Shown here: positions 1 through 54,588 of the stretch, in pieces
Numbering within the stretch: the first letter of the stretch is position 1
How the letters are laid out: every line of letters begins with the position of its first letter
Notes under the pieces: generated by a model
Told to the model about the DNA's origin: nothing
Seen by the model: only the letters and a program-made list of their open reading frames with translations
Database searches by the model: none
Source: Cyanobacteria bacterium GSL.Bin1
GTDB lineage: Bacteria; Cyanobacteriota; Cyanobacteriia; Cyanobacteriales; Rubidibacteraceae
Assembly: GCA_009909085.1 (NCBI GenBank)
Contig: JAAANX010000057.1
Span: forward strand, 1-54,588
Direction: 5' to 3'
Length of the DNA: 54,588 nt
Program-made: the position numbers and the translations under genes

Positions 1-99
1 ACCCTAAACAACTTTCGTTGTTTGAGTGGATAGGAGGTCAGGTAACTGATTTCCCAGAATCCCCCACTATAGCGTCAGCTTAGTGGGGGAGTATGTCAA
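1..99 (+). mobile_element. Right end of an IS200/IS605-type element (partial)
   Basis: Two hairpins are seen: AAACAAC/GTTGTTT (6-12 with 17-23), and a perfect 9-bp stem CCCCCACTA/TAGTGGGGG (61-69 with 81-89). The second is followed 6 nt later by TCAA at 96-99. A subterminal hairpin followed closely by a TCAA-like cleavage site is the known layout of IS200/IS605 right ends. The same end in TnpB elements is the 3' scaffold of the omega RNA. The transposase and TnpB genes would lie to the left, outside the window. The element appears to have inserted into the antitoxin gene that follows. Inference from structure only. Confidence 0.5.
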
Positions 100-388
100 T
101 TTACTAACCGAGATGCTTAGTCAAATGGGGCAAGGAAATGCTGTCACATTGCTTTCCATTCATACGGAACTAACGACACAAGAAGCTGCTAATTTACTTA
201 ATGTCTCTCGTCCCCATTTAGTGAAGCTCTTGGAAACAGGAAAAATCCCATTTCACAAGGTGGGAAATCATCGTCGTGTCCGTTTTGAGGATTTAATGGA
301 GTACAAGGAAAGCATTGACCAGCAACGCATGGAGACTCTTGATAAGCTGACCGCACAAGCCCAAGAATTAAATCTGGGTTACGATTAA
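83..388 (+). CDS. Excisionase-type HTH antitoxin, 5'-truncated
   Basis: A 101-residue reading frame carries an excisionase-family helix-turn-helix (about residues 31-70, core TTQEAANLLNVSRPHLVKLL, then GKIPFHKVGNHRRVRFEDL). This is the DNA-binding antitoxin type that pairs with PIN-domain toxins in cyanobacteria. Family members normally have some 40-50 more residues at the N-terminus. Here the frame opens with GTG inside the IS end at 83, so the native start appears to have been lost to the insertion. An internal ATG at 113 could still allow translation. The partner toxin downstream is reduced to a 16-codon stub. The locus is probably a dead or orphan antitoxin. Confidence 0.7.
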   Translation: MGEYVNLLTEMLSQMGQGNAVTLLSIHTELTTQEAANLLNVSRPHLVKLLETGKIPFHKVGNHRRVRFEDLMEYKESIDQQRMETLDKLTAQAQELNLGYD

Positions 389-394
389 GTCACT

Positions 395-445
395 ATGCCG
401 TCATCTTTTACTGTTTTGTCTGGCGATTGCGCTACAAAAGTCTAA
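395..445 (+). pseudogene. Remnant of PIN-domain toxin (first codons only)
   Basis: Directly after the antitoxin stop, an ATG opens the frame MPSSFTVL, which matches the usual start of the PIN toxins paired with this antitoxin type. It then runs into unrelated residues (SGDCATKV) and a stop at 443-445. The catalytic acidic residues of the PIN fold are absent. The rest of the toxin seems to have been deleted, with Uma2-encoding sequence joined in its place. The assignment rests on eight residues plus gene order, so it is tentative. Confidence 0.4.
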
Positions 446-488
446 AATGAAAGCAACACAGATTAACGGATTAATTAAGTCACTTGCA

Positions 489-1058
489 ATGAATACAATT
501 CACTTGAACTTGGAACCTCTCGTTCAGAATTTGACCCATGAGCAATTTTATGAACTGTGCATGGCGAATCAAGATATTGCAATGGAACGCAGTGCAACTG
601 GAGAATTGATTATTATGTCCCCCGTTGGCGGTGAAAGTGGAGAACGCGAAGCAGACTATATCATCGATTTAGGTAATTGGAATCGCCAGACAAAACTGGG
701 TAAGGTGTTCAGTTCCTCAACTGTCTTCAAACTTCCTAATGGCGGCGATCGCTCTCCTGATGCAGCTTGGGTCAAACTTGAACGTTGGCATCAGTTAACA
801 CAAGAACAGCAGAAAAAGTTCCCACCCCTGTGTCCTGATTTTGTCATTGAACTACGGTCTGAAAGTGATCGCTTGCCACCGCTTCAAGAAAAAATGCAAG
901 AATATCTTGCCAGTGGACTACAGTTGGGATGGCTGATTAATCCTCAAGATCAAACTGTTGAAATCTATCGACCCAATCAGGATGTCGAGATACTCAACTT
1001 CCCTGCTACGCTCTCAGGAGAGGATGTCTTGCCTGATTTTAAGATGAATATCGAGTAG
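489..1058 (+). CDS. Uma2 family endonuclease-like protein (DUF820)
   Basis: The protein has the Uma2/DUF820 pattern, a PD-(D/E)XK-like nuclease fold hugely expanded in cyanobacteria. Visible blocks are LTHEQFYELCMANQDIAMER, GELIIMSPVGGESG, the catalytic-type segment DRSPDAAWV, and CPDFVIELRSESD with an ExR in place of ExK, followed by LQEKMQEYLASGLQLGWLI. An upstream in-frame ATG at 447 would add 14 residues. The ATG at 489 (MNTIHLNLEP) fits the family start better, and neither has a strong ribosome site. Members are widespread in mobile and accessory DNA and their substrate is not established. It sits alone between a broken toxin-antitoxin locus and a dead transposase. Confidence 0.85.
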   Translation: MNTIHLNLEPLVQNLTHEQFYELCMANQDIAMERSATGELIIMSPVGGESGEREADYIIDLGNWNRQTKLGKVFSSSTVFKLPNGGDRSPDAAWVKLERWHQLTQEQQKKFPPLCPDFVIELRSESDRLPPLQEKMQEYLASGLQLGWLINPQDQTVEIYRPNQDVEILNFPATLSGEDVLPDFKMNIE

Positions 1059-1403
1059 GCGGGATATGAAGTTAGACGCGAGTTAATTCGTTCTCAAAGT
1101 CATATTTTACTTCTTAAATGCGTGTCAGCCTATCCCATCTTGGACAAAAGTTTGGGCAATTATCCAAACTTGACCATGTAAGCCGACTAAAAAGTTACTA
1201 TTTTTTGTCAGAACTTGCTTAACTTTTCTGGCTCTTCTAGAGTGAGTATGATAAGTTAATACCAATTAAAAAAGAAAAATAGAGACAATCATATAAAGTG
1301 ATATCCCCCTAAACCTGACTGAATCTTGACTTAAAGCAGCCATTGATGGTAAAAGAAAATAAACTATTTTTTCATCAAAGTCACTTTTTAATAAAATGCC
1401 ATC
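1059..1403. other. Gene-free stretch between Uma2 gene and ISKra4 relic
   Basis: AT-rich sequence with no convincing gene. A 70-codon minus-strand frame (1266-1478) crosses into the transposase relic. Its first part is the transposase relic read out of frame, and the remaining ~45 residues match nothing I recognise. Confidence 0.5.
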
Positions 1404-2430
1404 CTTGCTTAACGGTCGATTCGATAAAACCTGAGCCAATGGAGATGCCTTCTGAGCGATAGTAGTCGTAGTTGACAATTCGCGCTCGATGCTTATTGAG
1501 GTAGGTCACAAATCGGTCAACTCCCTCATGTTGCCAATCGTCAAACTGCGCGATTGCCAGATTGATCTGACCCTGCTACAACAGGGCTTCCACCCGGTCT
1601 AACCGGGGTTGGGAACCGCCAACTTTGCCCAGATTCTCGACGAGATGGTACCCGTCTAAAATCTCTCGTCGTTGTTCATCGCTGCCAATTTTCCCATAAA
1701 TCTTCCAGATGCCATCATGACCATCGCCCAAGCCGGTCAACGGCAAAGTTAGCGGTTGCTGGTTCACCCACTTCACCAAACTGTCGTTGTCCTGAAAGAA
1801 GACATTGACAGCTTGCTCGTGCAGATTGACAGCTTTGTCGTCGCGCCATTCGCACTTCTCACCCAGCGGCGTTCTTAAACGGACTTTGCTGCCATCGACA
1901 CTTATTTCATCAACGGTGGCTTCGACCCTCGGTGGCTCAAAGTCCTGTCGATGTACCAGGGGCTGTTGGGTACTGGCAGAAACAACTATCCCACTCAGCA
2001 CTTTGATGTCTTCTGAAGCACGTTCATAAGAGCCATTGGCACTCAGCAAGAGACAGCACTTCTCCAGATCGGGACTCCATCGCGTATGACTTTTAACTTG
2101 CAGTCGCTGCCCCTGTTTTGCCGTCAGTTCGAGCTGTCCCAGGATGCTATGGATCTGCCGCCCTCGACCAGTACAGGTACCACTACTTGTCTGGATCAAA
2201 AACTGGCAATTTCTGGATTGACGTATTCGAGGAGATGCCCTCGCACCGCTTCTTCTATGCCAGAAAGAGTTTTCACCTGTTCTGGGGAGGACACGGTGGG
2301 GCAACTGAATTGCCCCACGTGAGCTGTTCGTTCACTTTCTTCATCGAGCAAGGCAGCGATGGCTTCGCCGGCGCCGGAGGCGCATCGCGCGAGCATGAGC
2401 GGCTATCTTGGTCTGTTTATCGGCATCCAT
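1404..2430 (-). pseudogene. ISKra4-family transposase, degraded
   Basis: Read on the minus strand from ATG at 2430 (MDADKQTKIAAHA), the frame breaks near 2395 and resumes shifted as EAIAALLDEESERTAHVG. It shifts again, then runs through VEATVDEISVDGSKVRLRT, LTGLGDGHDGIWKI and GYHLVENLGKVGGSQPRLDR. It stops at 1576-1578 where TGG appears to have become TAG (EALL-stop-QGQINLAIAQFDDW). The same frame then continues as VNYDYYRSEGISIGSGFIES to about 1404, where it is cut off. These blocks are characteristic of ISKra4 transposases. At least two frameshifts, a nonsense codon and a missing C-terminus make it non-functional. A GC-rich palindromic insert and a hairpin insert lie inside it. Confidence 0.8.
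2289..2325. repeat. Small palindromic insert inside ISKra4 relic
   Basis: The core 2296-2318 is a hairpin, GTGGGGCAA/TTGCCCCAC with a 5-nt loop (CTGAA). It is flanked on the minus strand by CCGTGTCCTC. The flank and the AATT-centred core resemble the palindromic insert at 41579-41623 in the IS1 element (CCGTGTCCTT), suggesting one repeat family. Confidence 0.5.
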
Positions 2431-3113
2431 AGGACACTCCTCGTCGGCGAGCGGGTAATGCTCAAAGCATAACGCTTTTCTCACTGCTTTAAACCTGAGC
2501 ATTTATGCTCATTGCATAACTGGGATGCACTCAAACTTTTCCCGGGAATCACTTTTTCCTTCATTCAGCAGAACCTCGTCTCCTCCGGTGTCTTAACAGA
2601 CAGTTACTCAACCGATAAAACGGGTGCAATTAATTTTTGACTATTAAAAAAGTTTTGCAAATGGTATAGTGGGAGGCTGTGACCTCTCTTAATTAATAAC
2701 TATACTTAATCACGCTCACTACTGATCTAGATTGAGTTTCACATGATTTTTGAGGGCTATTGACTTTTTTCCCATTTCCTTAAGTTGTTACCAATGCTTC
2801 CTACCCCCTTTTCAAATAAGCGTAACCGAGCTGAACCAACAATTTTTCCTTCAATCAGCGCGATCGCGGAAACAGAGTACGATTCTCGCTGCGATGGGAA
2901 GCTCTAGCTAGCATGGAAACTCATTCCTGATGCCAACCCCGAGTCTTTTCCCTGAGCGAGCCTTGATTCGGGGGGCAAATCCCTACTTGATTGTTAATTC
3001 AAATCTTCATGCCCAAATTGGTATTTGCTAGGGCGCGATCGCGCCTTTCGCTAGTACCTGTTTTTATTGAATCAAAATGAGAGCAGACACTCACTAATGA
3101 GAGTAGGCACTCA
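2431..3113. other. Long gene-poor intergenic region
   Basis: No supported gene. Near the left edge, ATGCTCAAAGCAT and ATGCTCATTGCAT are near-identical AT-rich repeats flanking a GAGCAT hairpin. A 37-codon frame opens at 2793 (MLPTPFSNKRNRAEP) but has no ribosome site and no family I know. A HIP1 site lies near 2860. Two tandem 20-bp units end the region at 3077-3116. Confidence 0.5.
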
Positions 3114-3116
3114 TTA
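3077..3116. repeat. Two tandem 20-bp units with TGAG/CTCA symmetry
   Basis: ATGAGAGCAGACACTCACTA (3077-3096) is followed directly by ATGAGAGTAGGCACTCATTA (3097-3116), 17 of 20 bases identical. Each unit contains TGAG spaced from CTCA, so each is itself a small inverted repeat. They overlap the 3' end of the coiled-coil gene by 3 bases. Confidence 0.7.
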
Positions 3117-3503
3117 AAAGTGAATCCGTTGAGCCAACAGTTGTTCTTCTAGGGCAGCAATGCGATTATAAGCTGCTGTCAGTTGGGTATTGAGACGACG
3201 AATTTGGATTTCTGGCGATACCTCTTCTCCGTCGGAAGCCGTTGTTCGAGAAGTATTCACGTCATCATCAAGTAAAACGTCTTTGTGTCCCATCATGGCA
3301 CTAAAACCACGGTGATGGGAGTCCAGTTTTTCTTCGGAAGAGTCAGGCACAGCAGCATGATCGGAGTAGTTGCTTGTGCTTTGAGGCATTTGCAAACTCT
3401 CATCTAAACGGTTAGTGAGATGCTCAACGACCGCATAGAGGCGATCTATTTTTTGTTCGAGGGTGATAATATGATTTTCCAGTCGATCCATCAATGATAC
3501 CAA
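3114..3503 (-). CDS. Hypothetical coiled-coil protein
   Basis: A 129-residue protein with no recognised domain. Residues about 1-37 (MDRLENHIITLEQKIDRLYA, then VVEHLTNRLDESL) have heptad spacing typical of a coiled coil. The centre (about 40-95) is polar and probably disordered. Residues about 100-129 (IRRLNTQLTAAYNRIAALEE) form a second coiled coil. No signal peptide or membrane segment is visible. The start may be the ATG four codons later (MDRLENH). It is divergent from the lipoprotein gene at 3613, with 109 bp between them. Likely a structural or adaptor protein; function unknown. Confidence 0.6.
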   Translation of the reverse strand: MVSLMDRLENHIITLEQKIDRLYAVVEHLTNRLDESLQMPQSTSNYSDHAAVPDSSEEKLDSHHRGFSAMMGHKDVLLDDDVNTSRTTASDGEEVSPEIQIRRLNTQLTAAYNRIAALEEQLLAQRIHF

Positions 3504-3612
3504 GGGGAATTGTTCTACTATTACAGGCAGTAATCGACCTGCTCTTTGACTATGTTATTCCCTTGATCAATATATGTCTGAATATTACGGATTCATTTAA
3601 TTTTTCAGCTTT

Positions 3613-4728
3613 ATGTTAAACCGTCGTAAATTTTTATTAATGGCTCTATTTGCCACCATTGCCCCGATTTTGGAATCTTGTAGTGTTGGCAACAATTCCC
3701 TGACGATCCGAGTGTTAAAAGACTCAATTCCATCCCAACTTTTAGGTAACTTTCACAAGCAATTTCAACTCAACCGACAGTTAGATATAAAACCGGTATC
3801 GCAGCTAGAAAGTCTTTATGAATTTCTAGAAAAGTTAGCGCAAGAAGAAAGTAAAAAAACGGCAAATTTGGTGACATTAGGTGATATTTGGCTGCAAAAA
3901 GCTATTAATGAAAACTTAATTCAACCTTTAAGTGTCGCTTCCGTGAACAATTGGCAAAGGTTGCCGCCTTCTTGGCAACAGTTAGTGCGACGAGATGCAC
4001 AAGGCAATGTTGATCAAACAGGTCAAATTTGGGGAGCACCCTATCGCTGGGGAAGTACAGTACTTGCTTACCGAAAAGATAAGTTTCGTGAAGCTGGATA
4101 TAATCTGCCAACCGATTGGCAAGATTTGTGGCGGGAAGAATTGCGCGATCGCGTTTCTTTACTCGATCAACCCCGAGAAGTAATTGGATTAACGCTAAAA
4201 AAACTGGGATACTCTTATAACACAACCGATTTGGACAAAGTTCCCAATTTAAAAACAGAATTAGCCACCTTACATCAACAAATTAAATTTTATAGTTCTC
4301 AAGCCTACCTTCAGCCCTTGGTTTTAGCGGATACCTGGTTAGCAGTCGGTTGGTCGAGCGATGTTCTCCAGTTACAAACTCGTTATCCGGATATCGAAGC
4401 GGTTATCCCGACTTCTGGAACGGCACTTTGGGCAGATGTGTGGGTTCAACCTTCGAGTCAGCAAAGTCTTTCTGAACCCATGTCGCAATGGATTAACTTT
4501 TGCTGGGAAATGGAAGCGGCAAGTCAAATTGGACTATTTACCAATGCTTCTTCGCCAATTTTACTCAATACCAAGCGTGAAAAGTTACCTAAAACCTTAC
4601 AACAAGATGCTTTACGGATTCCGCAACCCACTTTGTTGGAAAAAAGTGAATTCTTATTGCCTTTATCTCCTCAAACCAAAGAACAATATCGAAGGATTTG
4701 GCAAGACATGCGAACCAACAGTCTCTAA
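3613..4728 (+). CDS. Extracellular solute-binding lipoprotein (PotD/AfuA-like)
   Basis: The N-terminus MLNRRKFLLMALFATIAPIL followed by ESC is a twin-arginine-like, hydrophobic signal with a lipobox-type cysteine at residue 23, so the protein is probably exported and lipid-anchored. The body follows the bacterial solute-binding family 1/8 pattern: VTLGDIWLQKAINENLIQPL, WGAPYRWGSTVLAYRKD, DWQDLWREELRDRVSLLDQP, and LADTWLAVGWSSDVLQ near residue 240. Spermidine/putrescine and iron-binding proteins have this arrangement. No ABC permease or ATPase gene is adjacent, so the ligand cannot be assigned. The 371-residue length is usual for cyanobacterial members. Confidence 0.8.
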   Translation: MLNRRKFLLMALFATIAPILESCSVGNNSLTIRVLKDSIPSQLLGNFHKQFQLNRQLDIKPVSQLESLYEFLEKLAQEESKKTANLVTLGDIWLQKAINENLIQPLSVASVNNWQRLPPSWQQLVRRDAQGNVDQTGQIWGAPYRWGSTVLAYRKDKFREAGYNLPTDWQDLWREELRDRVSLLDQPREVIGLTLKKLGYSYNTTDLDKVPNLKTELATLHQQIKFYSSQAYLQPLVLADTWLAVGWSSDVLQLQTRYPDIEAVIPTSGTALWADVWVQPSSQQSLSEPMSQWINFCWEMEAASQIGLFTNASSPILLNTKREKLPKTLQQDALRIPQPTLLEKSEFLLPLSPQTKEQYRRIWQDMRTNSL

Positions 4729-4889
4729 CTTATCTCACTCCTCAAGGCAGTATTAGTGTAGTGCCTCATCTTTTTGACACAGAGCAAAGAATTGTTCATT
4801 ATTAGGGAGTAATGCGAGATTGAGGGGAGAGGGGTGGGAGACCAGAAGTTATTTTTATGATCTCGCACGCCAGACAAGGATAAAAACTC

Positions 4890-5759
4890 ATGTGGACAGA
4901 GATTGCCCAAGAAATTGCCCAAGCAACTGGAAAACCCTTTGCGATTAAAGACCGTCATTCGGTTGGGGGCGGTTCGATTAATCAAAGTTATGCCATTACA
5001 GATGGTACCGACACTTATTTTCTGAAGTTTAACAGCGCTTCCGAGTACGAAATGTTTGCCGCCGAAGCAGTGGGATTAAAAGAAATGTATGACACCCACA
5101 CGATTCGGATTCCACAGCCCATCTGTTGGGGCACCACAGACAATGCAGCCTATATTGTTATGGAATGGCTTGAATTTGGACGCGGTGGCGGTTCTCAAGT
5201 TTGGGAGACCATGGGAAAACAACTCGCCGAGATGCACCGGAAAGGCATCGCGGAACAATTTGGTTGGCATCGCAATAATACGATTGGTTCTACCCCGCAA
5301 ATTAATACTTGGCTGGATAATTGGGCAGACTTCTTTGCTGAACATCGCATTGGCTATCAGGTGCGATTAGCGAAACGACGAGGCGGAAACTATCCCGATA
5401 CGAAAAAAGTTGTGGAGAAGGTGCGGGAGGTGTTAGCGGATCATCAACCGCAACCGTCGCTGGTGCATGGCGACTTGTGGGGTGGTAATGCTGCCGTGAC
5501 GAAAGATGGGGAACCAGTCATTCTTGATCCGGCAACTTATTACGGCGATCGCGAAGTCGATATTGCCATGAGCGAATTATTTGGCGGCTTTCCCGCAGGG
5601 TTTTATCAAGGCTACAATGTGGCTTGGGAACTGGATGCCGGTTACAAACAACGGAAAGAACTCTACAATCTTTATCACATCCTCAACCACTTCAATCTCT
5701 TTGGTGGCGGTTACGGTTCCCAAGCCAGCCGCATTATTGACCGTTTAATGCGCAATTAA
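4890..5759 (+). CDS. Fructosamine/ketosamine-3-kinase family protein
   Basis: FN3K-family kinase with an aminoglycoside-phosphotransferase-like fold. It phosphorylates sugar-derived adducts on proteins or free ketosamines, a deglycation repair role. Visible features are the nucleotide-loop region SVGGGSINQSYAI with YFLKFN, the hinge YIVMEWLEFGRG, the catalytic loop LVHGDLWGGNAA, and the metal-binding PVILDPATYYGDREVDIAMS. The 289-residue length is standard. ATG 4890 starts just upstream of the conserved WTEIAQEIAQ helix. Its 3' end overlaps by 4 bp with the convergent small gene on the minus strand. The physiological substrate in cyanobacteria is not established. Confidence 0.9.
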   Translation: MWTEIAQEIAQATGKPFAIKDRHSVGGGSINQSYAITDGTDTYFLKFNSASEYEMFAAEAVGLKEMYDTHTIRIPQPICWGTTDNAAYIVMEWLEFGRGGGSQVWETMGKQLAEMHRKGIAEQFGWHRNNTIGSTPQINTWLDNWADFFAEHRIGYQVRLAKRRGGNYPDTKKVVEKVREVLADHQPQPSLVHGDLWGGNAAVTKDGEPVILDPATYYGDREVDIAMSELFGGFPAGFYQGYNVAWELDAGYKQRKELYNLYHILNHFNLFGGGYGSQASRIIDRLMRN

Positions 5760-5965
5760 ATATCGTCTGGTATTACCCATTGGGTGGGTTCTGGGGGTTG
5801 GGCGCGTTTCTTTCTCACGGCTTCTTCGGCCATGTCTAGCATTTGGTCGAGGGAGGTATTGTTAATAAATTGAGAGGCTTCTGCAGCATATTCTTTGTGC
5901 GGGCATTGATCGCCTAAGACGCAGCCATTCACACAGGCTTCTGCGCAGTTGATTTGGGGTTGCAT
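5756..5965 (-). CDS. Small cysteine-rich hypothetical protein
   Basis: A 69-residue protein beginning MQPQINCAEACVNGCVLGDQ. The start at 5965 is preceded by GAGGAG at good spacing, which argues against longer in-frame starts up to 6016. Four cysteines (C-x3-C-x3-C-x6-C followed by PH) are packed in the first 24 residues, suggesting a metal or Fe-S site. The rest is a predicted amphipathic helix (SLDQMLDMAEEAVRKKRA) and an acidic tail. The family seems conserved in cyanobacteria as an uncharacterised short protein. Convergent with the fructosamine kinase gene. Confidence 0.65.
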   Translation of the reverse strand: MQPQINCAEACVNGCVLGDQCPHKEYAAEASQFINNTSLDQMLDMAEEAVRKKRAQPPEPTQWVIPDDI

Positions 5966-6129
5966 GGGACTCCTCTTGTGTTTTGCGTGTATCTTGGACA
6001 TCAGTGTTCTCTTCACAGCTTAGCTTATACCCCACATTCCGCACCCTCAACTGTCACATCGTCGGTTTAGCGATACCAATAGAGGAAATTGATTAATTCC
6101 ACCACCAAATTTGAGGGGGAGAATCAAGG

Positions 6130-6303
6130 TCAATTCTTCCCGTTTCTCATTAAGTGATAATAATTGACAAGAGAAAAGCTGATGATTACAGCCAGTTCCC
6201 CATCCTCTGCAGTAAAAGGTTCTACCTTCAGCCCCAGTGCTTGCAAATCATCGAGCATTCCTTCAATTTCAACTCCTGCTGAGAGCGACTTTTGAATCAA
6301 CAC
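6130..6303 (-). pseudogene. VapC-like PIN toxin fragment
   Basis: A minus-strand frame from GTG 6303 reads IQKSLSAGVEIEGMLDDLQ, ALGLKVEPFTAEDGELAVII, then diverges and stops at 6130. This resembles the middle helix and beta-strand of VapC-type PIN toxins (LGLxxxPF, then D/E-x-x-x-A). Both the N-terminal catalytic aspartate segment and the usual LGDRACLAL segment are missing. No antitoxin gene adjoins it. Assignment rests on about 35 residues. Confidence 0.4.
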
Positions 6304-6482
6304 GAAACAATGTGAGACGTTTCAAGATTACTGCAACCAACCTTGAGTCCGCTGTTGCAATCTTTGTGTCAACAGCCAATATAGAATTCTGACACCAATA
6401 CTTTAGAACCAGCCCTTTCAAGGTGTGAATTTTGTGGTCTTAATTTTGGGATAAAATCTTAGCAGTAGAAACATGAGGTCGA

Positions 6483-6752
6483 TTAGCACGACGAGTGCGT
6501 TTTCGACATCGTTTGTTCAAAAACCTTTCCCCCCTCAACCGAACCAATGTCGCGAAACTTCCCAGCTCCATGCCAAGGAAGACATTTATCCTCTCGAATG
6601 ATAAAAAATCCTTTGTGTGAGGCAATCCCGCTATTTCTCTCAAATAGCTGATCAAGTTTTTGGGGAGATAAAAATTTTTCCATCAGTCCACGAACCATGA
6701 CTGATACGGGGCTTTCCTCTATAAAACGCTCAAGGACTTGACCAAAAACCAT
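6483..6752 (-). pseudogene. IS4-family transposase, internally deleted
   Basis: The frame starts like IS4-family transposases of cyanobacteria (MVFGQVLERFIEESPVSVMV, RGLMEKFLSPQKLDQLFERN). It then jumps, without losing frame, to a block that normally lies some 200 residues later: KGFFIIREDKCLPWHGAG, then EGGKVFEQTM. It ends soon after. So the N-terminus is fused to a central segment by deletion of most of the catalytic region, and the C-terminus is gone. It cannot be active. Another shifted frame of the same relic continues to about 6440. Confidence 0.7.
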
Positions 6753-6863
6753 AATGACGATTTCCCAAATGCTGAAAATTGATTTCCTTAATGAACTACA
6801 ATTTGGGAAAAATCACAAGACCTTGAAAGGTCTGCTCCTATTTAATTAAGTAATCGACAATAT

Positions 6864-8045
6864 TCAATCTGAATCAGTAACTGACGTAATAATCCGAGGG
6901 AGGCGATGTTTAAACCCGCATAAAATTTCCCAAGAAATGGTTCCCAACGCTTGTGCCCAGTCTTCTGCTGTAATCCGATCTTGACCTTCTTCTCCAATTA
7001 AAGTCACCATATCTCCCGGTTGGACATTGTCACAATGAGTCACATCTAACATTAATTGATCCATTGTAATTGCACCAATTTGGGACACTCTTTTTTCCTT
7101 TAAAAGCACTTTTAAACGGTTAGACAGATTGCGAGGAACACCGTCGGCATAGCCAATTCCCACAACCGCAATGCGACAGGGGCGATCCGTAACAAATTGA
7201 TGTCCATAGCTAACCCCAGCACCCGCAGGGAGGTCTTTAATTTGGGTAATACGAGCTTTAACTTGTAAAGCGGGTTTGAGGCGGGTAATTCCTGCTAATT
7301 CTGGGGAAGGAGACAAGCCATAAAGGGCTAAGCCGATGCGCACTAAATCATAGTGAAAACGGGCATCTCGTAAAGTGGCAGCAGAGTTGGCAAGATGGAG
7401 ACAGGGTGGCGTAAAGTTAATGGTTTTTAATTGCGCGATCGCGCTTTCAAATCGTTCCCGCTGTAACCGCATAAACGTATCATCTTTTTCATCGGCGGTC
7501 GCTAAATGAGAGTAAAGACTCTTGATTTCTAATTCTGGATATCCTCGAATCGAAGAGACAAAAGAAACGGCATCTTCCCACAGTACCCCTAAACGCGACA
7601 TTCCTGTGTCTAACTTTAAATGGACGGGTAAGGTTTTTCCCATTTTTCGTAAAGTTTCCGCGAAAAAACGCCCTTGTTGCGGGGAACACAAAGTGGGTTC
7701 TAAATGCCAACGACTGAGGGCTTGAATCTCTTCTACTGTATTAATCGCCCCTAAGACGAGAATGGGTGCAGTAATCTCAGCTAGACGGAGATCAATTCCT
7801 TCTTGTAAGGTTGCTACAGCAAAGGCATCTCCTCCCGCATTGATTACAGTTTTTGCCACTTTTACCGCACCATGACCATACGCATCAGCTTTCACCACCG
7901 CCATCAAGCGGGTGTCTGGGGATAATAATTGTTTGATCGCTTTTACATTATGGGATAAGGCGGTTTCATTAATTTCTACCCAAGCGCGATCGGTGTTTAA
8001 GGATGACTGAGAGGACACCTTAACACCATTTTGACTTAAGACCAT
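6864..8045 (-). CDS. alr: Alanine racemase
   Basis: PLP-dependent interconversion of L- and D-alanine, supplying D-Ala for peptidoglycan. The N-terminal TIM-barrel motif VVKADAYGHGA carries the PLP lysine at about residue 52. The second catalytic tyrosine is in AGVSYGHQF near residue 285. HLKLDTGMSRLG, LHLANSAATL and IRVGYADG-like VGIGYADGVPRNL are also present, followed by the C-terminal beta domain (ITMDQLMLDVT). The 393-residue length is normal. The first ~18 residues are variable and a start slightly downstream is possible. Monocistronic by position; the upstream flank is relic DNA and the downstream gene pair is a candidate defence module. Confidence 0.95.
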   Translation of the reverse strand: MVLSQNGVKVSSQSSLNTDRAWVEINETALSHNVKAIKQLLSPDTRLMAVVKADAYGHGAVKVAKTVINAGGDAFAVATLQEGIDLRLAEITAPILVLGAINTVEEIQALSRWHLEPTLCSPQQGRFFAETLRKMGKTLPVHLKLDTGMSRLGVLWEDAVSFVSSIRGYPELEIKSLYSHLATADEKDDTFMRLQRERFESAIAQLKTINFTPPCLHLANSAATLRDARFHYDLVRIGLALYGLSPSPELAGITRLKPALQVKARITQIKDLPAGAGVSYGHQFVTDRPCRIAVVGIGYADGVPRNLSNRLKVLLKEKRVSQIGAITMDQLMLDVTHCDNVQPGDMVTLIGEEGQDRITAEDWAQALGTISWEILCGFKHRLPRIITSVTDSD

Positions 8046-8212
8046 GAATCACTCCTCACTCACAAACCTACAATCCAATGTTGTTATAACTTTACCAAGT
8101 TCATGGCATAACAACTGGTTCTTGAGACAATCTTCCTAACACAGCCTTGTCATAAAAGGAAAGAGCAAACAGTTTCAGTATTTCTAGATACTGGTTAAGG
8201 TTTCTTGCATAT

Positions 8213-8830
8213 TTAATTTTGAATGAGTTTCTCTACTAATCTATAGACTCCAGTACCTGTTGTAGTTGGAAGTTGACAAGTATCTAACTGTTTTGCATGA
8301 TTGATTGCGTCTTGAATGTGGGGTTCTAATTTACTCACGTCATACTTGGCTTTATCATATTCTTTTCCCAATAACTTAGTTAACTCTTTTTCACACAATT
8401 TAGTCTGAGGAGGTGTTTTAGGCGTTTCCTGATGTAGGAGAAGCCAGAGTTCAAAGGAAGGATTGCTAATTGCACAAAAATAGTTTTCTCTTTTATTACA
8501 CTGATCAATAATTTCTTGAAGTTGTTCCTTAGTATGCCCATCTGGATGAATTGCATCATGATCAATAATAACCCATAACTCATCTCCTAACTTGAGATCA
8601 AGATTCTTCTTACTTACTTCATTGTAAAGACGTTTCATAACAGCTTGTGGAGAAGAATTTCCTTTTTTTGTTCGTAGTATTTTGATTTGAACATTCTTTC
8701 TATATTCTGGACTTTTAAAAATGTTGAAATATATCTCTTCTGTTTTCTCACCTTCTGTTGCAATTAGGTAAACTTTATTTATTTTTCGTTTTTTAGATTT
8801 TCTAGTAAAAGCTCTTTGCTGCTTAGCCAT
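8213..8830 (-). CDS. rloB: RloB-like protein (AbiLii-type)
   Basis: A 205-residue protein of the RloB family, a TOPRIM-like fold. The first conserved acidic motif is LIATEGEKTEEIYF near residue 25. The DxD-type motif is ELWVIIDHDA near residue 90. The family signature is ISNPSFELWLLLH near residue 125. The N-terminus is strongly basic (KQQRAFTRKSKKRKINK). It follows the AAA ATPase gene by 30 bp on the same strand, so the two are surely co-transcribed. ATPase plus RloB-like protein is the composition of the abortive-infection system AbiL (AbiLi/AbiLii). The phage-defence role here is inferred from that pairing, not shown. Confidence 0.8.
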   Translation of the reverse strand: MAKQQRAFTRKSKKRKINKVYLIATEGEKTEEIYFNIFKSPEYRKNVQIKILRTKKGNSSPQAVMKRLYNEVSKKNLDLKLGDELWVIIDHDAIHPDGHTKEQLQEIIDQCNKRENYFCAISNPSFELWLLLHQETPKTPPQTKLCEKELTKLLGKEYDKAKYDVSKLEPHIQDAINHAKQLDTCQLPTTTGTGVYRLVEKLIQN

Positions 8831-8860
8831 CTAACTTTGATAACTGACTATCACTTAAGA

Positions 8861-10225
8861 TTATTTCTTAACTGGTAATTGTAAAGCACGAATGTTTCCT
8901 AAGAAAGGAATTGCTCCATATCTTCCATAAAGATAATCTTTCCGTATATTTTTACTTTGAGAAGGTTGGAAATCATATAAAGAGTAAAGGTCTGTTGAAC
9001 CTGTTTCTGGCTTTTTCTCTACAAACCAAATTTCGTCTCGACGTAATAAATCTAAGTCCAGAATATTCGTTTGATGTGTTGTGACAATCAACTGACTAGG
9101 ATGAGTAGAATTTTCCTCATCAAGATGAAGTTCAACAATCATTCGAGAGAGTTGAGGATGTAAACTACGATCAAACTCATCGACGATAAAAACACGTTCA
9201 TCATCTTCTCCTGATAATAACAACTCATATAAAATAGGAGATAAATCTATTAATCTCTGAGTTCCATCAGATTCTTCGTAAAACTCAAATGATACTTTTC
9301 CTCTTTGATTAGAAATGGTGTGAATAGGTACTAGTTTTAAAATATGAATTTGCTCATCTTTTTTTATTGCTGCAAATCTAAATTTTGGTGCTTTCACGAA
9401 AAAACCATCTGCATCTGATAATCTTTCTTTAATTAATTCTTCTGCATCTTCAGGAAAATCATTGGAATCATCAAGACTAATTTCTTCAGTTTCGATAGAC
9501 GTAATACCAGTATCAGCATCGCGTAAAATCTTACCAAGAAAATCTTGAAATGTCTCATGCTGATCCATTTGAAATTCTACAGGAATATATGGTTCCATTG
9601 GCTCAATAATAGTAAGAACTCTACGAAACCATTCATAAGCAGGTTGAAAATAACTAATATTTTGTTCAATACTTTGATTTAAAAAAAGTTGATTGGGTAG
9701 TGTTCCTTCTCCGAAAACTTCAAGCAGTAGTTGTGCTTTTTTATCAAGTTTTTTAAAGAATGAACCAAAGTTAAACTTTGCTTTACCATTAGAATCTGTA
9801 GTACGCTCAAATAATTGATGTTCTGAATGACGTGTAAAGTTAATTAACCATTCTTTATAAATCAAGCGTGAATCAAGTTCAAATCCATACTCATACATTT
9901 GCTTTCCTACTTTAAATTCAATTGCAAATTTAGCAGGAAAGTTAAGACAATCTTGGCTTAGACGAAAACGTTGGATCGGAATCATTGCTTTTGGTTTGAC
10001 TCCTTCTAAAACCATATCTTGAGCAAATTTAATAACTTTTACTAGGTTCGATTTTCCCCCAGCATTCGCCCCGTATATGGTAGCAAAGCGATTTAATCTA
10101 ATGTCATTCTTCTTTTTCTTTGGAAAAATGTGATGAGCATGATTCTTTTCTGGAGATGGAATCATACTAAACTCTATTTCCTCTTTGAATGAATATAGAT
10201 TTTCTGCGCGAAAGCGAATTAACAT
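8861..10225 (-). CDS. AAA/ABC-type ATPase, RloA/AbiLi-like
   Basis: A 454-residue SMC/ABC-like ATPase of the AAA15/AAA21 group. Walker A is YGANAGGKSN at residues 51-60. The signature region is FYEESDGTQRLIDLSPILYE, and Walker B with its catalytic acidic residue is VFIVDEFDRSLHPQLSRM near residue 345. An H-loop-type VTTHQTNILDLDLL follows. The N-terminus LIRFRAENLYSFKEEIEFSM is typical of OLD/RloA-like ATPases. Paired 30 bp upstream of rloB. The Hsp70-like gene ends 59 bp upstream on the same strand, so read-through into this pair is possible. Confidence 0.85.
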   Translation of the reverse strand: MLIRFRAENLYSFKEEIEFSMIPSPEKNHAHHIFPKKKKNDIRLNRFATIYGANAGGKSNLVKVIKFAQDMVLEGVKPKAMIPIQRFRLSQDCLNFPAKFAIEFKVGKQMYEYGFELDSRLIYKEWLINFTRHSEHQLFERTTDSNGKAKFNFGSFFKKLDKKAQLLLEVFGEGTLPNQLFLNQSIEQNISYFQPAYEWFRRVLTIIEPMEPYIPVEFQMDQHETFQDFLGKILRDADTGITSIETEEISLDDSNDFPEDAEELIKERLSDADGFFVKAPKFRFAAIKKDEQIHILKLVPIHTISNQRGKVSFEFYEESDGTQRLIDLSPILYELLLSGEDDERVFIVDEFDRSLHPQLSRMIVELHLDEENSTHPSQLIVTTHQTNILDLDLLRRDEIWFVEKKPETGSTDLYSLYDFQPSQSKNIRKDYLYGRYGAIPFLGNIRALQLPVKK

Positions 10226-10284
10226 AGTTGGTGAGTCATTAAAATAAAAAGCCTTTCTTAAAGACAGAGAGATAGCATGGCTAA

Positions 10285-11892
10285 TTAACTTAATTCTGTC
10301 ACAACTCGTTCTTGTAATAAAACTTGTTCGGTGAGCAAATCTTCAACGGTAATGCGTAACGATCGCTGCTGATCGACCCAAAATTGAATTTTAACGCGAT
10401 CGCGCCCTGGACTTCCTGCTGGATTTAAATTCGCAATCGTTTTGGCATCTTCATTTAAAGGAATGACATTAGTTTCCGAGTCATCTAAGGTTCGTGTAAC
10501 GAGACGATTGCCATCAAAATAGACTTCGGTGCGTCCACTACTTTCTGACCCCAGTTCCCCGATAATGAGTTCAAGACTGGGCTGATTTTCAACCGAAGCC
10601 CCAAGGGTTAATTCCACAGGGGTTGCCATGGGATAAGGTTGTCCGGCTTTAATAATGGGATGCCAACTGTGTTTATTTTCGCGATAGTTCCAGTAACGAA
10701 TGCCATAGCTGTGATAGAGAAAATCTTGCAGTTGAAACCCTTGGGCCAGTTGTAACGCACCAGACGCGATCGCGCTAAAGGGACGATCACATTTAATTTT
10801 ACTCGGGTTAAAATACTGTTCTAACCATTGTTGTAGTGCGGGAATTTGTACCGTTCCCCCAACTAGCAACACGGACTGAATTTCTGCCACTTCAATCCCA
10901 TTGCGTCGCCCTTGTTGCAACACTTGGGTCATCAAATCATCTAGTTGCTCAAAAAACTGATTCTCCCGTAAAATTTCCTCAAAGCGATCGCGCTCTAATT
11001 TTAATTCCAGGGTATCTAGAGTTACTTCATCAAAATAGACTTCTTCGGCGTGTTCTTGAGAGGATAATTGGACTTTCAAACGTTCCGCCAACCGTGTCGT
11101 TAACGCTGACTTCTCAATTCCCTGTGTCTTGGCAAAATAATCCACCAACCAATCATCAATATCCCCGCCGCCTAAATTTGCCCCTGCTTTCCCGTAGACT
11201 CGCGCCGTTTTTACCTTCTGCGAGGACTTTTCTCCCAGTAACTTATCTCCCCATTTCAAGATAAAGCCGAGGGGTTGTTTCCCTTCTTCTCCCAGATTAA
11301 GTTGAACAAGAGAGAAATCAACGGTTCCGCCGCCAAAGTCAATCACTAGTAAAACATCATCCTGAGTGGTTCCATAGCCTAAGGCTGCAGCAGTGGGTTC
11401 ATCTAGCAAACGGACTTGTTTCGCTTCAAGATGGGCGCAAACTTGCGTTAACCAATTGCGATACGCTTCAAAACTATCTACGGGAACCGTTAACACCAAC
11501 GACTCGATATTCGTTTTCGCTTCCGCTTGCAGCTGCTGGGTTAAACATTGCAAAAACCATTCCCCCGCCTGTTCAAAATCAACGGTTTTTCCATCTAATT
11601 CCGGGAGAAACCCTTGCACTGGCGCCGCAATTCCCCGCTTAAACCCACGGAAAAAACGGGGATCGGATTTCACATCGAGAGCGCGATCGCGCACCGCTTG
11701 ACCGACGACAACTTGTTCTTGGTTTGCATCTTCCACATACAGCAAACTTGGAATTAACGGCGGGTTATTCGGTAACTGTTGAGAAATTCCTGAGAGGAGA
11801 ACGACTTCTGCTTGTTCTGTCGTTGCATTCCAACGAGTAATCACCGTGTTGCTAGTTCCAAAATCAATCGCGTAGTTTGCGCTTTCCGTCAT
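10285..11892 (-). CDS. Hsp70-family (DnaK-like) ATPase
   Basis: An actin-like ATPase domain of the Hsp70 superfamily: phosphate-1 IDFGTSNTVITRW (residues ~9-21), phosphate-2 LLVIDFGGGTVDFSLVQL (~180), connect/adenosine motif VLLVGGTVQIPALQQWL (~345), and RLLDEPTAAALGYG. The C-terminal part (~400-535) is a short beta-rich substrate-like domain, so the protein is about 100 residues shorter than DnaK. Such short Hsp70 proteins are common in cyanobacteria and are thought to be specialised chaperones with unknown clients. It is co-directional with tatC upstream and with the ATPase/RloB pair downstream. Confidence 0.9.
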   Translation of the reverse strand: MTESANYAIDFGTSNTVITRWNATTEQAEVVLLSGISQQLPNNPPLIPSLLYVEDANQEQVVVGQAVRDRALDVKSDPRFFRGFKRGIAAPVQGFLPELDGKTVDFEQAGEWFLQCLTQQLQAEAKTNIESLVLTVPVDSFEAYRNWLTQVCAHLEAKQVRLLDEPTAAALGYGTTQDDVLLVIDFGGGTVDFSLVQLNLGEEGKQPLGFILKWGDKLLGEKSSQKVKTARVYGKAGANLGGGDIDDWLVDYFAKTQGIEKSALTTRLAERLKVQLSSQEHAEEVYFDEVTLDTLELKLERDRFEEILRENQFFEQLDDLMTQVLQQGRRNGIEVAEIQSVLLVGGTVQIPALQQWLEQYFNPSKIKCDRPFSAIASGALQLAQGFQLQDFLYHSYGIRYWNYRENKHSWHPIIKAGQPYPMATPVELTLGASVENQPSLELIIGELGSESSGRTEVYFDGNRLVTRTLDDSETNVIPLNEDAKTIANLNPAGSPGRDRVKIQFWVDQQRSLRITVEDLLTEQVLLQERVVTELS

Positions 11893-11895
11893 TGT

Positions 11896-12010
11896 CCGAG
11901 CAGTTTTACTTTTGCCAAGGCTATCAAACTATAAGCCTAACATAGCCCCTGCTAGCAAGGATTGGGCTAGAGATATTTCCCGATTAGTTTGTACCTAGTG
12001 TTTTTCCTTG
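11896..12010 (-). pseudogene. Vestige of a second tatC copy (3' end joined to 5' end)
   Basis: Bases 11896-11966 align with the 3' end of the intact tatC (about 12108-12174): TCCGAG-AGTTT, then TATAAGCCTAA and AGCCCC-GC-AG-A-GATTG. Bases 11972-12010 align with the tatC start and its leader (about 12860-12900): GATATTTCCCGATTAGTTTGTA against GACATTT-type sequence, with 18 of 22 bases identical. The two ends are directly joined, so the whole interior of a tandem tatC duplicate is missing. No translation is expected. Confidence 0.6.
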
Positions 12011-12097
12011 CTATTGTGAATTAAACGATGAAAGAATTGCCAATATATACATATTGATGTAGATAAGCGCAAGTCATGATTGTCGTTGCGCTTTCGC

Positions 12098-12862
12098 TTA
12101 TCTTCCGAGGAGTTTGACAACACCAATGCCGCCGAAGTATAAGCCTAAAACAGCCCCAGCCAGGAGAGATTGAGTCATTGGATCAGTTGAAGGAGTCAAA
12201 ATTGCACCGAGTACCACCGAACCTAGGACAATATACCGCCATCCGGAAATCATGGTTTGGGAAGAGACAATTCTTAAGAGTCCTAACAGCACTTGAATAA
12301 TCGGAATTTGAAATGCCAAAGCGGTACTAAACAGCAACAAGAGAACGAAGCGAAAATATTTATCAATCGACCACATTTGGTCAACAACATCCTCACCGTA
12401 GTTAATAAAGAACTTCAATGCAGCAGGAACTAAAGCATAATAAGCAAAGACTAAGCCCACGCCGAAGAGTAAAGTTGACCCGACCATCACCGGAACCAGG
12501 AGACGACGTTCTTTTCGTGTCAAGCCGGGAATAATAAATAACAGAATTTGATAAACAATAAACGGGCTTGCTACCAGTAAGCCACTGTAACCGGCAACTT
12601 TGATTGACACAAAAAAGTATTCACCGGGCGCCAGTTGCAAAAATTTTACCCCTTGCGCGGGAACTTGTAAGGCTTCCACAATCGGTCGTACAAAAATAAA
12701 GCAGCCAATAATCCCGACACCCACTGCAATCAAGGAATAAAAGATCCGCCAGCGGAGTTCTTCGAGATGGTCAAAAATCGACATCTCGGTTTCATTCGGG
12801 ATTTCATTCAGATAGTTTTCTTGAGCGCGATCAGTTTCTGTAGGAGTTTCGACTGGGGACAT
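12098..12862 (-). CDS. tatC: Sec-independent translocase subunit TatC
   Basis: Twin-arginine translocase receptor core in the thylakoid and/or plasma membrane. It recognises twin-arginine signal peptides together with TatB/TatA. The N-terminal signature EMSIFDHLEELRWRIFYSLI is the TatC amphipathic entry helix. Six membrane segments follow, including the loop LAPGEYFFVSIKVAGYSGLL with the conserved glutamate, and FVYYALVPAALKFF-type sequence (residues ~125-140). The 254-residue length is typical. A tatA-type gene lies 17 kb away at 30049. A collapsed second copy of tatC lies immediately downstream. Confidence 0.95.
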   Translation of the reverse strand: MSPVETPTETDRAQENYLNEIPNETEMSIFDHLEELRWRIFYSLIAVGVGIIGCFIFVRPIVEALQVPAQGVKFLQLAPGEYFFVSIKVAGYSGLLVASPFIVYQILLFIIPGLTRKERRLLVPVMVGSTLLFGVGLVFAYYALVPAALKFFINYGEDVVDQMWSIDKYFRFVLLLLFSTALAFQIPIIQVLLGLLRIVSSQTMISGWRYIVLGSVVLGAILTPSTDPMTQSLLAGAVLGLYFGGIGVVKLLGR

Positions 12863-13194
12863 TTCCGGGTTAGCTTGTAGCTTGTTGTATAACGTTTTTC
12901 TTTCCTATTCTATCTAAGGTGTGAGCAGTCGTATTGATTGGGACTAAACTCAGATCAAGAGAAAACTACGGATAAAATCAACTATTCTGGCTAGATTTGA
13001 GATTCGACAAGTATTTTGTCATGCTATTTACTAAAAAAATACAATTGAATTACAGTCAATTGCACTTGACCAAAATAGACTTTATCTCTGTCATCTGAGA
13101 GAGTATAATCCCTACAAATTGAGGGAAGTTGGTTCGCGAATGAGTCACTTATGCTGGGTTTATAAGCGAAGCAAGACGACTGCTGGAGGTCGCA
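12863..13194. promoter_or_regulatory. Divergent intergenic region, tatC / TPR gene
   Basis: A 332-bp spacer between divergent genes must hold promoters for both. A good ribosome site (GGAGG) precedes the TPR gene at about 13185. No hairpin or repeat stands out. Confidence 0.4.
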
Positions 13195-13596
13195 ATGAAA
13201 CGATTTATTCCCTTTTTATTTAGTCTTGGCGTGCTAATTACCCCACAATTAGGCGTAATGGCAAACGAAACAACAACGGAAGCCGTGAATCGGGATAACC
13301 AGCAATTGCTCTCGCGTGCTGCTCATTATCAAGCGTGGACCTTACGGGGCAATGAAGCCTTAGAAAAGGGCAACTATGATCGCGCGATCGCGCTTTATGA
13401 TCAAGCCATTGCTATTGATGGTCAGCAACCCTTAGCTTGGGAACAGCGGGGAGATGCCCTGACTCAAAAAGGTCAATATCAAGCAGCACTAGAAGCGTAT
13501 AATGAAGCTCTGAATTTGGCAGAGGAAAAACAACCGCAATTGCAAGAAAAAGTGGAAGCCATTCATGAAAAATGGGCGCAACAATTACAAGGTTAA
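13195..13596 (+). CDS. Exported TPR-repeat protein
   Basis: A 133-residue protein with a signal peptide (MKRFIPFLFSLGVLITPQLG, cleavage likely after VMA near residue 23). Two to three tetratricopeptide repeats follow: ALEKGNYDRAIALYDQAIAI, QPLAWEQRGDALTQKGQYQA, and ALEAYNEALNLAEEK. TPRs bind partner proteins, and the location is probably the periplasm or thylakoid lumen. An extended HIP1 site (GATCGCGCGATCGCGC) is embedded in frame at about 13379. No partner is suggested by neighbours; the PLD gene is convergent, 12 bp away. Confidence 0.8.
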   Translation: MKRFIPFLFSLGVLITPQLGVMANETTTEAVNRDNQQLLSRAAHYQAWTLRGNEALEKGNYDRAIALYDQAIAIDGQQPLAWEQRGDALTQKGQYQAALEAYNEALNLAEEKQPQLQEKVEAIHEKWAQQLQG

Positions 13597-13608
13597 TAAT
13601 TGCATTGC

Positions 13609-15069
13609 TTACTGCTTGCCACAGGATTGTTTTTGAGAGTTAATCCGTTGCTGAACCCGTTGAGGAATTCCTAAGATAGCGCGATCATACAATTGTTTGA
13701 ATTCTCGTTCATAATGGGCAGCAACCGTAGGATTCTGAATCACTAGAACAAATTCATCATTTTTATGGTTGGCTGAGGCTGACCAATTATGGGAACCGGT
13801 AACAACTATTTTTTGGTCAATCACTGCAAATTTATGGTGTAATTTATCGCCTTTAGCAAGTTCAGAAACGCCTACTGTAGAAATCGGAGACGACCAAGGC
13901 TGATTATTGGCTTCTTCTTGGCAATTTCGTAATAAAGCCACTCCTAACATATCTAAACCTTCACTGTAGTAGCGATAGGCAAATCCAGAATCAATTAATC
14001 CCTGAACCATCGCGCCCTTTTGATGGACTTGTGCCAAAGTATTCACTATTTTCTGATCAGTAAAAACAAATAAAGCCAAATTCACAGTTGTTTCCGCCTC
14101 TGCTAATTGTTGGCTAATGAAACCATTACTACTTTTGATCCAGGGCTGCGTTTCCGAAAGCGGTGAAAAATGAACTTCTACTGTGCTATCACCCACTTGT
14201 AAGGAAGAAAATTCGCGGATTTTTTTATTTAAACCAAACTGACTATCTTGGTTTCCCCCCACACCATCCCCCCACATTAAATTAAATTCTTCTAAGAAGA
14301 TTTTGGCGAGAGGCTCACTTTTAATCGTTAATAAATTATTGGCATTCCCTTGCGTATCGAGGTTATTTAAATCGCCATGGATCCCACTCAACGTAAAGTT
14401 GGCAGACGTTGCCACCAGCATTGTTTCATCAATAACCATAAACTTGTGGTGCATTAAACCACTGCCTTTACTGCCATCTGCTGTATCATCCAGAATCGGA
14501 ATTCCTGCGTTCTCTAAAATAATTAAGGCATCACGGGCTTCAATTTCGGTTGGGGTGAGCGTTCCATCTTGGTTAAGATCAATAAAGTCAAATCCTGCCT
14601 GATAGCGACTTTGATTCCGTTGCGTCATCTGAGCAACTTCACTTTGAGAATAACGACTCCAAGGACGACGATAGTTATTTTCCACCAGCACCCGCACCTC
14701 AACTCCTTCCCGCTGTTTTTCCGCTAAAGCCTGAGCAATTTTCGGGAGACGAAATTCTTGTACTGCCACCACAATACTTTCCTGGGCAGATGAAATTTCC
14801 TCAATAATAATTTGTTCTAAGTTATCTCCTGGGCGTTCTTGTTGCCGATAGGGATCAGTATAGTTCGCTCCTTGAGCATAATTGTGATTAAAGTAAGCTT
14901 GAATCAACGGATCTTGAGGAAGCGGTTGTGGGCGAATCATTTCAGTGGTCTGATTCTGACCCCTACAACTACTTAAGGTCAAGAGAAAACTGCTAACAAC
15001 CGATAAGAGCAAATAGCGATTGAACATCATTTTTGCAATTAGGAACATAAGAGGGTCTTTCTCCCTCAT
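13609..15069 (-). CDS. Phospholipase D-family lipoprotein with EF-hand-like loop
   Basis: Two HKD motifs typical of the PLD/nuclease superfamily: HHKFMVIDETMLVATSANFT near residue 220 and HHKFAVIDQKIVVTGSHNWS near residue 415. Both have the His-x-Lys-x4-Asp core and the downstream N/S. The N-terminus has a hydrophobic segment ending LLTLSSC, a lipobox, so it is probably a lipoprotein. Starts at M8 or M15 give a more normal signal length than the ATG at 15069. Between N-terminal strands and HKD1, the sequence DLNQDGTLTPTE (~165) matches an EF-hand or dockerin-type calcium loop, unusual in this family. The ATGA overlap with the kinase gene implies co-translation. Confidence 0.85.
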   Translation of the reverse strand: MREKDPLMFLIAKMMFNRYLLLSVVSSFLLTLSSCRGQNQTTEMIRPQPLPQDPLIQAYFNHNYAQGANYTDPYRQQERPGDNLEQIIIEEISSAQESIVVAVQEFRLPKIAQALAEKQREGVEVRVLVENNYRRPWSRYSQSEVAQMTQRNQSRYQAGFDFIDLNQDGTLTPTEIEARDALIILENAGIPILDDTADGSKGSGLMHHKFMVIDETMLVATSANFTLSGIHGDLNNLDTQGNANNLLTIKSEPLAKIFLEEFNLMWGDGVGGNQDSQFGLNKKIREFSSLQVGDSTVEVHFSPLSETQPWIKSSNGFISQQLAEAETTVNLALFVFTDQKIVNTLAQVHQKGAMVQGLIDSGFAYRYYSEGLDMLGVALLRNCQEEANNQPWSSPISTVGVSELAKGDKLHHKFAVIDQKIVVTGSHNWSASANHKNDEFVLVIQNPTVAAHYEREFKQLYDRAILGIPQRVQQRINSQKQSCGKQ

Positions 15070-17837
15070 TCTGCCCAGCTTAATTGTTCTTTTAAACTGG
15101 ATAACAGTTCCTGCATCGACTGGGGATGACCCGGTAAAATTTTAGTCGCGACTTCTTTGAGGAGATCGTGAAGCGTCTTTTGTTGCAGTAACTGTTGGGG
15201 ACCTGCAATAGCGAGAATGGGTAAATTTTTAATCACGCTGAGTTGCCTTAAGCCTTCGATGATCTCAGAATCGGCTTCGATTCCTTCCAAATCTAATAAT
15301 AAGAGATCCGCCCCTTGCTGCTGCACCTGTTGATAAACTTCTCCCCAAGAATGAGCAAGGGAACTGCGATAACCTGCCGTGGCTAAGTATTGAATGAAAG
15401 CATTTAACCATTCTGAACCAACATTATGGCAAGGGGTTTTCAGTCTTTTCCCATCTACCACAACCACATAAGGAGCAATATGCCTCGGGGGGGGATTGAT
15501 GCCGGCTGCAAACTGTAACACTGACCACAGAGAATTTTGAGATTCCCCAGGATCAAGATTCAGACAAGGATAAACGGATAATTTCCCGATTTGATGCGCT
15601 AAGCGAGCCGTTTCTGCATCGAGACAGACAATGGGTAAGTTACACAGCGTGTCTTGTTCACTGAGTTCTTGAATAAAGTGGCGTGGGATTTTTTCACCCG
15701 TGAGGAGTAAGACATCCGGATGCCAGATGCGTTGTAAGAGTTCCCCTTGTTGGGGATCATCGGCTTCTAAAATGCGATAGTTGAGGTTTTTCTGCTGAGT
15801 TTGCGGGGGAGTGCTTAAAATTTCTGTAACCGGATCTCGCTTCGGCGGGGCGGTTACCCCAGAATAGTGTAATCGTAAGACGGTTAAAGATTTACGATAA
15901 GTCGAACGAGGGGAAGCACAAGCAGCTAAGGCATCTTGGAGACTGTTCTTTTCTACGGGTAAGGAGAGAAAGGAATCTGCCCCATTACTCATGGCTTCTT
16001 GTTTTTCGCCGCGCGTTCCTGTCACAACGATGGGCAAATTGCTACTGCTAGGATGAGATTTGAGTAAGGTGAGCACATCCCAACCGGAAAGCATCGGTAA
16101 AACCGGGTTCAGGAGAATCGTGCAAGGTTGAAAGGTCCGGGCTTTTAAAAGGGCTTCTGTCCCCGATCGCGCGATCGCGACCCGATATCCTAATTCTCGC
16201 AGTTGTTGGGTTATCTGATTCAAATATTGGGGAACCGCTTCTACCACCAATACCAGTTTTCCGGCAATTTGGTGAGAATGCGCCTGGGGATGAAAGGGTT
16301 TCGGCGGTGGCATGGGAGGCAGCAATAAGGTAAATTGAGAGCCTTTCCCTGCTTCAGAAATAAACGAGACATCTCCGCCATGGGCATGGGCTAAACGTTG
16401 CGTTAAGACCAATCCTAAGCCAGTCCCCGAAAATTGCCGGGTCATCGGATCTTCTAGCTGCTGGAATTTCTGGAAAATCAAGTGTTGAGACGATTCGGGG
16501 ATCCCAATCCCAGTATCCCAAACCGTAAAGGCAATCCACCCTTCCCACTGACTCACGTCTAACCCCATTTCTCCACTCTCTGCGGTGAATTTGCGGGCAT
16601 TCGAGAGTAAATGTACCAGCATCTGACGTAAGCGGAGTTCATCGGCGATGATGGTTTCTAAACCTTCTTCCAAGTTAAGAGTAAATTCTGTGGGCGAATC
16701 GGGGGTTTGTTGTTCGGCTTCTTGATAAGCGCGATCGCACACTTGCTTAAGATAAACGACTTCCGGATGTAACTGTAATTGCCCAGTTTCTAAACGCGCT
16801 AAGTCTAGCAAATCATTCACCAAATTCATCAATTGACGACCACTTTGATAAATTTGGTTGACATATCGTTGTTGACGTTGATTGAGATCGCCAAGGCTTT
16901 TTTCACCGAGTAAGTTGGATAAGCCAACAATTGCGGTTAGCGGGCTTTTTAGTTCGTGGGTAATGCAAGCTAAAAACTCATCTTTGAGACGATTTAACTG
17001 GACTAAATCTGCATTTTTCGCCGCTAGTTCTTTACACAGTTGTCGCTGTTCTGTAATGTCTGTGGCAATAACCACCCAGAGGGAACCAAACTGACTGTCG
17101 GGAAGACTGAGGGTGATAAATTGCCAGACTCCTGAGGTTTTGGTGGTTGTCTTTTCCTTCGGATCAGCTGATAAAGGAAACAAAGGACAATGGGTTTTCT
17201 TGCTTGCGACCTTTTGGGATGTCGTCGCTGACGGTTGCGCAATGATGTTACACCATTGTTTCTCTTCCACCGAGGTATCACCGCTAGATAAACAACAATT
17301 TTCGGTGTGAGTGCAAATTTTTTCCCGCCATTTTGCATTTTGATGTAACAGTTTTCCCTCGTTAGTTTGTAGCATTAAAGGGAGGGGCAGTTTCTCCAAA
17401 AAGTCCAGTAAGGGCTGCAGATGCCATTGAGTTGGAGGCGATGGCTGTTGTTGCTCTCGCAACAGAACTTGTAAAATGCTTTCTGTATCTAACTCCCCTC
17501 GTAATTTTCCCTTGCGATCCACTACCAAAATTTTTTCGTCATCGCCCCCATTTTCTAAATAAGGCAATAACTGTTGTAAGCTGATGTGTTCTGAAACAGT
17601 CGCAACAGGCGATAAGAAAGACATGAGAGATGCATCCGCCGCCATTTTATCCGTGATTCCTTGTAAAGCGGTTCCCGCAGAAATAATCCCCAAAGGAAAG
17701 TGAGCCGCATTAACAACGACTAAAAAATCACTGTTGTCATCTCGAAAAGAGGGGATGATGGTTTCCAGTGTCTGCTCGGACTGACAATAGGGAACGGACT
17801 TGATAAATTGTTCTAACGTCGAATCGCAATTAGACAT
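15066..17837 (-). CDS. Hybrid sensor histidine kinase, CBS-like N-terminus, two receiver-like domains
   Basis: A 923-residue protein. In order: two CBS-like repeats (~15-130, e.g. DEKILVVDRKGKLRGELDTE); a PAS-like region with a cysteine cluster (CTHTENCC); a short coiled coil; HisKA with DEFLACITHELKSPLTAIVG (His at ~300); and HATPase (VWDTGIGIP, GTGLGLVLTQRLA). It ends with receiver-like domain 1 (~525-640) and domain 2 (~800-915). In receiver 1 the phospho-Asp position reads TILLNPVLPMLSGWDV, with Asn for Asp, and the acidic pair is weak, so it looks like a pseudo-receiver. Domain 2 keeps LLLLDLEG. It is soluble by sequence. It is divergent from kaiA (351 bp apart) and overlaps the PLD gene by 4 nt. 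A role near the clock is inference from position. Confidence 0.85.
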   Translation of the reverse strand: MSNCDSTLEQFIKSVPYCQSEQTLETIIPSFRDDNSDFLVVVNAAHFPLGIISAGTALQGITDKMAADASLMSFLSPVATVSEHISLQQLLPYLENGGDDEKILVVDRKGKLRGELDTESILQVLLREQQQPSPPTQWHLQPLLDFLEKLPLPLMLQTNEGKLLHQNAKWREKICTHTENCCLSSGDTSVEEKQWCNIIAQPSATTSQKVASKKTHCPLFPLSADPKEKTTTKTSGVWQFITLSLPDSQFGSLWVVIATDITEQRQLCKELAAKNADLVQLNRLKDEFLACITHELKSPLTAIVGLSNLLGEKSLGDLNQRQQRYVNQIYQSGRQLMNLVNDLLDLARLETGQLQLHPEVVYLKQVCDRAYQEAEQQTPDSPTEFTLNLEEGLETIIADELRLRQMLVHLLSNARKFTAESGEMGLDVSQWEGWIAFTVWDTGIGIPESSQHLIFQKFQQLEDPMTRQFSGTGLGLVLTQRLAHAHGGDVSFISEAGKGSQFTLLLPPMPPPKPFHPQAHSHQIAGKLVLVVEAVPQYLNQITQQLRELGYRVAIARSGTEALLKARTFQPCTILLNPVLPMLSGWDVLTLLKSHPSSSNLPIVVTGTRGEKQEAMSNGADSFLSLPVEKNSLQDALAACASPRSTYRKSLTVLRLHYSGVTAPPKRDPVTEILSTPPQTQQKNLNYRILEADDPQQGELLQRIWHPDVLLLTGEKIPRHFIQELSEQDTLCNLPIVCLDAETARLAHQIGKLSVYPCLNLDPGESQNSLWSVLQFAAGINPPPRHIAPYVVVVDGKRLKTPCHNVGSEWLNAFIQYLATAGYRSSLAHSWGEVYQQVQQQGADLLLLDLEGIEADSEIIEGLRQLSVIKNLPILAIAGPQQLLQQKTLHDLLKEVATKILPGHPQSMQELLSSLKEQLSWAE

Positions 17838-18029
17838 AGGATACTTCGGGAACTTAGGATGCAGTTTGTGCTCGCTTGAGAAGTCGCAGATAATCCATAT
17901 TTGATCAAACTCCTTTTTGTCTTTTTGTTAGTGCGAAAATGTTAAATTTTTATAAAGGGGTGTACTTTGGCTGCGATGACTGGCATTCCTTGAGTGACCC
18001 ACAGTCGCAATAGCTAAGGGACGATCTTG

Positions 18030-18130
18030 CCAGGGTTTTTACACCCGCATGAGTTTCCCATTCGGATTTGAGTGGTTTCTGTCGCAGATGACACCGGGGT
18101 TGGCATCCCGTGTTTCCTGCGACTACTCAT
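18030..18130 (-). ncRNA. Candidate Yfr2-family small RNA
   Basis: On the minus strand, GTCGCAG (18123-18117) pairs with CTGCGAC (18087-18081) around AAACACGGGA...CCCCGGTGT. This places GCAGGAAACAC next to the stem, and a second GGGAAAC occurs about 60 nt further on. A GGAAACA element beside a GTCGCAG/CTGCGAC stem is my recollection of the hallmark of the Yfr2 RNA family, abundant in cyanobacteria. The limits given are approximate. The + strand would form a similar stem, so strand is not certain. A covariance-model scan with the Rfam Yfr2 model would decide. Confidence 0.45.
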
Positions 18131-18188
18131 CATCGCATAACTGACCCAATTCTGCCGTGTCTTCCTAAATTAATAATTATCTAAGACT

Positions 18189-19016
18189 TTGTCTGCTCAA
18201 CTGTTTCTCTGTTTATTTACAACCCGCCCTGATCTCGCCCAATCTCTCCAGGAGATTTTGGGCAATGACCCTTATCATTTGCGTGTTTTTGACTCCTCAG
18301 ACGCCGTTTTAGACTATGTTCTCGATCAAACCGAGCAGATTGACTGCCTAATCTTACACCAGGGTCAGGGGATAGAAGCGGTAGTGACCTCCTTACGGAA
18401 TGAAGGTAAACTTTTACCTGCCGTCATTTTAACTACAGAATCTGATCGTCAAAGCCTAGTTTATCACCCTGCTCAAACCTATCTTGCCACGGAAGCGTTA
18501 GCAAAAATTCCCGGCGTCATTGAAGGCGCGATCGCGGATTTCCTTAAACTCACTCCCGATGTCAGACCGCAATTTGAGATTGAACAGATTAATGAATTTT
18601 TAACAATCAAGCAACATCGTTTAACAGAAAAATTACAAGAGCGACTGGGATACAAAGGAGTGTACTATAAACGAAATCTGCAGGATTTTTTTCGCAACCT
18701 CACCGCTGAGGAAAGAAATCATTTACTTTCTGAACTTACCGAAGAATACCGTCTCATTCTTTTAGAATATTTTAACAAAGCAACAGAAGTCAATTCAAAA
18801 ATTGATCAGTTTGTTACTAAGGCTTTTTTAGCTGATCTTTCTGTTTCGCAACTGATGGAGATTCACATGGATTTAATGGATCAATTCTCCCAACAATTAA
18901 AACTAGAAGGTCGCAGTGATGAAATCTTATTAGATTATCGTCTAACCTTGATTGATATTGTTGCTCACCTTTGTGAAATGTATCGCCGTTCTATTCCCAT
19001 AAAAACTGCGAAATAA
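18189..19016 (+). CDS. kaiA: Circadian clock protein KaiA
   Basis: Stimulates KaiC autophosphorylation by binding its C-terminal tail. The N-terminal domain (~1-130) is a pseudo-receiver (FLCLFTTRPDLAQSLQEIL, IDCLILHQGQG, no phospho-Asp pocket). The C-terminal four-helix dimer domain (~170-275) carries the conserved stretch RLGYKGVYYKRNLQDFFRNL, then LLEYFNKATEVNSKIDQFV and VSQLMEIHMDLMDQFSQQLK. The 275-residue length is near the full-length KaiA of unicellular species, unlike the short KaiA of filamentous forms. The start is TTG at 18189; no ATG fits the N-terminus. First gene of the kai cluster, with 62 bp to the kaiB ATG. Confidence 0.95.
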   Translation: MSAQLFLCLFTTRPDLAQSLQEILGNDPYHLRVFDSSDAVLDYVLDQTEQIDCLILHQGQGIEAVVTSLRNEGKLLPAVILTTESDRQSLVYHPAQTYLATEALAKIPGVIEGAIADFLKLTPDVRPQFEIEQINEFLTIKQHRLTEKLQERLGYKGVYYKRNLQDFFRNLTAEERNHLLSELTEEYRLILLEYFNKATEVNSKIDQFVTKAFLADLSVSQLMEIHMDLMDQFSQQLKLEGRSDEILLDYRLTLIDIVAHLCEMYRRSIPIKTAK

Positions 19017-19078
19017 TCAACAAAATTAAGTTATAATTAAAATTCAAATGCAATCGTCGCGATGGCTTGGTATTTCTT

Positions 19079-19405
19079 ATGAATACATCTTCTAAAAAAA
19101 CTTATGTCTTAAAACTTTATGTTGCCGGAAATACCCCTGAGTCAGTCCGGGCTCTCAATACCCTAAAAACCATTTTAGAAAAAGACTTTCAGGGGGTTTA
19201 TGCGCTGAAAGTAATTGATGTTTTAAAGAATCCACAACTTGCAGAAGAAGATAAAATTCTCGCTACTCCAACTCTTGCCAAAGTTTTACCCCCACCGGTG
19301 AGGAAAATTATTGGCGATCTCTCAGATCGCGAAAAAGTCTTAATTGGCTTAGACCTCCTTTATGAAGAAATTGGTAATGATTACGAAGAAGAATTTCCTG
19401 AATAG
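19079..19405 (+). CDS. kaiB: Circadian clock protein KaiB
   Basis: Fold-switching thioredoxin-like protein that binds phosphorylated KaiC, sequesters KaiA and recruits SasA/CikA. Family blocks: [58 protein letters not shown], and the acidic C-terminus ([13 protein letters not shown]). ATG 19079 gives 108 residues, close to the usual ~102-108. A TTG at 19067 in the same frame would add four residues and seems less likely. Followed by kaiC after 38 bp, so kaiBC are presumably co-transcribed as in other cyanobacteria. Confidence 0.95.
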
Positions 19406-19443
19406 AACGAAAAAAAATCAAGAATTGATTGTTAAGGATTAGC

Positions 19444-21003
19444 ATGACTGAACAAGAACAACAAAAATCAGAAAAATTAGCCCGGAGTGTCCAAAAACTC
19501 AAAACCATGATTGAAGGGTTTGATGAAATTAGTCATGGTGGCATTCCTGTGGGTCGAACCACCTTAGTCAGTGGCACATCCGGAACAGGGAAAACCCTCC
19601 TTGCCATTCAATTTTTATACAATGGGATTCAACAATTTGATGAGCCAGGTGTTTTTGTCACCTTTGAAGAATCTCCTGCTGATATTATTATCAATGCCTA
19701 TAGTTTTGGCTGGGATTTACAGGCATTAATTGAACAAGGAAAACTCTTTATTTTGGATGCCTCTCCCGATCCAGAAGGGCAAGAAGTGGTGGGAAATTTT
19801 GACCTTTCAGCACTCATTGAACGGATTCAGTATGCGATTCGGAAATATAAAGCAAAACGGGTTTCGATTGATTCTGTCACGGCGATTTTCCAACAGTATG
19901 ATGGCGTTGGCTTAATTCGTCGAGAAATTTTCCGTCTCGCTGCCCGTTTGAAACAAGTGGGGGTCAGTTCCATTATGACCACCGAACGCGAAGAAGAATA
20001 TGGTCCCGTTGCCCGATTTGGCGTTGAAGAATTTGTCTCCGATAATGTGGTGATTATGCGCAATGTTTTAGAAGGAGAACGGCGTCGTCGGACGGCAGAA
20101 ATTCTGAAATTACGAGGAACCACTCACATGAAAGGGGAGTATCCCTTTACCATTACCCGAGATGGCATTAATATCTTCCCCTTAGGGGCGATGCGTTTAA
20201 CGCAGCGATCGTCCAATGAACGGGTTTCTTCTGGGATTAGTACCCTTGATGAAATGTGCGGCGGCGGCTTTTTCAAAGACTCGATTATTCTAGCGACTGG
20301 GGCAACTGGAACTGGTAAAACCCTACTAGTCAGTCAGTTTTTGGAAGAAGGCTGTTTACGAGGCGAACGTGCCATTTTATTTGCTTATGAAGAATCTCGT
20401 GCCCAATTATCTCGGAATGCTTATTCCTGGGGCATTGATTTTGAAGAATTGGAAGCACAAGGATTATTAAAATTACTCTGCACCTATCCTGAGTCAGCCG
20501 GATTAGAAGATCATTTACAAGCGATCAAATCGGAAATTGAAGACTTTAAACCCTCGCGCATTGCCATTGATTCCCTTTCCGCTTTAGCCAGAGGCGTTAC
20601 CGAAAATGCTTTTCGGCAGTTTGTGATTGGTGTAACCGGATACGCTAAACAAGAAGAAATTACCGGTTTCTTTACCAATACAACCGATCAATTTATGGGT
20701 TCGCATTCCATTACCGATTCTCATATTTCCACCATTACCGATACCATTATTATGCTCCAATACGTTGAAATTCGGGGCGAAATGTCACGAGCCATCAATG
20801 TCTTTAAGATGCGAGGATCGTGGCATGATAAAGGGATTCGTGAGTATATTATTGCCGAAGAAGGACCCGAAATTAAAGCCTCTTTCCGCAACTATGAACG
20901 GATTATTAGCGGCGCCCCCACTCGCATTTCTGCTGATGAAAAATCAGAACTTTCTCGCATTGTCCAAGGGGTACGCGGGAAATCAGAGTCAGATGAACCT
21001 TAA
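19444..21003 (+). CDS. kaiC: Circadian clock ATPase/autokinase KaiC
   Basis: Double RecA-like hexameric clock protein. CI: Walker A GTSGTGKT (~residues 45-52), then FVTFEESPADIIINAYSFGW. CII: Walker A GATGTGKT (~285), then FAYEESRAQL. The dual phosphorylation site lies in SITDSHISTITDTI: S429 and T430 correspond to S431/T432 of Synechococcus elongatus, with T424 matching T426. The C-terminal A-loop/tail ISGAPTRISADEKSELSRIV, which binds KaiA, is intact. ATG 19444 gives 519 residues, equal to the S. elongatus protein; a TTG at 19429 in frame is less likely. Confidence 0.97.
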   Translation: MTEQEQQKSEKLARSVQKLKTMIEGFDEISHGGIPVGRTTLVSGTSGTGKTLLAIQFLYNGIQQFDEPGVFVTFEESPADIIINAYSFGWDLQALIEQGKLFILDASPDPEGQEVVGNFDLSALIERIQYAIRKYKAKRVSIDSVTAIFQQYDGVGLIRREIFRLAARLKQVGVSSIMTTEREEEYGPVARFGVEEFVSDNVVIMRNVLEGERRRRTAEILKLRGTTHMKGEYPFTITRDGINIFPLGAMRLTQRSSNERVSSGISTLDEMCGGGFFKDSIILATGATGTGKTLLVSQFLEEGCLRGERAILFAYEESRAQLSRNAYSWGIDFEELEAQGLLKLLCTYPESAGLEDHLQAIKSEIEDFKPSRIAIDSLSALARGVTENAFRQFVIGVTGYAKQEEITGFFTNTTDQFMGSHSITDSHISTITDTIIMLQYVEIRGEMSRAINVFKMRGSWHDKGIREYIIAEEGPEIKASFRNYERIISGAPTRISADEKSELSRIVQGVRGKSESDEP

Positions 21004-21487
21004 TTGATAATTGATTGTGTTTTTAAATTACTGGAGTTTGAACTAACGGCATTAGCTTTTAGCGAGACTGAGAGTAAAATTCAGGAATGGATAACAAAAA
21101 TGAAGCCAGAACTGCACTAACCCCAAAATTGGTATAAGGAGAGAATAAAATATGGCTTTGTTGCTGAACAGTTGATAATTTTATGGTGTAAAAATATTAA
21201 TTTTTATTTTCCATAACAGATGTATATCAAATAATGATCTAATAATAGAAATGGGGCAGCGTGCAGTTCAGCTTTCTAGAGAAGAGATCAACGCTCAAGA
21301 AAGATACTGTGTTTGATGAATTATAGAGTAATCCTATAGGGAGTGAGCTTTGATCTTTCTCTCAAACCATCTGGGGTTGCTACAAGAACAAAATTAATCA
21401 GTTTTTAACTGATGAGAAATCGCATTTACCACTAAAGTCTTCGATTTTGACAACTTATCAGGGAAGTGTCAACTTTCAGGAGGTCGT
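21004..21487. other. Gene-free stretch between kaiC and the wall hydrolase
   Basis: About 480 bp with no supported gene and no clear terminator hairpin after kaiC. A seven-codon frame with a good ribosome site (AAGGAGAG before ATG 21152) is too short to call. The promoter of the downstream gene must lie here. Confidence 0.4.
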
Positions 21488-22747
21488 ATGGATATTCGAG
21501 GAAATGTACCTTCAGTTTGTCTCGATCAAGCCTTATCTTGGTCAAGCAGAAATTTGCCAAATCAATATCACAACATCATCGAATTCTATCAAGAACAGGG
21601 AGAGTATTATGGAATTCGCTGGGATTGGGCGTTCGCTCAAGCCTGTCACGAGACGGGATACTTTGAGTTTGGCGGTGATGTCCAACCCGAACAAAATAAT
21701 TTTGCTGGGATCGGCGCAACAGGAGATGGAAACCCAGGGGAAAGCTTTCAAAATATCTCAGATGGCGTTAAAGCCCAAATCCAGCATCTTGCCTGTTATG
21801 CCGGTGTTGATATTCCCGAGCATGAACTGATAGCGAACCGAACCAGAGAGGTTAAAGCTATTATTCTCAATCGCTCAACCACTTGGGAAGGGTTAGCAGG
21901 AACATGGGCGATGGATGCACAATACTTCCAAAAGCTTCAATACCATTACCACCGCATTTTTGAACCCAGAGAACAAGAACACGGGTGGTATCGTTTAGTG
22001 GAATCGGAAGGTAAAAAGTTCTTTGTCGCTATGAGTGGAGGAGATCCAATATTCAAATATTCGGTAGCGGATCATAAGCTGGCAACGCTGCGAGAGGTTT
22101 CTGATAAGCTGCTAGAAATATTCCCTGATGCGCTGAATGTCCATTGCGACACAGAAATGGATCTTACTGACATTCCAGTTTATGAGCCAGGGATCCCTAA
22201 TCCTGAATCACGGCGCAATCCTTGGAACGATATTTCTGCTGAGGAGCCTCCCTATTTCTGGCGTCGCTCTCCCAATAAGAGTTCCAGAGGAGAGAGTGGA
22301 ATCGAATACATCATCCTTCATAACACAGCTGGTAGCTTTGCGGGTGCAGTTTCTTGGCTTTGCAACCCACAATCAGGTGCCTCAGCGCATTTAGTCATTC
22401 CACGCAGTGGCGCGGAAATCGCTGCCTTAGTGAATGAAAACGATGCGGCTTGGCACGCTGGGAGTCGTCGATGGAATCGGTGCTCGATTGGAATTGAAAT
22501 CGAATGCGCTAATCATCAAAGAGGAATGACAGAAGCTCAAGAAAAACTTGTGGTACAACAAATTAACCATTTGCTGATTAAGTACAATCTCACTCCCGAC
22601 AAAATTGATATTCATCGTCGCGTTTCACGGAGTCCTCTTCCTGATCAACCGGCGTCTTCTGGGTCTGCGAGAACAACTTGTCCTGTATTGATCTGGCCGA
22701 CCGATCAAGATTTCTTCAATTGGCGCCAAAAATGGTACAACATTTAA
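21488..22747 (+). CDS. Two-domain peptidoglycan hydrolase: glucosaminidase + amidase_2
   Basis: A 419-residue protein with two wall-cleaving domains. Residues ~15-150 resemble the GH73/FlgJ-like glucosaminidase fold (YGIRWDWAFAQACHETGYFE, NNFAGIGATGDGNPGESF). Residues ~255-415 are an N-acetylmuramoyl-L-alanine amidase type 2: YIILHNTAGSFAGAVSWL (Zn His), ASAHLVIPRSGAEIAALV, DAAWHAGSRRWNRCSIGIEI, then DIHRRVSRSP and TTCPVLIW with the later His and Cys ligand positions. No signal peptide is visible, which is unusual for an autolysin and typical of endolysins. Start ATG 21488 has CAGGAGG at good spacing. Confidence 0.85.
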   Translation: MDIRGNVPSVCLDQALSWSSRNLPNQYHNIIEFYQEQGEYYGIRWDWAFAQACHETGYFEFGGDVQPEQNNFAGIGATGDGNPGESFQNISDGVKAQIQHLACYAGVDIPEHELIANRTREVKAIILNRSTTWEGLAGTWAMDAQYFQKLQYHYHRIFEPREQEHGWYRLVESEGKKFFVAMSGGDPIFKYSVADHKLATLREVSDKLLEIFPDALNVHCDTEMDLTDIPVYEPGIPNPESRRNPWNDISAEEPPYFWRRSPNKSSRGESGIEYIILHNTAGSFAGAVSWLCNPQSGASAHLVIPRSGAEIAALVNENDAAWHAGSRRWNRCSIGIEIECANHQRGMTEAQEKLVVQQINHLLIKYNLTPDKIDIHRRVSRSPLPDQPASSGSARTTCPVLIWPTDQDFFNWRQKWYNI

Positions 22748-22785
22748 TGTTAGTGGACTAAGAGGCGAAAATAGGCATCGCAAGA

Positions 22786-23274
22786 ATGAAATTCGCAAAT
22801 CTAAGATTACTCATGCCTCAATGGGGACAAGCCAGTCAATTTATTGGCTGGCTTGTCATCATCGTTAGTTTAGCAGTGACCAGTTGTTCGGTAAGCCACT
22901 CTCTAAAAACTGAAGCCAGCCAAGTGAGCCAACCCTCTAAAGATCAAGAGACCAATATGGATCTGTCTCAGGAGTGGCGATTAATGACGGAAGAAGAAGA
23001 AGAACAAGCCTGGACTTATATTTTGAATAGTCCATTAGGCATTGCTGCTCTGAATCAACTCGCCATTGAAGGATTTATTAGTCCTACTTGTCTTAAAACA
23101 TTTTATTTGAATCGCAACTATGGTGGATTTCAAACCATGCTGCAAGTTAAATGTCCCACAGCACAGGGGGTATCAATTGCCCGAGAGTATGATGAAATCA
23201 GATTAGTATTTAATCGATTTGAAGATAATATTGAAGATTTTCAGGTTGAGCGAATTCCTTCTATGCACAATTAA
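22786..23274 (+). CDS. Hypothetical lipoprotein
   Basis: A 162-residue protein. A basic N-terminus leads into a hydrophobic segment (FIGWLVIIVSLAVTSCSV) with a lipobox-like VTSC at about residue 34, so membrane anchoring is likely; a later start at M10 would give a more normal signal. The mature part has no recognised domain: EEEEQAWTYILNSPLGIAAL, then ISPTCLKTFYLNRNYGGFQT and CPTAQGVSIAREYDEIRLVF, probably an alpha/beta fold with a conserved Cys pair. It follows the wall hydrolase by 38 bp on the same strand and may be co-transcribed with it. Function unknown. Confidence 0.65.
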   Translation: MKFANLRLLMPQWGQASQFIGWLVIIVSLAVTSCSVSHSLKTEASQVSQPSKDQETNMDLSQEWRLMTEEEEEQAWTYILNSPLGIAALNQLAIEGFISPTCLKTFYLNRNYGGFQTMLQVKCPTAQGVSIAREYDEIRLVFNRFEDNIEDFQVERIPSMHN

Positions 23275-23365
23275 ATCCGATGAGTCAGAAGGGATTGTGT
23301 GTCTTTCTCAAGCAAACAGATACGATAAAATCAAAGCGCGTTCCCACTGACCCAGCGATGTCATC

Positions 23366-25537
23366 ATGTCAAAATCCAAGACCGACACCTCCACCATTGA
23401 CCTCAAAGATCCCGAATATTACTTTAACCGTGAATTGAGTTGGTTAGAATTTAACAATCGTGTTCTTCATCAAGCCCTCGATTCCCGTACCCCCCTTTTA
23501 GAACGTCTCAAGTTTATGGCTATTTTCAGCTCAAATTTGGACGAATTCTATATGGTACGGGTTGCTGGTTTGAAGCAACAAGTGGAAGCTAACGTTAACA
23601 AATTAACTGCTGATGGTAGAGATCCGGCACAACAACTCACTGATATTAGTGAGCGATTGCGTCCCATGATTACCAAACAAGATCAGCACTTTGAGGACGT
23701 GTTGCGGGACTTACTCGCTAAAGAGAGCATTCACTTACTTAATTATACGGATTTAAATGTTGAACAGCGAACCTACCTTCAGCATTTTTATGAGGATCAT
23801 GTCTTTCCCGTACTCACGCCGTTAGCGGTTGATCCGGGGCATCCCTTTCCTTATATTTCTAATTTGAGCTTAAATTTAGCGGTGGTGGTACAAGAACCCA
23901 CTACCGAGGACGAACGGTTTGCGCGGATTAAAGTGCCAAAAGTGTTACCGCGCTTTGTCCAGTTTCCGAAAGAGTTAGGGGTTTATGATGAAAAAGGTAA
24001 ACCGGCAATCTGGACTGGGGTTCCTCTCGAACAAATTATTGCTCATCATCTCGAAGCGCTTTTTCCGGGAATGACGATTCAGGAATGTTATCCGTTTCGG
24101 ATTACTCGCAATGCCGATATTGCAGTAGAAGAAGACGAAGCAGATGATTTGTTACTTGCAATTCAAAAAGAACTGCGGAAACGTCGCATGGGGGGATCAG
24201 TGGTACGGATGGAAATTGATCACTCAGCGCCGGATCACGTGCGGGGGATGTTGATGCGGGAGATGAAGTTAGAAGAACCCGATGTGCATCAAATTACAGG
24301 GTTACTCGGTTTAGGAGATTTGATGTCGTTTATGTCTCTTCCTTTACCGGAGTTGAAAGAACCAAAATGGACGCCAATTGTGCCCCCGCCGTTTCAACGG
24401 TATCGAGACTCCGAAAATGAGGACACTGTGCTTTCGGTAGAGGAAAAAAGTGAGAGCTTCTTTGGGGAGATTCGTCAGTCCGATTTATTAGTCCATCATC
24501 CTTATCATTCTTTTACCGCAACGGTACAAGAGTTCATTGAACTGGCTGCTGTAGACCCGAAAGTCTTAGCGATTAAGCTGACCCTGTATCGTACTTCCGG
24601 CGATTCTCCCATTATTAACGCCCTAATTAATGCGGCGGAGAATGGCAAACAAGTGGCAGTTTTAGTGGAATTAAAGGCACGCTTTGATGAAGAGAATAAT
24701 ATTGTTTGGGCGCGCAAGCTAGAAAAATCAGGGGTGCATGTGGTTTATGGCATTGTGGGCTTAAAAACGCATACGAAAACAGCATTAGTGGTGCGCCAAG
24801 AAGAGGATAAAATTCATCGCTACGTTCATATTGGAACGGGAAACTATAATCCCAAAACGGCTAACTTGTACACGGATTTAGGGCTATTTAGTTGTCGGGA
24901 AGCCTTGGGGGCTGATTTAACGGATTTATTCAATTTTCTCACGGGTCACTCTCGTCAACGGTCTTATCGCAAATTATTAGTGGCACCGGTGAGTTTGCGC
25001 GATCGAATGATTGTTTTAATCCAGAGGGAGCGCGATCGCGCTCAAAAAGGCGAAAAAGCTTATATTATTGCTAAAATGAACGCCCTCGTTGATCCCACAA
25101 TCATTCAAAATCTTTACGAAGCCTCCCAAGCGGGGGTTGAAATTGATTTGATTATCCGCGGCATTTGTTGTTTACGTCCCGGCTTAAAAGGCATCAGCGA
25201 TAATATCCGAGTGGTCAGCGTCATTGGTCGTTTTCTTGAGCATTCCCGCATTTTCTACTTCTACAACCAAGGGGAAGCAGAAATTTATATTGGTAGTGCA
25301 GACTGGATGCAACGGAATTTAGATCGTCGTATTGAAGCGGTGGTTCCCATTGAAGATCCTCAGATCTTCCAAGAGTTAAAGGAAATTTTAGATCTCATGC
25401 TGGCTGATAACCGTCAAGCTTGGGAACTGCAGGCTGACGGACATTATGTCCAAAGAAAACCGGACGATGATGATGAAGTGATCAGCACCCATGAAACCTT
25501 GATGAAAATGGCGTTGGACTCTTCCACAGTTACTTAA
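23366..25537 (+). CDS. ppk1: Polyphosphate kinase 1
   Basis: Reversible synthesis of inorganic polyphosphate from ATP. N-terminal helical domain begins YYFNRELSWLEFNNRVLHQA. The catalytic phospholipase D-like halves carry the autophosphorylated histidine in LKTHTKTALVVR (~residue 465) with RYVHIGTGNYNPKTANLYTD. The second active-site histidine is in FLEHSRIFYFY (~620). LTLYRTSGDSPI and GICCLRPGLKGISDNI are also typical. The 723-residue length is normal. A separate unit by position, with yraN starting 8 bp after its stop, so translation of the two may be coupled. Confidence 0.97.
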   Translation: MSKSKTDTSTIDLKDPEYYFNRELSWLEFNNRVLHQALDSRTPLLERLKFMAIFSSNLDEFYMVRVAGLKQQVEANVNKLTADGRDPAQQLTDISERLRPMITKQDQHFEDVLRDLLAKESIHLLNYTDLNVEQRTYLQHFYEDHVFPVLTPLAVDPGHPFPYISNLSLNLAVVVQEPTTEDERFARIKVPKVLPRFVQFPKELGVYDEKGKPAIWTGVPLEQIIAHHLEALFPGMTIQECYPFRITRNADIAVEEDEADDLLLAIQKELRKRRMGGSVVRMEIDHSAPDHVRGMLMREMKLEEPDVHQITGLLGLGDLMSFMSLPLPELKEPKWTPIVPPPFQRYRDSENEDTVLSVEEKSESFFGEIRQSDLLVHHPYHSFTATVQEFIELAAVDPKVLAIKLTLYRTSGDSPIINALINAAENGKQVAVLVELKARFDEENNIVWARKLEKSGVHVVYGIVGLKTHTKTALVVRQEEDKIHRYVHIGTGNYNPKTANLYTDLGLFSCREALGADLTDLFNFLTGHSRQRSYRKLLVAPVSLRDRMIVLIQRERDRAQKGEKAYIIAKMNALVDPTIIQNLYEASQAGVEIDLIIRGICCLRPGLKGISDNIRVVSVIGRFLEHSRIFYFYNQGEAEIYIGSADWMQRNLDRRIEAVVPIEDPQIFQELKEILDLMLADNRQAWELQADGHYVQRKPDDDDEVISTHETLMKMALDSSTVT

Positions 25538-25545
25538 ACCTAACA

Positions 25546-25974
25546 ATGGTGAGTCTTGGCGAGTTGGGAGAACAAGTAACAGCCCAGTGGTTGCAACATC
25601 AAGGTTGGGACATTTTGGCTTCCCGCTGGCGTTGTCGTTGGGGAGAGTTAGATCTCGTCGCTTACCATCCGACTACGGGATTGATTTTTGTGGAGGTGAA
25701 AACCCGCCAAAGCAAGAATTGGGATGCTGATGGTCTTTGTGCGATTACCCCGCAAAAGCAAAGGAAACTCTATCGCACGGCACAAATGTTTTTGTCTGCG
25801 TATCCTCAGTTTTCTGAACTCGCGTGTCGGTTTGATTTAGCATTAGTGAAAGCCCGTTTGCTAAGTGCAGAAAGTGATTGTCAAGAGCCCTTACCTCCGG
25901 TTAATTTGAATTTTCCCATCTTGTGGCAAGGTTACGAGTTAACATTAACGACCTATTTAGAAGGAATTGATTAA
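25546..25974 (+). CDS. YraN family (UPF0102) endonuclease-like protein
   Basis: A 142-residue member of the UPF0102/YraN family with a Holliday-junction-resolvase-like nuclease fold. Visible: GELGEQVTAQWLQHQGWDIL, then RWRCRWGELDLVA and LIFVEVKTRQ. These give the E...D...ExK catalytic set of the PD-(D/E)XK group. A PQKQRKLYRTAQMFLSAYPQ block follows. Activity of the family is not firmly established. It starts 8 bp after ppk1. The stop is immediately followed by a heptamer repeat tract. Confidence 0.9.
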   Translation: MVSLGELGEQVTAQWLQHQGWDILASRWRCRWGELDLVAYHPTTGLIFVEVKTRQSKNWDADGLCAITPQKQRKLYRTAQMFLSAYPQFSELACRFDLALVKARLLSAESDCQEPLPPVNLNFPILWQGYELTLTTYLEGID

Positions 25975-25977
25975 TGA

Positions 25978-26005
25978 TTAGTCATTGGTCATTAGTCATT
26001 AGTCA
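25978..26005. repeat. Heptamer tandem repeat (TTRGTCA x4)
   Basis: Four consecutive heptamers TTAGTCA, TTGGTCA, TTAGTCA, TTAGTCA. Short tandemly repeated heptamers (STRR) are a known feature of cyanobacterial intergenic DNA. The same heptamer recurs at 33700-33720. Confidence 0.85.
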
Positions 26006-26090
26006 TTTAGGTTCACCTTGTCACCCCCTCCCCGATCTTCATCGACAAAGTAAGACATCTGACCTAACAATCATTCTCCCCCTCTTAAAA

Positions 26091-26597
26091 ATGTCTCAAC
26101 CTCATCCCGATCAAGAATTTATTTCTCTTCGTTGCGCTGTGATTACCGTGAGTGATACCCGCACCCCAGAAACAGATCGCAGCGGTCAATTCATGCAAAG
26201 TCAGTTGCAAGAAAGGGGTCATCAGATTCTAGATTATGTCATTCTTCCTGATGACCCAAAACAGATTATTGATCAACTTTCTACTCTCGGAACGGTTCAG
26301 GAATTAGATGTCATTCTCTGCAATGGGGGAACGGGAATTGCCCCGCGAGACACCACCTATGATGCAATAGCGAGTCTTTTAGAGAAAACCTTACCTGGGT
26401 TCGGGGAATTGTTTCGGTATTTGAGTTATCAAGAGATTGGTTCGCGCGCGATCGCGTCACGGGCAGTTGCTGGAGTTTATCAAGGCAAGCTTGTTTTTTC
26501 TCTCCCGGGTTCGAGGAATGCGGTTAAACTCGGGTTAGAACAGCTGATTCTGCCCGAACTGGTTCACTTGGTGGCACAAGTTAAAACTGGAAAGTGA
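26091..26597 (+). CDS. moaB: MoaB/Mog-type molybdopterin-binding protein
   Basis: Molybdenum cofactor biosynthesis, MoaB/MogA fold, which adenylates or binds molybdopterin. Motifs: RCAVITVSDTRTPETDRSG at the N-terminus, VILCNGGTGIAPRDTTYDA (~residue 75), and LVFSLPGSRNAVKLGLEQLI near the C-terminus. ATG 26091 gives 168 residues, the normal length. An in-frame ATG at 25974 would translate through the heptamer repeats and add 39 unrelated residues, so it is rejected. A HIP1 site (GCGCGATCGCG) lies in frame near 26450. Confidence 0.93.
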   Translation: MSQPHPDQEFISLRCAVITVSDTRTPETDRSGQFMQSQLQERGHQILDYVILPDDPKQIIDQLSTLGTVQELDVILCNGGTGIAPRDTTYDAIASLLEKTLPGFGELFRYLSYQEIGSRAIASRAVAGVYQGKLVFSLPGSRNAVKLGLEQLILPELVHLVAQVKTGK

Positions 26598-26689
26598 TTT
26601 TTCATAAGTTAATGACACGATTTTCAGTGGCGGGATCAAGCAATGCAATGCTAATCCGAAATCCTTAAATGCCTACTACACAACTGTGC

Positions 26690-28162
26690 TTAGCTGCAAA
26701 CCCAATTGACTAAAGTCCGCACGGGGAAACCGGTTGCACCCGGATTATTTATGCCACTTTCTTGATCAGCCCAAGCAGTTCCCGCAATATCCAAATGCGC
26801 CCACGGCGTTTCTTGAATAAATTGTTTTAAGAATAAGGCGGCGGTAATGGAACCACCCTGACGGGGTCCGACATTTTTCATATCGGCAATTTCTGACTTC
26901 ATCCCTTCAAAATACTTGTCTTCTAGGGGCATTTGCCAGATTTTTTCCCCAGCAATTTCAGCAGCGGTTTTAAGTTGTTCGGCAAGGAGATCATCGGTAC
27001 TCCACAAACCACCAATATCATTACCCAAGGCAATGACACACGCCCCAGTGAGCGTAGCCAGATCAACAATCGCATCGACCCCTAATTTTTCCGCAAAGAC
27101 GAGGGCATCCGCTAAGGTTAAGCGTCCTTCGGCATCGGTATTGTTGACTTCGATGGTTTTGCCATTGGATGCAGTGAGAATATCGCCTGGGTGCATGGCA
27201 TGACCGCTAATCATGTTTTCTGTGGCAGCACTAATGAAGTGGACTTCCACATCAGGCTTGAGTTGAGCAATGGCTTTAGCCGCGCCAAAGGTTGCACCAG
27301 CGCCACCCATGTCCATTTTCATGGTTTCAATGCCACTGCCGCCGGTTTTCAGGTTTAAGCCCCCGGAGTCAAAGGTGACGCCTTTGCCGACAATGGCAAC
27401 TTTCCGCCGCGGCGTTCCCTCTGGCTTGTAGGTAAGGTGAATAAATTTCGGTGGGATATCAGAGGCTTGGGCAACGCCAAGATAAGCCCCCATGCCTAAT
27501 CGTTCACACTCTTCTTTCTCTAAAATTTCTACCTCTAGGCCATGTTCGGCTGCCAATTCTTCAACAATATTGGCAAGAGTAACGGAGGTAATGGAATTTG
27601 CGGGCGCTGCGACGAGTTCTTTGGCGAGAATGACGCCATCACAGATCTGTTGGGCTTTGGTAATGGCAGCCTCTTGGTTTCCTAACTCCAGTAGTGCCAC
27701 CGTTTCGAGCTTGAGGGGATGTTCTTCCGGTTCCGATTTGAAACGACGGTCTTCATAAAGGGCAAGGGTCATGCCTTCGGTAATCGCTTGGGCAGTGAGA
27801 GCAGGATTATTATCGAAAATGGGGAGGCTAATCGCAAGGTTTTTGCTGCGTTGAGATTTAGCGAGTCGCGCGATCGCGCCCGCGGCAACCCTTACTGTAT
27901 CTAAGGTTAGCGCTTCCGCTTCTCCTAGCCCCACTAACATAATTTTACGAATAGGCGCATCACCACCGACTCGAGTCACGACATTATTGCCAGCTTTCCC
28001 GTCAAATTCCGTTTCGGCAATAAGTTCTTTAATGGTTCCCGCTAACTTTTCATCGAGTTCCGCTAGTTCCCCGGTGACGGTTACGCCACCCACGAAAAGC
28101 CCGACTGCTAGCGTATCGCCACTCCACATTAATGTTGTTTTGTCTGTTGCTTGTACTTTCAT
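26690..28162 (-). CDS. pepA: Leucyl aminopeptidase (M17)
   Basis: Hexameric two-zinc cytosolic aminopeptidase. The C-terminal catalytic domain has [20 protein letters not shown] with the metal Lys/Asp pair and the signature [18 protein letters not shown] (~residue 345). Active-site lysine/arginine blocks are in place ([31 protein letters not shown]). The N-terminal macro-like domain (~1-160) is regular. The 490-residue length is typical. Convergent with moaB (92 bp between stops). Confidence 0.96.
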
Positions 28163-28220
28163 GCCACCTTTTGCGTTTGCTTCTTCTTAAAAGAAAGTTT
28201 TTTCTGGATTCTCTTTTTCC

Positions 28221-28664
28221 CTATTCTACGCAATATTGATTAATTTTTGTCACTAACCTCCTCTCAGGAGCGGTCGCTTTTTGCAAGCGCTGTCGAGCTT
28301 GTTTTAATTGCATTCGATCCGTTTTTTCATAAGCTTGAACAAAAGCTCGTGTTGCCCTTGCTGTCTCTTGATACATAACAATAAAATCTTTTTGATACTG
28401 TTTTAACTGTTCATCTGTAATCTCCAAATCTGCCATCTTCTCGGCAGCTAATTCCATCGTATCGGCTGCCAACAAAGCCTGTTCTGGATCAGTACTTTTC
28501 CCACCATCAGTGAAACTTTTGGCTTCAGTCACTGTTTCATTAGCAATTTTAATAATTTCTCGGCATTGATTGTTTTTGCTTGCAGTACAGCTACTATTAA
28601 TTAAACCAACGATTACCATTAAAAATAAAATCCGGATGCTCTCTTTTACCATGAAAACACTCAA
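28221..28664 (-). CDS. Hypothetical lipoprotein, helical
   Basis: A 147-residue protein with an N-terminal hydrophobic segment ending in a lipobox (ILFLMVIVGLINSSC). The mature part is almost wholly alpha-helical and polar (AADTMELAAEKMADLEITDE, then QLKQYQKDFIVMYQETARAT). It has one cysteine near the start and one near the end (NQCREI, NQYCVE), which could form a disulfide. The start is either 28664 or M5 at 28652. Resembles small uncharacterised cyanobacterial lipoproteins; no function can be assigned. Upstream of and divergent from bciB. Confidence 0.6.
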   Translation of the reverse strand: MSVFMVKESIRILFLMVIVGLINSSCTASKNNQCREIIKIANETVTEAKSFTDGGKSTDPEQALLAADTMELAAEKMADLEITDEQLKQYQKDFIVMYQETARATRAFVQAYEKTDRMQLKQARQRLQKATAPERRLVTKINQYCVE

Positions 28665-28808
28665 TTTATTTGAAACATACTTATCTAATCAATAAATAAT
28701 TATCAATTGTTAATCATTAATTTTTGCTCTTGCTTATCCTAGCTTCCTTTCCAATTCTGAATTATCCTAATGAAAGGACTCTCAATATTAGCTGATTAAG
28801 AACCTAGG

Positions 28809-30005
28809 ATGAGTACTGTTTCTTCCCATCGTAAAGCCAAAGCTCTGAAACCCGGTAGCCCCCGTCCTGCTAAAGCTCTTTGTAGCGAATGTGGGTTGTG
28901 CGATACCTACTACATCCACTATGTCAAAGAAGCCTGTGCGTTTCTCAATGAGCAAATTGCCGAATTAGAAGCGCAAGCCCATGGACAGAGTCGCGATTTA
29001 GACCAAGAAGACGACCTTTATTTTGGTGTTCATCAAGAAATGATGGCAGCTCGGAAAAAAGAACCGATTGCCGGCGCCCAGTGGACCGGAATCGTAAGCG
29101 CGATCGCGTGTGAAATGCTCACGCAAGGGAAAGTAGAAGGGGTGGTCTGTGTGCAAAACACCCTAGAGGATCGTTTTCAACCTATGCCAATCATAGCGCG
29201 CACCCCGGAAGAAGTGTTAGCCGCACGGGTGAATAAACCAACCCTCTCCCCCAATCTTTCCATCCTAGAAGAAGTTGAGCAATCGGGTTTTAAACGTCTC
29301 CTTGTCATTGGCGTGGGTTGCCAAATTCAAGCTCTACGAGCGGTTCAAGATAAAATGGGTCTCGAAAAGCTCTATGTTTTAGGCACCCCCTGCGTTGATA
29401 ATGTGACCCGGGAGGGACTACAAAAATTTCTTGAAACCACAAGCAAATCTCCCGAAACCGTTGTTCACTACGAATTTATGCAAGATTTTCGGGTTCACTT
29501 CAAACACGAAGATGGCAGCATTGAGAAAGTTCCCTTTTTTGGCTTAAATACAAAAGAACTGAAAGATGTGTTTGCGCCATCGTGCATGAGTTGTTTTGAT
29601 TATGTCAACTCCCTTGCCGATTTAGTGGTTGGTTACATGGGGGCTCCCTTTGGTTATCAATGGATTGTTGTTCGCAATGATACTGGAAAAGAAATGTTAG
29701 ATCTGGTTCAGGATCAACTGGAGACGCAAGCCGTCAGTTCTCAAGGGAACCGCAAAGCAGCAGTCCAGCAAAGTATCCCTGCTTATGATCAAGGGGTCAC
29801 CCTTCCGATGTGGGCTGCCAAGTTAATGGGTGTGGTAATTGAAAAAGTGGGTCCGAAAGGTTTAGAATACGCTCGTTTCTCCATTGACTCTCACTTCACC
29901 CGCAACTATTTATATGTGAAGCGCAACTATCCGGATCACTTAGAAGACCATGTTCCGGAGTACGCAAAGCGAATCGTTGAACAATACGAACTCCCTGAAG
30001 ATTGA
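28809..30005 (+). CDS. bciB: Ferredoxin-dependent divinyl (proto)chlorophyllide reductase, BciB-type
   Basis: Coenzyme F420 hydrogenase/dehydrogenase beta-subunit family, the group that holds cyanobacterial BciB (Slr1923) and plant 7-hydroxymethyl-chlorophyll a reductase. It reduces the 8-vinyl group during chlorophyll synthesis with ferredoxin electrons. The N-terminal Fe-S motif ALCSECGLCDTYYIHYVKEA has Cys at 25, 28 and 31. The C-terminal domain has LLVIGVGCQIQALRAVQDKM, LGTPCVDNVTREGLQKFLE, and FAPSCMSCFDYVNSLADLVV with further cluster cysteines. The 398-residue length matches Slr1923. ATG 28809 follows weak SD sequence. Followed by tatA and a CPP1-like gene on the same strand. Confidence 0.85.
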   Translation: MSTVSSHRKAKALKPGSPRPAKALCSECGLCDTYYIHYVKEACAFLNEQIAELEAQAHGQSRDLDQEDDLYFGVHQEMMAARKKEPIAGAQWTGIVSAIACEMLTQGKVEGVVCVQNTLEDRFQPMPIIARTPEEVLAARVNKPTLSPNLSILEEVEQSGFKRLLVIGVGCQIQALRAVQDKMGLEKLYVLGTPCVDNVTREGLQKFLETTSKSPETVVHYEFMQDFRVHFKHEDGSIEKVPFFGLNTKELKDVFAPSCMSCFDYVNSLADLVVGYMGAPFGYQWIVVRNDTGKEMLDLVQDQLETQAVSSQGNRKAAVQQSIPAYDQGVTLPMWAAKLMGVVIEKVGPKGLEYARFSIDSHFTRNYLYVKRNYPDHLEDHVPEYAKRIVEQYELPED

Positions 30006-30048
30006 AAAGATACACTAGACAGTAGCAAGCCTCATAGGAGAATTTCTC

Positions 30049-30357
30049 ATGAATGTTTTTGGTATCGGTTTACCTGAAATGGCGTTAATTTTCGTCATCG
30101 CTTTACTCGTTTTTGGCCCGAAAAAATTACCGGAAATTGGGAGTAGTCTGGGTAAAGCAATTCGTGGCTTTCAAGATGCGTCTAAAGAATTTGAAAATGA
30201 ATTTAAGCGGGAAACCAATAAGGCACAAAGTAATGACTCGGTAAAAATGAATGCTCAACTTGAACCGAGTTCTTCAACAGCAGAAACGCTCTCCAACGGA
30301 GAATCGACCCAAAAAACAGCCACGAGTGACCAAGAACAATCTCAGGTGAATGGCTAA
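30049..30357 (+). CDS. tatA: Twin-arginine translocase subunit TatA/E
   Basis: A 102-residue pore-forming Tat component. One N-terminal membrane helix (FGIGLPEMALIFVIALLVFG), the PKKLPEIGSSLGKAIRGFQ hinge and amphipathic helix, then an acidic/polar tail with no structure expected. Family-defining FGP-KKLPE is intact. A ribosome site (AGGAG) precedes ATG 30049. It acts with TatC, encoded at 12098. Located 43 bp after bciB on the same strand. Confidence 0.93.
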   Translation: MNVFGIGLPEMALIFVIALLVFGPKKLPEIGSSLGKAIRGFQDASKEFENEFKRETNKAQSNDSVKMNAQLEPSSSTAETLSNGESTQKTATSDQEQSQVNG

Positions 30358-30453
30358 TTTGGGCACAGTCGTCTGATCTTAAAAAGGATAGATGAGAGCA
30401 CTACTGGATCAAGCTATGATGACGTTGGATCAGCCCCACAAAAGGAGAAAAGA

Positions 30454-31053
30454 ATGAGTGAGCAAAATCCTTATGAACAACTTGGCGTCACAGAAGATGC
30501 ATCGTTTGAAGAGATACAGGAAGCAAAGCTTCGTTTAACCAAAGAGTACGAGGACGATCAGCGACAGAAAGAAGCCGTAGAAGCGGCCTATGATTCCATT
30601 ATTATGGATCGACTCCGTTTACGCCAAGAAGGAAAAATTAAAGTTCCCGAACGGATTCGCTTCCCGGAACGCGCAAAACCAGCCAAACCCAAACCGCAAC
30701 AGCCCAACCCTGCGAGCTCTCCGGCTTGGTTACAGAGACTGCTAGACACTCCCTCCCGAAATGATTTGTTAATTGCTGCCGGTATTTTTATTTTGTTGGT
30801 TGCGATTACCCTTTCTTCTGGGGAGAGTGCCTCGGTTATGCTGGCTTTAGGGTTTGCAGCGAGTGCTTATCTTTTGAACCGTAAAGAAAATCGTTTGGGT
30901 CGTTCTTTACTGATTAGTTTGGCTAGTTTATTAATTGGTGTTGGCTTAGGCGCAGCCCTCGCGCCCGTTGTAGCTGCTGGAATGCCCTCAGAACAATTTA
31001 CCGCATTAACCGCTCTGTTTCTGTTTTGGTTAAGCAGTAGCTTCTTACGTTAG
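30454..31053 (+). CDS. CPP1-like family membrane protein
   Basis: A 199-residue protein with a J-domain-like N-terminus lacking HPD (NPYEQLGVTEDASFEEIQEA, then KLRLTKEYEDDQRQKEAVEA). A proline-rich linker (AKPAKPKPQQPNP) and three to four membrane segments follow (DLLIAAGIFILLVAITL, VMLALGFAASAYLL, LLIGVGLGAALAPVV, FTALTALFLFWLSSSF). This matches CPP1 (chaperone-like protein of protochlorophyllide oxidoreductase). Plant CPP1 holds POR at the membrane. Position near bciB, another chlorophyll gene, fits. AAGGAG precedes ATG. Confidence 0.85.
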   Translation: MSEQNPYEQLGVTEDASFEEIQEAKLRLTKEYEDDQRQKEAVEAAYDSIIMDRLRLRQEGKIKVPERIRFPERAKPAKPKPQQPNPASSPAWLQRLLDTPSRNDLLIAAGIFILLVAITLSSGESASVMLALGFAASAYLLNRKENRLGRSLLISLASLLIGVGLGAALAPVVAAGMPSEQFTALTALFLFWLSSSFLR

Positions 31054-31111
31054 GTTGCAGCAGCGCTAATCTTGTAAAATGCTCACGAGTCGTTAAAGGA
31101 AGAATAAAGTA

Positions 31112-31939
31112 ATGAGTGAGGAATCAGTAATTCCCGTCGTGGTCAATGGCGCTGCGGGAAAAATGGGTCGTGAAGTGATCAAAGCAGTTTCCGAAGCGGA
31201 AGGAATGACGCTAGTGGGAGCTGTTGACCAAAACCCAGCCTATGTGGGTCAAGATATTGGCGAAGTTGTGGGATGTGGTCCACTAGAGGTTCCTTTACTC
31301 AACGAATTACAAGGAACGCTTGTGATGGCAACGCAGTATCCTACACAAGGCGTAATGGTTGACTTCACTCACCCAGATAGTGTTTATGAAAATACCCGCA
31401 CCGCGATCGCGTATGGGGTACGCCCAGTGGTCGGCACAACTGGCTTGACGGATAAACAGCTTTCAGATCTGACCGATTTTGCGGAAAAAGCAACCACAGG
31501 GGTGTTAATTGTTCCCAACTTTTCCATTGGCATTGTTTTACTGCAACAAGCGGCAATTCAAGCGTCTAAATACTTTGATCATGTCGAAATTATCGAACTG
31601 CACCACAATCAAAAAGCGGATGCACCAAGCGGAACTGCCATTAAAACTGCCCAAATGCTCAGTGGGAGTGGTAAAAATTATAACGCGTCACAAGTCGAGG
31701 AACAGGAAACCCTAGCCGGAGCAAGAGGAGCCCTAGCTAACAATAACATTCATCTCCATAGCATTCGTTTACCCGGTTTAATTGCTCACCAAGAGGTCAT
31801 TTTTGGTGCGAGCGGACAAACTTATACCCTGCGTCATGACACCAGCGATCGCGCTGCTTATATGCCCGGTGTCATTTTGGCGATCCGTAAAGTAACAGAA
31901 CTCAAATCGTTGGTGTACGGATTAGAAAATATTTTGTAA
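31112..31939 (+). CDS. dapB: 4-hydroxy-tetrahydrodipicolinate reductase
   Basis: NAD(P)H-dependent step of the lysine/diaminopimelate pathway. The Rossmann motif is [17 protein letters not shown] (~residues 9-25). The substrate site is [20 protein letters not shown] (~residue 155), including the catalytic His and Lys. [23 protein letters not shown] and APNFSIGI-type [11 protein letters not shown] are also present. The 275-residue length is normal. Ribosome site AAGGAAGAA before ATG. Two HIP1 sites occur in frame (31402, 31845). Confidence 0.97.
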
Positions 31940-32070
31940 AATTGGTGTCTAGTCTTGGTCACTTTTTTTAGTGAAATTACTTAACTTGGAACTAAAGATC
32001 ATTCTCACTCTTCTATTTAGACATGTGCCTGAATGATTAGGGATTTTCTAAGTTACGGTAAGAGACTATC

Positions 32071-33075
32071 ATGACACTATCTCATCTCTCGCGACGACTT
32101 GAATCAAATGCTGATTTAATGATCAACACGTTATTTACCGACATTGATCAAATTCTGCAAACAAACGGCAGTTTAGACAGTGTAGAAGAGACAGAAAAGA
32201 AAGATGTTGCGATCCAAAAAAGTGATTTTTCTAAGAGTCAGCTTTCTGCTCTCCCAGATGCCCCTGAGTTAGAAGAAGCTTCTGATGAACCCAGAGAGCC
32301 AAAAAACTGTCCTTTCTGGCAACGTCATCTCGATAAAATTATTTTTTTCTCTTCTTGTTCTCTCTTAATCAGCAGTTTACTGCTCTTAGAAAAAGATCAT
32401 CAGTTTTCTTTAGCGAGCTTCCAAGAAATTAAAACCGCAGTCGCCAGTTCTGATGTTCAAGGAACAACCCCAGTGGATACCAACGCTCAATTTATTCGCT
32501 ACATGGAGCGAGCATTAGTCGAAATTGATCGCGAACAAGAACTTGCTGAGACAGGTGAAGCCAAGGATCTTGCTCAAAAAACAAACCAACCCGTTGCTAC
32601 TGTTACACCTGAAATTAATCCAACGCCAGCAGCAGACACAGCCCCTCCCCAAACAATTGCGACCCTACCTGCGCTTCCTCCGCCGCCCCCTCCTCTACAA
32701 AACGCAACCCCTCCTGCCCCTCAGCCGAGCCCTTCTCCTTCCTCAACCCCTGAACCCAGTCCTCAAAATCAGACCGTTCCCTCGACTCAATCGCCGGCAC
32801 CGCAAGCAGAACCTGCCCCATCCTCTGAAACTCAACCGATTGCACCCGAGACCACTGCTCAACGTTCTGCTCATACTCTCGTGGGATTATTAGAATTAGG
32901 AGACCACTCAGCAGCATTATTAAAATTTGAGGGGGCAACCCAAAGGATTATGCTAGAAGAGACCATTCCCGGAAGTAACTGGAAGTTAGTGTCTGTTGCC
33001 AATCAAAAAGCAACGTTTACCAATCAAGACCAGCAAAAAGTCATGTTTGTTGGTGAACAAATGTCAGTGCAGTAA
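32071..33075 (+). CDS. Hypothetical single-pass membrane protein with Pro-rich linker
   Basis: A 334-residue protein. The N-terminal ~85 residues are cytosolic and acidic. One membrane helix follows (IIFFSSCSLLISSLLLL, ~90-107), then a soluble segment (~120-165). A long Pro/Ala/Ser/Gln linker with a run of seven consecutive prolines (~170-260) leads to a compact C-terminal domain (VGLLELGDHSAALLKFEG, then NWKLVSVANQKATFTNQDQQ). The C-terminal block resembles the small beta domains of PilP/GspC-type secretion proteins, a weak impression only. Next gene starts 13 bp later, so probably an operon of two. Confidence 0.65.
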   Translation: MTLSHLSRRLESNADLMINTLFTDIDQILQTNGSLDSVEETEKKDVAIQKSDFSKSQLSALPDAPELEEASDEPREPKNCPFWQRHLDKIIFFSSCSLLISSLLLLEKDHQFSLASFQEIKTAVASSDVQGTTPVDTNAQFIRYMERALVEIDREQELAETGEAKDLAQKTNQPVATVTPEINPTPAADTAPPQTIATLPALPPPPPPLQNATPPAPQPSPSPSSTPEPSPQNQTVPSTQSPAPQAEPAPSSETQPIAPETTAQRSAHTLVGLLELGDHSAALLKFEGATQRIMLEETIPGSNWKLVSVANQKATFTNQDQQKVMFVGEQMSVQ

Positions 33076-33088
33076 GGAGTACGATTCA

Positions 33089-33655
33089 GTGGGTATATTA
33101 GAGGATTTAACGCGCTTTTTAGAAACGCGCCTAGATGAATTTTTAAAGAATAATCCCCAATTAGAGTTACAGGCTCTAGAAGAGCAACTGAGAGAACAAG
33201 AAAAAGATGCAATTCGCTTAATCTTAGATCTGCAAAAGCAAGAAAAGAAAATTGAAAATGAGATTCTTTCCCTTGCCCAAGATATTAAACTATGGCACCA
33301 AAGAATCGAAAAAGCAAAAGCCGCCAATCGCCAAGATTTAGCTCAAGCGGCTCAAGAAAAGGAAGCTAGTTTGCTACGCTTAGGCAATCAGCGTTGGGGA
33401 CAAATGAAGGGGATTAAAGAGCAAATTCGCCAAGCGAGAGAATTAGTGGACCAAGTGAGACAGCGGCAGCAAGAAGTGAAAGCCAAAGCCCAGCAAGTGA
33501 AGCAGTCACAAAAAGCTAATTCAGGGGTTGCGAGTAGTTGGAATACAGATGCAATTTATTCTTCGAGCTATAACCGCACCTTCGATCCCTTAGAAGAAGA
33601 ATTCCGCAATTGGGAAGTCGAACAAGAGTTAGGAGAAATGAAACAAAAACATTAA
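33089..33655 (+). CDS. TIGR04376 family coiled-coil protein
   Basis: A 188-residue protein starting at GTG 33089, preceded by AAGGAGT at 33074-33080. It begins MGILEDLTRFLETRLDEFLK, the start of the cyanobacterial TIGR04376 family. A long alpha-helical coiled coil (~30-150) follows, rich in Lys, Gln and Glu (EEQLREQEKDAIRLILDLQK, then IKEQIRQARELVDQVRQRQQ). The C-terminus has DPLEEEFRNWEVEQELGEMK. Composition resembles PspA/IM30-like helices, but the family is uncharacterised. A longer frame from 32996 overlaps the upstream gene and is rejected. Confidence 0.75.
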   Translation: MGILEDLTRFLETRLDEFLKNNPQLELQALEEQLREQEKDAIRLILDLQKQEKKIENEILSLAQDIKLWHQRIEKAKAANRQDLAQAAQEKEASLLRLGNQRWGQMKGIKEQIRQARELVDQVRQRQQEVKAKAQQVKQSQKANSGVASSWNTDAIYSSSYNRTFDPLEEEFRNWEVEQELGEMKQKH

Positions 33656-33699
33656 CTCATCCCACTCCTGAAGGTCGAGGGATTTCATGTTCTTCGTCA

Positions 33700-33720
33700 C
33701 TGGTCATTAGTCATTAGTGA
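33700..33720. repeat. Heptamer tandem repeat (YTRGTSA x3)
   Basis: CTGGTCA, TTAGTCA, TTAGTGA in tandem, the same heptamer type as at 25978-26005, in the convergent spacer between the TIGR04376 gene and metF. Confidence 0.75.
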
Positions 33721-33742
33721 TGACAAGACGGATAGACGACTG

Positions 33743-33767
33743 CTCCCCGAAATCAGATTTCGAGGAG
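33743..33767. terminator. Hairpin between convergent genes
   Basis: CGAAATC/GATTTCG around a single A (33748-33754 with 33756-33762), extended by CTCC/GGAG after one mismatch. It lies between two convergent genes and could end transcription from either side. There is no strong T-run, so it might instead be a small palindromic repeat or an IS200/IS605 scar. Confidence 0.4.
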
Positions 33768-33841
33768 TAGCTTACAGTTTAAAGTGCTAACACTAAACTG
33801 AGATCACTCTAGTTTTAGCGATCAAGCACCAATCGCGGCGT

Positions 33842-34765
33842 TTAGCGAACTTGCGCTGCCGTCGGAAGTTTGACATCTTCCACTGGCTGAACCCCAGCTA
33901 AATCTAGAATTTCTGGGATGACTTCTTCTTTCTTGATTGCCATCATATGTACACCTTGGCAAAGTTCACGAGCAGTTTGCACTTGTTCAGCAGCGATTTT
34001 AATGCCTTCTTGCAAAGGGTCTTTCGCTCTATCTAAACGTTGGATAATTTCCTCGGGAACATGAACCCCGGGGACATATTTTTGAATAAAGCGCGCATTT
34101 TTCGCTGACTTAAATAAGAAAATTCCGGCCAGGATCGGTCTATTCACTGAAGAAGCGACCTCATTCATAAACTTCTCTAAGCGATCAAAGTCAGTCAGCA
34201 TCTGACTCTGGAAAAATTGTGCTCCTGCTTCAACTTTGCGCTCAAAACGTTTTTGTAAACCGGACCAACTGTCAGATTGAGGATCAACGGCTGCGCCAGC
34301 AAACAAATCTAAGGCCCCATCAGGGAGGCTCTTATCATTAAAGTCTGTTCCCGCATTGAGTTTTGCAATTAACTTCAATAAGCGAACCGACTCTAAGTTA
34401 AAAACGGCTTTGGCTTTTGGATGATCCCCGGCTTTAACCGGATCGCCCGTTAAGGCTAAGATATTACGAATCCCCAGGGCTTGGGCCCCCATCAAATCAC
34501 CTTGAATCCCGAGCAAATTGCGATCGCGACAGGCCACCTGACAAACCGGCTCAATTTCATGTCTTAAGAGAACCGCTGATGCTGCTAGAGGAGACATCCT
34601 CAAAACAGCGCGACTGCCATCTGTAATATTGACAGCATGAACACGCCCTTTTAAGGATTGTGCTACCCGTAGCATCCGTTCTGGGTTCCCCCCTTTTGGG
34701 GGAGTGACCTCAGCCGTTACTAAAAATTCTTTCGCTTCGACAGCTTGACGAAAACGACTCATCAT
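33842..34765 (-). CDS. metF: Methylenetetrahydrofolate reductase
   Basis: Produces 5-methyltetrahydrofolate for methionine synthesis; TIM-barrel FAD enzyme. Motifs: FLVTAEVTPPKGGNPERM (N-terminal catalytic Glu), VHAVNITDGSRAVLRMSPL, VCQVACRDRNLLGIQGDLMG, and IRNILALTGDPVKAGDHP (FAD site). FFQSQMLTDFDRLEKFM and ILAGIFLFKSAKNARFI are also present. The 307-residue length is usual for the cyanobacterial form. No methionine-related gene is adjacent. Confidence 0.93.
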   Translation of the reverse strand: MMSRFRQAVEAKEFLVTAEVTPPKGGNPERMLRVAQSLKGRVHAVNITDGSRAVLRMSPLAASAVLLRHEIEPVCQVACRDRNLLGIQGDLMGAQALGIRNILALTGDPVKAGDHPKAKAVFNLESVRLLKLIAKLNAGTDFNDKSLPDGALDLFAGAAVDPQSDSWSGLQKRFERKVEAGAQFFQSQMLTDFDRLEKFMNEVASSVNRPILAGIFLFKSAKNARFIQKYVPGVHVPEEIIQRLDRAKDPLQEGIKIAAEQVQTARELCQGVHMMAIKKEEVIPEILDLAGVQPVEDVKLPTAAQVR

Positions 34766-34842
34766 AATTTTTTAATCTTCCAATGCTACAAGTTCTAGAC
34801 TACAGGCTTATGGAAGACTCGCCAAATTCCTAGGGTAATAAT

Positions 34843-35202
34843 TTAAAATTCATCCGGTGTGTAATCGGGAGCTGATCCCCCTTGATCCCCTTTGCCGCCC
34901 AGTAATTCTAAGCGGTCTACACGAACAACTGGACGAGAACGATTATTCCCATTTTGGTCTTGCCAACTCTCAATTTTTAATTTTCCTTGGATGCCCACTT
35001 GTTTTCCTTTGCGCACGTATTCAGAAGCCACTTCTGCTGTACGTCCCCACATTTCGAGTTCAAACCAGTCAGGTTTATCATCCCTTTTGCTTCGTCGATC
35101 AACCGCGATCGGAAATTTACATAAAACCGTACCGCTTTCAAAATATTTCACATCTGGATCCACACCAGCCCGACCAACAAGGTGAATAACATTAAGATTC
35201 AT
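34843..35202 (-). CDS. ssb: Single-stranded DNA-binding protein
   Basis: OB-fold SSB of 119 residues: MNLNVIHLVGRAGVDPDVKY, FPIAVDRRSKRDDKPDWFEL, VRKGKQVGIQGKLKIESWQD, and an acidic C-terminal tip ending APDYTPDEF. The tip is the partner-binding end, here slightly degenerate compared with DDIPF. The start at 35202 has GGAGG 8 nt upstream. A longer frame back to 35361 adds unrelated residues and is rejected. Cyanobacteria often have two SSB-type genes; this short one belongs to the second type. Divergent from mreB. Confidence 0.9.
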   Translation of the reverse strand: MNLNVIHLVGRAGVDPDVKYFESGTVLCKFPIAVDRRSKRDDKPDWFELEMWGRTAEVASEYVRKGKQVGIQGKLKIESWQDQNGNNRSRPVVRVDRLELLGGKGDQGGSAPDYTPDEF

Positions 35203-35400
35203 AAATTGTTCCTCCAAACTTAAGTCCAAGAAAATAACCCAAAATACTGCTCTTAGTTTAACCTTAATCAATCTTTTTCTAGAAACTGTCGTTTTTCCAG
35301 TAGACGTAACCGTAAAAAAGGGAATAAAATCCAGATTAATTAGAGCGTATGGCTCTAACAAAATAGGACAATCAATGTCACTTTGGGGGCAAAGAAACCA

Positions 35401-36441
35401 GTGAGTTTTTGGAGTCGGTTATCCCTCTCACGGGATATGGGAATTGACCTGGGAACAGCCAACACCTTAGTTTATGTTTCCGGGAAAGGCATTGTGCTAC
35501 AAGAACCCTCGGTTGTCGCGATCGATCAAGAAAGCAAAGAAGCCCTCGCTGTTGGAGAAGATGCGAAACAAATGTTAGGGCGCACTCCTGATAATGTGAT
35601 CGCAGTACGTCCTTTACGAGATGGCGTCGTTGCTGATTTTGACAATGCTGAACTCATGCTGAAACATTTTATTCAGCGGGTACATGGGGGAAGAACTTTA
35701 GTTTCACCCCGCATTGTTATTGGCATTCCTTCCGGCGTTACCAAAGTTGAGCGGCGAGCGGTTATGGAAGCAGTCCTACAAGCTGGGGCAAGGGATGTTT
35801 ATTTGATTGATGAACCGGTAGCAGCTGCGATCGGAGCGGGTTTACCCGTTGCCGAACCAACAGGAAACATGGTAATTGATATTGGAGGGGGAACCACAGA
35901 AGTTGCTGTACTCAGTTTGCAAGGAACGGTACTCAGTGAATCAGTCCGTGTTGCTGGGGATGAACTCAGTGATGCAATTACTCAATATATGAAAAAGGTA
36001 CATAACATAGTCATTGGCGAACGGACCGCTGAAGAAATTAAAATTCGCGTTAGCTCGGCTTATCCAACAGAGGGTGATGATAACTTATCAATGGACGTCC
36101 GAGGATTACACCTGCTCTCAGGATTACCGCGTATGGTCACCATTAAAGCACCAGAAATTCGAGAAAGTATGTCAGAACCCTTATCGGTAATTGTCGAAGC
36201 AGTGAAACGGACTTTAGAGCGCACACCACCGGAGCTAGCTTCGGATATCATTGATCGTGGTATCATGCTCGCGGGTGGAGGGGCGCTGCTGCGTGGACTG
36301 GATACCTTAATCAGTCACGAAACCGGAATTGTCACTCATGTCGCTCCTGATCCTCTAAAATGCGTCGTTCTGGGAACAGGAAATGTTCTTGAAAACTTCA
36401 AACAGCTCGGACGAGTCTTTAGTGGGAGTTCTAGCAGTTAG
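35401..36441 (+). CDS. mreB: Rod-shape determining protein MreB
   Basis: Bacterial actin that guides lateral wall synthesis. Phosphate 1: MGIDLGTANTLVYVSGKGIV. Phosphate 2: GNMVIDIGGGTTEVAVLSL (~residue 160). Adenosine motif: MLAGGGALLRGLDTLISHET (~290). Connect motif VYLIDEPVAAAIGAGLPV. The start is uncertain. GTG 35401 (MSFWSRLSLSRDM) gives the usual ~346 residues, with GGGGG 11 nt upstream. TTG 35383 would add six residues. A ten-codon reading frame ATG 35375 to TGA 35404 overlaps the GTG start by GTGA. Confidence 0.95.
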   Translation: MSFWSRLSLSRDMGIDLGTANTLVYVSGKGIVLQEPSVVAIDQESKEALAVGEDAKQMLGRTPDNVIAVRPLRDGVVADFDNAELMLKHFIQRVHGGRTLVSPRIVIGIPSGVTKVERRAVMEAVLQAGARDVYLIDEPVAAAIGAGLPVAEPTGNMVIDIGGGTTEVAVLSLQGTVLSESVRVAGDELSDAITQYMKKVHNIVIGERTAEEIKIRVSSAYPTEGDDNLSMDVRGLHLLSGLPRMVTIKAPEIRESMSEPLSVIVEAVKRTLERTPPELASDIIDRGIMLAGGGALLRGLDTLISHETGIVTHVAPDPLKCVVLGTGNVLENFKQLGRVFSGSSSS

Positions 36442-36473
36442 CAATAATGAATGACTTAAATCATTGTTTATTG

Positions 36474-37139
36474 TTATTGGGTTGCAGTGAGCTCTTGCTG
36501 TTTGAGAGCAATGATTTCTCGAATTCCCTGGCAATAATCGGCAAGGTGATTGCGATTCAAACGGTAACTCAAGGGATGAGCAATCAGGTGAGCCGTACTT
36601 TCAAATAGCAAATCAATTTCCACCAGACCATTTTCACGAAGCGTGCGTCCTGTGGAAACTAAATCAACAATTGCTTCTGACATCCCTGTAATCGGTCCTA
36701 ATTCCACAGAACCATACAAGGAGACAATTTCGACAGGTAAATCCAAACCATGAAAATGCTCGCGCGCACACTGAACAAACTTTGATGCCACTCGTGCATG
36801 AGCGGGTAAATCTAGCGATCGCTGATAATTGCTATCCGATTTGACCGCTACAGATAATCGACAATAACCAAACTTTAAATCTGCCAAGTCAGCTACTTTG
36901 GGCATCTTTTCTCGCAAGACATCATAACCAACGATGCCCATTTGCGCTTGTCCATATTCTACATAGACAGGAACATCTAATGCTCTGACTAATAACGCTC
37001 TGGCCGTATTGGTCGGATCAATAATTTGTAGGGCGCGATTTTTTGGGTCATTAAACGCACTAAAATCTAAGCCAATATGTTGGAATAAACGGATACTTTC
37101 CTCAAGTAAAGCCCCTTTGGGTAAAGCAACAGTGATCAT
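36474..37139 (-). CDS. hisG: ATP phosphoribosyltransferase, short form
   Basis: First step of histidine biosynthesis (ATP + PRPP). The 221-residue length is the short HisG form, which lacks the regulatory C-terminal domain and needs HisZ as partner; hisZ is not in the window. Motifs: [53 protein letters not shown], and the PRPP loop [20 protein letters not shown]-type sequence ([20 protein letters not shown]). Convergent with mreB, divergent from ndk. Confidence 0.95.
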
Positions 37140-37386
37140 GTCTTCTACATTTCCTAAACCAGAAAGTCATCGTACCATGAGCCGTTTAATCATGCCATGA
37201 GAAACCCATTTGGGATGAGTACCGAGAGCGGTTCTGGTTTGACCATTTTCTTGGGATTAAGAGCTAAAGCGATAGGAAATAACTATCTCTAGAATAAAAT
37301 TTAAACACTTGAGCTAACCACAGCACCCCAAAATGATATAACCTGTCTTTGGTGTATCGTTTTGTTAAGAAATTAAGGAGATCATT

Positions 37387-37836
37387 TTGGAACGCACATT
37401 TATTATGATCAAGCCCGATGGTGTCCAACGCGGCTTGACTGGAGAAATCATCAAACGCCTTGAACAGAAAGGATTTAGCCTCATTGGAATGAAAATGATC
37501 AAGGTCTCACGAGAACTAGCAGAAAAGCACTATGACGTTCATCGGGACAAGCCTTTCTTTGGTAACCTCGTTGAGTTTATTATCTCTGCGCCAGTGGTTG
37601 CTATGATTTGGGAAGGAGAAGGTGTGGTTGCTGCAGCGAGAAAAATTATTGGTGCGACGAATCCGCTTAGTGCTGAACCGGGAACAATTCGCGGTGATTA
37701 TGGCATTAGCATTGGTCGCAATTTAATTCATGGTTCTGATGCTGTGGAAACAGCACAACGAGAAATTGCCCTCTGGTTTGAAGAAACCGAACTGGCAAGT
37801 TGGGAACCTGCTTTGCAAAAATGGATTTACGAATAA
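37387..37836 (+). CDS. ndk: Nucleoside diphosphate kinase
   Basis: Transfers gamma-phosphate between nucleotides. [20 protein letters not shown] at the N-terminus; the catalytic histidine is in the signature [19 protein letters not shown] (~residue 118). The 149-residue length is standard. The start is TTG at 37387 with AAGGAG 8 nt upstream; no ATG gives the conserved N-terminus. A rho-independent terminator follows. Confidence 0.97.
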
Positions 37837-37853
37837 GTTAAGCCGAATGCTTG

Positions 37854-37889
37854 TTCCCCTTCCCAAGTTTGAGGAGAGGGGAATTTTTT
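37854..37889 (+). terminator. Rho-independent terminator after ndk
   Basis: TTCCCCT (37854-37860) pairs with AGGGGAA (37877-37883), followed by six T. It sits 18 nt after the ndk stop. Confidence 0.8.
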
Positions 37890-37928
37890 ACGATTTATAG
37901 CTTGAAATGATCAGGAGTGCGCTTTTAA

Positions 37929-38639
37929 ATGACGAAAAAAATTGGCTTTTTACTAGTTTGGATCGGTTTTATTTCCTATGCTTTTTTGTTAGCTCCTCCT
38001 GAAGATCCGAATACGTCTGAGCTCATTCAAAAACTATCAACAATGGAAATAGAAGGAATTAATCCTCTGATTGTTTCCTTATTTAATTTGATGGGCGTTT
38101 TGCCTTTAATGTATGCTCCACTTTTACTAATTGATGGTAAAGGACAAAAGCTGGTGGCATCGCCATTTGTGATTTTATCGTTTGCGGTTGGAGCCTTTGC
38201 CCTTTTACCTTACTTTGCTTTTAGAAAACCTCAACTCCCCTTTCCCGGAGAAAAAAGCTGGTTACTTAAAGTTTTAGATTCTCGCGTTTTTGGAATTTTA
38301 TTAACAACTGTCTTTCTACTCATTCTTTTACCTGGATTAAGTAATGGGAATTGGAATGACTTTTTTGCGCAGTGGCAAAATAGTCGTTTTATTCACGTTA
38401 TGAGTTTAGATTTTTGCCTATTGGTTTTACTCTTTCCTGCCATTCTCACCACCGATCTCAGTCGCCGTGGTATTAGTGATTCTAACTTTTTTAATACATT
38501 GATTTGGATTCCCTTATTGGGAACCTTACTCTACTTTTGCACTCGCCCTCCTTTAATTGAAGGGGAACCAGTGGCCGAAGGCAGTATTAGTTCTGAGGTT
38601 AATCAAAGTGAGTCGTTAGGAAGTGAGGTTAAGCGTTGA
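37929..38639 (+). CDS. Multi-pass membrane protein, unknown function
   Basis: A 236-residue protein with about six membrane segments: IGFLLVWIGFISYAFLLA, PLIVSLFNLMGVLPLMYAPL, FVILSFAVGAFALLPYFAF, VFGILLTTVFLLILLPGL, FIHVMSLDFCLLVLLFPAIL, and LIWIPLLGTLLYFCTRP. A short acidic C-terminus follows. Plant plastid and cyanobacterial homologues of similar design exist, but I know no assigned role. It stops 1 bp before the end of the convergent lipA gene. Confidence 0.7.
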   Translation: MTKKIGFLLVWIGFISYAFLLAPPEDPNTSELIQKLSTMEIEGINPLIVSLFNLMGVLPLMYAPLLLIDGKGQKLVASPFVILSFAVGAFALLPYFAFRKPQLPFPGEKSWLLKVLDSRVFGILLTTVFLLILLPGLSNGNWNDFFAQWQNSRFIHVMSLDFCLLVLLFPAILTTDLSRRGISDSNFFNTLIWIPLLGTLLYFCTRPPLIEGEPVAEGSISSEVNQSESLGSEVKR

Positions 38640-38640
38640 G

Positions 38641-39519
38641 TCAGGGTTTTGAGCGCGGATAGGCTTTCATTAATTCCTGAACTTGTTCTGCATGATAAGA
38701 ACTGCGCGTCAGCGGAGAAGAAACCACTTGTAAGAAACCAATTGCTTCTCCATATTGACGCCATTGGGCAAACGTTTCTGGAGTAACAAACTGTTTGACG
38801 CCTAAATGTTTTTGGGTTGGCTGTAGATATTGTCCGATGGTGACAATATCACAGTCCACATGACGCAGGTCATCCATAACCGATTTCACTTCTGCTTCTG
38901 TTTCTTCCCAGCCCACCATTAAACCTGATTTGGTATAAATCCAAGGGGCAAGTTCGCGGGTCTTTTGTAAAAGTTGCAGCGATCGCGCATAATCTCCTTG
39001 CGGACGAACTCGGCGATATAAGCGGGGAATCGTTTCAATATTATGATTTAATACATCGGGTTGCGCTTCAAGAATAGTTGCCAGCGCATCCCAATTGCCG
39101 CACAAATCTGGAATTAACAGCTCGATCGTTGTCTGGGGAGAAACTTTACGAACTTCATTAATGCAACGGACAAACTGGGATGCCCCCTCATCCGGTAAAT
39201 CATCACGGTTGACTGAAGTAATTACTACATGATTCAACCCCATTTTCTCCACTGCTTCTGCCAGGTGCAAGGGTTCTAAAGGATCGAGGGCTTGCGGTTT
39301 TTTTTCAAAGTCAATGTCACAATAGGGGCAAGCGCGGGTACAAGCCGGACCCATAATTAAAAAGGTTGCGGTTCCCTTCTGAAAACATTCGCCGATATTA
39401 GGACAAGAAGCTTCCTCACAAACGGTATTCAACTTTAATTCACGTAGCGTCTCTTTAACTTTTCCGACACGCTCAAATTGAGGGGCTTTTACTCTTAACC
39501 AATCAGGCTTTACGGTCAC
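38641..39519 (-). CDS. lipA: Lipoyl synthase
   Basis: Radical-SAM enzyme inserting sulfur into octanoyl groups to make lipoyl cofactor. The auxiliary cluster motif is [13 protein letters not shown] (C-x4-C-x5-C, ~residues 34-46). The radical-SAM motif is [10 protein letters not shown] (C-x3-C-x2-C, ~60-69). [34 protein letters not shown] and the C-terminal PLTRSSYHA, with its serine ligand, are present. The 292-residue length is normal. Cyanobacteria often have two LipA paralogues; this one is followed by no lipB. Confidence 0.96.
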
Positions 39520-39627
39520 GCTATATTTGCTCCAGAATTTGGGTTACGCTTTCTTATCTTATCTCGTCATTTCCCAGACAAGCAATGTCGCCTGCCGAAA
39601 TCTTATGGTATGATGTGGGGAGATTAT

Positions 39628-39701
<74 letters not shown>

Positions 39702-39715
39702 TTTGGTAGTCATTT

Positions 39716-39775
39716 TGTACTTGTACATTGTACATTAAATAATTATTGTCCAGATTTACAGAATTATTGTCCAAA
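39716..39775. mobile_element. Candidate lone end of a Tn7-like (type V-K CAST-like) transposon
   Basis: TGTACA occurs at 39722-39727 and 39729-39734, with a TGTAC at 39716. It is followed by two copies of AATTATTGTCCA starting near 39740 and 39761. A terminal TGTACA followed by spaced TTGTC-type TnsB-binding repeats is the end structure of type V-K CRISPR-associated transposons and related TniAB elements, and V-K elements home to tRNA genes. No transposase, Cas12k or second end is visible within the window. Inference from motif pattern and position. Confidence 0.4.
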
Positions 39776-39792
39776 ATTCAAAATCTTGAAAT

Positions 39793-39830
39793 GCTGTAAC
39801 TTTTATATAGAGTCGGTTACAGCGTTTTTT
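39793..39830 (+). terminator. Hairpin with T-run downstream of tRNA-Pro
   Basis: GCTGTAAC (39793-39800) pairs with GTTACAGC (39816-39823), followed by G and six T. A good intrinsic terminator, but 92 nt after the tRNA and beyond the candidate transposon end, so what it serves is unclear. Confidence 0.6.
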
Positions 39831-39972
39831 AAACTAGAGAAAGCTGTCATGATGTCTCAGAAAAAGCTAAAAAACAACTTTTGGGACGCGATCGCGCCAT
39901 CACGACTCTGCTTCCATACCTAAATTCTTACGTTTCGCAAGAATCGCGGTCATACTCGGATTCAGTAACGCC

Positions 39973-40662
39973 CTATGATTGATTTTTAGAGTGTTGGCGA
40001 TCCAACCATCCCCTCAGCAAGGCTAAAGCGAACATTCCCAACAGCGCCAAGCCCAGCAGCCATTGTCCGCCGGTAAAGATTCCTGCCCCTAAAGCCACAA
40101 CGGGAGGAGTGGAAACGGCAATGCCAAGACCTAAAGCGGGCAGAAACTTACCCCACTGCATTTGTGTCAGCCCCGCCGCATAGCAGACAAAATCGAATAG
40201 TCCTGTCATCAAAAAGCCTGCCACTAGGAAAGGATTGGTTTCGAGATAGTTGGAGGAAAAAGAATCCACTTTTCCCATAAACCGTTGACCCACTAACCGT
40301 TGAACAAGCCCGCGACCGTAGCGTTTGGCAAGATAAAAATTCAGGGAACAGGCGACTAAATCTGCAATCGCGATGACGAGAATGCCTTGCCAGAAGCCAA
40401 ACACAGTCCCTGCTAACACCGAATAAGCGGTGCTGGGAATGGCGGGAATCGCGATACTCACCGAACGCAACAGCCAGAGGGCCAAGGGGGCTAAAACGCC
40501 CAACTGCTTCACCTGAGCGCGGATTTGTTCAATCCCGATTTGCTGGACGAGCGCGATCCCCAGGACAAGGATCATTCCCAAACCGAACAACCCTAAAAAA
40601 TCAAGCCATTTCCGACGTTTCGGGGAGGATTGGGTCTCTTGATTAGGAGATGGGTCAGCCAT
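39973..40662 (-). CDS. TVP38/TMEM64 family (DedA-like) membrane protein
   Basis: A 229-residue VTT-domain protein, a likely half-transporter-like fold linked to lipid handling in other organisms. An N-terminal membrane helix (WLDFLGLFGLGMILVLGIAL), IAIPAIPSTAYSVLAGTVFG with reentrant-loop prolines, and GFWQGILVIAIADLVACSL follow. Then comes YLAKRYGRGLVQRLVG, the family's basic signature, and three more helices to the end. The length is normal. Substrate not known in cyanobacteria. Isolated gene, with tRNA-Pro on one side and relics on the other. Confidence 0.85.
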   Translation of the reverse strand: MADPSPNQETQSSPKRRKWLDFLGLFGLGMILVLGIALVQQIGIEQIRAQVKQLGVLAPLALWLLRSVSIAIPAIPSTAYSVLAGTVFGFWQGILVIAIADLVACSLNFYLAKRYGRGLVQRLVGQRFMGKVDSFSSNYLETNPFLVAGFLMTGLFDFVCYAAGLTQMQWGKFLPALGLGIAVSTPPVVALGAGIFTGGQWLLGLALLGMFALALLRGWLDRQHSKNQS

Positions 40663-40763
40663 ATTTGCGAATTAAGGTACGAGTCCATTCTATTCCGACT
40701 GCCAATTTACTGAAAAAATCGGCAATCAAGCGAGAATGCTTCCCACAACGATCATGAGACGGT

Positions 40764-41010
40764 TTGGTGAAATTGAAGCGCGATCGCCACCCTATTTACC
40801 CGCGCCATTATTTGAAAAAACTGGGGTATCGTCAGAACCAATATAACCAAATTGCCAATTATGCCCTAACTCAAAGCGGGATTAATATTCTTGCTCGGCG
40901 ATCGCGCGCCAGAAGAATATTTTCACATTTTACGAGAACAGTGTTCTGGCGGTGAAGTGAAGCTTGGAGGAATCATGAATTGGAAAGATAGGTGCGTGAT
41001 CGCGCATTAA
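40764..41010 (+). pseudogene. GmrSD/DUF262-type restriction endonuclease fragment
   Basis: HPIYPRHYLKKLGYRQNQYN, then QIANYALTQSGINI, matches the HNH-bearing C-terminal region of GmrSD/DUF262 proteins (HxIFPxxYL...YNxIANxxxTxxxINI). After INI the reading frame shifts: the next frame reads GDRAPEEYFHILREQCSGGE, then VKLGGIMN. The shift falls next to a GGCGATCGCGCG (HIP1) site. Only the tail remains and no start is present. Confidence 0.55.
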
Positions 41011-41386
41011 GGAATGTGATTAACTAATGCTGGAGACCGGGAACAATTGGCTTGATTGCTGGGACTAACCAACAATGGCAGATGAAGGCGAAAGCGCGTT
41101 TGTTTTCGCTACACCATCTTTTGGGGAGAACTTCCTATCGTTCAGTGCTGATATTTTCGTCAGCAACATGAGATTGGTCCCTTACGCGATCGCCACGATT
41201 ATCTGAGGTTTTTCTTAAGATTGGTTTAATGATAAAAAATTAGATTTGAACTATTAAAATACGGATTTAATCATACATAAATTTCAAAAACAACTGAGCG
41301 AAAACTCAATAAACTAATTTTACTTGGCAGAGGGAGAGGAGAGTGATAGTTGCACAACAATCTAAAAAAGGAAAAGTAAGATTTCC
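41011..41386. other. Gene-free stretch before the IS1 element
   Basis: About 375 bp of AT-rich DNA. One 50-codon frame without family resemblance is present. Nothing I can support. Confidence 0.4.
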
Positions 41387-41480
41387 GGTAGTGCTATACA
41401 AGTAATGATGCGCTGTAGTGATGGATGAAATACCAAATAGCACCGATGTGATTCTCTAAGGATTTGGAAAAGGACAAGGT

Positions 41481-41530
41481 GTCTTGGCGAGCATTCCCTT
41501 GCGCCTAACGGCGACGCGGGGTCTCGCCGC
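41481..41530. repeat. 50-bp GC-rich palindromic insert in IS1
   Basis: Lies between the codons for VRK and TLSFSK of the transposase. Outer arms GGCGAG (41486) and CTCGCC pair, and the interior is rich in GCG. It shifts the frame. Confidence 0.6.
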
Positions 41531-41578
41531 TTTTCGGACTAACCGAGACCCTCTTTGCCGCAATGTGTTGTTGAATCG

Positions 41579-41623
41579 ACGGACATCTTATGGGAGCGAA
41601 TTGAATTCGCCCCCCGTGTCCTT
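41579..41623. repeat. 45-bp palindromic insert in IS1, frame-preserving
   Basis: Lies between SYIE and RFNN of the transposase. The core GCGAATT/AATTCGC surrounds a single G, and the right flank is CCGTGTCCTT. Exactly 45 bp, so 15 codons are added without a stop. The same flank and AATT-type core occur at 2289-2325 inside the ISKra4 relic. Confidence 0.7.
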
Positions 41624-41707
41624 CTCAATATAGCTGGTTTTTCCGGTTTCTTTACCCACCGCTCGATGACGCTTGCTAGGTAGAACTGCTGCATAGGCTG
41701 CCCAAAA

Positions 41708-41840
41708 GTGCGGAAGGCATCTTCACCAACGGTCAGGCTTGTGAGCCGGAATTGAATTCCGGCTCACAAGCCTGACTGCGTCGCTTCGCTCCTCGCTCCA
41801 GCCCGCTTTCCAGCTTGAATGCATTCAAGCTGGGTCGGCA
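41708..41840. repeat. 133-bp insert with two perfect palindromes in IS1
   Basis: Contains a perfect inverted repeat of 22-bp arms around one G (41732-41776, centre GGAATTGAATTCC) and a perfect 24-bp palindrome (41810-41833, centre GAATGCATTC). It separates YTD from FWAAY of the transposase. It may be two elements nested or side by side. Confidence 0.8.
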
Positions 41841-42062
41841 GTCAGTGTAGGCGATTGCACACTGGCGATAGAGTGGCGGCAAAGATTCCCACAATTTGCG
41901 AGCAGCGGCTTCATCGCGTGCGCCAATATAAACACCAACAATTTCACGAGTGTTGGCATCGAGTGCTAACCAGACCCACTGCTTGTTCCCCTTGTTGTCC
42001 ACGAATGACCAAAGCTCATCAAATTGGATCGTTAGTCTCCCTGTCTTGAGTGTGTCTTGCAT
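41733..42062 (-). pseudogene. IS1-family transposase, InsB-like catalytic part (interrupted)
   Basis: Starts TGRLTIQFDELWSFVDNKGN and QWVWLALDANTREIVGVYIG, the IS1 DDE region, up to CAIAYTD at 41841. A 133-bp palindromic insert then replaces the next codon. The true continuation reads FWAAYAAVLPSKRHRAVGKE from 41707 down, then TGKTSYIE, a 45-bp insert, FNNTLRQRGSRLVRK, a 50-bp insert, and LSFSKSLENHIGAIWYFIHH. All fragments are recognisable and in order, but the protein cannot be made. Confidence 0.85.
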
Positions 42063-42135
42063 TCTGGAGGGGCTGTGTGCGGAATTACTTCCGCACCTTG
42101 AAAGCCCCGTAGGGAAACCCCAGAATTACACACTC
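42048..42135. repeat. About 88-bp palindromic insert in IS1
   Basis: Outer arms GAGTGTGT/ACACACTC and ATTCTGG/CCAGAAT. The inner hairpin is GTGCGGAA/TTCCGCAC (42077-42084 with 42089-42096). It separates the two transposase parts. Exact limits are uncertain because the native junction is not known. Confidence 0.6.
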
Positions 42136-42437
42136 GCTTTTTTGGGTGCCACCTGCACTTGCCGAAGCCCCTTCGCATATTTTTCGTTGACGTAGGTTTG
42201 TAACCATTGTTCAGAAACCTGAGTAGCACGAGCAATACCCGCTAAAGAGATCCGCTCTAACAGCAAGCGGTCAATCAGTTCCCGCGTGGCTTGGTCGATG
42301 ACTTTTTTAGTGGGTTGTTTAATAAACTGTCGTTCGCAGTCGTGGCATTTGAATCGCTGTTTACCGTTGTGGATGCGACCATTCTTGACCGTTTTGGCGG
42401 ATGCGCACATAGGGCAGGCATAGTGAGTAAAGAACAA
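42126..42437 (-). pseudogene. IS1-family transposase, InsA-like part
   Basis: A 103-residue zinc-finger/HTH part: HYACPMCASAKTVKNGRIHN, FKCHDCERQFIKQ (two CxxC pairs), and LLLERISLAGIARATQVSEQ. It ends VQVAPKKASV at a stop created by an inserted palindromic segment. In an intact element it would run into GRLTIQFDELWSFV. Confidence 0.85.
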
Positions 42438-42519
42438 AGGCTCTACTTCTCTATCATTACATCTTGAGTACTACCCGATAGTCTAAACTGTATACTTAGA
42501 CAGTGGGAGTAGATGACAA

Positions 42520-43395
42520 TTGTCAGGTGAACGAATCTTGGTCACTGGGTCAACCGGCAATGTGGGTCGCGAAGTACTCATTGCAGTTGCTCGTTCAGGC
42601 TTCTTGCCGCGTGCAGGTATGCGACGACCGGAGGAAAGTAGCGGAATTCTAGAAGGAGTCGAGACTTTTAAGTTGGATTTTCAAGATTCAGATACTTGGC
42701 ACACCGTGCTTCAAGGAGTGGACTACCTCTTTTTGATGCGGCCTCCAGCAATTGCAAATGTTGAGAAGACGCTCAACCCATTTATTGACCTAGCTTACGA
42801 AAACGGCATCAGGCACATTGTGTTTCTCTCAGTCGCCGGTGCTGGACGAAATAGGTTCGTGCCGCACGCGAAAGTCGAGCGATACCTTCGTGCGAAAGGG
42901 GGGTCCCATACCAACCTCAGACCTGGCTTTTTCGCGCAAAACCTCCAGGATGCCTATCTGCGTGATATCAATGAAGATGATCGAATTATCCTTCCAGCCG
43001 GTCATGCCAAAGTGAATTGGATCGATGTGCGAGATGTCGCAGACGTGGCCGCAAGCGTGTTTCAAGACCCCAAACGACATCAGGGGATGGGGTACACCTT
43101 GACCGGACCCGCACCAGTGAGCTGGTCACATGTGACGGAAGTCCTTTCGGCAGTAGTTGGGCGATTGATCCGATATGAAGCCGTGTCCGTGCCGGCGTAT
43201 TTCCTCCACCTTCATCGCCGGCGACTTCACTTCAAAGCGATCATTGTGCAAACCATTCTGCACACGCTGCTTCGCTACGGTCAGGGGGCGTTCGTTTCTT
43301 CCGATCTAGAGATGCTTCTTGGGCGCAAAGGTCGAACTATTGAAACCTACATTCGCGACCATGCAGATGTTTGGCGAACTGAGCCTTCGACATAG
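42520..43395 (+). CDS. NmrA-like NAD(P)-binding oxidoreductase (atypical SDR)
   Basis: A 291-residue Rossmann protein. ILVTGSTGNVGREVLIAVA is the dinucleotide motif, followed by AGMRRPEESSGILEGVETFK, DYLFLMRPPAIANVEKTLNP, IRHIVFLSVAGAGRNRFVPH and WIDVRDVADVAASVF. There is no Tyr-x3-Lys SDR pair in the usual place, so it is NmrA/HSCARG/azoreductase-like: a redox sensor or quinone-type reductase. The start is TTG 42520 (in-frame TGA just upstream). A five-codon frame (ATG 42513 to TGA 42530) overlaps it. Base composition is more GC-rich than the neighbours and HIP1 sites are absent, so recent transfer is possible. Confidence 0.8.
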   Translation: MSGERILVTGSTGNVGREVLIAVARSGFLPRAGMRRPEESSGILEGVETFKLDFQDSDTWHTVLQGVDYLFLMRPPAIANVEKTLNPFIDLAYENGIRHIVFLSVAGAGRNRFVPHAKVERYLRAKGGSHTNLRPGFFAQNLQDAYLRDINEDDRIILPAGHAKVNWIDVRDVADVAASVFQDPKRHQGMGYTLTGPAPVSWSHVTEVLSAVVGRLIRYEAVSVPAYFLHLHRRRLHFKAIIVQTILHTLLRYGQGAFVSSDLEMLLGRKGRTIETYIRDHADVWRTEPST

Positions 43396-43420
43396 TGGGC
43401 GATCAATTACGTCTCTATCA

Positions 43421-45043
43421 CTACCCATCTTCTAAACTCCTAGCTGGCAGAATAAGCAAAAACGTAGTACCTACCCCAACTTTACTTTCTACTTCAATCT
43501 TGCCGCCTTGTATCTCTACAAGATTTTTTACAATCGATAGACCTAAACCACTACCCGATATACTGTCAACGTTTTTCCCCCGGAAAAACGGGTCAAATAC
43601 TTTTTGCTGGTCTGCTTCTGTAATACCAATTCCGGGATCCTTAATCTTAATCATTGCTTGTTCTTTTTCGCATAAAACTTCAAACTCAATCTTACTGCCG
43701 TCTGGAGAATACTTAATCGCATTCGAGAGCAAGTTGGAAAGAATATGATGCAATAGATTTTCATCAATGCAAGTAGCGTTGCAGCTACCACGACTAAAAA
43801 ATTCAATAGTTTGCTGTTTGCCGTCGCTTAGGGGCTGCATTTGTGATCTGAGAGAGCGACAAAAGTCAGCTAGATCGATTGGTTTGGGTTCAAACTTAAT
43901 TTGTCCAACTTCTGACTTGCCAAAAAACAACAACTCATCCAATAGTTTGCTGATTTCTTCGACTCCTGTTTGAATATTATCGAGATACGGTACTTTTTTG
44001 TCGTCACTCCATTTGTTGATGTAGCGTTTTAATAAGCTATTAGAGAATGAAACAATGTTTAATGAGGAGCGAAATTGATGGCATAACATAGAAACAAAGC
44101 GCGATCGCAGTTCGCTTAGTTGTTTAGCTTCTTCTATTGCCTGGGAAGTCTCAACCTCACCTTGATTGTTTTGCAGTTCTTGCTGGGTTTGCTGTTTGAG
44201 TTCGGTAATATCCCAGATACTCCAGACTCTACCTATGATTTTGTCATCTAGTCGCTGGGGCTTAGAGTATTGCGCGAACACTCTACCGTCTTTTAGCTCT
44301 AGAATATCGTAGGTTTCAGCTTCAGATTCTCTAGAAACTTCCCAAACAGAACGGCGAAAGACTTCTGGATTTTTAAGCTGACGATGGAAAAAATTTTGGC
44401 ATTCATCAGAGTCTTTTGCTAAAACCAGCGAGTCGGGAATTTTCCACATCTCTAAAAATTTTTGGTTGTAGCTAAGAACCTCTCCCTCATAACTAACAGC
44501 AACAATACCATAAGCAGCCGAATCTAAGGTTCCGCGCACCAAAGATAAAGTTTTTGCCAGTTGAGCTTCTGTTTTTTTTAGTTGAGAAATTTCTTGGTAA
44601 AGATTCTTGGTGTTACCATTGCTATCAGACTGGTTTGCATTTTGACCAGGTTTCGTCTCTTCTACTCCATAAACAAAAGCCCAACTAAATTCGCTATCTC
44701 GCTCTTTTACATGGGTAAGGGTAAGCTCTACTGATAAGACTTTACCGCTCCGAGTTCGATATTGAGATTTAACAACAAGAGAACCTTGCTGGCTAAGATA
44801 TTGCCATTGCTCTGACCAGTTCTTTTGGGAAAAGTTTACGTCTATGTCCCGCAGCCTCATGGCTAGCAATTCCTGGCGAGAATACTCAAATTGGCGGCAG
44901 GCAGCATCGTTAAGGTAAAGGAACCGAGCATCTGATCCTAGACAAAAAACCGCATCTGGGAGCTGGTTGAGAAGGTATCTAGAGAAAAACGGTTCTTCTT
45001 CTAGAAGCTTTGGAGATTCAGGCATCATTAATCTAAGAGGCAA
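43421..45043 (-). CDS. PAS-domain sensor histidine kinase (scytonemin-cluster type)
   Basis: A 540-residue soluble kinase. PAS 1 (~20-130: LLNQLPDAVFCLGSDARFLY), PAS 2 (~165-285: SAAYGIVAVSYEGEVLSYNQ), a short coiled coil, HisKA with SMLCHQFRSSLNIVSFSN, and HATPase (NLLSNAIKYSPDGSKIEFEV, KDPGIGITEADQQ, GSGLGLSIVKNL). The H-box reads HQFRSSL rather than HELRTPL, a form common in cyanobacterial kinases. It is divergent from a REC-AraC regulator (363 bp apart) and close to a trp/aro/tyr operon. In Nostoc punctiforme a PAS kinase and AraC-type regulator sit beside the scytonemin genes and control their UV-A induction. The same role here is inference. Confidence 0.85.
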   Translation of the reverse strand: MPLRLMMPESPKLLEEEPFFSRYLLNQLPDAVFCLGSDARFLYLNDAACRQFEYSRQELLAMRLRDIDVNFSQKNWSEQWQYLSQQGSLVVKSQYRTRSGKVLSVELTLTHVKERDSEFSWAFVYGVEETKPGQNANQSDSNGNTKNLYQEISQLKKTEAQLAKTLSLVRGTLDSAAYGIVAVSYEGEVLSYNQKFLEMWKIPDSLVLAKDSDECQNFFHRQLKNPEVFRRSVWEVSRESEAETYDILELKDGRVFAQYSKPQRLDDKIIGRVWSIWDITELKQQTQQELQNNQGEVETSQAIEEAKQLSELRSRFVSMLCHQFRSSLNIVSFSNSLLKRYINKWSDDKKVPYLDNIQTGVEEISKLLDELLFFGKSEVGQIKFEPKPIDLADFCRSLRSQMQPLSDGKQQTIEFFSRGSCNATCIDENLLHHILSNLLSNAIKYSPDGSKIEFEVLCEKEQAMIKIKDPGIGITEADQQKVFDPFFRGKNVDSISGSGLGLSIVKNLVEIQGGKIEVESKVGVGTTFLLILPARSLEDG

Positions 45044-45406
45044 TTTGAAAAGCCGATCAGTCCGTAAAAATGGTTACTCGGTATGACTAAAGTGTATCCC
45101 AGCAACTTTACTCTTGCCCAAGATAAATTCGGAAAGCGATCTGCTTCCAGACCCGAAACCGGGCGCCGTCGCTGAGGTGATAATCGAAATTAAATGCAGA
45201 TTATTATTTATTAAAATATGTGATTTAAACCGGTTGTCTTAAAAGTTCCCAAAACTAAGTTTCGCTAAATAAATCTTAACAAAAATCCTTTAATATTGTA
45301 AGTTGTAGGTATGGTCGATATGCGTTCGCTCGGTAATGGTTTCAGTTACGCGAAACCTGCTTAATCTCAATTTATTTCACTATGTTACTAAGTTAAATGC
45401 GAACTC
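45044..45406. promoter_or_regulatory. Divergent promoter region of the two-component pair
   Basis: A 363-bp spacer between kinase and regulator genes. AT-rich towards the regulator (45190-45300). ATGCGTTCGCTCGGTAA near 45320 could pair internally, but no clear operator repeat is seen. Confidence 0.4.
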
Positions 45407-46186
45407 ATGTCAAAAATTTTAGTTATTGAAAACGAAGCGCTTACTCGCGATATGTTTCGGGACTGTTTAGAAGCTGAGGGGTTTCAAACTCTTGGGGCTG
45501 AAGATGGTTTAGCTGGCATCGAGCAAGCACGACAACATCTCCCTAATTTGGTACTTTGCGACCTTGTTATCCCTAAACTTGATGGTTACACAGTTTTAAG
45601 CCAGCTCCGCCAAGATGCTACGACTGCAACGATTCCTTTTATTTTTATTACTGCTAGAACAGAAAAAGCTGATCGCCGCCGGGGGATGTCACTAGGAGCT
45701 GATGATTATCTTGTTAAGCCTTCTACAGCAGAAGAGTTACTAGAAACGGTTGCGGCTCGACTAGAAAAACAAGCTCTCTTGCAACAATACTATGCTACTA
45801 ACTGCCAATCCCTCAAAGATTCAGAAACCTCTGCAGTTTCTGAGTGCGAGACTGATTTGCTTTTTCCGAGTGTTCCAGAGTTTAGTGAAGTGTTTGAGTT
45901 TATTGAAGCCAACTATAATCAGGGAATTACTTTGTGCGATGTCGCTAAAGCAGTAGGTTATTCTCCCGCTTACTTAACGAACACAGTTAAGCAACAAACA
46001 GGACGGACAGTAAACCGCTGGATTATTGAACGTCGTATGGCTCAAGCGCGTTTCCTACTCCACAGTACTAATCAATCAATAGAACAAATAGCGATGACAG
46101 TTGGATATCAAAATACTTGTCATTTCTACCGCCAATTTCGTCAATATGAGGGATCAACCCCTCAAGCCTGGAGAAAGAAGCATTAA
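45407..46186 (+). CDS. Response regulator with AraC-type DNA-binding domain
   Basis: Receiver domain 1-120: KILVIENEALTRDMF (acidic pocket E8/E10 in place of DD), phospho-Asp D52 in LVLCDLVIPKLDGYTVL, and Lys in ADDYLVKPSTAEELL. A linker follows, then an AraC HTH pair (~165-258): ITLCDVAKAVGYSPAYLTNT and SIEQIAMTVGYQNTCHFYRQ, FRQYEGSTPQAWR. REC plus AraC is unusual for cyanobacteria but is the type found beside scytonemin genes. The pair with the divergent kinase suggests a UV-responsive switch for the operon at 47-54 kb. Start ATG 45407; no strong SD. Confidence 0.88.
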   Translation: MSKILVIENEALTRDMFRDCLEAEGFQTLGAEDGLAGIEQARQHLPNLVLCDLVIPKLDGYTVLSQLRQDATTATIPFIFITARTEKADRRRGMSLGADDYLVKPSTAEELLETVAARLEKQALLQQYYATNCQSLKDSETSAVSECETDLLFPSVPEFSEVFEFIEANYNQGITLCDVAKAVGYSPAYLTNTVKQQTGRTVNRWIIERRMAQARFLLHSTNQSIEQIAMTVGYQNTCHFYRQFRQYEGSTPQAWRKKH

Positions 46187-46243
46187 AAAATAGGCGTTAG
46201 GGGAAAAGAAATGTTAGGGAAAATTGACAACCTAATCCTTAAA

Positions 46244-46627
46244 TTAACCTAATTTAACTCTATTTTTTCTCAAGGCTTCTTGAATCGCTTGAATGTTTAA
46301 ATCCTTAATATCTTCTACAGTATGTTCATTGACTATTAACTCGTTCTCAGGCGTGATCAAACCAACATAGTCATCTTTCAAGATGTACTCTTGTAGGGGT
46401 TGAGCAAGATGTAATTCTTGGACAGTAATAGGAATCAATTCGCAATAAGGACCGTTTTTAATCAATGCATATGCTATAATTTCTTCAACAAAGTATTCTT
46501 CTTCGTTGATTTGATAAACGACCTTCCATCCAGAACTGACTGAAACCATTTGTTCTAGTGTATATGAATCATCAAAATTACTCTCTGTAGCGCCCCGCGT
46601 CATGTTTTTTAAATTTAAATATTGCAT
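46244..46627 (-). CDS. Hypothetical protein
   Basis: About 127 residues from ATG 46627 (MQYLNLKNMTRGATESNFD); a start at 46666 adds 13 residues. No recognised domain. There is an N-terminal beta-rich part (EQMVSVSSGWKVVYQINEEE, then EIIAYALIKNGPYCELIPIT) and a C-terminal helix (EDIKDLNIQAIQEALRKNRV). It is soluble and acidic. Convergent with the AraC regulator (58 bp). Codon use looks like that of its neighbours, so probably real. Function unknown. Confidence 0.5.
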   Translation of the reverse strand: MQYLNLKNMTRGATESNFDDSYTLEQMVSVSSGWKVVYQINEEEYFVEEIIAYALIKNGPYCELIPITVQELHLAQPLQEYILKDDYVGLITPENELIVNEHTVEDIKDLNIQAIQEALRKNRVKLG

Positions 46628-46666
46628 AACATTACTTAAGTTTAATATTACCCAAATAGCTTGCAC

Positions 46667-47156
46667 ATCTCATCAGCTTAGATATTTTTGGTGATCTTTA
46701 AAAAATTCATAAGCTAGGAGTTTAGAACTTAACAACTCTTGACATAGGCAACTGTATAAAAGGCTACGCCTCCAATTAACTAGTTGAGACTGAGTGAAGT
46801 GAGCAGAAAGACACCGCGCTGCTGACAGGCACAAGACACTATCCATTCCTCTCTTCATTTAAAGGCAGAAATTATAAAATATAGCTCAGCTCAGCATCTA
46901 GTGATTTTAGCTCATCATCCTATTGGCTCCTCTAGAAGAGCTAGAATATACTATAAGTTGATCAACGAATCAATACATAATTAATTTAGCCATATCACGA
47001 AACAAAAATCAAATTTTTATGATTCCCTAGAGTATGTGTAATAGAGCATTTGAGCTATGGTTATTATTGAAAATAATCGTAATTATTTTAGAATAGAAAA
47101 GACAACTTATCTTTAGATAAGTTTACATTAGACCTCTTGCATGAATCAAATGCCGG
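46667..47156. other. Gene-poor spacer
   Basis: AT-rich DNA. A 61-codon minus-strand frame (46673-46858) has no family resemblance and is not called. Nothing else supported until the IS5 scrap at 47157. Confidence 0.4.
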
Positions 47157-47231
47157 CTAATTCAAGACCACGGTTATAGAAACCATTTCCTGAAACAGCT
47201 CGGGTTTCACCCCACACAAACGTTTAAATTG
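47157..47231 (-). pseudogene. IS5-family transposase scrap
   Basis: A minus-strand frame reads QFKRLCGVKPELFQEMV, then SITVVLN and a stop. This matches the N-terminal block of cyanobacterial IS5-type transposases (FKRLxGVKPxTFxxMV). Only 24 codons remain. Confidence 0.5.
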
Positions 47232-47232
47232 G

Positions 47233-47333
47233 CTAGTGCAGCGCGGTAGAAGTAACTGACCACTAAAGTTGAACCAAAATCAATGCTTCGAGCATTCGCT
47301 AACTGGTCAACTATTTTCGCCAGGCTGCACTAG
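47233..47333. repeat. 101-bp MITE-like inverted-repeat element
   Basis: Perfect 10-bp ends CTAGTGCAGC (47233-47242) and its complement (47324-47333). Inside are TGACCA/TGGTCA arms and a central hairpin AATGCT-TCG-AGCATT (47282-47296). It abuts the IS5 scrap and lies 45 bp downstream of tyrA. Confidence 0.6.
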
Positions 47334-47377
47334 GATGATCGCTAAATTGTTTAAGTAGCGGCAGGAGGAACAGACTC

Positions 47378-48469
47378 CTATTCATCTAATAAGGCTTGAT
47401 CTGCTTTCGCTACGGTTTCGTTAGCAGCCAAGAAACGGCTTAGACTATCAATCATATAGTTACTTTCCTCTAAAGCACGGTAGGTTTCTTGTCCGAAGAA
47501 ACGACAGGCTACTTCAAACTCTTTGGTTAAAGCAGCGCAATCTCTTTTTTCTACTAGTTCCGCCAGACGCCTATAGGTAGCGGCTAATCGACCAATGACT
47601 TGGGGATGCTCCCCTTGCAATATCACATTCAGATACAGGGACGCATCGTGAGCAAACAAGCGACTAACGAGATCAAGCTGCATCCGGTAGAGAGGGCTAG
47701 CAAATTCTAGGGTACGAGACAAATCAATTCCTTCTTCTGCGAAGAAAGCACCCAGGCTAAAAGTAGAAAAATGTCTGACTGCCTGCACAATAGCCATCAT
47801 CTGGTCGTGTTCCTCGGGCGTACACCAGATCAGTTTGCCACCTCTACTGGAGATATAATCTAGAAACCACTGATAGGCTTGCTGCTGCCGACCGGGACAA
47901 ACGACGACATTTTGCGATAAAAATGAGTCAATTCCCGGACCAAACATGGGATGCAAGCCAAGTACAGGTCCCTGATGATAATCGAGCATTGCCTGCACGA
48001 TAGGGGTTTTAATGCTAGTAATGTCTAGTAGTGCTGTCGAAGCGGTGAGGTATTGAGTAGTTTTTTTAATAATGGGTACTGTCTGTTCTATAGGAACACT
48101 AACTATTACTAACTCTGCTCTTCCTAGTAGCTGTTGAGCATTACCCCAACCATCCCGTCCAAGAATATCTACATGATGGCCCGATAATGAGAGCTGCTTG
48201 ACAAAAAAGCGTCCCATCTGGCCATGCCCGCCAATTACTGCCACTCGCCGCGGCTTAACGGTCGCAGACGAAGCGGTAACTGTGCTGGCAGCAGCACAGT
48301 TGATGGTTAGGTTTTGCCAAACAAATTCGGGAATGCCTGCTTGAGCAAGCAAGCGAGTAACTTCTGCGCGATCGCGACAACCATTTTCTTGGGAATGCGT
48401 TAAACAAGAAATTCTTTTGCCCAGCAGTTTAATGAGTTCGCGATCAATTTGCTCTAGGGTTTCTGACAC
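47378..48469 (-). CDS. tyrA: Prephenate dehydrogenase with degenerate chorismate-mutase-like N-terminus (T-protein type)
   Basis: Oxidative decarboxylation of prephenate to p-hydroxyphenylpyruvate, the ScyA/ScyB substrate in scytonemin synthesis. The NAD site is AVIGGHGQMGRFF (residues ~78-90 from GTG 48469), then VIVSVPIEQTVP, the catalytic His in GLHPMFGPGIDSFL, and QAVRHFSTFSLGAFFAEEG. This resembles enterobacterial T-protein TyrA rather than ordinary cyanobacterial TyrA. The first ~55 residues (ETLEQIDRELIKLLGKRI) look like chorismate mutase helix 1, but the rest of that domain is shortened and lacks its usual Arg/Lys residues. GTG 48469 has AGGAGAGG upstream; ATG 48526 is a poorer start. 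Last gene of the operon. Confidence 0.9.
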   Translation of the reverse strand: MSETLEQIDRELIKLLGKRISCLTHSQENGCRDRAEVTRLLAQAGIPEFVWQNLTINCAAASTVTASSATVKPRRVAVIGGHGQMGRFFVKQLSLSGHHVDILGRDGWGNAQQLLGRAELVIVSVPIEQTVPIIKKTTQYLTASTALLDITSIKTPIVQAMLDYHQGPVLGLHPMFGPGIDSFLSQNVVVCPGRQQQAYQWFLDYISSRGGKLIWCTPEEHDQMMAIVQAVRHFSTFSLGAFFAEEGIDLSRTLEFASPLYRMQLDLVSRLFAHDASLYLNVILQGEHPQVIGRLAATYRRLAELVEKRDCAALTKEFEVACRFFGQETYRALEESNYMIDSLSRFLAANETVAKADQALLDE

Positions 48470-48659
48470 TGCAATTACCTCTCCTGATAACGCTTGAAGC
48501 AAGCTGAAAGTTAGTATCGCACCCACTGGAAGTTCCAGCTAGTGACTGATTGAGTTGTAGGCAACAGATGAGCCGCTGGAAGGTTATTTTTTAAACCTTC
48601 AACCTTCAACTCCCACCTGCTACCCAACGATCAACCCAAGATCGACCTTTAGCTTTTTA

Positions 48660-49721
48660 TTAAACGAGCTCTGCGACAAGTTGTTCTCCGCGATCTACTG
48701 CTTGACTAACAATAGCCAGTTCCTGAGTCAGTTGGTCAAACCGATCGGGAGTCAAACATTGCGGTCCGTCAGACAGTGCTTTAGCCGGGTTGGGGTGGAC
48801 CTCAATCATCAGAGCATCTGTTCCGGCCGCGATCGCCGCTTTTGCCATCGTTGGAACTAACGTCGATACTCCTGTACCGTGGCTGGGATCGATCATGATT
48901 GGTAGGTGAGTTAAAGAACGCAATACCGGCACTACGGAAAGGTCTAAGGTATTGCGAGTGTAGCGGCGATCAAAGGTACGAATCCCCCGTTCGCATAAAA
49001 TGACGTTGGCATTGCCGGCTGCCAGGATATATTCAGCTGCCATCAGCCAGTCATCAATGGTGGCAGCTACACCACGCTTGAGCAGCACTGGCTTATCTTG
49101 CGCTCCCACCTTCTTCAGCAGTGAGAAGTTCTGCATATTTCTAGCACCAATTTGCAGAACATCAGCCACTTCGGCGACCTTGTCAATATCAGCGGTATCC
49201 ATTACCTCTGTAATTATTCCTAGTCCCGATGCTTCTCGTGCTGCTGCCAGTAAACCCAAAGCGCTTTCGCCGTGGCCTTGGAAGGAGTAAGGGGATGTGC
49301 GAGGCTTGTACGCCCCACCCCGAAGAAACTTAGCTCCGGCTGCCTTGACTCGCTGTGCCGTTTCTACAATCATAGACTCGTTTTCTACCGAGCAGGGACC
49401 CGCGACCATTACAACAGGTTGATTTTCCCCAAAAGTAACAGTACCATTGGGGGTCGGCACAGTAACTTCGCTGGCTTCGCCATAGCGATATTCCCGGCTG
49501 ACTCGCTTGAAGGGTTTTTCGACTCGCAGAACTTGATCGATCCAAGGACTGATTTCCTGCACCAGTAGGGGATCGAAATGCGCTGTATCCCCAATCATGC
49601 CGATCACGACTTGATGCTTGCCAGTAATTTTTTCTGGCGTTACCTTCCAAATGTTACTCAGTTCTGAGCAAATACGATTAATTTCTTGTTCAGGAGTACC
49701 GGATTTAACGACAACGATCAT
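48660..49721 (-). CDS. aroG: 3-deoxy-7-phosphoheptulonate (DAHP) synthase, type I-beta
   Basis: First step of the shikimate pathway. The N-terminal ferredoxin-like regulatory domain (~1-80: MIVVVKSGTPEQEINRICSE) precedes the TIM barrel: VMVAGPCSVENESMIVETA, FLRGGAYKPRTSPYSFQG, ITEVMDTADI, LLKRGVAATIDDWLMAAEYI, MIDPSHGTG, and MIEVHPNPAKALSDGPQ. The 353-residue length is typical of the I-beta form with the extra domain, which in relatives gives Tyr/Phe feedback. A dedicated copy in a trp/tyr operon suggests flux for a product pathway. 190 bp after it comes tyrA. Confidence 0.95.
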   Translation of the reverse strand: MIVVVKSGTPEQEINRICSELSNIWKVTPEKITGKHQVVIGMIGDTAHFDPLLVQEISPWIDQVLRVEKPFKRVSREYRYGEASEVTVPTPNGTVTFGENQPVVMVAGPCSVENESMIVETAQRVKAAGAKFLRGGAYKPRTSPYSFQGHGESALGLLAAAREASGLGIITEVMDTADIDKVAEVADVLQIGARNMQNFSLLKKVGAQDKPVLLKRGVAATIDDWLMAAEYILAAGNANVILCERGIRTFDRRYTRNTLDLSVVPVLRSLTHLPIMIDPSHGTGVSTLVPTMAKAAIAAGTDALMIEVHPNPAKALSDGPQCLTPDRFDQLTQELAIVSQAVDRGEQLVAELV

Positions 49722-49790
49722 GTTTGGATTCCTCTTGCTTATTCTTTAAATTCAGTGCGCTCTAACGCAATTCAATTTTTGGGTCTTTAT

Positions 49791-50888
49791 TTACCTGAGA
49801 AATTGAGCTAGCTCCTCCAACTTTCTCCAGGCTTCCCCACTTTGCAAAACTTCTTGAGCTTGAGCAAAACCCCGTGCAAAGGTATCAGAGTTAGGCTCAC
49901 CAGCAACGACTTCGCCTACATAGAGGGCCAAAGCAGCGTTTAAAGAAACGACATTCTGTTGTGCCTGAGTGCCGCTACCTTGAAGCACGGCCTTGAGAAT
50001 GTCCGCGTTTTCCTGTACGTCACCGCCTTGTAGAGCAGCCGTAGGAGCGCTTTTAATCCCGAGTTCTTGTGGGTCTAATTCAATAAGACGGACTTGGTCA
50101 GTCGCGATCGCGAGATCGCTAATATCTGCTAGTCCTGCTTCATCTAATCTTTCTCGACCGTGAACCACAACCGCTCTGGTTCCCAGTTGAGATAAAACGT
50201 CTGCAAACGTTTCTACCAATGCCGGATCGCTAACGCCAATCACTTGTCCGGTCGGTTGGAGAGGATTGACAAGCGGACCGAGCAAATTAAAAATGGTGCG
50301 GACCTTTAGGGTTTTTCGCAGGGGAGCGACCGCCTTAAGCGCTGGGTGCCAGCCCGGAGCAAACAGAAACGTAATGCCGACTTCTTCAACTGCCCTCTGA
50401 ACTTTTTCTGGCTCAGCCTTAAGATTCACGCCCAGAGCTTCCAGGACATCTGCTGAGCCAGTTTTACTCGAGGCGGAGCGATTACCATGCTTAGCCACCT
50501 TAAGACCGGACGCTGCTGCCACAAAAGCAACCGCTGTAGAAATATTGAAGGTGGAAGCTCCATCTCCTCCTGTTCCACAGGTATCAATTAACGGCAAAGT
50601 ATCCGTTGCAGAGTTTTGGAGTCGGACTGATTGGGAGTGCAAAACTTGGACCATGCCGATCAGTTCTTCGGTAGACGGGCCTTTGGCCTGAAACGCCGCC
50701 AGAATAGCCCCTGATAGGACTGGCGGAATTGTTTCTGTCAGCCAACCCTGCATCAAATCTGCGGCTTGGGAAACCGAAAGCGATTGTCTGGCTAGCAATT
50801 GTTGCAACAAACTCGACCAAATGGTGGAGTCAGAGGTTAAAGATGGCTTTTGGGCAATGGGAGTTTCTACCATAGGTCTTACGTTCAC
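49791..50888 (-). CDS. trpD: Anthranilate phosphoribosyltransferase
   Basis: Second step of tryptophan synthesis. PRPP-binding [17 protein letters not shown] (~residue 105), anthranilate site [20 protein letters not shown], and [14 protein letters not shown] are all intact. N-terminal helical domain [20 protein letters not shown]. The 365 residues include a ~20-residue N-terminal extension; a start at a later Met is not obvious. Downstream of trpB by 66 bp, upstream of aroG by 69 bp. Confidence 0.95.
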
Positions 50889-50954
50889 TACTGATTGTGT
50901 TTCTAGTTAGGAGATGAGGGGTAGGGAATGCCCATGCGAGCGCAAAGCTGTCCT

Positions 50955-52199
50955 CTATTTCTTAGTTTGATCCCAGAATTGGGCAACTGTTTGCACATCT
51001 TTATCGCCGCGCCCGGAACAGTTAATAACGATGCGAGGACTTCCTTCTAACTGCGGGCAGAGGGTTTCTAAATAAGCAAAGGCATGAGCGGTTTCTAAAG
51101 CCGGGATAATTCCCTCTAGCCGAGACAGACGCTCAAAAGCCTCTAGCGCTTGCTTGTCAGTGACGCTGTAATATTCAGCCCGTCCGCTATCTTTCAGGTA
51201 ACTATGTTCGGGTCCAACGCCTGGATAGTCTAGTCCAGCGCTAATCGAGTGTGCCTCGATTACTTGACCCTCATCGCTTTGAAGGAGATAGCTCATGGCA
51301 CCGTGCAAAATGCCAACTCGCCCTCTGGTTAGGGTCGCGGCATGCTTTTCTGTTTCAATGCCTTCCCCGGCTGCCTCAACGCCGATGAGACGCACTCCCG
51401 GTTCGTTGACAAATTCGTGGAAGAGTCCAATCGCATTAGAACCGCCGCCGACGCAGGCTAATAAAATATCCGGCAATTTTCCCCATTTTTCTTCTGTCTG
51501 AGCGCGGGTTTCTGTACCGATAATGGCGTGGAACTCCCGAACCAATTGAGGATAGGGGTGCGGTCCAGCAACGGAACCAAGGATGTAGTGAGTATTTTCT
51601 ACATTGGTTACCCAGTCGCGGATTGCCTCGGAAGTAGCATCTTTAAGCGTTCCTGTGCCTGCCTCTACAGGAGTTACGGTTGCGCCCATCAGCTTCATGC
51701 GGAATACGTTGAGTGCCTGGCGCTCCATGTCGTGGATGCCCATGTAGACAAGGCACTCTAACCCAAACCGGGCGCAGGCGGTGGCAGTAGCGACTCCGTG
51801 CTGTCCAGCTCCGGTTTCCGCAATAATGCGCTCCTTACCCATGCGTTTAGCTAGAAGGACCTGGGCGATGGCATTGTTGATTTTATGAGCCCCTGTGTGG
51901 TTTAAGTCTTCGCGCTTGAGATAGATTTGGGGTCCGCTGCCATCTGGTTTAGCGTAGTGAGCGCTGAGTCGCTCGGCAAAGTAAAGCGGACTGGGACGAC
52001 CCACGTAGTCTTGTAGGAGGTGTTGTAGTTCTGCGTTAAAGCTCGGATCGTCGCGATACTGCTTAAACGCAGTTTCTAGCTCGGCAAGAGCAGGCATCAG
52101 CGTTTCCGGCACGTACTTACCGCCGAACTGTCCGAATCGACCCATTGCATCGGGATAAAGTTGTGATGTTGCAGTTTCAATATCTTGCGTACTAACCAT
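50955..52199 (-). CDS. trpB: Tryptophan synthase beta subunit
   Basis: PLP enzyme joining indole and serine. PLP lysine in [20 protein letters not shown] (~residue 100), glutamate in [20 protein letters not shown], and phosphate-binding [15 protein letters not shown]. The C-terminal [10 protein letters not shown] is normal. N-terminal [20 protein letters not shown]. The 414-residue length is standard TrpB1. Follows trpA by 91 bp on the same strand; the two subunits form the alpha2-beta2 channelled complex. Confidence 0.97.
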
Positions 52200-52290
52200 T
52201 TTTGATCCTCTAATTTGTGTGTAAAAAAATTATGAGTAAGAGACCTATGTGCATGAAAGGGGAGGCTTGGCATCAAGGAAACCAAAGCTT

Positions 52291-53109
52291 CTAGGCGGAA
52301 ACGACTTGCTTTTCTGGAGCAACCGCCGCTTTCAGTTCTTGACACAGAGACTCAATTCCCTGCAAGCCTTCACTTGGCGTGTCCTGAGCCAACCGTTTAA
52401 CGAAAGCACTACCAACAATGATCCCATCGGCTCCCCAGTCCTTAACCTGACGAGCCTGTTCGCTACTAGAGATCCCAAAGCCAACACCGATTGGTTTATC
52501 GGTTATTTGGCGCATCTGCTCTAGGGAGTCTTTAACCTTTCCCTGGACTTGCGACCGCACGCCCGTAACGCCCGTAACGCTGACTAAATAGATGAATCCC
52601 TGAGATTTTTGGGCAATCTTTTCGATCCGCTCTTTAGAAGAGGTGGGAGCAACTAACAAAATAACTTCAACGCCGGCGCTGGCAGCCATTTCTAGTAGCT
52701 CAGCAGACTCGTCGATTGGGAGATCGGGAACGACCAATCCCTTTACTCCCACTTGGGAGATTTGCTCCATAAACGGCTTGATACCCCGGTTCAGAATTGG
52801 GTTGTAGTAAGTAAAGAGTATTATGGGGGCCTGTAGGTTAGGACTCACAGACTCGACCAGTTTTAGCACCTGCTCGAGGTTAACGCCTTTCTTTAAAGCG
52901 CGGGTAGCGGCTGCTTGAATCACCGGTCCGTCGGCTAGCGGGTCTGAGTAAGGAACCCCTAGCTCAATTAGGTCAGCTCCATTGCGGTCTAATACCTGTA
53001 ACGCCTCGGCTGTCGTTGCCAGGTCTGGATCGCCAGCGGTAATAAAGGGAATGAGAGCGCACTGCTGGCGCGATCGCAACGTTTGAAACTGTTGAGAAAT
53101 TGAAGTCAT
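52291..53109 (-). CDS. trpA: Tryptophan synthase alpha subunit
   Basis: Cleaves indole-glycerol phosphate to indole. The catalytic Glu is in [19 protein letters not shown] (~residue 50) and the catalytic Asp in [47 protein letters not shown] and [20 protein letters not shown] are also present. The 272-residue length is normal. 110 bp separate it from trpC upstream, so an internal promoter is possible. Confidence 0.97.
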
Positions 53110-53219
53110 TTGTATGATGAGTTGCTGTTAGTTGTTAATTTCAATATTGATTAACGCCTGCAGAAATGAATTAAGATTGAATTCCTGCATCTTGAACAAT
53201 GGCGGTACGATTGGGTTAC

Positions 53220-54125
53220 TTACTGTACTGCCTCCTTTTCTTCGTTCAGAATTTTGCGAACAGCCTGCTCTATATCCGGCTGCTTGACTAAAGACTCGCC
53301 AATCAGAACAGCCTGCGCTCCCGCTTGTGCCACCCGCTCTAAATCGGCTCGGTTAAACAAACCTGACTCGCTGACGACCGTTATCCCTCTACTCTGGATT
53401 TGTTCTTGCTGCTGCTGGATTAATTGCTTAGTGGTTTCAAGATCGACAGTAAAGTTTTCTAGATCGCGGTTATTGATTCCGAGCAGGCGCAAGTCAGATA
53501 GAGACAGGGCGCGATCCAGTTCTGCTGCTGTATGCACTTCTATCAATGCGGTCATGCCTAGAGAGTGGATCGTGTTTAAAAAGTCTTGCAGATCGCGATC
53601 GCGCAAAATAGCAACGATGAGCAGCACCGCATCGGCTCCCGCCGCTCGCGCTAAATAAATTTGGTAGGGGTCGATGATGAACTCCTTGCACAGCAGCGGT
53701 AAGGACACGCTACGGCGAACTAAGCGCAGATTGTCAAAACTACCCTGAAAAAAATGGCGATCCGTTAGCACCGACAAGCAGGCAGCTCCGGCTTTTTCAT
53801 AGGCTTGGGCAATACGAACGGGATCGAAGTCGGCTCGAATGACCCCCTTACTGGGTGAAGCCTTTTTGACCTCAGCAATTAAGCTGGGTTTGCTAGGGCT
53901 TTCCGGTAAAACCTGTAAATGTAAAGCGAGCAGAAAATTTCGCGCTGGCGGAGTTGCCTGAACTTGGTTTTGTAGCTTAGAAAGAGGAAGCGAAGCCTTC
54001 ATTTGAGCCACTTCTTGCTCTTTGTGCCAAACAATTTTTTCCAGGATATGACGCGGTTCAGTATTGGGAGCTGCAATTGGGTAGTCTTTTACTGCTTGGT
54101 CAGGGGATTGACGACGAATCTGCAT
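53220..54125 (-). CDS. trpC: Indole-3-glycerol phosphate synthase
   Basis: Ring closure of the anthranilate deoxyribulotide. Catalytic Lys/Glu blocks: [20 protein letters not shown] (~residue 85), [77 protein letters not shown]. The N-terminal IRRQSP...[17 protein letters not shown] is the long cyanobacterial form. The protein has 301 residues. In Nostoc punctiforme TrpC homologues in the scytonemin cluster make the indole donor pathway that ends in ScyA/B chemistry. Confidence 0.97.
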
Positions 54126-54182
54126 AGTTGGAAAAACGGTTTTTCTACGAAGTCATTTGATAGCAAACTGCCGACAAATTCA

Positions 54183-54578
54183 TTAGCTGGCAGATATAGC
54201 CGCCTTGGTCGGTGTGGATTTGGCGTAGGCTTGGAGCACGTTCTCAATAATTGACAAGCCCACTCCGCCAGCAAGGGTCATGATCGATTCTGGGTGGAAC
54301 TGAACAGCAGCGATCGCGTGAGTTTTATGTTCAATTGCCATAATTACTCCATCTTCCGACAGTGCGGTTACTTGCAGTTGCTCGGGTAAACAGTCTTTCT
54401 GAGCAAACAGGGAGTGGTATCGACCAACCTCAAAAGATTTCGGAACGTCTTTGAAGAGTGCCGAATCTTCAACAAAAGATCCGTGGGACTCCCCCACCTC
54501 GGAACAGGTGGGGGAGGAAAGCGGGTGAGTCGATACCGCTCGATGCGGTTGAGACTCACATTTTCTTAGGCTACACAT
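54183..54578 (-). CDS. trpE: Glutaminase C-terminus of anthranilate synthase (TrpE-G fusion type), 5' part missing
   Basis: FVEDSALFKDVPKSFEVGRY, then HSLFAQ and SEDGVIMAIEHKTHAIAAVQ, FHPESIMTLAGGVGLSII. This is the end of the class I amidotransferase with the His and Glu of its triad (H95, E97 of this frame). The wording matches fused TrpE(G) anthranilate synthases. Upstream of SFVEDS the frame runs, open, into a hairpin-rich sequence that is not TrpG (SSPTCSEVGESHG), so the gene is probably cut by an insertion near 54490. The rest would lie outside the window. If it is a real disruption, the operon lacks its first enzyme. Confidence 0.75.
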   Translation of the reverse strand: MCSLRKCESQPHRAVSTHPLSSPTCSEVGESHGSFVEDSALFKDVPKSFEVGRYHSLFAQKDCLPEQLQVTALSEDGVIMAIEHKTHAIAAVQFHPESIMTLAGGVGLSIIENVLQAYAKSTPTKAAISAS

Positions 54579-54588
54579 AAGCCATTCG
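54490..54588 (-). mobile_element. IS200/IS605-type right end inside trpE(G) (partial)
   Basis: Stem CCCCCACCT/AGGTGGGGG (54491-54499 with 54506-54514). Before it on the minus strand is a nested stem GTGAGTC/GACTCAC (54525-54531 with 54553-54559) enclosing CCGC/GCGG. The layout matches the element end at 1-99: both have a CCCCCAC...GTGGGGG hairpin followed by AGT. Nested stems before a terminal hairpin are also typical of TnpB omega RNA scaffolds. The element body would lie to the right, outside the window. Boundary with trpG not exactly defined. Confidence 0.45.

Follow-up and report, generated by a model that had tools for sequence, protein, structure and literature searches.

Short palindromic, probably mobile elements of several families at recurrent sites of an IS1-family element and in other transposase genes of a cyanobacterial genome

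The window analysed here (the whole stretch of 54.6 kb, on contig C57 in the 4.82-Mb genome of Cyanobacteria bacterium GSL.Bin1, assembled in 210 contigs) contains an IS1-family element that is far longer than the roughly 770 bp expected for IS1, which raises the question of what the additional DNA is and how it came there. A previous sequence-only reading had recognised four palindromic inserts and ascribed them to a single small non-autonomous element that either prefers dispensable or transposase DNA or has a hairpin-type target in it. We argue that this IS1 copy has probably been invaded by several families of structured, non-autonomous mobile elements of about 45-84 nt that belong to this cyanobacterial group. 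In the following, G denotes a genome searched, C a contig (of the window's own genome when no G precedes it) and L a locus; the inserts are called i1 to i4 and the families F1, F2, F3, F4o and F4i.

The InsA zinc ribbon (PF03811, 1.4e-6) and the IS1 DDE domain (PF03400, 2.3e-7) both scored above cut-off on the minus strand, and the named IS1 relatives with the best scores are cyanobacterial. The terminal repeats of the element are imperfect (18 of 26 bases identical), and no target duplication of 8-9 bp was seen around it, the flanks being AGTAAGATTTCC and CGATAGTCTAAA; the duplication may have decayed. The element was aligned by MAFFT with six uninterrupted copies (L097, L099, L100, L102, L070 and L068), and runs of at least five columns missing from at least five of these six were taken as inserts. 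Four inserts of 50, 45, 133 and 94 nt were delimited in this way (Table 1), and their removal leaves 1089 - 322 = 767 bp, the length expected of IS1 and anticipated by the sequence-only reading. The borders proposed there were exact for i1 and i2, off by 1 nt for i3 and, for i4, where they had been given as approximate, off by 5 nt and 1 nt. The inserts are absent from the uninterrupted copies and are thus not fixed parts of IS1; in the nearest of these, L097 of Myxacorys almedinensis (81% coding identity to the window copy), every site is empty. The A-run at the InsA/InsB junction, at which i4 is found, is present in the uninterrupted copies. The window copy has broken frames, because i1 comprises 50 nt and i3 133 nt, and it encodes no intact transposase; three further copies in the same genome (C1, C73 and C151) are partial. 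InsA of L099 (Leptolyngbyaceae M33_DOE_097) carries a distinct insert of 24 nt that is missing from the window copy and from the other five reference copies. The window also contains 34 HIP1 octamers (GCGATCGC).

Table 1 Features of the IS1-family element in the window
Feature	Coordinates	Strand	Description
IS1-family element, host of the inserts	41387..42475	minus	ends GGTAGTGCT / AGTACTACC; 1089 bp
InsA ORF, 103 aa	42126..42437	minus	zinc ribbon PF03811; stop end within i4
InsB N-terminal ORF, 109 aa	41733..42062	minus	PF03400; ATG start in i4, runs into i3
i1, F1 element	41481..41530	plus	GTCTTG-stem-CATTCCCTTGCG...CGCGGGGT-stem-CGC, within T-run
i2, F2, 45-nt palindrome	41579..41623		delimited by alignment with uninterrupted copies
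i3, 133-nt composite	41707..41839	plus	long form of F3 enclosing a second hairpin; AGT at each junction
F3 end module within i3	41803..41840	plus	CCGCTTTCC-stem-GGGTCGGCA
Perfect inverted repeat 22+1+22, hairpin nested in i3	41732..41776		two 22-nt arms, one central base
i4, composite at the InsA/InsB A-run	42043..42136	minus	F4o outer hairpin split by F4i
F4i hairpin, nested at the F4o tip	42068..42111	minus	copies outside F4o too

The inserts belong to different families, F1, F2, F3, F4o and F4i, so that the proposal of one element does not hold, and since i3 and i4 are themselves nested, at least six insertion events are required. The perfect 45-bp inverted repeat, previously taken for an entire insert, does exist and is a part of i3; hairpins resembling it occur at C50 and C121, and the F3 long form is found without a nested hairpin at C56. 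Hairpins also sit within hairpins where F4i occupies the tip of F4o and, in genome G052, where one F1 lies inside another; the idea of a hairpin-type target is therefore correct in part, having overlooked the fixed IS1 sites that are used recurrently (see below). The empty site of i1 in the reference copies reads GACAAGGT/TTTTCG, the slash marking the point of insertion, and the junctions of i1 and i2 are clean. At the four window sites, neither a longer target duplication nor the terminal repeats of a parent IS were observed. The opposite strand of F4o shows the end motifs of F1, with GTCTTG on one side and, on the other, CGC and then the T-run. It was considered whether F4o is a fixed part of IS1, and this was rejected, as the uninterrupted copies lack it and as copies of it lie at C83, C189 and C149 with no adjoining IS1 match. 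An Rfam search gave no family at the gathering score; five sub-threshold models of miRNA precursors around the perfect inverted repeat were taken as chance. Close to its 3' end F4o contains an ATG (reading MQ[DE]xLKT). In the window copy (42060-42062) this is the start codon of the InsB ORF; it is also present in the copies at C35 and C83, and at C35 it is preceded by GGAGG about 10 nt upstream. F4o could replace frameshifting by re-initiation. In the IS1 copies of C35 (L008) and C4 (L002) extra palindromes of the GCGATGGC / GCCATCGC kind were noticed besides F1, F3 and F4o.

A covariance model of F1, built from nine copies, found matches in 18 of 60 genomes (the window's own included), with up to 97 candidates scored in each: 17 in the own genome and, these large counts being lower bounds, at least 95 in G052, at least 25 in G056 and at least 20 in G058. 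The model of the F3 end module matched 9 of the 60 genomes, the own again included, with 21 matches at 20 places in the latter. Other copies of F4o in the own genome lie at C35, C1, C83 and C189 with a partial one at C149, and F4i occurs outside F4o at C32, C188, C104, C128 and C61. Further copies within the genome, on which the mobile nature of the inserts had been made to depend, thus exist for i1, i3 and i4. For i2 the own genome yielded partial matches of 22-23 nt and no confirmed second copy; its full-length relatives are found in two IS1 copies of G006, at C25 (L180) and C175 (L185), and all F2 elements found to date lie at one IS1 site. In keeping with the earlier description, the inserts are small, palindromic, repeated elsewhere and devoid of coding capacity for a transposase. 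The F1 and F3 models matched nothing else in the 54.6-kb window than one F1 row in i1 and four F3 rows in i3. Among 80 named IS1 loci the F1 model had no match, and in the plasmid collection it matched one record, from Chondrocystis NIES-4102. In this plasmid (AP018282.1, L366 2381-2640) annotated IS1 genes follow closely downstream of F1. The element itself is placed within a zinc-finger reading frame of InsA type, whose annotated gene begins only downstream of the insert.

As delimited, the units measure 51 nt (F1), 51 nt (F4o), 45 nt (F4i), 54 and 84 nt (F3) and 45 nt (i2), each length being divisible by three, with the ends of F1, F4o and F4i uncertain by about 1 nt and with 50 nt for the window F1 and 133 nt for i3 by alignment. 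F1 mostly starts with GTCTTG and F3 with GTGCGG; the base before F1 is T in 37 of 44 distinct full-ended copies. At three loci of G052 (L262, L263 and L273) F1 is located at the centre of a GGGCG[TC]...ACGCCC palindrome with further pairing, apparently itself a repeat, and at L206 and L224 in tandem heptamer-like arrays of the CCTATTG and CTTCTGC kinds.

The F1 stem is maintained by compensatory change. In 68 distinct rows, about half of which come from one genome and all of which were fitted to the model in the alignment, 97.5% of cells are paired and 9 of 14 pairs have changed on both sides; double-change cells number 80 versus 22.3 in shuffles, none of 500 shuffles was as high on any measure, and the pairing signal is lost when the structure is slid along the alignment. 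Four compensated pairs each were found in F3 (5 sequences) and F4i (8 sequences).

For each of the four insert sites of the window there is at least one further IS1 copy with an insertion at that site. At the i1 site, an IS1 end of G052 (L072) contains F1 as its first half, with the same junction within 1 nt, and F2 takes the position of i2 in both IS1 copies of G006, another genus. In a tree of 65 IS1 copies, in which support near G006 C25 is low (0.36-0.83) and G006 C175 aligns poorly, these two hosts group neither with the window copy nor with one another, G006 C25 adjoining the uninterrupted L127 and L130. The i3 composite lies at the same codons (Y-T-D/F-W) in the window and in C4, the two composites being 94% identical with the same apical stem; their host elements share 62% identity over 232 codons (pS 0.85, pN/pS 0.29) and are placed apart in a separate tree, the window copy being the sister of the insert-free L097 (0.943) and C4 that of L118 in the other main clade (0.988). 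The same codons are occupied by F1 in C35 and its sister in G001 (L216) and are empty in L085, L180, L097, L118 and L144. F4o interrupts the A-run of the window copy, C35 and C1, and not that of L216, L085, L144, C4, C151 or L180; its stem is the same in C35 and C1 and different in the window copy. Because C1 branches outside L085, C35 and G001, while C35 and C1 share one stem, at least two insertions of F4o, and most simply three, are needed. As the hosts belong to different, mostly insert-free branches, insertion recurred at the same sites. F1 was also found at other points of IS1 in the G052 copies L289 and L295, recognised with Pfam. Outside the window copy, 3 of the 36 F1 and F3 matches in the own genome fall into IS1 copies (C4 and C35) against 0.011 expected (Poisson P 2.5e-7; one place is counted twice, base composition is ignored and the families were first picked from the window IS1), which agrees with the earlier view that such a load exceeds chance.

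IS1 is only one of the hosts. F3 lies within transposase genes at 11 of its 20 places in the own genome: in IS1 (window, C4 and C35), DDE_Tnp_1 (C100 and C204), HTH_29 with DDE_3 (C145), DDE_5 (C83) and TnpB (C128, C188, C119 and C56), leaving out C61, with TnpB on one side only, and C54, C90, C80, C33, C147, C185, C192 and C51. For F1 this applies to 6 of 17 places (window, C35, C37:51063, C82, C103 and C208), the remaining places counting as weak matches, as unscanned loci or as loci with no transposase hit. We call the occurrence of F1 and F3 in transposase genes of this genome a concentration and not an enrichment. Overall their host families comprise DDE_Tnp_1, DDE_5, DDE_Tnp_1_2, DDE_3, TnpB, ISL3, IS1 and IS240, and in G052 and G048 F1 was found in or beside genes of CobN, a chorismate-binding enzyme, P450 (two copies), D-Ala-D-Ala ligase and a ketosynthase.

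Reading frames were followed through 90 F1 and 30 F3 copies. Among those flanked on each side by at least 60 open codons on one strand (30 of F1 and 13 of F3), the frame continues through the element in 18 of 30 and 10 of 13 cases, respectively, together 28 of 43 (a tally that includes four G045 copies from one event), and 15 of 43 are out of frame. Openness in all six frames was considered as a selected trait and dismissed, most units not exceeding shuffles and the F3 long form being marginal (P 0.04). In the D-Ala-D-Ala ligase of G052 the sequences before and after the F1 peptide can both be aligned to relatives of solved structure, the P450 of the same genome aligns around its second F1, and in TnpB of C128 the F3 peptide follows the YED motif, which we take to be RuvC-II, where the relatives have a short stretch. 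The TnpB genes with F3 at C128, C188 and C119 are about 91% identical, the four G045 copies of TnpB with F1 92-97%, and three insert-bearing ISL3 copies of G052 about 99% over parts; some IS have multiplied while carrying the insert. The inserts do lie largely in transposase DNA, as had been suggested; the term 'dispensable' is too narrow, because F1 and F3 are often in frame within ORFs, those of the ligase and P450 included, and because the IS that carry them have multiplied.

Three other explanations have to be weighed. Gene conversion or template switching may have passed the inserts at shared sites from one IS1 copy to another, only the first insertion being a transposition. Recombination among IS1 copies could indeed mimic some of the same-site insertions: the composites of the window and C4, with their 94% identity and common apical stem, would fit it, and the F4o of C35 or C1 could have been copied from the other, or inherited with two losses. 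However, there is no converted tract beside i3, where the two sides agree at 46/60 and 39/60 positions (15 and 14 of the nearest 20), the window F4o has a stem unlike that of C35 and C1, and the sites used in the window are occupied by F2 in a different genus and by F1 in a different genome, for which conversion within a cell would need transfer. We therefore consider conversion quite improbable as the general explanation. Passive decay, in which repeats merely happen to survive in dead IS1 DNA with no preference, is in keeping with the broken frames of the window copy, which has no intact transposase, and with the partial state of C1, C73 and C151; the recurrent use of the same sites, the presence of F3 in frame within otherwise open transposases and the multiplication of insert-carrying IS copies speak against it and make it highly improbable.

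The elements could also be MITEs or REPs of the ordinary kind, in which case they would be degenerate forms related to a single autonomous IS or to a RAYT (REP-associated Y1 transposase) that mobilises them. Insertion without a long duplication fits single-strand transposition. The own genome has six Y1 matches, and the two genomes without Y1 (G015 and G053) are also without an F1 match; moreover, RAYT subclasses are present in cyanobacteria according to sections of PMC6006769, and GTAG repeats are known there according to sections of PMC3733652, both of which count in favour of this explanation. Against it, the aligned F1 and F3 copies bear no GTAG or CGTC end tag, F1 is present at 3 of 36 Y1 loci and F3 at 1 of 17, the three strong cases among these lie inside the neighbouring tnpB rather than bordering the Y1 gene, and G054 combines 22 Y1 matches with none of F1. 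Of 20 chosen genomes, 18 contain Y1 transposase genes, whether they are rich in F1 or free of it. On balance the MITE or REP explanation seems unlikely.

The preferred reading, an invasion of IS1 by several families of mobile palindromes, suggests the following mechanism. The moving enzyme would recognise the folded single strand and join it into short target motifs, for F1 mostly after T, for F4o in A/T runs and for F3 at GT, and would create either a target duplication of 1-3 nt or none. Every IS1 copy would offer the same A- and T-run motifs, above all the A-run needed for frameshifting. In frame, the hairpin peptide would cost little, and the IS would then transport the palindrome to new places. 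As the candidate mover we tentatively suggest, as a first guess, a trans-acting single-strand-DNA enzyme; movement via an RNA route is a second and rather unlikely guess. A strand bias of F1 between replichores was looked for in G052 and discarded, the 77 copies listed showing no contrast between the two arcs (P 0.31). A wider interpretation, which we put forward with more doubt than confidence, is that of a guild of structured palindromes homing to transposons, which would repeatedly enter fixed IS1 sites including the frameshift A-run, mostly keep the frames, be dispersed by mobile IS, nest in one another's hairpins and depend on a putative mover that recognises the fold.

Apart from REPs, the known cases of mobile palindromes within genes come chiefly from Rickettsia. 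Empty sites, recurrence at the same sites and in-frame copies in transposases together make target choice, peptide tolerance and the identity of the mover testable in cyanobacteria, and they would offer a concrete case of second-order parasitism, with hairpins spreading by riding on insertion sequences.

Among the known systems, the repeats SDR1-8 of Nostoc punctiforme, described by Elhai et al. in 2008, reportedly show compensatory stems, self-nesting and occurrence in heptameric repeats, and are said to be 21-27 nt long. The elements described here resemble them in nesting and in compensatory variation of the fold (in F1, and in F3 and F4i on 5 and 8 sequences, respectively); their units, at 45-84 nt, exceed the reported SDR length. 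SDR5 is inserted precisely within HIP1 according to a portion of PMC4390886. Rickettsia palindromic elements (RPEs) are, in excerpts from PMC10969869 and PMC3733652, in-frame palindromic repeats of protein genes with several families per genome, to which the in-frame insertion in 28 of the 43 ORF-flanked F1 and F3 copies is similar. The RPE sequences of R. conorii end in CGTC (excerpts from PMC3733652), and metabolic genes harbour RPEs of about 150 bp (excerpts from PMC10969869), whereas the present elements are about 45-84 nt long, have no CGTC tag and in this genome lie mostly in transposases where the host was resolved. Intragenic REPs of the GTAG and CGTC superfamilies are likewise short palindromes within ORFs, sometimes two per ORF, as passages of PMC3733652 describe, but F1 and F3 lack both tags; for CGTC repeats and other transposase genes the same passages mention only a fortuitous association. 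Cyanobacterial MITEs such as Nezha, some of which form ORF fusions (passages of PMC10969869), are small non-autonomous repeats as well, and may differ in that the four window sites show neither the terminal repeats of a parent IS nor a longer target duplication. Since the CGTC and GTAG tags and the reported SDR length do not apply, the elements were assigned to none of RPEs, REPs and SDRs. Among the open-licence papers searched we found none on palindromes concentrated in cyanobacterial transposase genes, and relative to the literature covered the new features are the presence of several families together, the many transposase hosts, the recurrence at the same sites including the IS1 frameshift site, and the spread of decorated IS.
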